A stretch of 46,794 nt of DNA from Sutterella sp. (lineage in GTDB: Bacteria; Pseudomonadota; Gammaproteobacteria; Burkholderiales; Burkholderiaceae_F), in contig NZ_JAUNSF010000003.1 in NCBI RefSeq assembly GCF_030539355.1, forward strand, positions 31,488-78,281. The letters are read 5' to 3'. How positions within the stretch are numbered: the stretch's first letter is position 1; the number at the start of each line of letters is the position of its first letter. Shown here one piece after another: positions 1 to 46,794 of this stretch. The translations under genes were made by a program, and so were the position numbers. Under the pieces are notes generated by a model. The model was not told the origin of the DNA and searched no databases. It saw only the letters and a list, made by a program, of their open reading frames with translations.

Positions 1-140
1 AGCCGGGACCGAAGCCCTGCGGGCCGCTGGCGCGCGGACCGCGCTCAAAGCCCTGGGGACCCTGCGGGCCGTTGCCCTGGCAGCCCGGGCCGAAGCCCTG
101 GGGGCCCATGCCGCGGTGATGCGGACCGAAGCCCTGCGGA
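1..140. repeat. Imperfect short tandem repeats coding GPQGFGP units
   Basis: The core gaccgaagccctgcgg and close variants recur around 6, 88 and 122, with shorter related units between. They encode the repeated GPQGFGP motifs in the C-terminal tail of the Spy-like protein. The array continues past the left edge, so the copy number is not known. Confidence 0.65.
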
Positions 141-616
141 CCGCGGTCGTCACCGCCGCGCGGACCGCGCATGCCGTGGCCGCTGTGCTGCAGTTCGAAG
201 CTCTCGAGCACGTACTTCTGCTCGGGCGAGAGGACCTTGCCGAGGTCAGCGCGGGCCTTGGCGACCTTGTCGAGGAGGTCGGCACGGACCTTCGCGACCT
301 GGGCGCGGCGCTCAAGCTTCGTCTGGATGTCGACGGCGGGCTTGTCGAACTTCACGCTGTCGGGCATCACGTCAAGGGCGGAGCGGGCGTCGACGTAGGC
401 CTTCCAGGCGGCCTGCTGCTCGGGCTTGAGCGTCAGGATGCGGGCCATGGCTTCCCAGCCGGCGGCGCGGAAGTCCTGAGCGGAGTAGCCGGCGGGCGGC
501 TGCGGCTGGTCGCCGGCGGGGGCGCCGTGATGCCAGGGGGCGGCCATCGCAACGGTTCCGACGCAGAGCGCGCCGACGGTTGCGAGGGAGGCGATGATCT
601 TGGTGCTCTTCTTCAT
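1..616 (-). CDS. LTXXQ/Spy-like periplasmic protein, C-terminus cut by window edge
   Basis: The frame opens at ATG 616 and runs off the left edge with no stop, so at least 205 residues are present. AAAGG lies a few bases before the ATG and supports this start. Residues 1-25 form a signal peptide ending AMA-AP. Two LTXXQ-type motifs are visible, LTLKPEQQAAW at 61-71 and LSPEQKYVLESF at 129-140, on charged helices, as in the Spy/CpxP/Zra family of periplasmic chaperones and metal or stress sensors. From about residue 150 the protein becomes a Gly/Pro/Gln/Arg-rich tail with repeated GPQGFGP units, which is not a normal part of Spy. A periplasmic chaperone-like role is inferred; the tail is unexplained. 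No neighbour clarifies the function. Confidence 0.75.
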   Translation of the reverse strand, partial: MKKSTKIIASLATVGALCVGTVAMAAPWHHGAPAGDQPQPPAGYSAQDFRAAGWEAMARILTLKPEQQAAWKAYVDARSALDVMPDSVKFDKPAVDIQTKLERRAQVAKVRADLLDKVAKARADLGKVLSPEQKYVLESFELQHSGHGMRGPRGGDDRGPQGFGPHHRGMGPQGFGPGCQGNGPQGPQGFERGPRASGPQGFGPG

Positions 617-937
617 TTGACTTACCTTTCTGAATTCCCTGCCGGACGGTCAAGGTTCTGAAGGATTCAGAACCGCTCCCCGCGTCCGGCCTTTGCCTTG
701 TTGTTCCTCGGTTGTTCCCGATCGGGTTGATTGCAATTTAAAGCCGCCCGGCTGAGGACTTGCTTAGGGGTTCCCTCAATCTGCAAGGGAGTGTTTCAGC
801 AGTGGGAATTCCGCTCTGCCTCAGGGACACCGGCCGGACTGCCCGAAGGCGCTCCCGGGCTTGAAAGCCCGGGAAAACGCTCGAATTTCCACGGTTTCTC
901 CCCCTGACGGCTCCCGCCCGCCGGGGTGACAGCTTTT
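617..937. other. Intergenic stretch with two dyads, no gene seen
   Basis: A perfect dyad, ggttctgaa-gga-ttcagaacc at 654-674, lies in the leader of the Spy-like gene. A second, tcccgggct-tgaa-agcccggga at 853-874, lies downstream of the assT stop but has no clear T-run. The stretch 715-800 is AT-richer than its surroundings and probably holds the promoter of the Spy-like gene, but I cannot assign boxes. I see no coding sequence or RNA gene. Confidence 0.5.
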
Positions 938-2752
938 TTACGGATTGAAGGATTTGCCGAGATCGATCGGCAGCGCGCGGTAGCCGAACGAATCGCGGAT
1001 GCGCATCTCGAAGACCGGTTCCTTCTCGCCGCGGCGGAACTCGTTCAGAACAGGATTGACGCCCTTGCCGCTCTGCACGTCGATCGAGGCCCAGTAGACG
1101 ACGAGGGAGTCCTTGTCGGCGCCGTACTCCACCGACGAGGTGATCGCGCTGTAGAGCTCGTGACCGCGCTCCTTGCCGTATTCCCAGATCTGCTGAACCG
1201 TGCCCTTCTTCTCGTCGATGCGGTACATCACCGCGCGGCTGTACTTCTCGTCGACGAGCACGGGCTGGGTGAAGCCGCGGCCGTCGCCGTTGTCAAAGAC
1301 CGTCACGACCGAGACGCCGGGCTCGGAGAGCTCGTCGACCTTCCAGCCGGTGTGCTGCGTCCAGGTCCAGTCGAAGTCACCCTCGCAGCGGCCGATGCGG
1401 CAGGGGATGGGGTTGCCCGAGGCGTCGACCGGGGTGAGCACCTTGTCGCGGAGCTTGCCCTGCCAGCCGTTCGGCGCGCCGAGGATCCACTTCACCTCCT
1501 TGTCGCGGCCGATCTTGATCACGGCCGACTGATGGCGGGAGCTGATGATGATCGAGTCGTCCGCGGCGTCGTAGTCGACCGAATTGACGTGCGCCCAGTT
1601 GCGCCCGACGCCCGTGCCCGCGATGTCGCCGAAGGCGGCCCGGGCCTCGAGCCGGGCGAGCTGCTCGGCCGAGATGGTCTTGCCGGTCTGCTCGAGGTCG
1701 ACGTTGAGACACACCGCGCCCTGGTCGATCGACTTGATCACGATGCTGCGGTTCGGGTCGAGGATCTCGAAGAGACGCCAGTCGTCAATCACGCGGCCGC
1801 TCGCATCGACCTCGGCGATCACGTCGCGCACCGTGTGGATGTGCGAGCCGTCGGCGCGCTTCAGGTCAGCGGCGGCGACGCGCAGGAAATAGTGTCCGTC
1901 GGGGCCCGGGGCCATCGCGTGGCTGAAGTCCGCGTAGCCCTCGGGCAGCCTGCGGTTGAAGATCTCGCGGCCCATCAGGTCGTACTTCGCGTAGCGCTGG
2001 CCGTAGGCCCAGGAGAGCGCGCCGTCCTCGTTCTGATGGAAGCCCATCATGATGCCGGCCTGATAAATGCTCCTCGGGTCATAGATCTTCGAGGGCTGTA
2101 GGTACCAGCGCACCTCGCCGCGGGTGTCGACGATCGCGTTCTGCGGGTAGTAGTTCCACTCGAGGGCACCGCCCGCGGGGTTGTTCCACACGACGCGGCT
2201 GCCCTTGGGCGACTCCTGCCCGAGGTTGTTGATGAAATAGAGGCGGTCGCCGAACCCTTCGGCGGGGGCCTTCACGATCTCCGTCTCGAAGGTCTTCACC
2301 GGACGGTCGTGGGCTCCCCAGTAGGGCTCGAGGTAGACGGGCGGCGTGAAGATGCTGTAGGTCTCGCTCCCGTCGACCGTCTCGCCGGCTGCGGTCTTCT
2401 TCGTCCACGTGACCTCGACCTTGTTCAGGTAATCCGGATAGAGGCCGAAGACGGGGATGCCGCCGTGGGTGCGCAGCGTGACGGGTCCCACGTCGTAGGC
2501 GATCTCCTGGCCGCCCTCCTTCGGCACGACGCGCACGTGCGCCTTCGTGATCACCTCGCCGCCGTTTCTGATGACAGCCGTGAGCGGGGCGATGTCGTAG
2601 GGGTTGATGACGAGTTCGCCGAGCTCGCCCTGCTTCTTCAACTTCACGGCGTTGCCGCTCGGGCCGCCGACGGCAAGCGCCGCGGGCGGGGCCGAGAGAA
2701 TGAGCGCCGCGGCGACGGCGCAGGCGAGACGGGAGAGATTTCGGGCGGACAT
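938..2752 (-). CDS. assT: Periplasmic arylsulfate sulfotransferase (AssT type)
   Basis: The protein has 604 residues from ATG 2752, which follows AAGGGA at good spacing; the frame extends upstream but without a signal peptide at its front. A signal peptide is clear at 1-27 (ending AALA). AssT moves a sulfuryl group from one phenolic sulfate to another phenol in the periplasm, without PAPS. The residues known from the E. coli CFT073 enzyme appear in order and at nearly the same spacing: H278 (FSHAM), H388 (WAHVNS), R406 (SSRHQS) and H467 (TQHTG), the last matching the histidine that carries the sulfuryl intermediate. C451 and C456 match the enzyme's disulfide loop. No dsbL/dsbI pair adjoins it, so disulfide formation must rely on genes elsewhere. 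Substrate is unknown; gut phenolic or bile-type sulfates are plausible. Confidence 0.92.
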   Translation of the reverse strand: MSARNLSRLACAVAAALILSAPPAALAVGGPSGNAVKLKKQGELGELVINPYDIAPLTAVIRNGGEVITKAHVRVVPKEGGQEIAYDVGPVTLRTHGGIPVFGLYPDYLNKVEVTWTKKTAAGETVDGSETYSIFTPPVYLEPYWGAHDRPVKTFETEIVKAPAEGFGDRLYFINNLGQESPKGSRVVWNNPAGGALEWNYYPQNAIVDTRGEVRWYLQPSKIYDPRSIYQAGIMMGFHQNEDGALSWAYGQRYAKYDLMGREIFNRRLPEGYADFSHAMAPGPDGHYFLRVAAADLKRADGSHIHTVRDVIAEVDASGRVIDDWRLFEILDPNRSIVIKSIDQGAVCLNVDLEQTGKTISAEQLARLEARAAFGDIAGTGVGRNWAHVNSVDYDAADDSIIISSRHQSAVIKIGRDKEVKWILGAPNGWQGKLRDKVLTPVDASGNPIPCRIGRCEGDFDWTWTQHTGWKVDELSEPGVSVVTVFDNGDGRGFTQPVLVDEKYSRAVMYRIDEKKGTVQQIWEYGKERGHELYSAITSSVEYGADKDSLVVYWASIDVQSGKGVNPVLNEFRRGEKEPVFEMRIRDSFGYRALPIDLGKSFNP

Positions 2753-4433
<1,681 letters not shown>

Positions 4434-4445
4434 TCAAGTCAGTGA

Positions 4446-4465
4446 GGAAGGCCTGCGGGCCTTCC
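4446..4465 (+). terminator. Hairpin after purB
   Basis: A perfect 8-bp stem, ggaaggcc-tgcg-ggccttcc, begins 13 bases after the purB stop. It has no T-run, so it may work as a processing or stabilising stem ahead of the second hairpin. Confidence 0.55.
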
Positions 4466-4482
4466 CCGCCGCACTCCAATGA

Positions 4483-4518
4483 AAATGGCGCCTCTGAATC
4501 ACTCAGGGCGCCATTTCC
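4483..4518. terminator. Bidirectional terminator between purB and modC
   Basis: aaatggcgcc at 4483-4492 pairs perfectly with ggcgccattt at 4507-4516, with an inner ctga/tcag extension. The stem ends in A:T pairs on both sides (ATTT then CC forward; TTTTC on the reverse strand), as expected for a shared terminator between convergent genes. Confidence 0.75.
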
Positions 4519-4542
4519 TTCTGGACGATCCGGTTCAGGCCG

Positions 4543-5643
4543 TCAGACGATCACGGCGGTCGCCTTGACGAGCGCCCAGACGGGCTTGCCCGGCGCGAGC
4601 TGAAGCTCCGCGGCGGACTCGCGCAGGATGCGCGCGAGGATCTCGCCCTCGCCTTCGCGGGCCGCGAGCTTGACGATCTGGTACGCCCCCTCGGGACCGG
4701 TCTCGGCACCGAGTTCGACGACCGTGGCCGGGAGGCAGTTGCGGATCGAAACGTCGCGCGGCTTCTCGAGCGACACGCTCACGTCGCGCGAGAGCATGCG
4801 CATGCGGACCTCGTCGCCCACCTTGAGGCCGGAGGCGACCGCATCGACCACCCAGCCGCCCGTGCGGATGAGCGCGGACTTCCACTCGGTCGAGACGCTC
4901 TCGACCCTGCCCTTGAGCACCACGGAGGAGCCGTACGCGGTCTCGACCGGGACCTTCACGTTGCCGAGCACCTCGGCGAGCGGGCCGGCGGCGCGGACCT
5001 TGCCGTCCTGCATGACGATCAGCTCGTCGGCAAGACGCGCCATCTCGTCGGCGGAGTGCGTGACGTAGAGAATCGGGATCTGCAGCTCGCTGCGCAGCTT
5101 CTCGAGCCAGGGCAGGATCTCGCGCTTTCTCGCGTAGTCGAGCGCCGCGAGCGGCTCGTCCATGAGCAGGATGTCCGGCGTGAGGCAGAGCGCGCGGGCG
5201 ATGGCGCAGCGCTGGCGCTCGCCGCCCGAGAGCTCGGAAACGCGGCGCTTGAGCAGATGCCTGATGCCGAGGAGCTCCACGGCCTTGGCGAGGCGTCCCT
5301 TGCCGTCCTCGACCTTCGTGCGCTCGAGGCCGAACGTGAGGTTCTTCTCGACGTTGAGGTGCGCGAAGAGGCTCGCCTCCTGGAAGACATAGCCAAGGCT
5401 GCGCTCATAGGTCGGCAGGAAAATCTTCTTCTCGTCGTCCTGCCAGACGTTGCCGCCGATCACGACGCGGCCGACCGCGCGCTCGAGGCCCGCGACGCAG
5501 CGCAGCACCGTGGTCTTGCCGCAGCCCGAGGGCCCGAAGAGCACCGTGATGCCCGAGCTCGGGACGCGCACGTCCGCCTCAAGCGTGAAGCCCGTGCTGC
5601 GGGCGAGCGTGAGACGAACCTCTCCGAAATGATGTTCCGTCAT
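4543..5643 (-). CDS. modC: Molybdate ABC transporter, ATP-binding protein
   Basis: ModC has 366 residues and is the ATPase of the high-affinity molybdate importer, working with the permease ModB and the binding protein ModA. Walker A GPSGCGKTT is at 37-45, the Q-loop at Q88, the signature LSGGERQR at 138-145, Walker B DILLMDEP at 157-164 and the switch histidine at H196 (VTHS). The C-terminal third is a TOBE/Mop domain (segments near 245-300 and 300-366), which binds molybdate or tungstate and marks ModC rather than sulfate or iron transporters. It follows modB by 23 bases, so the two are cotranscribed. It converges with purB. Confidence 0.95.
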   Translation of the reverse strand: MTEHHFGEVRLTLARSTGFTLEADVRVPSSGITVLFGPSGCGKTTVLRCVAGLERAVGRVVIGGNVWQDDEKKIFLPTYERSLGYVFQEASLFAHLNVEKNLTFGLERTKVEDGKGRLAKAVELLGIRHLLKRRVSELSGGERQRCAIARALCLTPDILLMDEPLAALDYARKREILPWLEKLRSELQIPILYVTHSADEMARLADELIVMQDGKVRAAGPLAEVLGNVKVPVETAYGSSVVLKGRVESVSTEWKSALIRTGGWVVDAVASGLKVGDEVRMRMLSRDVSVSLEKPRDVSIRNCLPATVVELGAETGPEGAYQIVKLAAREGEGEILARILRESAAELQLAPGKPVWALVKATAVIV

Positions 5644-5666
5644 TTTTCTTTTCTCCTCGGAAAGGG

Positions 5667-6359
5667 TCAGCGCGCGGCGCGCTTGTTGAGCACGTTGAGG
5701 CTCATGAGCACGATGAAGCTGAAGATGAGCATGCCGCCGGCGAGCACGTGGGCCTTCTCGTACTCCATCGCCTCGACGTGGGTGTAGATCTCGGTCGAGA
5801 CGACCTGGGTCTGGTCGGGAATGTTGCCGCCGATCATCAGCACGACGCCGAACTCGCCGATCGTGTGGGCGAAGGTCATCAGGATGCCGGTGACGATGCC
5901 CGCGCGGGCGAGCGGCATCACGACGTGGATGAAGGCGTCAAAGGGGCGGCAGCGCAGGGTCGCCGCGACCTCCATCGGACGCGGGCCGATGCCCTCGAAG
6001 GCCGTCACGAGCGGCTGCACCATGAAGGGCATGGAGTAGACCACGGAGCCGATCACCAGGCCGGAGAAGCTGAAGTTGAGCACGCCGAGGCCGAGCGCCT
6101 CGGTGAGCATGCCGAGCGGGCCGTGGGGACCGAGGGCGACGAGGATGTAGAAACCGAGCACCGAGGGCGGCAGCACGAGCGGCAGCGTGACGATGGCGTT
6201 CACGGCCGGGCACCAGCGGCTCTCGCCGCGGGCGAGCCACCAGGAGAGCGGCAGGCCGATCACGAGGAGCACGCAGGTCGTGACGGCCGCAAGTTCGAGC
6301 GAGAGCTGAACCGGCGCGAACGAAATGCCGTCGATGAGTTCGAGAAACTGTTCCAGCAT
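5667..6359 (-). CDS. modB: Molybdate ABC transporter permease
   Basis: The protein is 230 residues if started at ATG 6359 (MLEQFLELIDGISF), the normal size for ModB. The open frame continues upstream to 6485, but that extension would run through a strong terminator hairpin and has no ModB character, so I reject it. Five or so hydrophobic segments and the ABC-permease EAA-type loop (EVAATLRCRPFDAFIHVVMP) are visible. No strong ribosome-binding site precedes 6359, so the start is less certain than the identity. It probably forms the inner-membrane channel with ModC, cotranscribed 23 bases downstream. Confidence 0.92.
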   Translation of the reverse strand: MLEQFLELIDGISFAPVQLSLELAAVTTCVLLVIGLPLSWWLARGESRWCPAVNAIVTLPLVLPPSVLGFYILVALGPHGPLGMLTEALGLGVLNFSFSGLVIGSVVYSMPFMVQPLVTAFEGIGPRPMEVAATLRCRPFDAFIHVVMPLARAGIVTGILMTFAHTIGEFGVVLMIGGNIPDQTQVVSTEIYTHVEAMEYEKAHVLAGGMLIFSFIVLMSLNVLNKRAAR

Positions 6360-6430
6360 GGCTGAGACTCGCGGGAAAGGAGGGAAACCGGTCAGCACGG
6401 AGGCCCTGGGAAAGCGCCCCCCTGAAACCG

Positions 6431-6464
6431 AAAAAACCGGAGAGAACTCAAGAGTTCCCTCCGG
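6431..6464 (-). terminator. Strong intrinsic terminator between modA and modB
   Basis: On the reverse strand, ccggagggaactc and gagttctctccgg (6464 to 6437) form a 13-position stem with one mismatch and a 2-base loop region, followed directly by TTTTTT at 6436-6431. It sits about 100 bases after the modA stop and about 70 before the modB start. Confidence 0.8.
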
Positions 6465-6512
6465 AAGCAAAGGCGTCCGTCTCAAGAACGCGTTTTGATC
6501 TTTTCATCCCTC

Positions 6513-6557
6513 TCCCCGGAGCATGTCGTATTCACGGATCATGCTCCGGAACGGGGA
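6513..6557 (-). terminator. Hairpin immediately downstream of modA
   Basis: ccggagcatg at 6516-6525 pairs perfectly with catgctccgg at 6540-6549, only 11 bases from the modA stop at 6568. Flanking tcccc and gggga could extend the stem. No T-run follows on the reverse strand, so it more likely protects the modA 3' end than stops transcription. Confidence 0.55.
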
Positions 6558-6567
6558 GACGGGGAAA

Positions 6568-7332
6568 TTACTTGGCCGTGCCGTAGCCGTAGGCGTTACG
6601 AACGGCGGTGGCTTCCTTGCTGTTCTTCAGGAACTCGAGGAAGCGCTTCGCACCGGCGTTCTTCTCACCGGCCTTGAGGAGGACCGCGTCCTGCTTGATC
6701 ACGCCATAGAGCTCCTGCGGGATGACATAGCCGGAGCCGGACGTGAACTTGCCGTCCTTGAAGCACTGCGAGAGGGCGATGAAGCCAGCTTCAGCGTTGT
6801 CGGACTTGACGAACTGGAGGGTCTTGCCGATGTTGCCGCCGATGACGGTCTTCGGGGCGACGGCATCCTTGAGGCCGAGGGACTCAAGCGCCTGGTAGGC
6901 GGCCTCGCCGTACGGGGCGAGCTTCGGGTCGGCGATGGCGACGTGCTTGACGGCCGGGTTGTTGATGACGGCGGCGACGTCATTCTTCACGAGGTTCGCG
7001 TCGGTCGACCAGAGGACGAGCTTGCCGATGGCATACGTGAAAGAGGTGCCCTCGACGCCGTAGCCTTCCTTGATGGCCTTGGCCGGGGTCTTGGCGTCAG
7101 CGGCGAGCAGGATGTCGAACGGAGCGCCGTTCTTGATCTGGGCGTAGAAGGCGCCCGTGGCACCGAAGGAAAGGATCACCTTGTCACCGGTGGCCTTCTC
7201 GTAAATCGGCGCGAGATCCTTGGCCGGGGCGGTGAAGTTGGCAGCGACCGCAACCTTGATTTCCTCGGCGCCGGCAGTAAAGGCGCAGCAGGCGATGACG
7301 GCGGCGGCAACGGCCGTAAGGGACTTCTTCAT
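6568..7332 (-). CDS. modA: Molybdate-binding periplasmic protein
   Basis: ModA has 254 residues, opening with MKKSLTAVAAAVIACCAFTAGAEE-type signal peptide sequence cleaved near residue 22. It captures molybdate (and tungstate) in the periplasm and passes it to ModBC. The AANFTAPAKDLAPIYEKATG segment and the downstream SFGATGAFYAQIKNGAPFD segment are characteristic of the family; the latter carries oxyanion-binding residues. AAGGAG precedes the ATG. A hairpin and a strong terminator lie before modB, so modA may be made in excess over the membrane parts. It is transcribed divergently from modE. Confidence 0.95.
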   Translation of the reverse strand: MKKSLTAVAAAVIACCAFTAGAEEIKVAVAANFTAPAKDLAPIYEKATGDKVILSFGATGAFYAQIKNGAPFDILLAADAKTPAKAIKEGYGVEGTSFTYAIGKLVLWSTDANLVKNDVAAVINNPAVKHVAIADPKLAPYGEAAYQALESLGLKDAVAPKTVIGGNIGKTLQFVKSDNAEAGFIALSQCFKDGKFTSGSGYVIPQELYGVIKQDAVLLKAGEKNAGAKRFLEFLKNSKEATAVRNAYGYGTAK

Positions 7333-7418
7333 TCTTCCAAACTCCTTGGGATTGACGATCCGGCAACTTTCGGGCTCAGTGCCTCGTCGTAATAAAATCT
7401 GCCACTTGGGGCAGGATG

Positions 7419-7445
7419 TTCGTTATCCTTAAACAGAATAGCGAA
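7419..7445. promoter_or_regulatory. Probable ModE operator in the modA-modE gap
   Basis: The half-sites TTCGTTATCCT (7419-7429) and AGAATAGCGAA (7435-7445) match as an inverted repeat at 9 of 11 positions around a 5-base centre. The CGTTAT...ATAGCG core and its spacing resemble the known E. coli ModE site CGTTAT...ATAACG upstream of modA. Its place between modA and modE fits molybdate-dependent repression of modA and possible autoregulation. The assignment is by similarity only. Confidence 0.65.
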
Positions 7446-7461
7446 GCCGATCGAAATCGGC
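7446..7461 (+). other. Small hairpin in the modE leader
   Basis: gccgat-cgaa-atcggc is a perfect 6-bp stem with a 4-base loop. It abuts the ModE-like palindrome and lies about 45 bases before the modE start. It could be leader structure or part of the operator region; function is not known. Confidence 0.35.
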
Positions 7462-7506
7462 AAGTCCCTTAAGAACTGTCCAGCCATACCTCTACGGGAG
7501 TAAACC

Positions 7507-8307
7507 ATGAGTCAGCAGCCCGCGGATGCCAACCTTCTCGCCGGCATCCTCAGTGAACAGACCGACAAGCGCATCGACATCCTGCGCCGGATCGCTGACG
7601 TGGGCTCCATCTCCGAGGCCGCGCGCAGCGCGGGCGTGAGCTACAAGGCCGCCTGGCAGGCGATTGAGACGCTCTCGAACCTCGCCGGCAAGCCTCTCGT
7701 GGAGAAGGCCGTGGGCGGCGCGAAGGGCGGCGGCACGCGGCTCACCACCTCCGGCCAGCTCGTGCTTGACCTCGCCGACGAACTCAAGCGCGCCCGCCGC
7801 ACGGTGCTCGACCGCTTTGCCCGCAAGCTCGCCGGCTCCGACGAGCCCACGAACGTCACGCAGATCGCCCGCATCTCCGCGGCGTCGCTCGCCACCTCCA
7901 TGCGCAACCAGTTCCCCTGCACGATCGAGGTGATGAAGATCGGCTCGGCGCTCGTGAAGCTCATCCTGAGGCTCGACGACACACACCTGATCCGTGCGTC
8001 CATCACGAAGGAGTCCGCCCAGATCCTCGGCCTGCGCGAAGGCATGGAGGTGCTCGCGCTCGCGAAGGCCACCGCCGTCAACATCACCGCCGAGTTCCCG
8101 GTCGAGAAATCCGAGGAGCAGGAGAACTTCATCGTCGGCGAAGTGATACGCAGCGACCGCGCCAACAAGGGGGGCGAGTGCACGATCCAGCTGCCCTCGG
8201 GCATCGTGATCGTGGGCTTCGCGCGCGCGGGCCACGGACTGAAGCTCCACCAGAAGGCGGTCGCGTCGCTCCCCTCCTCCGTCATCGTCATCGCGCTGGC
8301 TCAGTGA
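7507..8307 (+). CDS. modE: Molybdate-responsive transcription regulator ModE
   Basis: ModE has 266 residues, the usual full length. An N-terminal LysR-like winged helix-turn-helix lies near 30-60 (GSISEAARSAGVSYKAAW), a basic Gly-rich wing at 68-78, then two TOBE/Mop molybdate-binding repeats, about 120-190 and 195-265. When molybdate binds, the dimer represses modABC and can activate molybdoenzyme genes. GGGAG precedes the ATG by a normal distance. It is divergent from modA, with a ModE-like palindrome between them, and is followed by its own terminator, so it is probably monocistronic. Confidence 0.94.
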   Translation: MSQQPADANLLAGILSEQTDKRIDILRRIADVGSISEAARSAGVSYKAAWQAIETLSNLAGKPLVEKAVGGAKGGGTRLTTSGQLVLDLADELKRARRTVLDRFARKLAGSDEPTNVTQIARISAASLATSMRNQFPCTIEVMKIGSALVKLILRLDDTHLIRASITKESAQILGLREGMEVLALAKATAVNITAEFPVEKSEEQENFIVGEVIRSDRANKGGECTIQLPSGIVIVGFARAGHGLKLHQKAVASLPSSVIVIALAQ

Positions 8308-8445
8308 GGGGCGTTCCGGCACTACTCAGTAAGGGGTATGTTCAGCTAGATCGAACGAATTCAGGTGGAAATCAATCCGTTTGATGCTTATCAAACCCTT
8401 AAGCCCCTGACTTACATTTAGATGCATATCATCATCATCGTGTGA

Positions 8446-8474
8446 AAATGGCACGCGAGTGCCACTTTTTTTCT
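8446..8474 (+). terminator. Intrinsic terminator downstream of modE
   Basis: tggcac at 8449-8454 and gtgcca at 8459-8464 pair around a GCGA tetraloop, followed by C and seven Ts (8466-8472). It lies 140 bases after the modE stop and about 90 before the cytochrome gene, separating the two units. Confidence 0.8.
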
Positions 8475-8563
8475 TCAACTGACCCCGACTTCCGGTACAA
8501 GGCGCTCTGACGCCAATTCAACATTCACAGCCGGAAGCCGCCAGAAAAAGACAGGTTCCCAAA

Positions 8564-9154
8564 ATGAAAAAAGACAGCCCCTGGTACCTCGCGCTGTGGT
8601 GCGTCGTCGGCATTGCCATCGGTATCGTGTTCGTCGGTGTGCTCACCTCTGTGGTGCACTGGGCCGGCACCGAGAAGTTCTGCGGTGAGTTCTGCCATGA
8701 CATGACCGTCACCTACGAAGCCTACAAGAAGGGCGATCACTACCGCACCGACTCCGGCGTCACCGCCGGCTGCTCCGACTGCCACCTCAAGAACGAGTCC
8801 AACCACTTCGCGGGCCCGATCGACTACACCGCTCTGCTGATCGACAAGGCCATCGCCGGTTCGAAGTCGGCCTGGGGCTTCGTGCGCGGCACGATGAACA
8901 CCCCGGAGAAGCAGGTCGAGAAGCGTGAGGAGATGGCCACGGCTGTCCACCAGCAGATGATCGACCGCAACTTCGCCACCTGCCGCGGCTGCCATGACGT
9001 CGAGCGCATGTACGATCCGAAGCGCCCGATCCTCGCCATGCTGCACAAGGGCATGGGCCCGAACGCCGAGAAGAAGGTTGACTGCCTCGCCTGCCATCCG
9101 ACGGCCGGCCACAACTACGGCTACGTCATTCCGTTCAAGGCCGCTGCGAAGTAA
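8564..9154 (+). CDS. NapC/NirT/NrfH-family membrane tetrahaem cytochrome c
   Basis: This 196-residue protein has an uncleaved N-terminal membrane anchor (about 8-31) and a periplasmic domain with four haem c sites: C40-GEF-C44-H45, C70-SD-CH74, C140-RG-CH144 and C174-LA-CH178. The family takes electrons from membrane quinol and passes them to periplasmic reductases (nitrate, nitrite, TMAO, fumarate and similar). The first site is CX3CH instead of CX2CH. The CHxM arrangement (C44-H45-D46-M47) resembles the quinol-side haem of NrfH. No terminal reductase gene adjoins it, so its partner is unknown; upstream and downstream terminators make it a single-gene unit. I leave the symbol empty because NapC, NrfH and TorC-like roles cannot be told apart here. 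Confidence 0.9.
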   Translation: MKKDSPWYLALWCVVGIAIGIVFVGVLTSVVHWAGTEKFCGEFCHDMTVTYEAYKKGDHYRTDSGVTAGCSDCHLKNESNHFAGPIDYTALLIDKAIAGSKSAWGFVRGTMNTPEKQVEKREEMATAVHQQMIDRNFATCRGCHDVERMYDPKRPILAMLHKGMGPNAEKKVDCLACHPTAGHNYGYVIPFKAAAK

Positions 9155-9187
9155 TCGCTCCCGCCTCTGACGAAAAGTCATCGAAAG

Positions 9188-9222
9188 ATCCCGGACCGCC
9201 TCGAGCGGGCCGGGATTTTTCT
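9188..9222 (+). terminator. Intrinsic terminator downstream of the tetrahaem cytochrome
   Basis: atcccgg at 9188-9194 pairs with ccgggat at 9210-9216, with an inner ccgc/gcgg stem, followed by TTTTTC. It lies 33 bases after the stop codon. Confidence 0.85.
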
Positions 9223-9404
9223 TTGGCCGCCGCCCGAGTCCACTGAGTCTCTTTAGAATCGGACTGTTTGACAGATTCCGCTCCGCTCTCCGCGGCCCCT
9301 GAGGAAGTGCGGCCGTTCATCCCTGTGCACCCCTGCACCCGGAGGAACGTGCATGCTTGCCCTCGGCCGCGAGCCCGGACCTTTTTGAGGAAAAGCATTC
9401 ATCC

Positions 9405-12077
9405 ATGGCAAAGACCATTCACCGCGGCGACTACAGGGCGCCCACCCATCTCATCGACACGATCCGCCTCGAGTTTGACCTTGACGCCGAGACCACGAAG
9501 GTAAAGAGCGTCATGGAGGTGCGCCCGAACCCCGACTCCGCCGAGCAGGGCGCCGCGCTCTTCCTGAACGGCGAGGACATCGAGCTCGTCAGCGTCTCGC
9601 TCAACGGACGCAAGCTCACCTCGGGCGAATACCGCATCGACAAGACGGGCCTCTACATCCCGGGCATCCGCAGCGAAGCGCAGATCGAGATCGAGAACAC
9701 CTTCAGCCCCAAGGCCAACACCGAGCTCTCGGGCATCTACTCCTCGGGCGAGAACCTGATGAGCCAGTGCGAGAGCCAGGGCTTCCGCCGCATCACCTTC
9801 TTCGAGGACCGTCCGGACGTTCTGTCGCGCTACACGACCGTCGTGCGCGGGGCGATCGACACCTACCCGGTGATGCTCTCGAACGGCAACCAGACGCTCG
9901 AGCGCACGCTCGAGGACGGCCGCCGCGAGCTCACCTTCGTCGATCCCTTCCCGAAGCCCTGCTACCTCTTCGCGCTCGTCGCGGGCAAGCTCGTCTGCCG
10001 CGCCTCGAAGTTCGACCTCAAGGACGGCCGCACCGTGGACCTCTCGGTCTGGGTTGACCCGCAGGACATCGACAAGACCGAGCACACGCTCGAGAGCCTG
10101 AAGCGCGCCATCCGCTGGGACGAGGAGCGCTGGGGGCTCGAGCTCGACCTCAAGGACTTCAAGATCGTCGCGACGAACGACTTCAACTTCGGCGCGATGG
10201 AGAACAAGGGCCTCAACGTCTTCAACTCCCGCTGCGCCCTCGCCAACCCCGCCGTGGCGACCGATGACGACTACCTGCGCATCGAGGGCGTCGTCGGCCA
10301 CGAGTACTTCCACAACTGGACGGGCGACCGCGTCACGCTGCGCGACTGGTTCCAGCTCACCCTGAAGGAGGGCCTCACCGTCTTCCGCGACCAGGAGTTC
10401 TCGGCCGACATGCTAGGCGCCCCGTCGGCGCGCGCCGTCCAGCGCATCCGCGACGTCAATGTGCTCCGGACCGCGCAGTTCCTCGAGGACGCGGGCCCCA
10501 TGGCGCATCCGATCCGCCCGGACAGCTACCAGAACATCAACAACTTCTACACGGTGACCGTCTACGAGAAGGGCGCCGAGGTGATCCGCATGCTGCAGAC
10601 GCTCCTCGGCCGCGAGGTCTTCCGCAAGGGGTTCGATCTCTACATCCAGCAGAACGACGGCCACGCGGTCACCTGCGAGGCCTTCCTCTCGGCGATGGCC
10701 GAGGCGAGCGGCCGCGACCTCTCGCAGTTCGCCAACTGGTACTCGCAGTCGGGCACGCCGCGCGTCACGGTGCGCTCCGTCTGGGACGACGACAACCACC
10801 GCCTCACTCTCACCGCCACGCAGGCCACGCCCGCCACGCCGGGCCAGCCCGTCAAGAAGCCCTTCCTCATTCCCTTCCCCGTCGCTTTCCTCGACAGGAA
10901 CGGCAAGGAGATGCCCGTGCAGCTCGCCGAGGAGGACGAGGCGCCGCTCGCCGGAACGCGCATGTTCGAGCTTGACCGCGAGAAGTGCGAATGGGTCTTC
11001 GGGGGGCTCGCCGAGCGCCCCGTGCTCTCGCTCAACCGCGGCTTCGCGGCCCCGGTGATCCTCGACGCCGGCCAGACGATCGATGACCGCGCCTTCCTCG
11101 CCGCCTTCGACCCGGATCCCTTCAACCGCTGGGACGCAATGAACCGCCTCCTCATCGACGCGGTCCATGAGCAGACCCGGGCGCGGCTCCTGCACCAGAG
11201 CGTCGACGTGAACCCGCTCGTGACGAACGCCGCCGGCCAGATCCTGCGCGACGAGACGCTCTCGCCCGCCTTCAAGGCCGTCGCCCTCGCGATGCCGAGC
11301 GAGAAGCTCATCGCCGAGGAGGATCCCCTCATCGATCCGCACGCCGTGCACGCCGCCTGGCTTGCCGTGCGCCTCGCCGTCGCCGAGAAGAACCTCAATG
11401 CCCTCCTCGAGGCCGCCCAGAGCAACGCGGTCGACGGCCCCTACGAGCCCACGCCCGAGAAGGCCGGCCGCAGGGCGCTGCGCAACCTCGCGCTCGGCTA
11501 CGCCCATGCCGCGGGCAACCCGCGTGCGGCGATCATGATCAAGGAGCAGTTCCAGCAGGCGAACAACCTCACGGACCGCCTTGCGTCGCTGCGCATGATG
11601 TGCAATTCCCAGACGCCCGCGAAGCAGGACATGGAGCTCGAGACGCTCAAGGAATGGCACGACCAGCCGCTTCTCATCAACAAGTGGCTCGCGATCCAGG
11701 CCACCGCGCCCTCCTTCCCCGGCGAGACGCCCGTGATCGAGCGCGTCCGCCAGCTCATGCAGTGCGAGTTCTTCTCGATCCGCAATCCGAACAACGTCTA
11801 CTCGCTGCTCATCCCGTTCTTCCAGCAGAACCCGTCCGAGTTCCATCAGCCCGACGGCTCGGGCTATGCGTTCTGGGCCGAGACGGTGCTTGAGCTCAAC
11901 GCCATCAACGCGCAGGTCGCCTCCCGCGTCGCCCGGTCGCTCGACAACTGGCGCCGCTTCACGCCCGCGCTCGCCGAGAAAATGCACGCGGCCCTCGAGT
12001 CGGTCGCGGCGAAGAAGAGCGAGCTTTCGCCCAACGTCGCCGAGATCATCGAGAAGGCCCTGTCGAGCCCCCTCTAA
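9405..12077 (+). CDS. pepN: Aminopeptidase N (M1 zinc metallopeptidase)
   Basis: PepN is 890 residues from ATG 9405 (MAKTIHRGDY), close to the 870 residues of E. coli PepN; GAGG lies about 14 bases upstream. It removes N-terminal residues from peptides in the cytoplasm. The exopeptidase motif GAMEN is at 263-267 and the zinc site HEYFHNW at 299-305, with the third ligand E322 in LKEGLT. The C-terminal helical domain common to bacterial PepN follows. fbp starts 29 bases downstream, so the two may share a transcript, although no metabolic link is obvious. Confidence 0.96.
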   Translation: MAKTIHRGDYRAPTHLIDTIRLEFDLDAETTKVKSVMEVRPNPDSAEQGAALFLNGEDIELVSVSLNGRKLTSGEYRIDKTGLYIPGIRSEAQIEIENTFSPKANTELSGIYSSGENLMSQCESQGFRRITFFEDRPDVLSRYTTVVRGAIDTYPVMLSNGNQTLERTLEDGRRELTFVDPFPKPCYLFALVAGKLVCRASKFDLKDGRTVDLSVWVDPQDIDKTEHTLESLKRAIRWDEERWGLELDLKDFKIVATNDFNFGAMENKGLNVFNSRCALANPAVATDDDYLRIEGVVGHEYFHNWTGDRVTLRDWFQLTLKEGLTVFRDQEFSADMLGAPSARAVQRIRDVNVLRTAQFLEDAGPMAHPIRPDSYQNINNFYTVTVYEKGAEVIRMLQTLLGREVFRKGFDLYIQQNDGHAVTCEAFLSAMAEASGRDLSQFANWYSQSGTPRVTVRSVWDDDNHRLTLTATQATPATPGQPVKKPFLIPFPVAFLDRNGKEMPVQLAEEDEAPLAGTRMFELDREKCEWVFGGLAERPVLSLNRGFAAPVILDAGQTIDDRAFLAAFDPDPFNRWDAMNRLLIDAVHEQTRARLLHQSVDVNPLVTNAAGQILRDETLSPAFKAVALAMPSEKLIAEEDPLIDPHAVHAAWLAVRLAVAEKNLNALLEAAQSNAVDGPYEPTPEKAGRRALRNLALGYAHAAGNPRAAIMIKEQFQQANNLTDRLASLRMMCNSQTPAKQDMELETLKEWHDQPLLINKWLAIQATAPSFPGETPVIERVRQLMQCEFFSIRNPNNVYSLLIPFFQQNPSEFHQPDGSGYAFWAETVLELNAINAQVASRVARSLDNWRRFTPALAEKMHAALESVAAKKSELSPNVAEIIEKALSSPL

Positions 12078-12106
12078 CCCCCGACCACCCACAAGGAACT
12101 TTTCCC

Positions 12107-13108
12107 GTGACTTCGCTTTCACTTCAGGAATATCTCTCGCGCGAGGAAGCCCTCGCCGGGTCCGACCCCGTTCTTTCCCGTCTCCTCGTCGGCATCTCCG
12201 AGGCCTGCAAGGAGATCAGCGCCAAGGTGCGTGAGGGCGCCCTCGCCGGTGTGCTCGGTCTCGCCGGCAGCGCCAACGTCCAGGGCGAGGACCAGAAGAA
12301 GCTCGACATCATCTCGAACGACATCTTCGTCGAGGCCGTCGCCCGCACGGGCGCCGTCTGCGGCATGGTGAGCGAGGAGGTTCCCGAGCCGATCGCCGTT
12401 CCCGACGAATATGCGATCGGGCCCTATCTCGCCTGCTTCGACCCGCTCGACGGCTCGAGCAACATCGACATCAACGTCTCGATCGGCTCGATCTTCGCGA
12501 TCCAGCCCGCCGGCCGTCCGAAGCGCCAGCCCGCCGAAGGCGACTTCCTCATCCCGGGCCGCAGCCTCGTCGCAGCCGGCTACTGCATGTACGGTCCGCA
12601 GACGATCCTCGCGCTCACGCTCGGCCGCGGCGTCGTGCTCTTCACGCTCGATGACGTGACGGGCACCTTCCGTCTCACGGCCGAGAACGTCCGCGTCGAC
12701 CGCGAGGCCGCCGAGTTCGCCATCAACATGAGCAACGAGCGCTTCTGGGAAGCCCCCGTGAAGCGCTACATCTCCGAGCTCCTCGCCGGCAAGGACGGCC
12801 CGCGCGGCAAGAACTACAACATGCGCTGGGTTGCGGCGATGGTCGCCGAGGTGCACCGCATCCTCATGCGCGGCGGCATCTTCATGTACCCGAAGGACGC
12901 CCGCAATCCCTCGCGCCCGGGCAAGCTCCGTCTTCTCTACGAAGCCAACCCGATGTCGATGCTCATGGAGAACGCCGGCGGCGCCGCCACGAACGGCCAT
13001 CAGGCCATCCGTGACATCGTCCCGCAGGGCATCCATGAGCGCGTCGCGGTCTTCCTCGGCGCCGCCGAGGAGGTCGAGCTCGTGACCGGCTACCACAAGG
13101 AAGCCTGA
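12107..13108 (+). CDS. fbp: Fructose-1,6-bisphosphatase class I
   Basis: The 333-residue enzyme hydrolyses fructose 1,6-bisphosphate to fructose 6-phosphate in gluconeogenesis. It starts at GTG 12107, preceded by AAGGAA. Class I metal-site motifs are present: the DPLDGSSNIDINVSIG segment near 117-132 and the downstream MYPKDARNP segment of the substrate pocket. Length is normal for proteobacterial Fbp. It follows pepN by 29 bases and is followed by two hairpins. A gluconeogenic enzyme fits an organism growing on amino acids and C4 acids, though this is only suggestive. Confidence 0.95.
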   Translation: MTSLSLQEYLSREEALAGSDPVLSRLLVGISEACKEISAKVREGALAGVLGLAGSANVQGEDQKKLDIISNDIFVEAVARTGAVCGMVSEEVPEPIAVPDEYAIGPYLACFDPLDGSSNIDINVSIGSIFAIQPAGRPKRQPAEGDFLIPGRSLVAAGYCMYGPQTILALTLGRGVVLFTLDDVTGTFRLTAENVRVDREAAEFAINMSNERFWEAPVKRYISELLAGKDGPRGKNYNMRWVAAMVAEVHRILMRGGIFMYPKDARNPSRPGKLRLLYEANPMSMLMENAGGAATNGHQAIRDIVPQGIHERVAVFLGAAEEVELVTGYHKEA

Positions 13109-13125
13109 TCAGAGCCTCCCAGACA

Positions 13126-13155
13126 TCACCGCGGCCCCTCAGGGGACCGCGGTGA
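13126..13155 (+). other. Hairpin after fbp
   Basis: tcaccgcgg pairs perfectly with ccgcggtga across a cccct/agggg inner region, 17 bases after the fbp stop. There is no T-run; it precedes the actual terminator. Confidence 0.55.
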
Positions 13156-13170
13156 AACCCGCTGACAGCA

Positions 13171-13208
13171 GAAAGCCCCGGGTCGTCAAGACTGCGGGGC
13201 TTCCTTTT
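13171..13208 (+). terminator. Terminator between fbp and the LapA-like gene
   Basis: aagccccg (13173-13180) pairs with cggggctt (13195-13202), followed by CCTTTTG. It lies between convergent genes and can serve fbp. Confidence 0.7.
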
Positions 13209-13261
13209 GCGGTCCGGCGGAAAAACCGGCCGGACCTCACGGTGAAGGACTTCGAGGCCGA

Positions 13262-13831
13262 TCAGAAGAGATCGCCGAAGAGCTCCTTCTTCTTCTTCTC
13301 GTCCTTGATCTCGCCTTCGCTCGCGGGCAGGACGTCGGAGACCTTCTTGTCGATGTTGAGGAGGCGCTCGGAAACGGCGTTCTGCGTGGCCGCCTGCTCC
13401 TCCTTCATCTGGTCGCGCAGCAGCGCGATCTCGCGGTCAGCGGCGTCGCCGCGCTCGCGGATGAGCTTCTCGACCTCGTCGGTCTTGGCGACGATGAGAG
13501 CCTCGAGCTGGTCAAGGCGGGCCTTGACCTCGCGGCCGAGCTCGGTGACGCGGCTCTTGTCGGCCTCGTCAGCGGCCTGGCGGGCGGCGCGGGTGTCCTT
13601 GTGGGCCTGGCGGATCTCCATGACGACGCTCGCCTGCTGGAAGATCGTGTAGAGCATCATGATCAGCACGACGACGGCGAAGGCGCCGACGACGATGACG
13701 CCGAGCGGGGCCTGGATCTCCTCGACCACAAGATTCACGGTCGTGACCTGCGAGAGGGCCGACCAGTTGATGATGAGGAACACTGCGAGAAGCACCAGGA
13801 TGAGCATCAGGAAAAGGGTGCGCAGCTTCAC
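13262..13831 (-). CDS. LapA-domain (DUF1049-like) inner-membrane protein with coiled coil
   Basis: The protein is 189 residues from a GTG start at 13831, preceded by GGAG. Two hydrophobic helices at about 4-26 and 43-65 flank a short periplasmic loop (NWSALSQVTTVNLVVEEIQAP shortened pattern: NxxxVxxNL), the layout of the LapA/YciS domain linked to envelope and lipopolysaccharide assembly. After the second helix a long charged coiled coil (about 72-150) and a Lys-rich tail extend the protein well beyond the roughly 100 residues of E. coli LapA. No lapB/yciM adjoins it, so the family assignment rests on topology and helix character. It is divergent from upp. Confidence 0.65.
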   Translation of the reverse strand: MKLRTLFLMLILVLLAVFLIINWSALSQVTTVNLVVEEIQAPLGVIVVGAFAVVVLIMMLYTIFQQASVVMEIRQAHKDTRAARQAADEADKSRVTELGREVKARLDQLEALIVAKTDEVEKLIRERGDAADREIALLRDQMKEEQAATQNAVSERLLNIDKKVSDVLPASEGEIKDEKKKKELFGDLF

Positions 13832-13868
13832 TTTTGACTCCAGTGAGGGGTGAGGAATTCGGGCGGGC

Positions 13869-13898
13869 TTCAGAGCCCGGTGGGCAGAATCTTATAAT
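13869..13898 (+). promoter_or_regulatory. Likely sigma-70 promoter of upp
   Basis: A perfect TATAAT at 13893-13898 is preceded by TTCAGA (4 of 6 matches to TTGACA) at 13869-13874 with an 18-base spacer. It lies 84 bases before the upp ATG in the divergent gap. Confidence 0.6.
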
Positions 13899-13981
13899 AC
13901 CCGTTCGAGATTCGGACAACCGATGCCGCAGGGCACCGGCGGGTCCCCTTTTTGAATTTTTCGCGTCAGAGAGAGTTGAAA

Positions 13982-14632
13982 ATGAAGACTGATCCCCGTT
14001 TCCCGAGCCTGCACATCGTTGACCATCCCCTTGTGCAGCACAAGCTCTCTCTGATGCGTGACAAGCGCACGAGCACGCGCGACTTCCGCGAGCTCCTGAA
14101 CGAGCTCTCGATGCTCATGGGCTACGAGCTCACGCGCGACTTCCCTGTCTCCCTCGAGGAGATCGAGACCCCGGTCGCCCACTGCTGGACGCCGATGCTT
14201 TCGGGCAAGAAGTGCGTGATCGTCCCGGTGCTCCGCGCCGGCCTCGGCATGTCCGAGGGTCTGCTCACGCTCATGCCGTCGGCGCGCGTCGGCCACATCG
14301 GCCTCTACCGCGACGAGAACCACCGCCCGGTCGAGTACCTCGTGAAACTGCCCGCCCAGCTCGAGGGCCGCACCTTCATCGTCGTGGACCCGATGGTCGC
14401 GACGGGCTACTCCGGCGCCCACGCCGTTGACGTCCTCAAGAAGCGCGGCGTCCCGGGCGACCAGATCCGCTTCATGTCGCTCGTCTGCGCCCCCGAGGGC
14501 GTGGAGGTCTTCACGCGTCTGCACCCCGACGTGGCGCTCTACACCGCTGCGCTCGACGAGCGTCTCAACGAACACGCCTACATCGTCCCGGGCCTCGGCG
14601 ACGCCGGCGACCGCATCTTCGGCACGAAGTAA
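13982..14632 (+). CDS. upp: Uracil phosphoribosyltransferase
   Basis: Upp has 216 residues from ATG 13982 ([16 protein letters not shown]). The frame opens further upstream only at a TTG, which gives no Upp-like sequence. The enzyme salvages uracil with PRPP to form UMP. The PRPP-binding loop [14 protein letters not shown] lies at 134-147, and the uracil-binding C-terminus [12 protein letters not shown] at 200-211; RAGLGM at 85-90 is also conserved. The loop has MVATGYS where E. coli has MLATGGS, a mild variation. A TATAAT promoter and a strong terminator make it monocistronic. Confidence 0.95.
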
Positions 14633-14667
14633 TTTTTGAGCGGAATCACCGCATCCGCCCGGATCAG

Positions 14668-14706
14668 AAGCGCGTCCTCCCACGCCGGGAGCGGCGCGCT
14701 TTTTCT
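14668..14706 (+). terminator. Intrinsic terminator of upp
   Basis: agcgcg (14669-14674) pairs with cgcgct (14695-14700), with inner ctccc/gggag, followed by TTTTCT. It is 36 bases after the upp stop. Confidence 0.85.
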
Positions 14707-14746
14707 ATGGCAGAACAGACGGAATTCTTTTGAACACGAAATTCGA

Positions 14747-14754
14747 GGGTAAAC
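14747..14754. promoter_or_regulatory. GGGTAAAC motif upstream of frdC
   Basis: This octamer lies 240 bases before frdC. The same octamer (either strand) occurs at 29576-29583 and 33786-33793, in the regulatory regions of the amidohydrolase pair and of dcuB. See the finding on the shared motif; its binding protein is not known. Confidence 0.35.
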
Positions 14755-14860
14755 CCTAGGATTAAGTTCCAGGTAAGCCAGAAACGCAGTTTTTCATACG
14801 TGTTTATGCGTAGTTTTGAGCCCCGTGCCAATTCATACCCCGTCCCCGGGCCTCGAAAAC

Positions 14861-14876
14861 TTTGACAATTGTCAAA
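14861..14876. promoter_or_regulatory. FNR/CRP-family-like palindrome upstream of frdC
   Basis: TTTGACAATTGTCAAA is a perfect 16-base palindrome. Its TTGAC-N4-GTCAA form matches the half-site spacing of FNR-type regulators (FNR consensus TTGAT-N4-ATCAA). It lies 118 bases before the frdC ATG, an AT-richer region otherwise free of genes. Oxygen-dependent control of a fumarate reductase subunit is a natural reading, but the C/G variant could belong to another CRP/FNR member. Confidence 0.6.
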
Positions 14877-14993
14877 AAACTGTAACGCGCTCTGAAGCAT
14901 CATTCGCTCGTCAAGATTTTTTTCGTTTCCTGCGCCCTGAAGTCTCTTCGGGCTCCGGAAGCCCTCTTCTTCTTCCCTTAGGACAAGACTCAA

Positions 14994-15830
14994 ATGTCGA
15001 CCCCTGATTCCATCAAGTACAGCCACACGCCTTCCGCCACGGACAACGTCTGGGGCGTCGGCCTCAAGGATGCCAAGCGCCAGAGCAAGTGCACCGCCCG
15101 TCTCGACGTGGCGCAGTCCGTCACCGGCCTCATCCTCGGCCTCTTCCTCTTCTGCCACATGGCCTTCACGGGTTCCGTGAACATCAGCAAGGAGCTCTTC
15201 GCGAACCTCATCGCCACCTCCGGCGGCGTCGGCATCTTCGGTTCCGACCAGCCCTGGATGCACGTCGTGTTCGTCGGCTTCATCACGCTCTGCGTGATCA
15301 TCCACATGTTCTGCGCGCTCCGTCGCTTCCCGACCTCCTACAAGAAGCTCCATGACATCCGCGCCCACGTCAAGCTCCTCCATCACGAGGACACGACCCT
15401 CTGGTGGGTTCAGTTCGTCACGGCCTTCTGCCTCTTCTTCCTCGTGTTCCCGCACGTGATCAGCATGCTCACGAACCCGCACGGGTTTGATCCGAACCTG
15501 ATCGGCGTCCACACCTATCACAACGGCCTGCTCTACACGTTCATCTTCCTCGTGTGCACCGAGCTCCACGGCATGATCGGTCTGTATCGCCTCGCCGTTA
15601 AGTGGGACATCTTCGCGAAGAACCCCGAGACGAAGATCATGGACCAGCGAGCCGGTTCCGACCGCACTGGCTTCCGCAAGGCCATGCTCGTCGTCGCCTT
15701 CCTCATGATCGTCGGCGGCTCCATCACGATGTGGACCAACTACACGATCGGTGCCGAGCAGGTTGCCAACAACGCCGAGGCCACCCGCTTCGTGATGCCG
15801 GAAGGCGCTTCCTGGTACAGCGCCAAGTAA
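14994..15830 (+). CDS. frdC: Fumarate reductase cytochrome b subunit (Wolinella FrdC type)
   Basis: The 278-residue membrane protein resembles the di-haem FrdC of Wolinella succinogenes. It has about five transmembrane helices, and H55, H104, H154 and H192 match the four axial haem ligands in order and spacing (49, 50 and 38 residues apart). E190, two before H192 in TELHG, matches the glutamate of the transmembrane proton pathway. HEDTTLWWVQ and GLYRLAVKW are family-typical. The subunit anchors FrdAB and links menaquinol oxidation to fumarate reduction. Here frdA and frdB do not follow: a strong terminator ends the transcript and pepP lies on the opposite strand. Either frdAB are elsewhere or this is a second copy. 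Confidence 0.93.
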   Translation: MSTPDSIKYSHTPSATDNVWGVGLKDAKRQSKCTARLDVAQSVTGLILGLFLFCHMAFTGSVNISKELFANLIATSGGVGIFGSDQPWMHVVFVGFITLCVIIHMFCALRRFPTSYKKLHDIRAHVKLLHHEDTTLWWVQFVTAFCLFFLVFPHVISMLTNPHGFDPNLIGVHTYHNGLLYTFIFLVCTELHGMIGLYRLAVKWDIFAKNPETKIMDQRAGSDRTGFRKAMLVVAFLMIVGGSITMWTNYTIGAEQVANNAEATRFVMPEGASWYSAK

Positions 15831-15864
15831 GAACTTCGTCGTTCTCCTTTCGCTCCACCGGTGC

Positions 15865-15885
15865 GGAGCCCTCTCGAAGGGCTCC
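15865..15885 (+). other. Hairpin between frdC and its terminator
   Basis: ggagccct-ctcga-agggctcc is a perfect 8-bp stem 34 bases after the frdC stop, without a T-run. Confidence 0.5.
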
Positions 15886-15916
15886 CGAACGCCGGAGGGA
15901 ACGAGGCGATGGAGAG

Positions 15917-15961
15917 AAAAGCTCCCGAATGCTTCCGCGAAGGTTCGGGAGCTTTTCTTTT
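15917..15961 (+). terminator. Strong intrinsic terminator downstream of frdC
   Basis: aaaagctcccgaa (15917-15929) pairs perfectly over 13 bp with ttcgggagctttt (15944-15956), with an inner cttc/gaag stem, followed by CTTTTT. Because the A-run precedes the stem, it could also stop reverse-strand reading. Confidence 0.9.
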
Positions 15962-16041
15962 AACCCAACTCCAAACGAGATTTCGCCCGGTACGCTTGTC
16001 GCGCCCGGGCGTTTTTTTCGCTTTCGAATTTTGTCCGTGGA

Positions 16042-17829
16042 TCAGTCCCTGGAGACGGGCTTCACGGCCCGCTCGAGCCAGCGTCGGCAGCGCTCGGAGA
16101 CGAGGGGCAGCAGCCGCTCGAGGCGCTCATCGTTGAAGCGGTTGAGTTGGTCGGCGAGCGCGCCGAAGGGCTCCTCGAGCGCACGCGTGTCGATCGGCAT
16201 CATCGTGAGCGCACGGAACTTGAGAAACTCGCCGAACTCCGTGGTCTCCGCCTTCTCGCAGACCATCAGGTTCTCCACGCGCACGCCCCAGGCGCCGGGC
16301 CGGTAGAGCCCGGGTTCGTCGGAGACGACGTTCCCGGCGGCGAGCGGAGTCTTCGTCGCCATGGGCGAGATCCTCACCGGATCCTCGTGCACGTTGAGCA
16401 CATAGCCCACGCCGTGGCCCGTGCCGTGGCCGTAGTCACGCCCCTCGGCCCAGAGATCCATGCGGGCGACCGCGTCGATCTGGCTCCCGGTGTAGCCCTT
16501 CGGGAAGCGCAGGCCGAGGAGCCTCAGCATGCCGCGGGTGACGAGCGTCACGTCATGCTTCATCTCCGCCGAGGGCGTGCCGACGGGGGTCATGCGGGTG
16601 ATGTCGGTCGTGCCGCAGGTGAACTGCGCGCCCGAGTCGATGAGAAGCAGCCCGTCGCCCTCGATCACCGCGCCGCCCTCCGCGGGCGGCGTGTAGTGCG
16701 GGAGCGCCGCGTTGGGGCCGAAGGCCGCGATCGTCGTGAAGCTCTCGTCGAAGAACTCCGGATCCTTCGCGCGGGAGGCGTGAAGCATCCGGGCGGCGTC
16801 GGCCTCGGTGAGCTTCTCGCCCGCCGAGAGGCGCTCGTCGAGCTCCGCGTAGAACTCCGCGAGCGCGACCGCGTCGCGGATCATCGCCTCGTCAATCGCC
16901 TCGAGCTCGCCCGCGCTCTTCACGGCCTTCAGTGTGAAGACCGGGGAGACGGCCTCGACCCGCGAGGCCGGGGGAACGAGCTTCGCGAGCGCTGCGTTCG
17001 TGTGCTCGGGGTCGAGCAGGATCCTGCGGCCGTGCTCGATGGCGAGGCCCACCGTCTCGGCGAGCTTCTCGGGCGGGAGCACCATCACGCCGTCAGCGGC
17101 GAGGCGCTCCGTCACCGCAGCGCCCACGCGCCGCGTGTCGATGAAGAGCGCAGCGCGGTCCGGGCCCACGAGGAGCGTCGAGAGGAAGACGGGGTTGCAG
17201 GGCACGTCGGCGCCCCTCAGGCCCGTGAGCCAGGCAATGTCGTCGAGCGAATTGAGGAGCGCCGCGTCGGCCTTCTCGCGGCCGAGTTCCTCGCGGACGG
17301 CCGCGAGCTTCTCCGCGCGGCTCCTGCCCGGGCGCTTCATCTCCGCCACAGGACTCGCCGGCATCGCCGGACGGTCCGGCCAGAAGGCGGCGATGTCCGG
17401 GGATTCCGTGCGGAGCCTCAGGCCGTTCAGCATGAGCGTCGACTCGAGGAGCCGCCCGTCGGCGAGCGAGATGAACTCGGCGTTCACGCCAACGATGCCG
17501 CCGGGGGAAGCATGGGCGGCGAGCCATTCGGTCGCGGCCGCGGAGGCGCGGCCCGTGAGGCGGACGAGCTCGATGCCGTCGATCAGCTGCTTCTCCGCCT
17601 GCACCCAGTAGCGGCTGTCCGTGAGAAGCGCCGCCGCATCGGGCGTCACGAGAAGCGTGCCCGCGCTTCCGGTGAAGCCCGAGAGGGCCTCGCGGATCTT
17701 CCAGTGCGCGGGAACATATTCGGAAAGATGCGGGTCCGAGGTGGGCACAATGACCGCCGCGAGACCGAGACGCGCCATCTCGGCGCGGAAAAGCTGCAGG
17801 CGATCGCCCGCACTGAGTGTCTGAGGCAT
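16042..17829 (-). CDS. pepP: Xaa-Pro aminopeptidase, M24 family, three-domain form
   Basis: At 595 residues this is the long form with two creatinase-like N-terminal domains (about 8-160 and 170-300) and a C-terminal pita-bread catalytic domain, like eukaryotic XPNPEP1; E. coli PepP is shorter (about 440). It removes N-terminal residues preceding proline. Two-metal ligands are all visible: D398 (LLLIDSG), D409 (TTDITRM), H472 (GHGTGHGVGY), E505 (SDEPGLY) and E519 (RVENLM). GAAGGAAA precedes the ATG. It is the last gene of a probable reverse-strand operon, 54 bases after the lipoprotein gene. The symbol is used broadly, for an aminopeptidase P. Confidence 0.93.
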   Translation of the reverse strand: MPQTLSAGDRLQLFRAEMARLGLAAVIVPTSDPHLSEYVPAHWKIREALSGFTGSAGTLLVTPDAAALLTDSRYWVQAEKQLIDGIELVRLTGRASAAATEWLAAHASPGGIVGVNAEFISLADGRLLESTLMLNGLRLRTESPDIAAFWPDRPAMPASPVAEMKRPGRSRAEKLAAVREELGREKADAALLNSLDDIAWLTGLRGADVPCNPVFLSTLLVGPDRAALFIDTRRVGAAVTERLAADGVMVLPPEKLAETVGLAIEHGRRILLDPEHTNAALAKLVPPASRVEAVSPVFTLKAVKSAGELEAIDEAMIRDAVALAEFYAELDERLSAGEKLTEADAARMLHASRAKDPEFFDESFTTIAAFGPNAALPHYTPPAEGGAVIEGDGLLLIDSGAQFTCGTTDITRMTPVGTPSAEMKHDVTLVTRGMLRLLGLRFPKGYTGSQIDAVARMDLWAEGRDYGHGTGHGVGYVLNVHEDPVRISPMATKTPLAAGNVVSDEPGLYRPGAWGVRVENLMVCEKAETTEFGEFLKFRALTMMPIDTRALEEPFGALADQLNRFNDERLERLLPLVSERCRRWLERAVKPVSRD

Positions 17830-17883
17830 GACGTTTCCTTCGCTGTCAGGCCGTGGGGATCCGCCCGGAGGGCGGCAGAGCCG

Positions 17884-18234
17884 TCAGAAGAGCTTGCGGA
17901 TCATCACGGTGACGGGAAAGCCCACGTGCTTCTCGCTCTCCACGTCGCCGCCGATGTCGAGGCTGACGACGCGCCAGCCGGCGTCACGCAGCTCGTCGAG
18001 CGTCGCGGACACGCCGAGATCGGCGCAGGCGAAGGGCGTCTCCTTCACGCGCGAGAGCACCGTGACGGGACGCTCCGTCGTGCAGGTCGTCTCGGAGTGA
18101 TAGGGCGCGTCGAGGAGCGGATCGCGTGCGGCGGCGCCCGAGGCGCCGGAGCCCGATCCCGGCGCGGCGCAGCCCGCGAGGAGCGCGGCCGCGGCCGTGG
18201 ATGCAAGTGCCGCACGAGTGAGGAAGCTGTTCAT
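17884..18234 (-). CDS. Small lipoprotein of unknown function
   Basis: The 116-residue protein has a lipoprotein signal peptide with lipobox LLAGC, so lipid attachment at C22. After a Gly/Ser/Ala-rich linker (about 23-38), a small mixed domain contains two further cysteines, in TTCTTERP and in PFACADLG, which could form a disulfide in the periplasm. I do not recognise the family. It sits 40 bases after the pseudo-helicase stop and 54 before pepP, on the same strand, with GGGAA before the ATG. No second-position aspartate is present (the residue after the cysteine is alanine), so outer-membrane sorting is more likely than inner-membrane retention. Confidence 0.75.
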   Translation of the reverse strand: MNSFLTRAALASTAAAALLAGCAAPGSGSGASGAAARDPLLDAPYHSETTCTTERPVTVLSRVKETPFACADLGVSATLDELRDAGWRVVSLDIGGDVESEKHVGFPVTVMIRKLF

Positions 18235-18274
18235 GAGTTGTTCCCGTGAATAAAGCTCTCTGATTCTACGGTCC

Positions 18275-21200
18275 TCATTCGCCGGCGGGCTTCTTCGGAG
18301 GCCTGAAGCCGCCCGACTTTTTCTGCCCGTTACGATTCTGGCCGTGGAAGCTGCCGCCCTTGTTCTTCTGACGGTTGAACTTCTTCCTCTGGCCGCCCTC
18401 CTTCATGCCGGGCATGCCGCCCGCCGTGGCGCCGGTGAGATAGCTCGGGCGCGGGGCGTCGCCGGGCATCGTCTGCGCGAAGGAGAGCGTCTGCGGACGG
18501 TCGGCGCCGTAGGCGTCGGTCTGCTGCCAGGGCATCGCCGGGCGCTTCTGCTGCTTGGGCTGATAGTGGATGGAGTTGCCGAAGTTGTCGTCAGGGAGGT
18601 CATCCCAGTCGCGCGGAGCCGCGGACTGCGGCTGCTGATCCGGACCGGCGGGCCTGCGGTCGCGCTTCTTCTGGAAGGGCTTGCGGTCGCGGCGCTGCTG
18701 GTTCTTCTTTCTCGCGGGCTTCTGGCCCTCCGGCTTTCCGGCGTCCTTCTGGCCCTGGGGCGCGCCCTCTCCTGAGGAGACGGGGGCCGCGTTCGTTACG
18801 GGCGGCTGGGGAGCCGCCTGGGGAACAGCGGGAGCCGCGGAAACTGCAGGAACGGACGCGGGGGCGGCGACGGGTGCCGTCTCGGGAGCCGCCGCCTGAG
18901 CGGAGACATCCTTCGCCTCGGCGGGCTTGCCGTCCTGAGCGCGCGGCTTCTTCCCGCGCTTCTGCCAGTCCTTCGACTTGCGCTTCTGATTGTTGTTCCA
19001 GTTGTCGCGGCGCTTCTTGTGCTGGCCGTTCGGGCGCTGCTCCTGACCGGGCAGGCCGGCCGCGTCCGTCACGCTCGGCACGGTGAGCGCCTCGCTCATG
19101 CCGAGCGACTCTCCGCCCGCTCCGATTCTGGGCGGTTCCTCGAGATTGCGGCGCTTCGGCTGACGGCGCTGCTGCTGCCCGCCCTGCTGCTGACGGTTCT
19201 TCTGGTACTTCGCGTTCTTCTGATTCTTCTGGTTCTTCTGGGCATTCTGCGAGGGCTTCTTCTTTTTCTGCCCGGACTTCTCGCCCGGGAGACGGCCGCC
19301 CGGATTGGCGGCGAGAATGCCCTCGAGCTCCGGCTGCGCCTGGTTTTTCTTCTTCGGGCGCTTCATCGTGCCGCGGCGGCCGACCATCTGATGCGTGAGA
19401 TGCTCGCTGCCCCGCGCCTCGCGGCGCATGCGGGCCTGAGCGGCACGCAGCTCGACCGTGTTGGAGCTGAGCGGCTCGGTGATCGTCACCGAGGGAGCGT
19501 CCTCCTCGCGGGGCACGTAGCCCGAGCGGATCGTGAGCGTGCGGCGCTTCGGCGCCTCCTCGACGATCTCATCGGACTCATCCTCTTCGTCGGGCTCTTC
19601 CTCAAAGTCATTCTCGTATTCATCCGACGCCCCAACGGATTCGTCGTCCTCGGTCTCGTACGCCTCGTCCTCATCGGATTCTTCGTCGTAGTCGCCGGCG
19701 TCCTCCGAGTCCTCACCGGACTCGTACTCGTCCGCGTCTTCCTCATCCTCCGAGTCGTAATCCTCTTCCGAATCCTCCTCGGACTCGTCGTAACCGGATT
19801 CCTCGTCGAACGCCTCCTCGGAAGCGTCCTCGGACTCCTCAGCGGGCGATTCGTCCGGAACCTCTCCGGGGCCTGCGGACACCTCCGTGGCCTCCTCAGC
19901 CCGGGTCTCCGGAGCGGGTTCCTCTGCCGGGGCATCAGGCACGGCGGTCTCTGCGGAATCCTCCTCAGCGGCGACAGGTTCGGAGACCTGCGCAGCCTCC
20001 GCCGCAGGTTCGTTCACGACCGCGGCAGGCTCCTCGGGGACGACGATGAAGATGTCGTCCGTTCCCGGAACCGTTTCCTCTGCGGCCTGAACGGGCACGT
20101 CGACCGGATTCTCCGGAGCGGGAGCCGCGGCATCCGCGGCGGCGGCGCGCTTTCTCGGCCGGCCGGGGTAGGCCTTCGCAATCCTGAAGGCCGTCCGGCG
20201 GGGCCGTCCGAGCTTCGACGCCTTCTTCTCGGCGGGTTCGGGAGTCTCCGGGACAAGGCCGGCGAGGCTGATGAGCGAGAGCATCTCGGGCGACAGCCCG
20301 GAGTCGTCCTGCTCCGCCCGGGCCCTCGCCCAGGCGTCCTGCTCCTTCTCGCGCGCGCGAAGCTCGTCGATTGTCTCGAGCTCGGCGGGATCGATGTCGT
20401 GCGGCTTGTTCTCCGGGTTGTTGTAGAGCTTCCAGCGGTCGTGCCCGAGCTGGGTCTTGAGCGACAGGTATCCGTCGACCTGCTCATAAGCGAAGTAGAC
20501 CGTGATGCGGCCGCCCCGGCAGCGCTCCTTCGAGGGCTCAAAGTCCGCGAGCGCGGCGAGGTCCTCAAGGATCTCCGCACTCTGCGGCGGCGTCACGACG
20601 AACACCGCGTCAAAGAAGCCCTGGGGAAACAGTCCGCGGGCCACCTCGTGGAAGACGGCGCAGCGGCAGCCGGTGTTCCTGAAGCGCGCCTTCGCGGCGA
20701 CCTCCGTCAGATCACCGGTGAAGACCTGCGCGACGATGCCGCGCTTCAGCATCTCGTCGCAGAAGCGGTCGGCACGCTTGCGGTCGCAGACGATGGCGAA
20801 CCTCGCCTTCGGCGGGAGCGCCGCAACGGCGCTGAAGAGCCGGCCGGTCTTCTGGAACTTGCTGCCGAGCTCGAACCGCTCGAGAACCCGGGGCGGCCGG
20901 TGCGCCGCACCGATGCGGACGAACTCAAGGCCGGGGAAATGCTCCTTCACAACCGCCTCAAGCGCCTCGGACCATTCGTCCGAGAGCATCGATACGTTCC
21001 GGCGGACCGCCTCGGGGAACTGCGAGAGGAACTTCAGGAGGTACTCGCGGGAGTCCGGGTCGACGATGAGCTCCCCGGCCTCGCAGATCCAGATCTGCTC
21101 GATAGCGGAGAGATCGAGGCCGAGCTCCACGGCCTTCTCGATGAACGCGGCGGGGCCGGCGACCAGGTCGACGCCATGGATGATCCTGCGGCGCCGGGCG

Positions 21201-21547
21201 TAATCCTGCCCCATTCCCGCGGCGAATGCCTTGAGCGGCGAGCGGCCGGCGAACTTCCGGAACTTCTCCTCGATTGCGCAGCCCTTCTCCACCGTGGAGG
21301 TGAGGACGAGCACGGAGGGCGCGCGGCCCGTCTCCGGTTTTCCGTCCCCGGCGGCTGCCTCGAGCCGCGCGCGGATGGCAATGAGCATCGCCAGGATCTT
21401 GCCGCTGCCGCCGTGCGCGCAGGTGAGCGTGGTCCGGCCCGTCATGGCGCTCCGGAGGATCGCCGCCTGGGCAGGCAGCAGGTCCCTGAGCTTCAGAGCC
21501 TCAAGCAGTCTGATGACTGCTGCTGAAAATGATGCGGTTGAATACAC
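18275..21547 (-). CDS. Degenerate DEAD-box helicase-like protein with a very long charged tail
   Basis: The protein has 1090 residues from a GTG start at 21547. Residues 1-335 follow the DEAD-box plan but with key residues changed. LLPAQAAILRSAMTGR (23-38) resembles the Q motif; AHGGSGKI (44-51) stands for AxTGxGKT; ICEAG (154-158) stands for VLDEAD; MLSDE (187-191) stands for SAT; FTGDL and HEVARGL (276-306) resemble the second RecA domain; no HRIGRTGR motif follows. ATP hydrolysis is therefore doubtful. Residues 430-560 are Pro/Ala/Glu-rich, 565-662 extremely Asp/Glu/Ser-rich, and 700-1090 Lys/Arg/Gln/Asn-rich with QKNQKNQKN-like and Gly-rich stretches, as in disordered RNA-binding scaffolds. 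An RNA-associated structural role is inferred. It precedes the lipoprotein gene by 40 bases. Confidence 0.8.
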   Translation of the reverse strand: MYSTASFSAAVIRLLEALKLRDLLPAQAAILRSAMTGRTTLTCAHGGSGKILAMLIAIRARLEAAAGDGKPETGRAPSVLVLTSTVEKGCAIEEKFRKFAGRSPLKAFAAGMGQDYARRRRIIHGVDLVAGPAAFIEKAVELGLDLSAIEQIWICEAGELIVDPDSREYLLKFLSQFPEAVRRNVSMLSDEWSEALEAVVKEHFPGLEFVRIGAAHRPPRVLERFELGSKFQKTGRLFSAVAALPPKARFAIVCDRKRADRFCDEMLKRGIVAQVFTGDLTEVAAKARFRNTGCRCAVFHEVARGLFPQGFFDAVFVVTPPQSAEILEDLAALADFEPSKERCRGGRITVYFAYEQVDGYLSLKTQLGHDRWKLYNNPENKPHDIDPAELETIDELRAREKEQDAWARARAEQDDSGLSPEMLSLISLAGLVPETPEPAEKKASKLGRPRRTAFRIAKAYPGRPRKRAAAADAAAPAPENPVDVPVQAAEETVPGTDDIFIVVPEEPAAVVNEPAAEAAQVSEPVAAEEDSAETAVPDAPAEEPAPETRAEEATEVSAGPGEVPDESPAEESEDASEEAFDEESGYDESEEDSEEDYDSEDEEDADEYESGEDSEDAGDYDEESDEDEAYETEDDESVGASDEYENDFEEEPDEEDESDEIVEEAPKRRTLTIRSGYVPREEDAPSVTITEPLSSNTVELRAAQARMRREARGSEHLTHQMVGRRGTMKRPKKKNQAQPELEGILAANPGGRLPGEKSGQKKKKPSQNAQKNQKNQKNAKYQKNRQQQGGQQQRRQPKRRNLEEPPRIGAGGESLGMSEALTVPSVTDAAGLPGQEQRPNGQHKKRRDNWNNNQKRKSKDWQKRGKKPRAQDGKPAEAKDVSAQAAAPETAPVAAPASVPAVSAAPAVPQAAPQPPVTNAAPVSSGEGAPQGQKDAGKPEGQKPARKKNQQRRDRKPFQKKRDRRPAGPDQQPQSAAPRDWDDLPDDNFGNSIHYQPKQQKRPAMPWQQTDAYGADRPQTLSFAQTMPGDAPRPSYLTGATAGGMPGMKEGGQRKKFNRQKNKGGSFHGQNRNGQKKSGGFRPPKKPAGE

Positions 21548-22258
21548 GAGTTGAAGCCTGTATGACTGTCAAATGTCCTCAGTCCCGTCCCGCGCGCCCG
21601 TGCGCTTTCAACATGCGGCACGGCGCGCCCTTCTTCCCTCGGGCGGAATTCGGACTCCGGCCGCGCTGAACGCACGCAAGCGCGCTTCACCGCGGACGGA
21701 TCGGAAATCTGGATCGAAATATGCATTCCCGTGCGTTTCCCGCAGGGGAACTTCAGGGGCGGGCGCCCGGTCCCCCGCGGGGATGCGCTGCGGCCCTGAC
21801 AGGGGAACGGATTCCCCCGGTGATGCTGGTATGACTCGCTGTGGACCGGTGTCGGGATCCCTCGGATCCCGGAGCGCAGCGGATGCGCCTGAAGCTTTCC
21901 ATGAGGCTTTCGCCTCCAGCCTTCCCTTCTTGCGTCGCCCTGAAGTTACATCAGGCGGGGCGGGAACGATCCTCCCGGAGCTCCCTCTTTCCTTGATCGG
22001 CAACGGCGGTTTCGAGATGCGCCCGCGAAGATTTTTCCGGGCGGCTCGGACGGGGACGGCCCGGCCATCGAGTGATTGGGATTCTATCAAAGGAGGGCGG
22101 CGGTGAGCCCCGGAAATGACACTCACTGCAACACAATTCAAACGCAGCGGAGCCTCTGCCTCTGAAAAGCTATGATTCGTCCGTCGGATGAAGCCCGGGA
22201 AACGGCATCATCCCATCCTTTCCGAACTTTTTCTTCATCACCATAAGGAACTCGAGCC
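21548..22258. other. 711-base intergenic region with no recognised gene
   Basis: It separates the divergent pseudo-helicase and FKBP genes. Open frames of about 177 codons exist on both strands, but their products are Arg/Ser/Pro/Gly-rich, lack motifs, overlap each other and lack the third-position GC bias of true genes here. A perfect dyad, cgggatcc-ctc-ggatcccg, lies at 21853-21871. TATGAT at 22171-22176 could be the -10 box of the FKBP gene, without a good -35. I see no tRNA, RNase P, SRP or tmRNA signature. A small RNA cannot be excluded. Confidence 0.45.
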
Positions 22259-22588
22259 ATGGCGCTTCAGGAACTCATCATCGAGGACATCGTTGAGGGC
22301 GAAGGCCCCGCCGTCAAAGCCGGCGACAACATCAGCGTCCACTACACGGGCAAGTTCGAGGACGGCACCGTCTTCGACTCGAGCATCGGCGGCGACCCGA
22401 TCCAGTTCCCCTGCGGACGCGGCTACGTCATCCCGGGCTGGGACCAGGGCCTGATCGGCCTCAAGGTGGGCGGCAAGCGCCGTCTCTCCATCCCCTACCG
22501 CCTTGCCTACGGCGAGGCCGGCTATCCGGGCGCCATTCCGCCCAAGGCCGACCTCTACTTTGACGTCGAGCTCGTCCGCATCTACTGA
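22259..22588 (+). CDS. FKBP-type peptidyl-prolyl cis-trans isomerase, short cytoplasmic form
   Basis: The 109-residue protein is a single FKBP domain with no signal peptide. Active-site residues typical of FKBP12 are in place: the YTGKFEDGTVFDSS segment (29-42), the GWDQGLIGLKVGGKRRLSIP segment (60-79), and YGEAGYPGAIPP (85-96), ending in an FDVELVRI strand. It should speed proline isomerisation in protein folding. AAGGAA precedes the ATG. Its stop codon overlaps the end of the convergent maf gene by 7 bases, so the two 3' ends are antisense to each other and no terminator separates them. Confidence 0.93.
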   Translation: MALQELIIEDIVEGEGPAVKAGDNISVHYTGKFEDGTVFDSSIGGDPIQFPCGRGYVIPGWDQGLIGLKVGGKRRLSIPYRLAYGEAGYPGAIPPKADLYFDVELVRIY

Positions 22589-23214
22589 CCGAGCACGGGC
22601 GCCGGGGCGCCGTACGCTGCGAGAAGCTCCGCGGTCTCGCAGACCGGCAGCCCCATGATCGCCGTGTAGCTTCCCGTGATCGAACTCACGAAGAGGCCGG
22701 CGATCCCCTGGATGCCGTATCCGCCCGCCTTGTCCCAGGGCTCGTCCGTGGCGACATAGGAGGCGATCTCCTCATCCGTGAGCGCCTTCATGCGGACCTT
22801 CGAGAGGACGACCGCCGTGCGGTAGTCGTCCTTCGAGCGCCCGACCGCGACCGCGGTGCGCACGCTGTGCTCGCGGCCCGCCATGGCACGCAGGAAGGCC
22901 GTCGCCTCCGCGGCGTCGCGGGGCTTGCCGAGAATCCTCCCGTCGAGGCTCACCACCGTGTCGGCGGCCACCACCGGCGCGCCGGGCACGGGCGAATCAA
23001 GCTCGTCACGGGCGGCAATGCCGTCCATCAGCTTCGTCACGGCCGTGCGCAGCACGTACGCCTCGGGCGTCTCGTCGGGCATCTCCTCTTCGTCGCCCGC
23101 GAACCAGCCGCGGGGTTCCGTCGGGTCGGAGAGCACCTCCACCCGCCAGCCGTAGGCCGAGAGCAGCTCCCGGCGGCGCGGGCTCTTGCTTGCGAGATAG
23201 ATCGTCGCTGTCAT
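22582..23214 (-). CDS. maf: Maf-family nucleoside triphosphate pyrophosphatase
   Basis: Maf is 210 residues from ATG 23214, which follows a strong GGAGGAG; the frame is open upstream but without such a site. Maf proteins hydrolyse selected NTPs (YhdE prefers dTTP/UTP) or modified nucleotides to the monophosphate. SKSPRRRELL (8-17) is the family N-terminal loop, the catalytic acid lies in VVAADTVVS, and WDKAGGYGIQG is the conserved substrate loop. An acidic insert (GDEEEMPDET) follows the first strand. It is the last gene in the hyp-nadD-rsfS-rlmH-maf series, 23 bases after rlmH, and overlaps the FKBP gene tail to tail. Confidence 0.92.
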   Translation of the reverse strand: MTATIYLASKSPRRRELLSAYGWRVEVLSDPTEPRGWFAGDEEEMPDETPEAYVLRTAVTKLMDGIAARDELDSPVPGAPVVAADTVVSLDGRILGKPRDAAEATAFLRAMAGREHSVRTAVAVGRSKDDYRTAVVLSKVRMKALTDEEIASYVATDEPWDKAGGYGIQGIAGLFVSSITGSYTAIMGLPVCETAELLAAYGAPAPVLGQ

Positions 23215-23237
23215 GCGGCTCTCCTCCATCTGATCAG

Positions 23238-23708
23238 TCAGGCGCGGTGATAGGGATGACCGGCCGAAATGGACCATGCGCGGTAGATCTGCTCGGTGAG
23301 GAGCACGCGCGCGAGGGCATGCGGCAGCGTCATCGCCGAGAGGCGCATCGTCGCGCGGGCGAGTCCCTTCACCTCGGGCGAGAGCCCGTCCGGGCCGCCG
23401 ATCACGAAGACGAGCCGGTCGGCCTCGCTCATCCAGCCGGCGAGCGACTTCGCGAACTCCGTCGTCGTGAGATCCCTGCCGTGCTCGTCGAGCACGATGA
23501 CGAAGTCGCCCGGGGCGATCTCCGCCTGAATCCGCTCGCCCTCGAGCGCCATGAGCTTCGCGGGCGTCATGCCGCCCGCGCGGGGCTCGGTGCGGATTTC
23601 CTTCAACTCAACGCGCCACGTGCGCGGGAAACGCGCAAGGTACCCGCGCACGGCGTCCTGCGCCCAGTCGGAGATGTGCTGACCGACGGCGAGTATCCGG
23701 ATGCGCAT
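23238..23708 (-). CDS. rlmH: 23S rRNA pseudouridine-1915 N3-methyltransferase
   Basis: RlmH is a small SPOUT (trefoil-knot) methyltransferase that methylates pseudouridine 1915 in helix 69 of 23S rRNA, using S-adenosylmethionine. The 156-residue length is typical. The start MRIRILAVGQ, the FVIGGPDGLSPEV segment of the knot, and the C-terminal LTEQIYRAWSISAGHPYHR, which carries the residues for substrate and cofactor, are all family-specific. The start codon touches the stop of rsfS (no gap), a tight pairing found in many bacteria and consistent with a shared ribosome-related unit. Confidence 0.96.
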   Translation of the reverse strand: MRIRILAVGQHISDWAQDAVRGYLARFPRTWRVELKEIRTEPRAGGMTPAKLMALEGERIQAEIAPGDFVIVLDEHGRDLTTTEFAKSLAGWMSEADRLVFVIGGPDGLSPEVKGLARATMRLSAMTLPHALARVLLTEQIYRAWSISAGHPYHRA

Positions 23709-24110
23709 TTATTCCGCGCCCTCGGGGGCGTGCGAGCGGTGCGGCATGAGCTTCGAGGCGCACTCGGCCTGGGCGGCCATGAAGACCTCCTTGCCGCCCC
23801 AGATCTCCTCGAGGTTGTAGTAGTCGCGGACGTTGGGCTGCAGCGCGTGAACGACGACGCTGCCGAGGTCCACGAGAACCCACTCGCCCGTGTCCTCGCC
23901 TTCCATGCCGAGGACGTCGCCGCCGGCCTGCTTGACGGCCTGCGAGACCGAGAAAGCAAGCGCGCGGGTCTGACGGCCCGACGTGCCCGAGGCGATGATC
24001 ACGCGCTCGAACTGATCGGTGAGGGCCTCGGTGTTGAAGATCTTGATGTCCTTGGCCTTGACGTCCTCAAGGGCGCGGACGGCGGTTTCGACGAGTTCGT
24101 TGAGTTCCAT
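23709..24110 (-). CDS. rsfS: Ribosomal silencing factor RsfS
   Basis: The protein is 133 residues from ATG 24110 (MELNELVETAVRALED); the frame is open further upstream but those residues do not resemble RsfS. RsfS binds ribosomal protein uL14 and blocks subunit joining when nutrients are short. The motifs KAKDIKIFNTEALTDQFE, IIASGTSGRQTRALA, GEWVLVDLGSVVVHAL and YYNLEEIWGG appear in the expected order. The C-terminus carries a short extra Ala/His/Pro tail. It lies 116 bases after nadD and abuts rlmH, the usual neighbours. Confidence 0.94.
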   Translation of the reverse strand: MELNELVETAVRALEDVKAKDIKIFNTEALTDQFERVIIASGTSGRQTRALAFSVSQAVKQAGGDVLGMEGEDTGEWVLVDLGSVVVHALQPNVRDYYNLEEIWGGKEVFMAAQAECASKLMPHRSHAPEGAE

Positions 24111-24157
24111 GTCTGTCTGATGATTGAGTGATTTGTCCGCCACGGTGGAGAAGCTGA

Positions 24158-24173
24158 CCGGCACGGCTGCCGG
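24158..24173 (-). other. Small hairpin in the nadD-rsfS gap
   Basis: ccggca-cggc-tgccgg is a perfect 6-bp stem with a 4-base loop, about 50 bases before rsfS. It lacks a T-run and is probably not a terminator. Confidence 0.3.
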
Positions 24174-24226
24174 GCACGGCTTTTCCGGAGCGGAGCGTTG
24201 AAGAAAAAGATTGTTCCGAACGGCTT

Positions 24227-24886
24227 TCAGCGGGCGCCGTAGAGCCCGTGGGCGCGGATGTAGCCCGCGACCTCGATCGGGAGCCACCCGTCGAGCGCCT
24301 GCATGGCGCGCGCATAGGGGAGCGTGCGCATCGCGCGGCGGATCGCCGTGGCGCTCGCGCCGTGCGGCGCCATGTCAAAGACCGCGATGCGCCCGAAGGC
24401 CGACTCCGTGAGCTTTTCGGCAGTCGTCATCCGGTCCGCGGACCAGAGGGAAACCTCCTGGACAGCCTCAAGCGGCTCGCCCGCGCGGCGGCAGACCGCG
24501 AGATCCGCGTGATCCGCGAGCGAGCGCCAGTTTCTCCACGTGTGGAGATTGCGCCACTGGTCGCCGCCGAGGATCAGCACGAGCGGGATGGAGGGGCCGA
24601 GCCTGCGGCGCAGTGCCCGGAGCGTCTCCACCGTGTAGGTGGCGCCGAACCGCATCAGTTCGATGGGTTCCACGCGAAAACCCGGCATTTTAGCGATTGC
24701 GAGCTCAAGCATGGCGAGCCGCACGTGGGCCGGGCTCACGAGATCCTTCTGCCAGGGGTTGCCGGCGGGCAGGAAGTCCACGCGCGCGAGGCCGAGCGCA
24801 TCCCGGGCCGCCCGCGCGAGCGCGAGGTGGCCGGAGTGAACCGGGTCGAAGGTGCCGCCGAGAAGTCCGATGCCGCGGGGAATCAT
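24227..24886 (-). CDS. nadD: Nicotinate-mononucleotide adenylyltransferase
   Basis: NadD (219 residues) joins nicotinate mononucleotide with ATP to form deamido-NAD in NAD synthesis. The nucleotidyltransferase loop GLLGGTFDPVHSGH lies at 7-20, with the HxGH-type histidines, and the second motif SATAIRRAM (usually ISSTxIR) is near 182-190. Length is normal. It starts 8 bases after the stop of the upstream hypothetical exported protein, so translation may be coupled, and precedes rsfS by 116 bases. Confidence 0.95.
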   Translation of the reverse strand: MIPRGIGLLGGTFDPVHSGHLALARAARDALGLARVDFLPAGNPWQKDLVSPAHVRLAMLELAIAKMPGFRVEPIELMRFGATYTVETLRALRRRLGPSIPLVLILGGDQWRNLHTWRNWRSLADHADLAVCRRAGEPLEAVQEVSLWSADRMTTAEKLTESAFGRIAVFDMAPHGASATAIRRAMRTLPYARAMQALDGWLPIEVAGYIRAHGLYGAR

Positions 24887-24894
24887 ACGGGTCC

Positions 24895-25527
24895 TCAGGG
24901 GTTCTTCACGAGCGAGGCGAAGGCCCGGACGGCCCTGCCCTTCTCAAAGCGCACGCCGAGCCAGTTGAGCTCGAGCTCCTGCAGGCCGCGCGCGTTCTTG
25001 AGGAACCGCTGACTGAACCAGAACTTCCAGCCGGAGCCCTCCGAGTACGAGGGCGCTCCGATCAGGTCCGTCACGTCCTTCTCGGTCATGCCGAGGCCGA
25101 TTTTCCCGAGGCGGACCGGAAGATCCGTCATCGCGAGCCTCGCGCAGGAGCGCGGGACCTCGGCGCCGTCGGCGACCCACTCGACCTGCGCCTCGGTGAG
25201 CGCCTCCGAGCCCGTCGCGATGAGCCAGACAATGAGCTCGCGGCCGCCCTCGGTGCCGGTGAGGCACGTGTAGTCGCGGGCGAAGACGCCGCTTCCCTCC
25301 CGCAGAAGCGCCAGATGGCGGCGGTGAGCGGCCTCGCCGAGCGCGGCCTCGCCGAGCTCGAGGCGCTCGCGGCCGATCTGCACGAAGCCGCCCGCGGGCG
25401 CGCCGAGCGTCGCGGGGGCGTCAAGCAGGGCTGACGGGTAGCCGAAGGGCTCCGAATGGAGCCCTTCAGGAGCGGCGCACACGGCGAGCGGCGCCGCGGC
25501 GGCGAGTGCGAGGAAAAGTTTCTTCAT
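24895..25527 (-). CDS. Exported protein of unknown function, possible BamE/OmlA-like C-terminus
   Basis: The protein has 210 residues with a signal peptide at 1-18 (ending VCA-AP). Two cysteines, in YTCLTG and in RSCARL, could form a disulfide. The C-terminal part, with LGKIGLGMTEKDVTDLIGAP followed by WKFWF and strand-like segments, resembles the SmpA/OmlA (BamE) fold pattern, where a GxTxxxVxxLxGxP motif is common; this is a loose similarity. I do not recognise the N-terminal part. It is 8 bases upstream of nadD, and a hairpin (25539-25555) lies in its leader. Confidence 0.7.
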   Translation of the reverse strand: MKKLFLALAAAAPLAVCAAPEGLHSEPFGYPSALLDAPATLGAPAGGFVQIGRERLELGEAALGEAAHRRHLALLREGSGVFARDYTCLTGTEGGRELIVWLIATGSEALTEAQVEWVADGAEVPRSCARLAMTDLPVRLGKIGLGMTEKDVTDLIGAPSYSEGSGWKFWFSQRFLKNARGLQELELNWLGVRFEKGRAVRAFASLVKNP

Positions 25528-25538
25528 CTGGCCTCTGG

Positions 25539-25555
25539 CCCGCCTCCCGGGCGGG
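25539..25555 (-). other. Hairpin just upstream of the exported-protein gene
   Basis: cccgcc and ggcggg pair around a 5-base loop directly before the ribosome-binding region. It could affect initiation; there is no T-run. Confidence 0.3.
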
Positions 25556-25642
25556 TCTCTTTCAGGGAAGGTTCCGACAGTACTCTCAACATTAGCACCG
25601 CTCGGAGCCTCTCCGCCCGGGAAACTTTGTCAAGATGAAGCG

Positions 25643-26929
25643 TCAGTCGCGGATCGCACGCCAGCCGATGTCACTGCGCATCTGCATGCCGTCGAACTTC
25701 ACGCCGCGGGCGAGCGCGTAGGCGGTCGTCTGCGCCTCGCGGAGCGTGTTGCCGAGGCCCACCGCGCAGAGCACGCGGCCGCCGGAGACCGTCGTGCGGC
25801 CCTCCTGGTCGAGCTTCGTGCCGGCGTGGAAGATGCGGGCGTCGGCGGAGTTCTCGGGCATCGCCTCGAAGACGGCGCCCTTCTCGGGATGCTCCGGATA
25901 GCCGCGGGCGGCGACGACGACGCCGAGCGCGCTGCGGCTGTCCCATTCGATCTTCGCCTCATCGAGGCGGCCGGCGATGGCGGCCTCGACGGTGTCGGCG
26001 AAGTTCGAGCGGATGCGCATCATGATCGGCTGCGTCTCCGGGTCGCCCATGCGGCAGTTGAACTCGAGCGTGCGCACGTCGGCCGAGCCGTCGGCGCGGC
26101 GGCTGATCATCAGGCCCGCGTAGAGGAAGCCCGTGTAGCGGACGCCTTCCTTAGCCATGCCCTCGACGGTCGGGCGGATGATCTCGCGCATCACCTGGTC
26201 GTGGATCTCGGGGGTGACGACGGGAGCGGGCGAGTAGGCGCCCATGCCGCCCGTGTTCGGGCCCTTGTCGGCGTCGAGCAGACGCTTGTGGTCCTGGCTC
26301 GTCGCGAGCGGGAGGATGTGCTCGCCGTCGACCATGACGATGAAGCTCGCTTCCTCGCCGGCGAGGAAGTCCTCGATCACGACGCGGGCGCCGGCCTGGC
26401 CGAACTGATGGCCCTCGAGCATCGAGTCGATGGCGTCGGTGGCCTCCTTGAGGGTCATCGCGACGACGACGCCCTTGCCGGCGGCGAGGCCGTCGGCCTT
26501 GATGACGATCGGGGCGCCCTTCTTCTCGACGTAGGCGCGCGCGGCGGCCGGGTCGGTGAAGGTCTCGTAGTCGGCGGTGGGGATGCCGTGGCGCTTCATG
26601 AAGGCCTTGGCGAAGTCCTTCGAGCTCTCAAGCTGAGCGGCGGCCTTCTCCGGGCCGAAGATGCCGAGACCCGCGGCGCGGAAGTCATCGACCACGCCCG
26701 CGGCGAGCGGCGCCTCGGGGCCGACCACCGTGAAGGCGATGCCTTCCTTCTTCACAAACTCGATGAGGTCCGCGTGCGCGGAAAGCGGAAGGTTCTCCAG
26801 CTTTTCCGTGGCCGCGGTGCCCGCGTTGCCCGGGGCGACGTAGACCTTCTCGATGTCCGCGCCCTGCGCGAGACGCCAGGCGAGCGCATGTTCACGACCG
26901 CCGCTGCCGATGACCAGAAGCTTCTTCAC
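25643..26929 (-). CDS. purD: Phosphoribosylamine-glycine ligase
   Basis: PurD (428 residues) joins glycine to phosphoribosylamine with ATP in the second step of purine synthesis. It starts at GTG 26929, preceded by a strong AAGGAG. VIGSGGREHALAW at 6-18 is the family N-terminus; an ATP-grasp domain follows, with the GGMGAYSPAPVV segment and the FNCRMGDPETQ segment of the active site. Length is normal. It lies downstream of the YebC-type gene but a likely terminator separates them. No purH adjoins it. Confidence 0.96.
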   Translation of the reverse strand: MKKLLVIGSGGREHALAWRLAQGADIEKVYVAPGNAGTAATEKLENLPLSAHADLIEFVKKEGIAFTVVGPEAPLAAGVVDDFRAAGLGIFGPEKAAAQLESSKDFAKAFMKRHGIPTADYETFTDPAAARAYVEKKGAPIVIKADGLAAGKGVVVAMTLKEATDAIDSMLEGHQFGQAGARVVIEDFLAGEEASFIVMVDGEHILPLATSQDHKRLLDADKGPNTGGMGAYSPAPVVTPEIHDQVMREIIRPTVEGMAKEGVRYTGFLYAGLMISRRADGSADVRTLEFNCRMGDPETQPIMMRIRSNFADTVEAAIAGRLDEAKIEWDSRSALGVVVAARGYPEHPEKGAVFEAMPENSADARIFHAGTKLDQEGRTTVSGGRVLCAVGLGNTLREAQTTAYALARGVKFDGMQMRSDIGWRAIRD

Positions 26930-27010
26930 GAGATTTCTCCTTCTTGAAAGAGGCCCGAAACCAAAAAGTGTGTTTCAACCCCGGACCGTCCGGGATATGC
27001 AGTTTTTACG

Positions 27011-27050
27011 GTTAAAGAACGGCCGGACGCGCGTCATGCGGCCCGGCCGT
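27011..27050 (-). terminator. Likely terminator between yebC and purD
   Basis: On the reverse strand acggccgg and ccggccgt (27050-27043 with 27026-27019) pair perfectly, followed by TTCTTT. A smaller stem, gggcgg-agga-ccgccc at 27099-27114, lies closer to the yebC stop. Confidence 0.6.
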
Positions 27051-27129
27051 CGGCAATGCTTCACTCAGGGCTCAGCGGGACGCTCAGCCTTGACGAACGG
27101 GCGGAGGACCGCCCTTGCCCGGAAGTGCA

Positions 27130-27870
27130 TCATTCCTCGGGCAGATCGTATTCAGCGGAGGTGTAGACCTGCTGAACGTCGTCGAGTTCCTCGAGCGCGT
27201 CGATGAGGCGCTGCATCTTGGCGGCGTCATCGCCCTCAAGGTGCGTCTCGTTGAGCGGCTTCCAGGTGATCTCGGCCACCTCGGGCTGCAGGCCCGCGGC
27301 CTCAAAGGCCTTCGAGACGGCGTCGAACATCTCGGGGGCGCAGGTGACCTCGATCGAGCCGTCATCCGGGTCGGAGATCACGTCGTCGGCGCCGGCCTCA
27401 AGGGCGACTTCCATCGCCTGGTCCTCGGTCACGACGCCGGGGGCGAAGTAGAAGTCACCGATGTGCTTGAACTGGAAGGAGACGGAGCCCTCGGTGCCGA
27501 GGTTGCCGCCGTTCTTCGAGAGGAGGTGGCGGACATCGGCGACCGTGCGGACGCGGTTGTCCGTCGTGCAGTCGATGATGAGCGCGGCGCCGCCGATGCC
27601 GTAGCCTTCGTAGCGGACTTCCTCGTAGGAGACGCCCTCGAGCTGGCCCGTGCCCTTCAGGATGGCGTTCTGGATCGTGTCCTTGGGCACATTGCCCGCG
27701 CGCGCCTTGATGAGGGCGAGACGCAGACGGGAGTTCGACTCCGGCTCACCGCCGCCCATGCGCGCGGCAACGATGATCTCGCGCACGAGCTTCGTCCACA
27801 GATTGGAGCGCTTGGCATCCTGACGGCCCTTGCGGTGCTGAATATTGGCCCACTTGGAATGACCCGACAT
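27130..27870 (-). CDS. yebC: YebC/PmpR-family protein (TACO1-like)
   Basis: The 246-residue protein opens with [20 protein letters not shown], the hallmark of this family, and has all three family domains. Members act as DNA-binding regulators in some bacteria, and recent work links them to relief of ribosome stalling at proline-rich sequence, as for mitochondrial TACO1. [18 protein letters not shown] and [18 protein letters not shown] are conserved. An acidic C-terminus ends in DLPEE. GAGG precedes the ATG. ruvC, its common neighbour, is not here. Confidence 0.94.
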
Positions 27871-28090
27871 GTTGAAAAAACCTCTTGTCGATTGAATTGG
27901 TGTGCCGCGAGGGGCCCCGTGACCGTTTTAATGGGACGCGTGAGGCCTGCCGCCGGCTGCCGTGCGTGCTGCAGCGGCGTTCTGTTGTATCTGTTCCTGG
28001 GTCCCTGCCCCTCACTGTCCGAGTGCAGAGGAGGAGACGCCCGCGGCTCCGCATGAGGCGGTGCCGCGGGGAAAGGGGAGATTTTAGTTC

Positions 28091-28147
28091 AAGGCCGCGG
28101 CTTTTTCAGCAATTTCTCCCGCACTTCCGTGCGGAAGACGCGGCCTT
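28091..28147 (-). terminator. Nested hairpin downstream of the AbgA-like gene
   Basis: An outer 9-bp stem (aaggccgcg 28091-28099 with cgcggcctt 28139-28147) encloses a perfect inner stem, ccgcac-ttcc-gtgcgg at 28119-28134. It begins 10 bases after the AbgA-like stop at 28157. T-runs are short, so terminator strength is uncertain. Confidence 0.55.
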
Positions 28148-28156
28148 TCGCCCCTC

Positions 28157-29440
28157 TTACTTGGCGAGCAGGATCTCGACGGCGTTCGCCCAGACCTCGA
28201 GACCGGCGTCGAGCGCCTTCTCGTCGATGTCAAAGCGCGCGGTGTGGTGGCCGGACGGACGGTCGGCGCCGATCACGAAGAACGCGGCTTTGCCGCCGTG
28301 CGCCTGCACGCGGCGGGCGAGGATCGTGGCGTCCTCGGAACCGCCGAAGTTCATCGCATCGTCGCGCACCTTCATGCCCGCGACGCGGTTGCCCGCCTCG
28401 GTGAGGACCTTCACGAGCTCCTCGTCGTTGGTGAGGTCAACGGCCTCGCCCATCTTCTCGATCGAGTACTCGCAGCCCTGCGCGAGCGCGCAGCCCTTGA
28501 TGATCTGCACGGCGGAGTCGCGCATGTAGTCGTTGATCTCGCCCGTTTCGCCGCGGACCTCCATCTTCATCAGGGCGCTCGACGGAATGACGTTGCGGCC
28601 TTCGCCGGCGGTGAGCTGGCCGATGTTGATGCGGGTCATGCCCGAGCCGTGGCGGGCGATGCCGAGGAGCTGCACGACGGCGTTGCAGGCCGCGGCCATG
28701 GCGTTGCGGCCGGCGTTGGGCTCGACGCCCGCGTGGGCCGGACGGCCCTTGAAGGTCACGTCAAGCTTCGTGGTGCAGAGGAACCCGTAGGGCTTCACGG
28801 AGATCTCGCCCGAGCGGCACATCATCGCGATGTGCGCGCCGAGGAAGAAGTCGGCGTCGTCGACGATGCCGGAGGCGGCCATGCCGGCCGCGCCGCGCAC
28901 GCCCTCCTCAGCGGGCTGGAAGAGGATCTTCACGCGGCCCTTGAGCTCGTCCTTGTGGTCGGCGATCCAGTGCGCGAGCGCGAGACCCGTGGAGGTGTGG
29001 GCGTCGTGGCCGCAGGCGTGCATCAGACCCGGGCACTTCGAGATGAAGCCCTCCTTGGCGGGGATGTGATCGGCCTCGGTCGACTCGGTGACCGGAACAC
29101 AGTCGATGTCGAAGCGGCAGGCGAGCGTGGGGCCGGGGCGGCCCGTGTCGATCACGCCGACGCAGCCCGTGTAGCCGCCCATCTCGGCGAGGAGCTCCTC
29201 GGAGACGCCGTTGGCGCGGGCGCGCTCGATGCCGGCCGCGACGACCTTCTCGCTGCGGCCGAGGCAGTTCTCGGGATTGACGACCTTGGTGCCGAGGAGC
29301 ACTTCGTAGCCGTACTCGCGGAGCTTGCCGACGATGAAGGCGGTGGTGGTGAATTCGCTCCAGCCTTCCTCAGGCATGGTGTGAAGATGGCGGCGGATGC
29401 TGATCAGCTGGTCATGATAGGCAGCTGCGCTGATGCTCAT
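28157..29440 (-). CDS. M20-family amidohydrolase, AbgA-like
   Basis: The 427-residue protein resembles AbgA, the p-aminobenzoyl-glutamate hydrolase subunit, more than ordinary hippurate or IAA-amino-acid hydrolases. The link is the AbgA-type insert (VVNPENCLGRSE and the following RARANG helix, ending GGYTG) before the catalytic core. Metal-site motifs are present: HACGHDAH (141-148), FQPAEEG (175-180) and a histidine at GAHIAMM (203), with GSEDAT and GHHTARFD late. It probably cleaves an N-acyl or aminoacyl amide in the cytoplasm; the true substrate is unknown. No abgB or abgT is present. GAGGAAAG precedes the ATG. It is divergent from the AllC-like gene. Confidence 0.85.
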   Translation of the reverse strand: MSISAAAYHDQLISIRRHLHTMPEEGWSEFTTTAFIVGKLREYGYEVLLGTKVVNPENCLGRSEKVVAAGIERARANGVSEELLAEMGGYTGCVGVIDTGRPGPTLACRFDIDCVPVTESTEADHIPAKEGFISKCPGLMHACGHDAHTSTGLALAHWIADHKDELKGRVKILFQPAEEGVRGAAGMAASGIVDDADFFLGAHIAMMCRSGEISVKPYGFLCTTKLDVTFKGRPAHAGVEPNAGRNAMAAACNAVVQLLGIARHGSGMTRINIGQLTAGEGRNVIPSSALMKMEVRGETGEINDYMRDSAVQIIKGCALAQGCEYSIEKMGEAVDLTNDEELVKVLTEAGNRVAGMKVRDDAMNFGGSEDATILARRVQAHGGKAAFFVIGADRPSGHHTARFDIDEKALDAGLEVWANAVEILLAK

Positions 29441-29810
29441 TTGGGTCTTTCCTCAGTGGGTGGTTCGCGGAAGTTGTTCTGTTGGTCCGGTCGTCCGCAG
29501 GGTCTCCGCGAAACGCGTCGCGGACGGTGTCGGCGTAATTATCCCGCGACTCGGCCGGACGGGGTAGTTCCTCGCGTTTACCCCTACCTATTCTCAACGA
29601 CCCACCCTCGAAGCGGCGTATCCCCTGCGCAACCGGTCATGTTGATCCGGATCCCCTGATTTACAGGCACTCTTTCCTTATGTTTCGTCAAATGTACGCC
29701 TTCTCTTTTCACTGACCCCCTCTTTTAGTCGTATTTCGTTGGTAGTATTTTTTACCATGGACTGTCTCCCTGGCCCACCACTCCCTCACACCTCGCGCCG
29801 CACTCTCATC
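29441..29810. other. Divergent regulatory region of the two amidohydrolases
   Basis: No gene is seen in these 370 bases. An inverted repeat, GGGGTA at 29561-29566 and TACCCC at 29579-29584, is centred about 130 bases from the AbgA-like start. Next to it, TACCCCT (29579-29585) and TACCTAT (29585-29591) fit the NarL heptamer form TACYYMT in tandem. GTTTACCC at 29576-29583 is the shared octamer. The region 29640-29760 is AT-richer and probably holds the forward promoter. Confidence 0.45.
29576..29591. promoter_or_regulatory. Shared octamer overlapping two NarL-like heptamers
   Basis: GTTTACCC overlaps TACCCCT and is followed by TACCTAT. The octamer recurs upstream of frdC and dcuB. A LuxR/NarL-type regulator is encoded 1.5 kb away, which makes a link plausible but unproven. 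Confidence 0.35.
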
Positions 29811-31088
29811 ATGTCTCTGATTAACAAGGAAAGCTCCGACAAGGAGTTCGCCCGGACCCTTTTTGACCACATCCGCGGGATGTCCGCCGACACGGCGGGC
29901 GTCACCCGACAGGGCTACGGCGAGATGGAAACGCGCACGCTCGAGTACCTTGAGGGGTTCGGCCGAGAGCTCGATCTCGAAATCGAGCATGACGCCGCGG
30001 GAAACGTCTGGATGACGCTCCCCGGCCGTGACCGCACGCTGCCCGCCTTCGTCGCCGGCAGCCACGCCGACAGCGTTCCGCAGGGCGGCAACTTCGACGG
30101 CCTCGCCGGCATCGTCGCGGCGCTTGTCGCGGCGCGCCGCGCCCGTCTCTCCGGCTGGCAGCCCGAGCGCGACTACCGCGTCCTGATGCTGCGCTGCGAG
30201 GAGAGCTCGTTCTTCGGCAAGGCCTACGTCGGTTCGCTCGGCATGATGGGGCGCCTCAAGGAGAGCGACCTCGCTCTGAAGCACCGCACCACGGGCGCCA
30301 CGCTCGCCGAGTGCATCGCTTCCTGCGGCGTCGACCCGAAGCGCCTCACCACGGGCGAGCCCGTCATTGACCCGAAGAAAATCGCCGCCTTCCTCGAGCT
30401 CCACATCGAGCAGGGCCCGATGCTCACGAGCCAGAAGGAGGCCCGCACGGGCATCGTCACCGGCATCCGCGGCAACATCCGCCACAAGGAAGTGAAGGTT
30501 CACGGCGAGACGGCGCACTCGGGCGCCCTCAACAAGGAATACCGCCACGACGCGGTGATGGCCGCGGCGCGCCTCATCACCCGCATGGACGACCGCTGGG
30601 ACGCCCACCTCGCCGCCGGCGACGACCTCGTCTTCACGATCGGCGTGATCAGGACCTCCGCCACCGCGGCGATCTCCGTCATCCCCGGTCTCGTCTCCTT
30701 CACCGTCGACATGCGCAGCCTCTCGGCCGACACCTGCCGCGCCTTCCACGAGGAGCTCCTCGCCGAGGCGAAGGCCCTCGAGGCCGAGCGCGGCGTGCGC
30801 TTCGAATTCGATGCGCCGCTTCTCACGGCGCCCGCACACGTCAACGAGGAACTCGCCCAAAAGCTTGAGGCGAGCGCGAAGCGCGCCGGCATCCCGGTCA
30901 TGCGCCTTGCCTCCGGCGCCGGCCATGACTCGGCCACGCTCTCGAACTGCGGCATCCCCGTCGCCATGATCTTCGTCGCCAACCAGAACGGCTCCCACAA
31001 CCCGCACGAGGCGATGGAGCTCGACGACTTCATGACGGGCGCGGATCTCCTCTGGCACACCCTTCAGGATTTTGATCAGGCTGCCTGA
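29811..31088 (+). CDS. Zn-dependent hydantoinase/carbamoylase-family amidohydrolase (AllC/HyuC-like)
   Basis: The protein is 425 residues from ATG 29811 (MSLINKESSDKEF), close to the 410-415 usual for the family. A second ATG at 29757 would add 18 residues of no family character; neither start has a clear ribosome-binding site. Members hydrolyse N-carbamoyl amino acids, allantoate or ureidoglycine-type amides, releasing ammonia. Di-metal ligands can be placed at H85 (GSHADS), D96 (NFDGLAG), E131 (RCEES) and H198 (LELHIEQGP), with a late NGSHNPHE histidine. Allantoate, ureidosuccinate and N-carbamoyl amino acids are all possible substrates. The response-regulator gene starts 72 bases downstream. 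Confidence 0.87.
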   Translation: MSLINKESSDKEFARTLFDHIRGMSADTAGVTRQGYGEMETRTLEYLEGFGRELDLEIEHDAAGNVWMTLPGRDRTLPAFVAGSHADSVPQGGNFDGLAGIVAALVAARRARLSGWQPERDYRVLMLRCEESSFFGKAYVGSLGMMGRLKESDLALKHRTTGATLAECIASCGVDPKRLTTGEPVIDPKKIAAFLELHIEQGPMLTSQKEARTGIVTGIRGNIRHKEVKVHGETAHSGALNKEYRHDAVMAAARLITRMDDRWDAHLAAGDDLVFTIGVIRTSATAAISVIPGLVSFTVDMRSLSADTCRAFHEELLAEAKALEAERGVRFEFDAPLLTAPAHVNEELAQKLEASAKRAGIPVMRLASGAGHDSATLSNCGIPVAMIFVANQNGSHNPHEAMELDDFMTGADLLWHTLQDFDQAA

Positions 31089-31160
31089 TGCATGTCTCCC
31101 GCTCCCGGGGCAGCCTCACCACCCTCAGACAGCACACCCATTAGAAAGACAACGAAAAAA

Positions 31161-31871
31161 ATGGACAAACGGAAATTCAGCGTGGTCATCGTCGATGACT
31201 GTCCGCTCTACAGAAAAGGAATCGCCGACGTACTCACCGCCTCGGCCTACTTCCAGGTGCTCGGGCTCACCGGCGATGAGAAGACCGCGCTCTCTCTCAT
31301 CAGCCTCAAGCCCGACATCGTCATCATCGACCTCGATGCGAAGGAGTTCAGCCCGCTCAACCTCCTGCGCGAGGTCAAGTACAGGCTGCCGACGTGCCGC
31401 GCCGTCATGATGATGTCCTCGGCCAACAACTCGAACAACCTCATGCAGGCGATCCGCCTCGATGCGAACGGGTACCTGCTGCGCAACATCCCCATTGACG
31501 AGTTCCTCGAGCAGATCGAGATCGTCTCCCAGGGCGGCATGGCCGCCTCCGAGAAGATCACCTCCGCGCTCGCCGAGCATCTGCGCTCGGGCACCATCGA
31601 GGACGTCGACAACAACATCACGCAGCTTCTCACGAAGCGCGAGTTCGAAGTGCTCTGCTGCGTCGCGGCCGGCCTCTCCAACTCCGAGATCGCCACGTTC
31701 CTCGACATCACGGACGGCACGGTGAAGGTGCACGTGAAGCATCTCCTCAAGAAGCTCAAGTTCCGCTCGCGCGTCGAGGCCGCGGTCTGGGCCGCCGGGC
31801 ATGACTACCGCATTCCCGACGAGAAGCTCGAGAAGCTCGGGCTCGTGTCCTCGAATCCGCGCCGCAGCTGA
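31161..31871 (+). CDS. Orphan LuxR/NarL-type response regulator
   Basis: The protein is 236 residues from ATG 31161 (MDKRKFSVVIVDDCPLY). Receiver domain about 5-125: acidic pair D12/D13, phospho-acceptor D57 (VIIDLD), switch serines S86/S87. The normally conserved lysine in the GYLLKD segment is arginine (R108, GYLLRN). A linker leads to a LuxR-type helix-turn-helix at about 155-215 (LTKREFEVLCCVAAGLSN). No histidine kinase adjoins it. It lies between the AllC-like gene, 72 bases upstream on the same strand, and dcuB, convergent. Control of these neighbours is plausible but inferred. Other possible NarL-like targets are not visible. Confidence 0.9.
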   Translation: MDKRKFSVVIVDDCPLYRKGIADVLTASAYFQVLGLTGDEKTALSLISLKPDIVIIDLDAKEFSPLNLLREVKYRLPTCRAVMMMSSANNSNNLMQAIRLDANGYLLRNIPIDEFLEQIEIVSQGGMAASEKITSALAEHLRSGTIEDVDNNITQLLTKREFEVLCCVAAGLSNSEIATFLDITDGTVKVHVKHLLKKLKFRSRVEAAVWAAGHDYRIPDEKLEKLGLVSSNPRRS

Positions 31872-31901
31872 TCCGTCTCAGCACGCGCCGCCTCCTTCAG
31901 A

Positions 31902-31936
31902 GCGCCGTCCGGGGTTCATCCCCGGGCGGCGTTTTC
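31902..31936 (+). terminator. Strong intrinsic terminator of the response-regulator gene
   Basis: cgccgtccgggg (31903-31914) pairs with ccccgggcggcg (31920-31931), with one G:T pair and a 5-base loop, followed by TTTTC. It lies 31 bases after the stop. Confidence 0.85.
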
Positions 31937-32005
31937 GTGTCCCCCTGCGCAGAGCCGGAGCCTCGCTCACTTGACTGGTCATGAGACAGCCGGGGCCTGT
32001 CCGTG

Positions 32006-32053
32006 AATACAAAAACGCCGTCCTGCGGGCTCGAAGTTCCGCAGGACGGCGTT
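32006..32053 (-). terminator. Strong intrinsic terminator downstream of dcuB
   Basis: aacgccgtcctgcgg (32014-32028) pairs perfectly over 15 bp with ccgcaggacggcgtt (32039-32053). On the reverse strand it is followed by TTT plus TG at 32013-32009, giving a GTTTTTG tail. Confidence 0.8.
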
Positions 32054-32090
32054 CCTGTCTGATGCACGGCGTTCTTCCGCCGCAGGTGAG

Positions 32091-32173
32091 AAACGGGGAC
32101 CTTCTTTTGGAAGATCCCCGTTTAGTTTCTCCGACTCGCTGCCGGTGCTCAGCCGAGAGGCCCTCGCACCGGC
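32091..32173 (-). other. Two further hairpins in the dcuB 3' region
   Basis: aaacgggga (32091-32099) pairs with tccccgttt (32115-32123), with an inner cttc/gaag stem. gccggtgc (32141-32148) pairs with gcaccggc (32166-32173). With the terminator at 32014-32053 this makes three stems in about 160 bases between the dcuB stop and the end of its likely transcript. Confidence 0.6.
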
Positions 32174-32214
32174 GGCGGCTCGCATCCAAGCGTCCTCACA
32201 TGTATGTCTGTGTC

Positions 32215-33564
32215 TTAGATGTAGCCGTAGAGCGAACCAAGCACCCAACCCATGGCGGTGGCGGTGAGAACACCGATCAGGCCCGGGAGAATGAAGGAGT
32301 GGTTGATCACGAAGCGGCCGATGTGGGTCGTACCGGAGCGGTCAAACTGCAGGGCAGCCAGATCGGACGGGTAGGTCGGCAGGATGTAGTAGCCATAGCA
32401 AGCCGACGAGAAGGCGACCACGAGGCCCGGAGGCGTACCGACCTGCAGGGCGACCGGGACGATCGTCGCAACGGCGGCGGCCTGGGAGTTCACGAGCTTC
32501 GAGACGAGGAGCAGCACGAGAGCGTAGGTCCAGGGGGCTTCCTTCACGAGGTCAACGAGGATGACCTTGAGGTCGGCGAGGTGGGCCATGAACATCGTGT
32601 CAGCCATCCAGGCAACACCGTACACCGCAACGATGGCGACGCAGCCGGCGTGGAAGACCGAGCCCTTGGAGATGGCCGAGGCGCGGACGCCGCAGAAGAT
32701 AACCATCAGGGCGCCAGCCGTCAGCATGGACATCTGGATGAGCTGGGTCATGCCGAGGGCCTTCTTGCCGACCATCGGGCGGAGCTCAGGCATGGAGCCG
32801 AGAGCAGCGACGAAGGCGATCGTGGCGAGGAAGATCCAGAGGGAGGCCCAGGCGGTCTTCGGGAAGACCTTGCCGATGAGGGTGGTGCTCTCACCGTAGA
32901 CGTACTTCTTCTGTTCCGGATCGGAGATCAGCTTCTGGAAGTCCGGATCCTTGTCGAGATCCTTGCCGCGGAAGGACGAGAAGGTCGCTTCAGCGAACAG
33001 ACCGACGATGGCGGCCGGGATCACGATCGAGAACAGCTGGACGAAGCCGAAGGGCTTGCCGCCGACTTCATAGCCATCGAGAAGGGCGATCATCGAGACC
33101 GCGGCCACGGCGGCCGGCGAGCAGATAACGCCCATCTGGGAAGCGATCGTCGAAGCAGCCATCGGGCGCTCCGGACGGATGTTGTTCTTGATGGCAACGT
33201 CGTAAATAATCGGGAGCATCGTGTAAACGACGTGACCCGTACCGCAGAGAACCGTCAGGAACCAGCAGAGGTACGGAGCGACGTACACGACGGCGCGGGG
33301 GTGCTTGCGCAGAAGCTTCTCAGCGATCTGCAGCAGGCAGTCAAGGCCGCCGGCGGTCTGGAGGGACGCCGAGCCGCAAACCACGGCCAGAATCGTCAGG
33401 ATGACGTCGACCGGCGGCTTGCCCATGGGAACATGGAAGCCGAAGACAAGAATCATCAGGCCAATACCGCCGATCAGGCCAAGCGCCATGCCGCCCTTGC
33501 GAGCGCCATAGAACAAGCAGATCAGGATGATGACCAGCTGTAACCAAAAATCATATCCGAGCAT
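32215..33564 (-). CDS. dcuB: Anaerobic C4-dicarboxylate transporter DcuB
   Basis: The protein is 449 residues from ATG 33564 ([13 protein letters not shown]), the DcuA/DcuB size, with about ten to twelve hydrophobic segments. [20 protein letters not shown]-type opening, [20 protein letters not shown] and [19 protein letters not shown] segments align with E. coli DcuB by eye, more closely than with DcuC. DcuB exchanges fumarate, malate or aspartate for succinate during fumarate respiration, and so fits FrdC in this window. AAAGAGAG precedes the ATG. It converges with the response regulator and is divergent from the RND pump genes across a 555-base gap. Confidence 0.95.
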
Positions 33565-34119
33565 GTCTTTTCTCTCTTTGGAGTGAGGACGCCGCAATTA
33601 TCTACGGATCCTCTCAGAAAGGGGTAGAAAAGTGCCTTACTTTTGACTAAGTACAAAAATTTACAAGTCCGTCCGCCCGAGTTTACATTTCGCCTCCTTC
33701 CGACCTACTTCGGAGGTACTTGTTTTTACTGAAATTACTACCATAGGGGGAAGGGGAGCCCTCCTTCGTAACTACTTTTCTCTAAGGGTAAACGCTCACT
33801 CACTTTCCGGGGCTTCACCCCCTTCTGTTACGTTCCCGACGGCCTTTCCGCCGGAGCAACAGGCCAAAAGTCCGGAAGAATTACTCTTTCGGAGATACGG
33901 GTTAACCCCTACAATCGCTTCATTTCCCCTCTGCGAGAGTCCTTCCGCTACGTCTAAAGGCCTATCCCCGGGGGACTACAGAGCAAGGATTCGTAAACTC
34001 TCTGCCTGCGCTAAGTTACCTCTTCTAACATTGGACGCTGGCGCACTTCGTGCCAACTGCAGAATGCAGAAGCCCCTGCCCGGACCCGGGGTTCGTTCAC
34101 CCTCTCCATTCCTCACAAC
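33565..34119. other. 555-base divergent region between dcuB and the RND pump
   Basis: This stretch is clearly AT-richer than neighbouring genes. It contains AGGGGTA (33620-33626), GGGTAAAC (33786-33793), a perfect dyad GGGTTAACCC (33899-33908) followed by CTAC, TACCTCT (34017-34023), and the dyad ctgca-gaa-tgcag (34057-34069). No convincing protein or RNA gene is seen. It should hold the dcuB promoter and the pump promoter, with control sites for either. Confidence 0.5.
33786..33793. promoter_or_regulatory. GGGTAAAC motif upstream of dcuB
   Basis: The same octamer occurs upstream of frdC and, on the other strand, between the amidohydrolases. It lies about 220 bases from the dcuB start. Confidence 0.35.
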
Positions 34120-34123
34120 ATGA
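34064..34123 (+). other. Short upstream open frame overlapping the efflux adaptor start
   Basis: A 19-codon frame (MQKPLPGPGVRSPSPFLTT) begins at ATG 34064 and ends in a TGA that overlaps the adaptor's ATG as ATGA. The adaptor gene lacks its own clear ribosome-binding site, so coupling is conceivable. The short frame also lacks a clear site, so it may be chance. Confidence 0.25.
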
Positions 34124-35217
34124 CCCACCTGACACTTCCCGCGCTCCTCACCGCCGCGGCCGTTCTCGTCCTGAGCGGCTGCACCGAGGAGAAAACGGCG
34201 CCGGCGCCCCGAGCCCCGCTCGCCGTCAGCTCAATCGTGGTCAAGGCCGCCGATGAGGCTCACTGGCTCGAGACGCTCGGCCAGGCGGAGTCCGGCGCAG
34301 GCATCAACGTCATCCCCGAGGCGAGCGGCCGCATTCTTGCGGTGCGCTACGCGGAGGGCGACCTCGTGAAGGCGGGCGACGTGCTCTTCGAGATCGACCC
34401 CTCGACGCTCAGGGCCCAGCTCGAGGCCGCCGAGGCCACCCGCAGACAGAGCGAGGACGAGTTCGCCCAGGCGGACCGCGAGTGGAAGCGTCAGCGCAAC
34501 CTATTTAATTCAGGCGCAGGCAGCCGCAAGGATCTCGACGACGCCGCGAGCGACCGCACGCAGAAGCGCGCCGCGCTCGCCCAGGCGAAGGCCGCGGAGG
34601 CCGAGGCCCGAATCAGCCTCGGTCACTGCGAGGTGAAGGCTCCCGTCGCGGGCTATGTCTCCCGCGCGCTCTTCAACCCGGGCACGGTCGTGGTGAGCCA
34701 GAGCTCGGTGCTCGCGACGATCACCCAGAACGATGACATCCGCGTGGTCTTCGCGCCCTCCGACCGCGATCTCGCGGGCGCGGAGCTCACGAAGGAGACC
34801 CGTGTGCGGGCCTTCCGCTCCTCGGGCGAGGAGATCCCCGCCGAGATTGACTACGTCGCCCAGACCTACTCCTCCTCGAACGGCACCCGCACGGTCCGCG
34901 TGAAGGTTCCCGCCGAGGCCGGGATCCTGCCGGGCGAGTTCCTGCGCATCCGCTACATGACGGCCGTGGACCGCAACGCCTGGCGCGTGCCGCAGCGCGC
35001 CGTGCAGCAGCTCCCGGACGGCACCTATTCTGTATATGTGGCCAAGGACGGCAAGGCCGTCGCGAAAGCCGTCGAGGTCGGCCTCTGGGAAGGCGCCGAC
35101 TGGGTCATCCGCTCCGGACTTGAGGACGGCGACCGCGTGATCACCAGTCACCTGATTCGCCTCCACAACGGCTCGGCCGTCACCACGGAAGACGCTCCCG
35201 CCGGCAAGGCGAACTGA
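34120..35217 (+). CDS. RND efflux periplasmic adaptor (membrane fusion protein)
   Basis: The 365-residue protein is a lipoprotein (lipobox VLSGC, lipid at C21) of the AcrA/MexA family. It bridges the inner-membrane pump and an outer-membrane channel. A barrel-sandwich half (PEASGRILAVRYAEGDLVKAGDVL, shortened: about 58-90), an alpha-hairpin rich in Ala/Glu/Arg (about 100-165), the second half (CEVKAPVAGYVSRAL) and a beta-barrel region follow in order. It lacks a clear ribosome-binding site; a 19-codon upstream frame overlaps its start. The pump gene begins 14 bases downstream. Substrates are unknown. Confidence 0.92.
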   Translation: MTHLTLPALLTAAAVLVLSGCTEEKTAPAPRAPLAVSSIVVKAADEAHWLETLGQAESGAGINVIPEASGRILAVRYAEGDLVKAGDVLFEIDPSTLRAQLEAAEATRRQSEDEFAQADREWKRQRNLFNSGAGSRKDLDDAASDRTQKRAALAQAKAAEAEARISLGHCEVKAPVAGYVSRALFNPGTVVVSQSSVLATITQNDDIRVVFAPSDRDLAGAELTKETRVRAFRSSGEEIPAEIDYVAQTYSSSNGTRTVRVKVPAEAGILPGEFLRIRYMTAVDRNAWRVPQRAVQQLPDGTYSVYVAKDGKAVAKAVEVGLWEGADWVIRSGLEDGDRVITSHLIRLHNGSAVTTEDAPAGKAN

Positions 35218-35231
35218 GATAGGGGCCCGAC

Positions 35232-38200
35232 ATGCTCAGCCAGTTCTGCATCCGTCGCCCGATCTTCGCGACGGTGCTCTCCCTGATCATCATCCTCGCG
35301 GGTCTCGTGGCGATGCGCGTGCTCCCGCTCTCCCAGTACCCCAACATCACGCCTCCCTCGGTCCGCGTCTCGGCGACCTATGACGGCGCCGACAGCGAGA
35401 CGATCGCCCGCACTGTCGCTCAGCCGATCGAGGACCAGCTCTCCGGCATCGAGGGTCTGCTCTACTACACGACGAGCATCCGAAGCAACGGCGTGATGGC
35501 GATCATCTGCGTCTTCGAGGTCGGCACCGACCCGAACGACGCGATGCTCGAGATCAACAACCGCGTCCGCACGGCCGAGCGCCGGCTGCCCTCCACCGTC
35601 CGCGATCAGGGCGTCACGGTGCGCAAGCGCAGCGAGGACGAGCTGATGATGGTCGCGCTCTACTCGCCCGACCAGTCGATGCCCGCCACCGAGATGGCCG
35701 ACTATGCGACCCTCAACATCGTCGATGAACTCAAGCGCATCCCCGGCATCGGCGACGTGAACGTCTTCGGCAACGTCGAGAGCGCCATGCGCATCTGGCT
35801 CGACCCCGAGCGCATGACCAAGCTCGGCGTCACCGTGAGCGACGTCGAGAACGCGATCGAGTCACAGAACAAGCAGCGCGCCGTGGGCGCCGTCGGCACC
35901 TCTCCCGCGCTTGACACGCAGCAGCTCTACTACCGCATGAAGACCAAGGGCCAGCTTCTCACTCCCGAGGAGTTCGGCTCGATCATCGTCAAGGACGACT
36001 CCGCCACGGGCCTCATCCGCCTGCGCGACATCGCCCGCACCGAGGTGGGCAAACGCAGCTACGAGTTCCGCGTCGACATGAACGGCCAGCCGGGCGTCAA
36101 CATCGGCGTCTACCTGCAGACGGGCGCGAACTCCATGGCCGCGGCGACCGCCGTGAAGGCGCGCCTCGAGGAACTCCGCGCCGAGTTCCCGCAGGGCAAG
36201 ATGGACTACATCATCACCAATGACACGACAGTCTTCGTGGGCGCGTCCCTGAACGAGGTCTACCACACGCTCGGCGAGGCGGGCCTGCTCGTGCTCATCG
36301 TCGTCTTCGTCTTCCTGCAGAGCTGGCGCGCGACCATCATTCCAATGCTCGCCGTCCCGGTGTCGCTCATCGGCACCATGGCCGGCCTCTGGCTCTTCGG
36401 CTTCTCGCTCAACACGCTCACGCTCTTCGCGATGACGCTCTCGATCGGCATCGTGGTCGATGACGCGATCGTGGTGCTCGAGAACATCGAGCGCCTGATG
36501 CGCACCGAACACCTCTCGCCCTTCAACGCCGCCATCAAGGCGATGAACGAGGTCTCGGGCGCCCTCGTGGCCATCGTGCTCGTGCTCTCCGCGGTCTTCA
36601 TCCCGGTCGCGTTCCTCGGCGGCATCGCGGGCGAGCTCTACCGGCAGTTCGCCGTGACGGTCGCGACCTCGGTCGCGATCTCGGGCTTCGTCGCGCTCAC
36701 GCTCACCCCGGCGCTCTGCGCGATCATCCTCAAGCCCCACGAGAAGGAGCCGGCCGCCCCCTTCCGCTGGTTCAACAAGGGACTCGCGAGCTTCACCGTC
36801 CTCTTCCTGCAGGTCGTGAAGTTCGCGCTCCGGCACCGCTTGCTCTCGGCCACGCTCCTCGCCCTCACCTGCGTCGGCTGCTGGCAGATGCTGCGCATCA
36901 CGCCGACCTCCTTCATCCCGCGCGAGGACCAGGGCATCGTTCGCATGGCGATGCAGCTGACCGAAGGCACGGCCTTCCCGCGCACCGAGGAGGCTGGCGC
37001 CGAGATGCTGAAGCGCATCAAGGCCCTTCCCGGCATGAACAACGTCGTCACCATGATGGGCTATGACACCCTGACGGGCGACGTCCGCGCGAACTCCGCC
37101 ACCTACATCATGCAGCTCGCCCACTGGGACGAGCGCACGATGAGCGCCCAGGACTACCAGCAGACGCTGCTCAAGTGGCTCCGCGAAAGCCCTGACCTGC
37201 GCGGCACCGCGGTGCTACCCGCCCCGATCCCGGGCCTCGGCAGCTCGAACGGCTTCTCGGGCTACATCACCGCCCACGGCTCGGACAACCCGCTCGTGCT
37301 TCAGGAAGTGACCGACGCGTTCCTCGAGGAACTCGGCAAGCGTCCGGAGATCACGGGCCTCAGGAGCTCGCACAACGCCGACAGCCCGCAGCTGCAGGTT
37401 ATCGTTGACCGCGACCGCGCCTACGCCCTCGGCGTGGACGTCGCCGACATCTACGACACCATCTCGGCGATGATGGGCAGCAACTACGTCAACGACTTCA
37501 CGCGCAACGGCAAGACCTACCGCGTCGTGATGCAGGCGGACGCGCAGTTCCGCGCGCTCCCCTCTGACATCGGCCGCGCGAGCGTGCGGTCCTCCTCGGG
37601 CGAGATGATCCCGCTCTCGACGCTCGTCACCACGGAGCGCGTCTCGGGTGCACAGTCGCTCGGCCGCATGAACGGCTACCTCGGCGCGGCCATCATGGGC
37701 GCGGCCGCCCAGGGCGTGAGCTCGGGCGAGGCGATCGCGATCGTCGAGGAGACGGCCCGCGAGTTCCTGCCGCCCGGCTACCAGGTCGAGTGGACGGGCC
37801 AGGCCTTCCACGAGAAGCGCATCGGCGCCTCCTCGACGACGGCCTTCGCCTTCGGCATCCTCGTGATGTTCCTCATCCTTGCCGCGCTCTACGAGCGCTG
37901 GTCGCTCCCGGTGGCCGTCGTGCTCGCCGTTCCGTACGCCTTCCTCGGCGCCATCGTCGCCGTGTATCTGCGCGGCACGGGCAACGACATCTACTTCCAG
38001 ATCGGTCTGCTCGTGCTCATCGGTCTCACGGCGAAGAACGCCATTCTGATCGTCGAGTTCGCGGCGATGAAGATGGAGGAGGGCATGGGCCCCTTCGAGG
38101 CCGCCATTGAAGCGGCGGGCCTGCGCTTCCGCCCGATCCTGATGACCTCGCTCGCCTTCGTGCTCGGCGTCTCGCCGATGCTCGCCGCCACGGGCGCGGG

Positions 38201-38375
38201 CGCCGCGGCCCGCCACTCGATGGGCACGGGCGTCTTCGGCGGCATGCTCGCCGCGACCTTCATCTCGACGATCTTCGTTCCGGTCTTCTTCACCTGGTTC
38301 GCCCGCCGCCGCAAACGGCGCGACGAGGAGGAGACCCCGAAGCCCGTCGAGGCCGAACCCGCGGCGAAGGCCTGA
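35232..38375 (+). CDS. RND multidrug efflux transporter (AcrB/HAE-1 type)
   Basis: The 1047-residue pump has the full AcrB length and start (MLSQFCIRRPIFATVLSLII). It exports drugs, bile-type detergents or metabolites with proton influx. The proton-relay residues are present: D410 and D411 (IVVDDAIVVLENIER) and K935 (TAKNAILIVEF), matching AcrB D407/D408/K940. FIPREDQG and two large periplasmic loops with pseudo-repeated halves are visible. It follows the adaptor by 14 bases. No outer-membrane factor gene follows, so it must use one encoded elsewhere. Confidence 0.95.
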   Translation: MLSQFCIRRPIFATVLSLIIILAGLVAMRVLPLSQYPNITPPSVRVSATYDGADSETIARTVAQPIEDQLSGIEGLLYYTTSIRSNGVMAIICVFEVGTDPNDAMLEINNRVRTAERRLPSTVRDQGVTVRKRSEDELMMVALYSPDQSMPATEMADYATLNIVDELKRIPGIGDVNVFGNVESAMRIWLDPERMTKLGVTVSDVENAIESQNKQRAVGAVGTSPALDTQQLYYRMKTKGQLLTPEEFGSIIVKDDSATGLIRLRDIARTEVGKRSYEFRVDMNGQPGVNIGVYLQTGANSMAAATAVKARLEELRAEFPQGKMDYIITNDTTVFVGASLNEVYHTLGEAGLLVLIVVFVFLQSWRATIIPMLAVPVSLIGTMAGLWLFGFSLNTLTLFAMTLSIGIVVDDAIVVLENIERLMRTEHLSPFNAAIKAMNEVSGALVAIVLVLSAVFIPVAFLGGIAGELYRQFAVTVATSVAISGFVALTLTPALCAIILKPHEKEPAAPFRWFNKGLASFTVLFLQVVKFALRHRLLSATLLALTCVGCWQMLRITPTSFIPREDQGIVRMAMQLTEGTAFPRTEEAGAEMLKRIKALPGMNNVVTMMGYDTLTGDVRANSATYIMQLAHWDERTMSAQDYQQTLLKWLRESPDLRGTAVLPAPIPGLGSSNGFSGYITAHGSDNPLVLQEVTDAFLEELGKRPEITGLRSSHNADSPQLQVIVDRDRAYALGVDVADIYDTISAMMGSNYVNDFTRNGKTYRVVMQADAQFRALPSDIGRASVRSSSGEMIPLSTLVTTERVSGAQSLGRMNGYLGAAIMGAAAQGVSSGEAIAIVEETAREFLPPGYQVEWTGQAFHEKRIGASSTTAFAFGILVMFLILAALYERWSLPVAVVLAVPYAFLGAIVAVYLRGTGNDIYFQIGLLVLIGLTAKNAILIVEFAAMKMEEGMGPFEAAIEAAGLRFRPILMTSLAFVLGVSPMLAATGAGAAARHSMGTGVFGGMLAATFISTIFVPVFFTWFARRRKRRDEEETPKPVEAEPAAKA

Positions 38376-38389
38376 CGCCCCGCCTGGAA

Positions 38390-38411
38390 GGGGAGCCCGC
38401 CCGGGCTCCCC
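38390..38411 (+). other. Hairpin after the RND pump gene
   Basis: ggggagcccg pairs with cgggctcccc around a minimal loop, 14 bases after the stop; no T-run. Confidence 0.5.
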
Positions 38412-38417
38412 GCAGCC

Positions 38418-38466
38418 AAAAGTAAAAGCCCGCGTGCCGGAGAACGACATGCGGGCTTCACTTTTG
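38418..38466. terminator. Bidirectional terminator between the RND pump and dnaJ
   Basis: The arms 38418-38436 and 38448-38465 pair as AAAAGT...AGCCCGC with GCGGGCT...ACTTTT, with one bulge, giving A/T-run flanks on both strands. It fits the convergent genes on either side. Confidence 0.85.
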
Positions 38467-38504
38467 TCCGGAACCCGGGCCCCTCACGGGGCCCCGGGGC
38501 CGTG

Positions 38505-39650
38505 TCAGTCCCCCTTGAAGAAGGACTTCACGTTGTCGAAGAAACTCTTCGTCTGCGGATTGTGCTTCTCGCCGCCCTCCTTGAGCGACGCCTCGAAGTC
38601 ACGCAGCATCTGCTTCTGCTTCGACGAGAGGTTCACCGGGGTCTCGACCACGATGTGGAGGTAGAGGTCGCCCGGCTGGTGGGTGCGCAGGTTCGAGATG
38701 CCCTTGCCGCGCAGGCGGAAGGTCTTGCCGTTCTGCGTTCCCTCGGGGAGCGTGATGCGGCTCTCGCCATCGAGCGTCGGGACCACGACTTCGCCGCCGA
38801 GGGCCGCGGTCGTGAAGGAGACCGGGAGCTCCATGTGCAGGTTGTCGCCGTCGCGCTCGAAGATCTTGCTCGGACGGACGCGGATCTCGACAAAGAGGTC
38901 GCCCGCCGGGCCGCCGTTCACACCGGGCTCGCCCTTGCCGGCCATGCGGATGCGCTGGCCGTCGTTGATGCCCGCGGGGATGTTGACCTGCAGCACCGTC
39001 GCGGAGCGCTTGTGGCCCGTGCCGCCGCACTCGGGGCAGGGATCGGCGATCACCTCGCCCGTGCCGTGGCAGTTCGGGCACGTCTGCTGGACCTGGAAGA
39101 GGCCGTTGCTCATGCGCACGACGCCCGCGCCGTTGCAGGTCGGGCAGGTCTTCTTCTTCGTGCCCGGGCGGCAGCCCGAGCCGTGGCAGTTCGAGCACTC
39201 CTCCCAGGTGGGCACGCGGATGTCCATCTTGCGGCCGTGGGCGGCGTCCTCGAAGCTCACCTCAAGGGAATAGCTCACGTCGTTGCCGCGCATCGCCTGC
39301 GGACCCGACGGGCCCGCGGAGCTGCGGCCGCGGCCGCCGCCGAAGAGGTCGGCGAAGATGTCGCCGAAGGCGCTCTGGAAGTCGCCCTGGTTGCCGAAGC
39401 CGCCGAAACCGCCCTGGCCGTTGGGATCCACGCCGGCCTTGCCGAAGCGGTCGTAGGCCGCACGCTTCTGCTCGTCGGAGAGCACGGCATACGCCTCGCC
39501 GATCTGCTTGAACTTCTCCTCGGCCGCCTTGTCACCGGGATTGCGGTCCGGGTGATACTTCATGGCCAGGCGGCGGTAGGCCTTCTTGATGTCGTCCTGG
39601 GAGGCGCCGCGCTCTACGCCGAGCACCTCGTAATAATTTTCTTCAGCCAT
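38505..39650 (-). CDS. dnaJ: Chaperone DnaJ (type I Hsp40)
   Basis: DnaJ (381 residues) delivers substrates to DnaK and stimulates its ATPase. The J domain carries HPD at 33-35, followed by a Gly/Phe region (about 75-115), four zinc-ribbon repeats ([32 protein letters not shown]) and the C-terminal peptide-binding domain. All features of a full type I DnaJ are present. It follows dnaK across a 200-base gap with several stems, and no sigma-32 promoter of its own is seen, so it likely depends on read-through from dnaK. Confidence 0.97.
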
Positions 39651-39733
39651 CGCGCTTCCGTTTGATCGGTGCCCTCCTCGCTGCCGGGGCCTGCTGGCCC
39701 CGCCGGAGGGACGGCAAAATCTGAATCCGAAGA

Positions 39734-39844
39734 AAGGGCCGGCAGGTTTTCCCGCCGACCCTTCCAGAGTTTTCCGGCCCTGCCTCGCCCTTCTCCGGCC
39801 CCTTCATCCGAGGGGGCCGGCGGGTTCCGCAGGGAGAACCCGCC
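39734..39844 (-). terminator. Three stems in the dnaK-dnaJ gap, possible attenuator
   Basis: ggcgggttc/gaacccgcc (39819-39827 with 39836-39844), ccggcccc/ggggccgg (39795-39802 with 39813-39820) and aagggccggc/gccgaccctt (39734-39743 with 39754-39763, one mismatch). The first two share bases and exclude each other. On the reverse strand the last is followed by TCTTC. Partial termination would lower dnaJ relative to dnaK. Confidence 0.5.
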
Positions 39845-39850
39845 GAAGAA

Positions 39851-41770
39851 TTACTTCTTCATGTCCGTGAAGTCGGCGTCAACGACGTCGTCGTCCTTCT
39901 TGCCGGCGTCGGCGCCCTGCTGTTGCTGCTGGGCGGCCTGGGCCTGCTGGGCGGCCTTGTTCATCTTCTCGCCGATCTTCTGGGCGGCGGTCATCAGACG
40001 CTCGACGGACTTCTCAATGGCGGCCTTGTCCTCGCCCTTGACCTTCTCCTGAACGTCCTTGATCGCGTCCTCGCAGGCGGCGCGGTCGGAGCTCTCAACC
40101 TTGTCGCCGAGATCCTTCAGGCTCTTCTGAACCTGGCTGATCGCGGCGTCGGCCTGGTTGCGGGCCTGGGCGAGCTCGAAGCGGCGGTGATCCTCTTCCT
40201 TGTTCGCCTCGGCGTCGCTCACCATGCGCTGGATCTCGTCCTCGGAGAGGCCGGAGCTCGCCTTGATGGTGATGTTGTTTTCCTTGCCCGTGGCCTTGTC
40301 CTTCGCGGAGACGTGCAGGATGCCGTTGGCGTCGATGTCGAACGCGACCTCGATCTGCGGCAGGCCGCGCGGAGACGGCGGGATGCCCTCGAGGTTGAAC
40401 TCGCCGAGGAGCTTGTTCGAGGCGGCCATCTCGTGCTCACCCTGATAGACCTTGATCGTCACGGCGGGCTGGTTGTCCTCCGCGGTCGAGAAGACCTGGG
40501 CGTGCTTGGTCGGGATCGTGGTGTTGCGCTTGATCATCGCGGTCATCACGCCGCCCAAGGTCTCGATGCCGAGCGTGAGCGGGGTCACGTCAAGGAGCAG
40601 CACGTCGCGGCGCTCGCCCGTGAGGACCGAGCCCTGGATGGCGGCGCCGATGGCGACGGCCTCGTCCGGGTTGACGTCCTTGCGGGGATCCTTGCCGAAG
40701 TACTCGCGGACGACTTCCTGGACGCGCGGCATGCGGGTCATGCCGCCCACGAGGATCACGTCGGTGATGTCGGACTTCGAGGCCTTGGCGTCACGCAGGG
40801 CCTTGGCGACCGGCTCGATCGTGCGCTGGACGAGGTCCTCGACGAGGCTCTCGAACTTCGCGCGGGTGATGCTGAGGTTCAGGTGCTTCGGGCCGGTGGC
40901 GTCAGCGGTGATGTAGGGCAGGTTGATCTCGGTTTCCTGACGGCTCGAGAGCTCGATCTTCGCCTTCTCGGCGGCGTCCTTCAGACGCTGCAGGGCGAGG
41001 ACGTCCTTCGAGAGGTCGGCGCCGGTGTCCTTGCGGAACTCGGTGATGATGTAGTCGACGAGGCGCTGGTCGAAGTCCTCGCCGCCGAGGAACGTGTCGC
41101 CGTTGGTCGAGAGAACCTCGAACTGCTTGTCGCCGTCGATGTTCGCGATGTCGATGATCGAGATATCGAACGTGCCGCCGCCGAGGTCATACACGGCGAT
41201 CTTGCGGTCGGCCGTGCCGGCCTTGTCCATGCCGAAGGCGAGGGCGGCCGCGGTCGGCTCGTTGATGATGCGCTTCACCTCGAGACCGGCGATGCGGCCG
41301 GCGTCCTTCGTGGCCTGGCGCTGCGAGTCATTGAAGTAGGCCGGAACCGTGATGACGGCCTCGGTGACCGTCTCACCGAGGTAGTCCTCGGCGGTCTTCT
41401 TCATCTTGCGGAGAATCTCAGCGGAGACCTGCTGCGGAGCGAGCTTGTTGCCGGAGACCTCAACCCAGGCGTCGCCGTTGTCGGCGCGCACGATGCTGAA
41501 CGGAGCGAGCGAGATGTCCTTCTGGACCTCGGCGTCGTCAAAGCGGCGGCCGATGAGGCGCTTCACGGCGAAGAGCGTGTTCTTCGGGTTCGTGACGGCC
41601 TGACGCTTCGCGGGGGCGCCGACGAGAATCTCGCCCTTGTCCATGTACGCAACGATCGAGGGCGTGGTGCGGGCGCCTTCGCTGTTCTCGATGACCTTGA
41701 CGTGATCGCCTTCCATGATGGCGACCGCGGAGTTCGTCGTACCAAGGTCAATGCCGATGATCTTTGCCAT
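39851..41770 (-). CDS. dnaK: Chaperone DnaK (Hsp70)
   Basis: DnaK is 639 residues from ATG 41770 ([14 protein letters not shown]), preceded by AGGAA; a few upstream in-frame residues are not part of the family. The nucleotide-binding domain (GIDLGTTNS, the [10 protein letters not shown] segment, and [10 protein letters not shown]) is followed by the conserved linker [14 protein letters not shown] and the substrate domain. The C-terminal tail is Gln-rich and ends [10 protein letters not shown], as usual in proteobacteria. A consensus sigma-32 promoter lies about 200 bases upstream. It stands between grpE and dnaJ. Confidence 0.98.
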
Positions 41771-42132
41771 GTTTCGTGGTTCCTGTTGCAAGTGATTCCG
41801 CCGCGCCTTTCCTCATCCGGAATCCTTCTCCGGTGCCGGCGGCATGCGGCGTGTTTTTAGAAATCTGTCCCGGAAGCCTCTTCGTCTGTCAGCCTGTTCA
41901 GGCCCGCGGCGGCTTCCGAATCTCGGGGCCCGGTCACCTCGCGGAGCCGGTCCGTTTCGTCTTTAATCTCTATATGGGGCCGCCCCGCTTTTTTTCAAGG
42001 GGCCGGGGAAAAACTTTTTTGCACTTTCTGCAGTTCCGCTCCCGGCGGGCGCTTTCCCGCCCGCCGGAAAGACGAAGCCCCGGCCTCTTTCAGACCAGGG
42101 CTTCCTCTTCTATATATGTATGCGCGGACGGA
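41771..42132. other. grpE-dnaK intergenic region
   Basis: Apart from the sigma-32 promoter at 41972-42002, the leader of dnaK (about 200 bases) shows no gene. A GC-rich stem-forming stretch, ggccgcccc, lies within the promoter spacer. Between 42003 and 42132, aaaaactttttt and the gcccg/cgggc runs near 42046-42062 could form a grpE 3' stem (gcgggcgctttcccgcccgc). Confidence 0.45.
41972..42002 (-). promoter_or_regulatory. Sigma-32 (heat-shock) promoter of dnaK
   Basis: Read on the reverse strand: CCCCTTGAAA, a 13-base spacer, then CCCCATAT. This matches the consensus CTTGAAA-N12-14-CCCCATNT at every fixed position. It implies a leader of about 190 bases before dnaK. Confidence 0.9.
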
Positions 42133-42780
42133 TTACTGCGCGACGCTCACCATGGCCGGGCGGAGCACGCGGCCGGCGATGCTCCAGCCGCGCTGGAAGA
42201 CCTGCACGACCTCGCCGGCCTTCTGGCCCTCGGGCGCCGGGACCATCATGATGGCCTGGTGCTGATGCGGGTCAAAGGCCTGGCCCTTCGGGTCGATCGG
42301 CTTCATGTCGGAGACGTCGAGCGCGTGGATGAGCTGGCGGTACGTGGCCTCCATGCCCTCGCGCACGGGGCTGGCGGGCTCGTCCTTGGTGGCCTCGAGC
42401 GCCTTCTCGAGGCTGTCGACCACGGGGAGCAGGTTCTCGGCGAACTTCTCGATCGCGAACTTGCGGGCCTTCACGAGCTCCTCGGTCGAGCGGCGGCGGG
42501 TGTTCTCCACCTCGGCCATCGCACGGACGTAGAGGTCATAGTGCTCGAGAACCTTCGCCTCGGAGAGCTTGAGCTGGGCCTGCAGTTCCTCGACCGTCGG
42601 GGCCTTCTCAGCCTCGGGGGCCTCGGCGCCGCACTCGCAGGATTCCTTCCCGCAGCAGCAGCCGGCCTCGGCCGTCTCGGGAGCGGCCTCGCCATGCTGG
42701 CAGCCGCAGCCGCCTTCGCCGCAGCAGCAGCCTTCTTCGTTCGCCTTCTTCTCTTCAGAGGGGTTCTGAGCTTCAGTCAT
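42133..42780 (-). CDS. grpE: Nucleotide exchange factor GrpE with a cysteine-rich N-terminus
   Basis: GrpE (215 residues) releases ADP from DnaK. The C-terminal two thirds are normal: the long dimer helix (about 60-110, with YDLYVRAMAEVENTRRR) and the beta-domain ending GRVLRPAMVSVAQ. The first 52 residues carry ten cysteines at 18, 19, 20, 25, 27, 41, 42, 43, 48 and 50, as two copies of CCCGxxxCxC (GCCCGEGGCGC and GCCCGKESCEC), which I do not know from characterised GrpE. Metal binding or redox sensing is possible but inferred. A sigma-32 promoter lies about 80 bases upstream; a poor ribosome-binding site precedes the ATG. Confidence 0.95.
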   Translation of the reverse strand: MTEAQNPSEEKKANEEGCCCGEGGCGCQHGEAAPETAEAGCCCGKESCECGAEAPEAEKAPTVEELQAQLKLSEAKVLEHYDLYVRAMAEVENTRRRSTEELVKARKFAIEKFAENLLPVVDSLEKALEATKDEPASPVREGMEATYRQLIHALDVSDMKPIDPKGQAFDPHQHQAIMMVPAPEGQKAGEVVQVFQRGWSIAGRVLRPAMVSVAQ

Positions 42781-42856
42781 TCTTGTTCCAGTCCTGTCGT
42801 TGCGGTCCGCGCCCCGGAAGGGCCCGGCGGAGCCGCCATTGATTCACTTGCCTTCT

Positions 42857-42886
42857 ATATGGGGACGGCAGGCCGGAATTTCAAGC
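42857..42886 (-). promoter_or_regulatory. Sigma-32 (heat-shock) promoter of grpE
   Basis: Reverse strand: CTTGAAA, a 14-base spacer, then CCCCATAT, matching the heat-shock consensus. The -35 box overlaps the last codons of hemH (stop at 42881). Confidence 0.88.
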
Positions 42887-43918
42887 CTTCCCGGAGACCC
42901 AGCCCGAGAGTTCCCTCATGGCGATCTCCGTGTAGGCCCGGATCGCCTCGTCGGTCGCGTTGAGCGCGGGAATGTACTTGAAGGTTCCCGTGGGGTTCGC
43001 CGTGAGATAGGCGCGCTTCAGTTCGTCGCCGATCTCCTCGATCGTCTCGAGGCAGTCCGCGGCGAAGCCCGGGCAGATGACGTCGACGCGAGCGACGCCC
43101 TCGCGGCCGAGCCCCTCGACGAAGGGCAGCGTATAGGGCTGCAGCCACTCGTCGCGGCCGAAGCGGCTCTGGAAGCACACCGACCACTCGTCCTCGGCGA
43201 GCATGAGGCGCTCGGCGAGCCGCGCGGCGGTCTCGTGGCAGTGGCGCTCGTAGACGTCGCCGAGCTCCGAGCTCTTCGCCGGGATGCCGTGGAAGCTCAT
43301 GACGAGCCGGCCGCCCGTCGCACGCGGGTCGCCCTCGCGCGCCCAGAAGTTCCGGAGATGCTCGACGAGCGCGCCGATGTAGCCCTCGTCGAGGTGATAG
43401 TCGCGCACCGTGCGGATCGCCGGGACGCTCCTCATCGTGAGCGCGGTCTCGAAGATCCGGTCAAGGCAGGCCGCGGAGGTCTGCGCGGCGTACTGCGCGA
43501 AGAGCGGCATCACGAGGACGCGCTCGATGCCGGAGTCGACAAGCCCGCGGAAGACCTCGTCCGCGGCGGGCCGTCCGTAGCGCATCGCCCAGGCGACGCG
43601 CACCGCGCCGCCCGTGCGCTCGTCCATCGCGGCCTGCAGCCTCGCGGCCGTGCGCTCCGTGTGGACGATGAGGGGCGAGCCCTCGGGAAGCCAGACGCCG
43701 CGGTAGCGCTCGGCGGACTTCGCGGGCCGGACGCGCAGGATGATGCCGTGCAGGATGGGCCACCACTTCCACTTCGGCAGCTCGATCACGCGGGTGTCGG
43801 AGAGAAACTCGGCGAGGTACTCGCGCACCGCGCCCGCCTCGGGCGCGGCCGGGGAGCCGGTGTTGATCAGGAGAATTGCGGCGCGCGGAGCGTCCGGGGT
43901 CTCGCGGGTGGCTGACAT
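42881..43918 (-). CDS. hemH: Ferrochelatase
   Basis: HemH is 345 residues from ATG 43918 (MSATRETPDAPRAAILLINTGSP); the frame is open to 43981, but that part encodes the terminator hairpin. It inserts ferrous iron into protoporphyrin IX, the last step of protohaem synthesis, at the inner membrane face. H210 (MSFHGIP) and E291 (CLETIEEI) are the conserved metal-site residues, and FQSRFGRDEWLQPYT is a family segment. Haem supply fits the cytochromes encoded nearby. A strong terminator ends only about 20 bases upstream, leaving little space for a promoter, so expression may depend on read-through. The start is less certain than the identity. Confidence 0.93.
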   Translation of the reverse strand: MSATRETPDAPRAAILLINTGSPAAPEAGAVREYLAEFLSDTRVIELPKWKWWPILHGIILRVRPAKSAERYRGVWLPEGSPLIVHTERTAARLQAAMDERTGGAVRVAWAMRYGRPAADEVFRGLVDSGIERVLVMPLFAQYAAQTSAACLDRIFETALTMRSVPAIRTVRDYHLDEGYIGALVEHLRNFWAREGDPRATGGRLVMSFHGIPAKSSELGDVYERHCHETAARLAERLMLAEDEWSVCFQSRFGRDEWLQPYTLPFVEGLGREGVARVDVICPGFAADCLETIEEIGDELKRAYLTANPTGTFKYIPALNATDEAIRAYTEIAMRELSGWVSGKA

Positions 43919-43934
43919 GGCGATCAGATTGAGG

Positions 43935-43998
43935 GATATAAAAAATGAGCTCTGCGCCTGTGTGTTCCCTTTGGGGTACACAGACTGCAGAGCTCATT
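43935..43998 (-). terminator. Strong terminator just upstream of hemH
   Basis: On the reverse strand, aatgagctctgc and gcagagctcatt (43998-43987 with 43955-43944) pair perfectly, with inner tgtgt/acaca pairing, followed by TTTTTTATAT. It can end the VUT-family transcript, 57 bases after that gene, but lies in what would be the hemH leader. Confidence 0.8.
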
Positions 43999-44054
43999 CT
44001 GACTCCCTCATCTTAAGCGCCGCTTTTCTTCAGGGCGCCGATCGGGGAGAAGTG

Positions 44055-44645
44055 TCACGAAAGACCGGCCGCGTGCGTCTCGGCCGGGGCCGTGCGGCGG
44101 TGGCGGAACCACCAGAGAACGGCGCCGCCGAGGAGGCTCATCCAGAACTTGCCGAGCACCTGTCCGAAGAGGTAGTCGAGCGAACCGAAGGCGAGCGAAA
44201 GGAAGATCGCGCTGTCGACGGCGCTGCCGACGAGGCCCGAGAGGATCACCGCGGACGAGGGCCAGCGCTTTCTCATCGGGGTGTAGACCGCGAAGTCGGC
44301 GAGTTCGGAGAAGAGGAACGCCGCCGCGGAGCCGATCACGATCGAGGGTTCGGCGAGAACGGCCGAGAGCGCCGTGCCGGCGAGGATCGCCCAGACGGCG
44401 GCGCGGTTGCCGAGCAGGTTCTGCACGGCGTCGCGCAGCACGAGCGCGAGACCGGCGAGCATCACGGCCGAGGGCGACCAGACGCCGGGCCAGACGGGAA
44501 TCAGGCAGGGGCCGTTCGGGTCGCAGACGAGACCCACGTTCATCACCACCCAGTTTCCGAGCGGAATGGTGAGGATGAAGAGCAGAAGAGTGACGAGACC
44601 GAGCTGCGAGGTGCGCTCGGACGGGATGAGACGGCTCAGGGCCAT
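44055..44645 (-). CDS. VUT-family (DUF165-like) membrane transporter
   Basis: The 196-residue protein has about five or six hydrophobic helices. The segment ELADFAVYTPMRKR, followed by SGLVGSAVDSAIFLSLAFG, matches the pattern of the VUT/YhhQ family, whose members import vitamins or the queuosine precursors preQ0/preQ1. It lacks nearby queuosine genes, so the substrate is open. AAGGAG precedes the ATG. Two cysteines flank a short loop (VCDPNGPC) near the N-terminus. It is followed by a strong terminator and hemH. Confidence 0.75.
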   Translation of the reverse strand: MALSRLIPSERTSQLGLVTLLLFILTIPLGNWVVMNVGLVCDPNGPCLIPVWPGVWSPSAVMLAGLALVLRDAVQNLLGNRAAVWAILAGTALSAVLAEPSIVIGSAAAFLFSELADFAVYTPMRKRWPSSAVILSGLVGSAVDSAIFLSLAFGSLDYLFGQVLGKFWMSLLGGAVLWWFRHRRTAPAETHAAGLS

Positions 44646-44770
44646 GGTGCGCTCCTTGGGGACGCCGCTCCGGCGGATATCCGGCGCGTCCGCTCAAAAA
44701 GGAAATGAAGGAAGACACCCTGCGGCGCCCTTCCCCCCCGGGGAAAAGGCGCACGCTCAAAGCAGACGGT

Positions 44771-45751
44771 TCAGCTGCCGGTGTCGAAGAATCGCATCAC
44801 ACGACGCGGGAGGTAATTCAGGTCCCCGGGAAAGCGCGCGCCCTCGGGGAAGCCCACGTGTCCGCCCTCCCTCGGGAACTCGCCGATCACCGACGCGCTC
44901 ATCTCGCTCTCGCCGGGCAGGGCCCAGCCGGGATAGAACGGGTCGTTGCAGGCGTTCAGAAGGAGAAACGGCACGCGGATCCCGGGAAGGACCTGCTTGG
45001 CCGAGCACTTCTGCCAGTACTCCATCGCTCCCTTGTAGCCATGGACCGGCGCCGTGTAGATATCGTCGAAATCATACAGGGTCTGGCAGCGCTTCACCTG
45101 CTCGATGTCGAAGAGATCGGGCCATTGCTTCGCCTTCTCGATCAGCTTCTCCTTGAGGGTCTTGAGGAACATGTCCGCGTAGAGCGTGTTGACGCCCTTG
45201 CTCATGCGCTCACTGCCGGTGACGAGATCGATCGGGGCGCAGATCGAGACGGCGGCGTCGACGAGGTGCTGCGCCTCGGTCCCGAGGTCGCCCATGCACT
45301 TCGTGAGCTGGTTGCCGCCGAGGCTCACGCCCACGGCGTAGCGGGGCGCGTCGGGGTAGCGCTTCGCCACCGTTTCGAGCACCCAGCTCGCGTCGCCCGT
45401 GTCGCCCGCGAAGTAGGCGCGGGGCTTCAGATTCATCAGCCCCCCGCAGGTGCGGAAGTGCGCGACCACGCCCCTCCAGCCGCGCTTCACGCAACTATCC
45501 ATGAGCGCCTCGGCATAGTGGCTGTCGCTCGCGCCCTCGAGTCCGTGGAAATGCACGAGCACGGGCGCCTTCGGGTCCGTCGGCTCGGGCGTCACCCAGT
45601 CCCAGGCGACGATGTCACCGTCGGGCATCCCGACGATCTCGCGCCGGTAGGTCACCTTCGGGCGCTCCGTGATGCGCGCCGGGATGACCGTCTGCAGATG
45701 CCCGCCCGGGCACCACGAGGGAGCGTGATATTCGGAATGAGAGAGCGGCAT
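44771..45751 (-). CDS. YheT-family alpha/beta hydrolase
   Basis: The 326-residue protein belongs to the AB-hydrolase-4/YheT group: it opens with the PSWCPGGHLQTVIP segment typical of the group, has the HFHGLEGASDSHY oxyanion segment (67-79), the nucleophile S143 in GVSLGGN, and late acid and histidine in NDPFYPG and GGHVGF. The catalytic triad is thus intact. It is a probable esterase; the substrate is unknown. GGAGG lies 13 bases before the ATG. It is not obviously in an operon with its neighbours. Confidence 0.88.
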   Translation of the reverse strand: MPLSHSEYHAPSWCPGGHLQTVIPARITERPKVTYRREIVGMPDGDIVAWDWVTPEPTDPKAPVLVHFHGLEGASDSHYAEALMDSCVKRGWRGVVAHFRTCGGLMNLKPRAYFAGDTGDASWVLETVAKRYPDAPRYAVGVSLGGNQLTKCMGDLGTEAQHLVDAAVSICAPIDLVTGSERMSKGVNTLYADMFLKTLKEKLIEKAKQWPDLFDIEQVKRCQTLYDFDDIYTAPVHGYKGAMEYWQKCSAKQVLPGIRVPFLLLNACNDPFYPGWALPGESEMSASVIGEFPREGGHVGFPEGARFPGDLNYLPRRVMRFFDTGS

Positions 45752-45840
45752 GACGCTTTCAAAGACCTCCGCGAAAAATTTCTTTGCTGAGGTCTCTGAT
45801 TCTATGGCGCGCCGCCCTCCCTTCGCATCAGCCTAACGGC

Positions 45841-46794
45841 TCAGGCGCGTTCAGGTCCGTCGTTGCCGAAGACCGTGCGCCAGAGACGGCGCACGACCTC
45901 GCGCTCGTGCTCGACCATGCTCACGGGCACGCGCGCCGGGACGCTCTCGCCGGCGTTCAGGCGGATCTCGTGCTGCAGCGCGCGGTAGCGGCGGTAGGCG
46001 AGCACGGCCTCGCGGGCGAGTTCCTCGTCAAAGACGCCGATTCTCGCGAGCATCTCAAGGAGCAGGATGTTGCCGAAGTTGTTGACGAGCTCCGGATGCT
46101 CCGCGGAGAGCCCGAGCACGCAGTACTGCACGAGGAACTCCACGTCCACCATGCCGCCGCGGTCGTGCTTGAGGTCGAAGTCCCCGCTCTTGTTGGGGTG
46201 GCCGTCAAGCATCTTCGCGCGCATCTCGGACACGGCCTTCGCGAGCTCGTCGCGGTCGCGGACCTCGCGCAGGATCGACTCGCGCTCCGCTTCGAAGCGC
46301 CGCCCGAGATCCGGGTCGCCCGCGATGAAGCGCGCGCGCGTGAGGGCCTGATGCTCCCAGAGCCAGGCGCCGTTGCCGTCAATGTTCCTCTGGTAGCGCG
46401 AGAACATGTCGAACGAGCAGACCGCGAGGCCGTTCTCGCCGTTCGGGCGCAGACGCAGATCCACGTCAAAGAGCTTGCCCGAGGAGGTCTGGATCGTGAG
46501 CGCGCTGATCATGCGGCGCACGAGGCGGCTGTAGACCGGATCGGCGTCGTCGGCCGGGTCGTCGTAGAGGAAGACGAGATCAAGGTCGCTCTGGTAGCCG
46601 AGCTCCTTGCCGCCGAGCTTGCCGTAGCCCACCACCGCGAACTTCGGCGGCTCCTCGGCGCGCTTGCCGAGGCTGTGCCACGAGAGATCGAGGATCTCGG
46701 CGATCACCGCGTCGGCGAGCGCCGAGAGGTGGTCGGCGAGGCGCTCGACCGAGAACCGGCCGTCGAGGTCGGCGATCAGGAGGCGAAAGACCGC
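45841..46794 (-). CDS. glnE: Glutamine synthetase adenylyltransferase, C-terminal part
   Basis: The frame is open from the stop at 45841 to the right edge, so the 5' part (about two thirds of the gene) is missing. The visible 317 residues hold the second nucleotidyltransferase domain (GYGKLGGKELGYQSDLDLVF), the KHDRGGMVDVEFLVQY segment and the C-terminal helical region. GlnE adds and removes AMP on glutamine synthetase in response to PII protein. The domain seen corresponds to the adenylylating (C-terminal) half in E. coli. Confidence 0.96.
   Translation of the reverse strand, partial: AVFRLLIADLDGRFSVERLADHLSALADAVIAEILDLSWHSLGKRAEEPPKFAVVGYGKLGGKELGYQSDLDLVFLYDDPADDADPVYSRLVRRMISALTIQTSSGKLFDVDLRLRPNGENGLAVCSFDMFSRYQRNIDGNGAWLWEHQALTRARFIAGDPDLGRRFEAERESILREVRDRDELAKAVSEMRAKMLDGHPNKSGDFDLKHDRGGMVDVEFLVQYCVLGLSAEHPELVNNFGNILLLEMLARIGVFDEELAREAVLAYRRYRALQHEIRLNAGESVPARVPVSMVEHEREVVRRLWRTVFGNDGPERA

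Follow-up and report, generated by a model that had tools for sequence, protein, structure and literature searches.

A DEAD-box protein with degraded catalytic motifs at the RhlE locus of Sutterella, probably retained as a docking scaffold

What does an RNA helicase gene still encode when it stays in its place on the chromosome with its catalytic motifs altered? The question is raised by a 46,794-nucleotide stretch of DNA (the window) from a species of Sutterella, a genus of gut bacteria. Here the ORF listing gives a 1090-residue frame at 18275–21547 on the minus strand (all coordinates below are on that strand unless marked otherwise) with a GTG start, which is shared by the G004 copy of the gene and matched by an in-frame GTG at the equivalent position in the G003 copy. 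A first-pass annotation had described a DEAD-box layout with altered motifs, an acidic block and a basic tail, a description that re-examination bore out. Our reading is that the protein is the positional orthologue of RhlE, probably turned into a pseudohelicase within Sutterella and working as a scaffold through docking motifs.

The gene lies 40 bp from a small gene at its 3′ side (17884–18234), lipoprotein-like by eye and matching no Pfam or NCBIfam family, which is followed by pepP (16042–17829), an M24 metallopeptidase of the aminopeptidase P type. Both neighbours are syntenic; a divergently oriented FKBP-type isomerase gene (22259–22588, plus strand) is at the locus in eight of 12 Sutterella genomes. 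The order helicase–lipoprotein–pepP occurs in all 12 Sutterella genomes (the window and 11 further loci), at two Mesosutterella loci and in six outgroup genomes from four other genera (G030, G022, G024, G060, G063 and G045), where the helicase motifs are intact. The linkage to the lipoprotein gene and pepP is thus real and old, the order being common to other genera. Against the NCBIfam RhlE model the outgroup locus copies scored 562–586 bits in all four genomes searched, while the 12 Sutterella locus copies gave 317–320 bits (two copies), 50, 43, 25 and 22 bits (four copies) or no reported match (six copies). The curated cut-off of this model, 743 bits, was passed in none of 16 genomes, with intact copies reaching at most 586 bits and the window copy 22.4 bits. 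A tree of canonical sequences unites the intact Sutterella copies and the other RhlEs of this locus in one clade (support 95); in a tree that includes the degenerate copies, the placement of the latter is uninformative. By gene order and a shared tail motif (see below), the pseudohelicase is an RhlE orthologue. Derivation from another DEAD-box paralogue was rejected, as synteny and the tail motif both point to RhlE.

Homology to helicases extends over residues 1–385 (20393–21547), a degenerate core with the sequence profile of two RecA-like domains. The Pfam DEAD model matched residues 25–168 of the window protein at 28.5 bits (cut-off 26), NCBIfam helicase models gave weak matches (the best being DbpA, 37.2 bits, residues 2–306), and a phmmer search of PDB chains found a DEAD-box protein (E 7.7e-9, residues 14–329). 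Profile alignment with hhalign paired the window core with a canonical helicase sequence profile at 99.7% over 375 columns, covering both domains, and all eight degenerate cores tested aligned end to end (97.0–99.7%); 40 shuffles of the eight cores reached at most 0.7% and five unrelated proteins at most 0.1%. The Pfam DEAD match was above cut-off in the window copy and G001 to G005; G011 scored below it, and G007 and G010 gave no match. By charge-hydropathy the core is folded-like (+0.21).

The ATPase and coupling motifs within this core are altered. Motif I (residues 44–51, 21395–21418) reads AHGGSGKI where Mesosutterella RhlE has AQTGTGKT, so that GSGKI (47–51) replaces GxGKT; motif II (153–158, 21074–21091) reads WICEAG where Mesosutterella RhlE has VLDEAD, with CEAG (155–158) in place of DEAD; SAT of motif III has become LSD or SDE, the alignment being ambiguous by one residue; and HRIGRTGR of motif VI is absent from the window protein. 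The changes in motifs I, II, III and VI are as first described, and the DEAD-box core is dead by motif criteria. The loss also holds across the genus, the locus copy being degenerate in ten of 12 Sutterella genomes. In the nine degenerate copies that we tabulated (the tenth, G006, comes from a broken assembly and was judged by eye), motifs II, III and VI are nowhere intact, DEAE in G005 being the nearest to an intact motif II, while both intact Sutterella copies have DEGD, SAT and HRVGRTSR. Motifs Ia (PTRELA) and Ib (TPGR) contact RNA in canonical helicases. Neither is intact in any of the nine, although the Ia arginine is left in three (G002, G005 and G011) and parts of Ib and remnants of motif V persist in some. 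RNA binding by the basic tail would be at least as plausible as RNA binding by such a core.

Motif I is better kept than the others, with GxGK in seven and GxGKT in four of the nine copies, and nucleotide binding by degenerate copies is therefore possible. This speaks for a nucleotide-sensing switch, i.e. a core that no longer unwinds and binds ATP through the kept motif I, its nucleotide state controlling docking. However, G007 and G011 have lost the glycine-rich loop, as has G006 on visual inspection (in G011, hhalign pairs a lysine with the motif I position and MAFFT an arginine), so motif I is not a genus-wide need, and the uniform loss of motifs II, III and VI also speaks against a switch, which we consider unlikely.

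The scaffold reading draws on the tail, which is about 705 residues long in the pseudohelicase compared with about 212–214 in intact relatives. It contains an acidic block (residues 565–662, 19562–19855) with 60% D/E, 13% S, no K/R and a net charge of −59, and a basic, Q/N/G-rich, disordered-like region (736–980, 18608–19342); over residues 700–1090 the composition is 20% K/R and 28% Q/N/G, with a net charge of +47. All six tail sections are disordered-like by charge-hydropathy (−0.05 to −1.0), in keeping with the disorder that the first-pass annotation had proposed. Beyond what was seen at that stage, the tail is not featureless: two segments within it are the most conserved parts of the whole protein. 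The middle block (RRTLTIR...TITEPLSS...LTHQMVGRRGT, residues 668–730, 19358–19546) was recovered in the form RRTLTIR...TITEPLSS...THQxV from seven degenerate copies and, with confidence, nowhere else among 67 genomes of the family. The C-terminal motif (DDNFGNSIHY...TLSFAQTMP, residues 986–1028, 18464–18592) is more widespread: the pattern DNFGNSIHY...MP occurs in 22 of the 67 family genomes, including all 12 of Sutterella and all five of the genus Mesosutterella. We took the family count from these 67 genomes because a sample of 399 genomes drawn evenly across the order yielded just five matches at E 0.01, of which two were short and weak. Since the C-terminal motif is already present in the intact RhlE of relatives, we propose that the docking role would be older than the loss of the enzyme.

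To what extent is the degenerate protein maintained by selection? The estimates come from one close degenerate pair, G001 and G004, in which dN/dS was 0.126 for RecA1 and 0.163 for RecA2 compared with 0.121 for the pepP control; this resemblance indicates purifying selection on the core in that pair. In the same pair the middle block (0.020) and the C-terminal motif (0.076) were lower still, and the linker (0.354) and acidic block (0.319) only weakly constrained. In the intact pair G008/G009 the C-terminal motif showed no special constraint (0.332, from few changes). Judged by its sequence, then, the window protein is a helicase derivative with degraded catalytic motifs and under selection, the selection being seen in one species pair. 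The first-pass annotation had weighed its reading against the prospect of intact homologues beside a single decayed copy. Intact homologues do exist, in two of 12 Sutterella genomes (close relatives of each other), in Mesosutterella and in other genera, but the window copy is no isolated case of decay, because most of the genus carries the degenerate form, with frames that are long and open and, in the one pair, with purifying selection.

Over longer times divergence of the core has been very rapid, a pattern that relaxed constraint would explain as well. Core identity was 22–30% in seven wider degenerate pairs, where PepP kept 49–63%, and 59–77% in five outgroup pairs, where PepP stood at 42–46%; the contrast was weaker in two degenerate pairs (80% vs 87% in G001/G004 and 51% vs 57% in G005/G011). 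Fast change is not confined to dead copies, since the intact G009 copy is only 42–43% identical to outgroup RhlE. The low identity between species, motif losses that differ from species to species and the G006 copy, broken in its assembly, would suit a relic in decay, in which the helicase is being lost, the frame lingers and the tail motif alone is in use. Long open frames in nine of the ten degenerate copies, core dN/dS close to that of pepP (one pair) and the end-to-end profile homology kept in every core tested argue against it, and we regard such decay as quite improbable. Least likely of all is a neofunctionalised protein, either an SF2-like enzyme or an RNA chaperone, with altered chemistry: the core is constrained (in one pair) despite motif loss, but the alignment of ten sequences has only eight near-invariant core residues, and inspection by eye brought out no alternative catalytic set.

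Several other readings were also set aside. A sequencing artefact or pseudogene is contradicted by nine other Sutterella genomes that carry a degenerate copy at this locus, in eight cases with a long open frame, and by codon changes that show constraint in one pair. An 835-residue antisense frame (19019–21526) is unlikely to be the true gene, the low dN/dS being seen in the minus-strand frame; a mobile origin was rejected on finding no plasmid match and, in the viral contigs searched, no relative of the middle block; and a structured RNA leader on finding no Rfam match within 17800–22700 at E up to 0.1. The 5′ intergenic DNA aligned poorly across five species. An IF2-like identity of the middle block, suggested by a resemblance, was rejected because no such family was among those listed by the Pfam searches. 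A full-length search of genome contigs confirmed none of 23 pattern stretches.

The retention of the gene in place, together with tail segments that have barely changed, suggests that the protein is now a docking scaffold and not an enzyme. In such a scaffold the core would not unwind RNA but have a structural part or bind proteins, the acidic and basic arms would retain RNA or RNPs through electrostatic contacts, and fixed protein partners would dock on the two conserved tail segments. The scaffold may, as the first-pass annotation had conjectured, serve in a degradosome or an RNA granule. Unwinding might be covered by the remaining canonical DEAD-box helicases: elsewhere in every one of the 12 Sutterella genomes there is at least one DEAD-box gene with GxGKT, DE(A/G)D, SAT and HRxGR (14 loci checked). 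The pattern also suggests that part of the job of RhlE in this family is done by the tail and not by unwinding. We advance only tentatively the larger claim that an RNA helicase became a non-catalytic scaffold in place, without duplication and possibly twice in one genus, with the pre-existing tail motif as its indispensable function and a second, near-invariant docking block built in one lineage after or with the death of the enzyme. One and two losses of catalysis are indistinguishable, as the AU test gave p values of 0.305, 0.619 and 0.482 for the intact pair placed basally, with G005/G006/G011 or with the larger group. In the canonical tree the intact Sutterella copies group with G060/G063/G045 (support 93), where the species tree would predict a grouping with Mesosutterella; long branches are a likely cause, though transfer may be an alternative.

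The window protein resembles RhlE in genomic position, two-domain profile and the C-terminal tail motif common to the intact proteins of Sutterella and Mesosutterella, and differs in its altered catalytic motifs, longer tail and added acidic and middle blocks. It would join the known pseudohelicases as a further variant. Utp25/Def of the yeast SSU processome, only the second proposed pseudohelicase by the count of a 2022 paper (PMC9539457), is described there as likewise having a DEAD-box-derived core, vestigial motifs and a disordered arm, but it is eukaryotic, its arm is N-terminal and it was proposed to stem from gene duplication, whereas in Sutterella it is the orthologue, still at its own locus, that changed. 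For PriA of Deinococcus radiodurans, a helicase orthologue that is bacterial too, loss of ATPase and unwinding in one lineage is reported, with binding roles retained (PMC4504706); PriA is a DNA helicase, however, its loss of activity was measured whereas that in Sutterella is read from sequence, and its abstract mentions no long charged tail. By analogy, the tail may also be likened to the degradosome scaffold of RNase E, described as a disordered C-terminal tail with short partner-docking motifs, but there joined to an active nuclease (PMC4435900, PMC11964227). In Sutterella, intact, partly degraded and extreme forms occur at one locus in one genus, and the order of loss and an ATP-free role can therefore be studied directly.

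The helicase-like gene at the RhlE locus occupies positions 18275-21547 of the window on the minus strand, begins with a GTG start codon and encodes 1090 residues, of which only the core has a folded-like charge-hydropathy profile. Pfam DEAD covers residues 25-168 with 28.5 bits (cut-off 26), the NCBIfam helicase models match weakly, and residues 14-329 match a DEAD-box chain in the PDB (E 7.7e-9). The core is followed by a linker, then by an acidic block (residues 565-662; 60% D/E, no K/R, net charge -59) and finally by a basic region (residues 700-1090; net +47, 28% Q/N/G). The first-pass annotation had described just such a protein, with a degenerate DEAD core, an acidic block and a basic region, and was correct. 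An antisense ORF of 835 residues lies opposite the gene (19019-21526, plus strand) and some relatives likewise have long antisense ORFs here, probably a by-product of GC-rich coding sequence.

We compared one genome per species, some of them incomplete (handles of the form G0xx; the window genome is G000). In all 12 Sutterella genomes sampled, the window genome among them, a helicase-like gene, a small lipoprotein-like gene and then pepP follow one another between maf and pepP. The order helicase, lipoprotein-like gene, pepP is also found at two Mesosutterella loci (G055 and M. porci, with helicases 99% identical) and, with helicase motifs intact, in G030, G022, G024, G060, G063 and G045. Pfam supports the M24 peptidase, FKBP and Maf labels, while the lipoprotein label was assigned by eye. 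Against the NCBIfam RhlE model, the locus gene of four outgroup genomes reaches 562-586 bits, that of the two Sutterella genomes with intact copies (G008 and G009) 317-320 bits, and those of G003, G005, G001 and G000 reach 50, 43, 25 and 22 bits respectively; no match at the locus is reported in G002, G004, G006, G007, G010 and G011. In the canonical tree the intact copies fall within a clade (support 95; 20 of the 46 sequences) to which every one of the tree's 12 locus RhlEs belongs, and there group with G060, G063 and G045 (support 93), not with Mesosutterella. Ten of the 12 genus genomes carry two DEAD-box genes above 280 bits besides the locus gene, and G004 and G005 carry one each; all four motifs sought were present at the 14 non-locus loci checked (at least one per genus genome).

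Mapping nine degenerate copies onto the canonical profile showed motifs Ia, Ib, II, III and VI intact in none, and GxGK and GxGKT at motif I in seven and four copies respectively. The local alignment is uncertain, MAFFT and hhalign disagreeing, for G000 at motif III, for G004 at motif II and for G011 at motif I. Remnants include the Ia arginine (G002, G005, G011), DEAE at motif II (G005) and EVARGL at motif V (G000). Both intact copies, from close relatives (PepP 91% between them), carry GSGKT, DEGD, SAT and HRVGRTSR. Motifs Ia and Ib contact RNA, and canonical RNA binding by the degenerate core is therefore not supported by its sequence, though it may persist. Since motifs III and VI are absent from every tabulated degenerate copy and motifs I and II are variable, the pattern suggests that coupling was lost first. 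The G006 copy (locus L101, 4970-7006) comes from a canine metagenome assembly and shows ambiguous bases together with apparent frame changes, and its motifs were read by eye only; assembly quality is the likely cause, because pepP of this genome has ambiguous bases too.

The tail of the window protein holds two conserved segments. Within the C motif (DNFGNSIHY...MP), DNFGNSIHY is invariant across 12 aligned rows, G003 (DFGNSIHY) standing outside those rows. The C-motif model matches 22 of 67 family genomes (Sutterella 12/12, Mesosutterella 5/5, a third genus 5/10), the matched gene of G023 and G025 being a putative helicase. Nineteen of the 22 matches lie in frames of at least 588 residues, and the shorter frames are those of G006, G023 and G025. 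An exact-pattern scan of 84,980 species, one genome each, gave 22 matches. Of the 11 that were confirmed, nine are from Sutterella and one is from Mesosutterella porci; the last, from a Chitinophagaceae record, spans 11 residues and was judged a chance match. The middle block (RRTLTIR...TITEPLSS...THQxV; a seven-row model) is found at E 2e-29 or better in G000, G001, G002, G003, G004, G007 and G010; four further matches are weak (E 3.7e-4 to 0.0067, frames of at most 148 residues, three with stops). G005, G006 and G011 carry RREKLTIR only, and the intact copies have RPRTLTV.

A seven-protein tree places G005, G006 and G011 in one group (support 100) and the seven middle-block genomes in another (support 89). 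Catalysis was lost once or twice, since the intact pair is positioned at support 50 and the AU test retains all three of its placements.

All eight degenerate cores compared with the 46-sequence canonical profile (G000, G002, G003, G004, G005, G007, G010 and G011) aligned end to end at 97.0-99.7% probability, against at most 0.7% for 40 shuffles and at most 0.1% for five unrelated neighbouring proteins. Single-sequence Pfam was weaker: DEAD passes in the window copy and in G001 to G005, falls below the cut-off in G011 and gives no match in G007 and G010. For degenerate copies dN/dS comes from a single pair, G001/G004, in which it was 0.126 in RecA1 and 0.163 in RecA2 (pepP 0.121), 0.354 in the linker, 0.319 in the acidic block, 0.020 in the middle block, 0.163 in the basic region, 0.076 in the C motif and 0.079 at the C-terminus; the intact pair gave 0.085 for the core and 0.332 for the C motif (few changes). 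Over longer times the degenerate core evolved fast: core identity is 80% for G001/G004 (PepP 87%), 51% for G005/G011 (PepP 57%) and 22-30% for seven wider degenerate pairs (PepP 49-63%), compared with 59-77% for five outgroup pairs (PepP 42-46%). Even the intact copy of G009 shares just 42-43% identity with two outgroup RhlEs (PepP 38-39%), so divergence started before, or without, motif loss.

Judged from sequence, the most likely reading, and one we consider fairly probable, is that the pseudohelicase acts as a scaffold, with a core that would be structural or bind proteins, charged arms that would retain RNA or RNPs, and conserved tail segments that would dock partners. Docking was probably part of RhlE's job in Sutterella's family already, because the C motif is present in intact RhlE too. 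RhlE is reported to associate with the degradosome in Caulobacter (PMC5472812), which makes the degradosome a candidate partner here and no more than that. It is improbable that the protein is instead a relic in decay, a helicase being lost whose ORF persists with only the tail motif in use; the fast divergence of the intact G009 copy nevertheless shifts slightly more weight to decay and takes some from the scaffold. Utp25 is described as only the second proposed pseudohelicase (PMC9539457). Among the matches listed, with most subscription papers outside their scope, Utp25 and Deinococcus PriA are the only pseudohelicases by title, and no title names a bacterial DEAD-box pseudohelicase or the Sutterella protein.

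In G001 an IS110-type transposase (Pfam; locus L053, 1701-3068, minus strand) lies between a succinate dehydrogenase/fumarate reductase subunit gene and pepP, and no such ORF is among those listed for loci L052, L054 and L055. The pseudohelicase and the divergent FKBP gene are separated by 711 bp (window 21548-22258), a gap with no Rfam match and little conservation across five species. FKBP adjoins the helicase in 8 of the 12 Sutterella genomes, the loci of G002, G007, G008 and G009 being those where it does not. It is a single-domain protein in the window species, and in several relatives gives two or three tandem FKBP matches in one frame of about 225-416 residues (L055, 8073-9107; L109, 5205-6227; and other FKBP loci).
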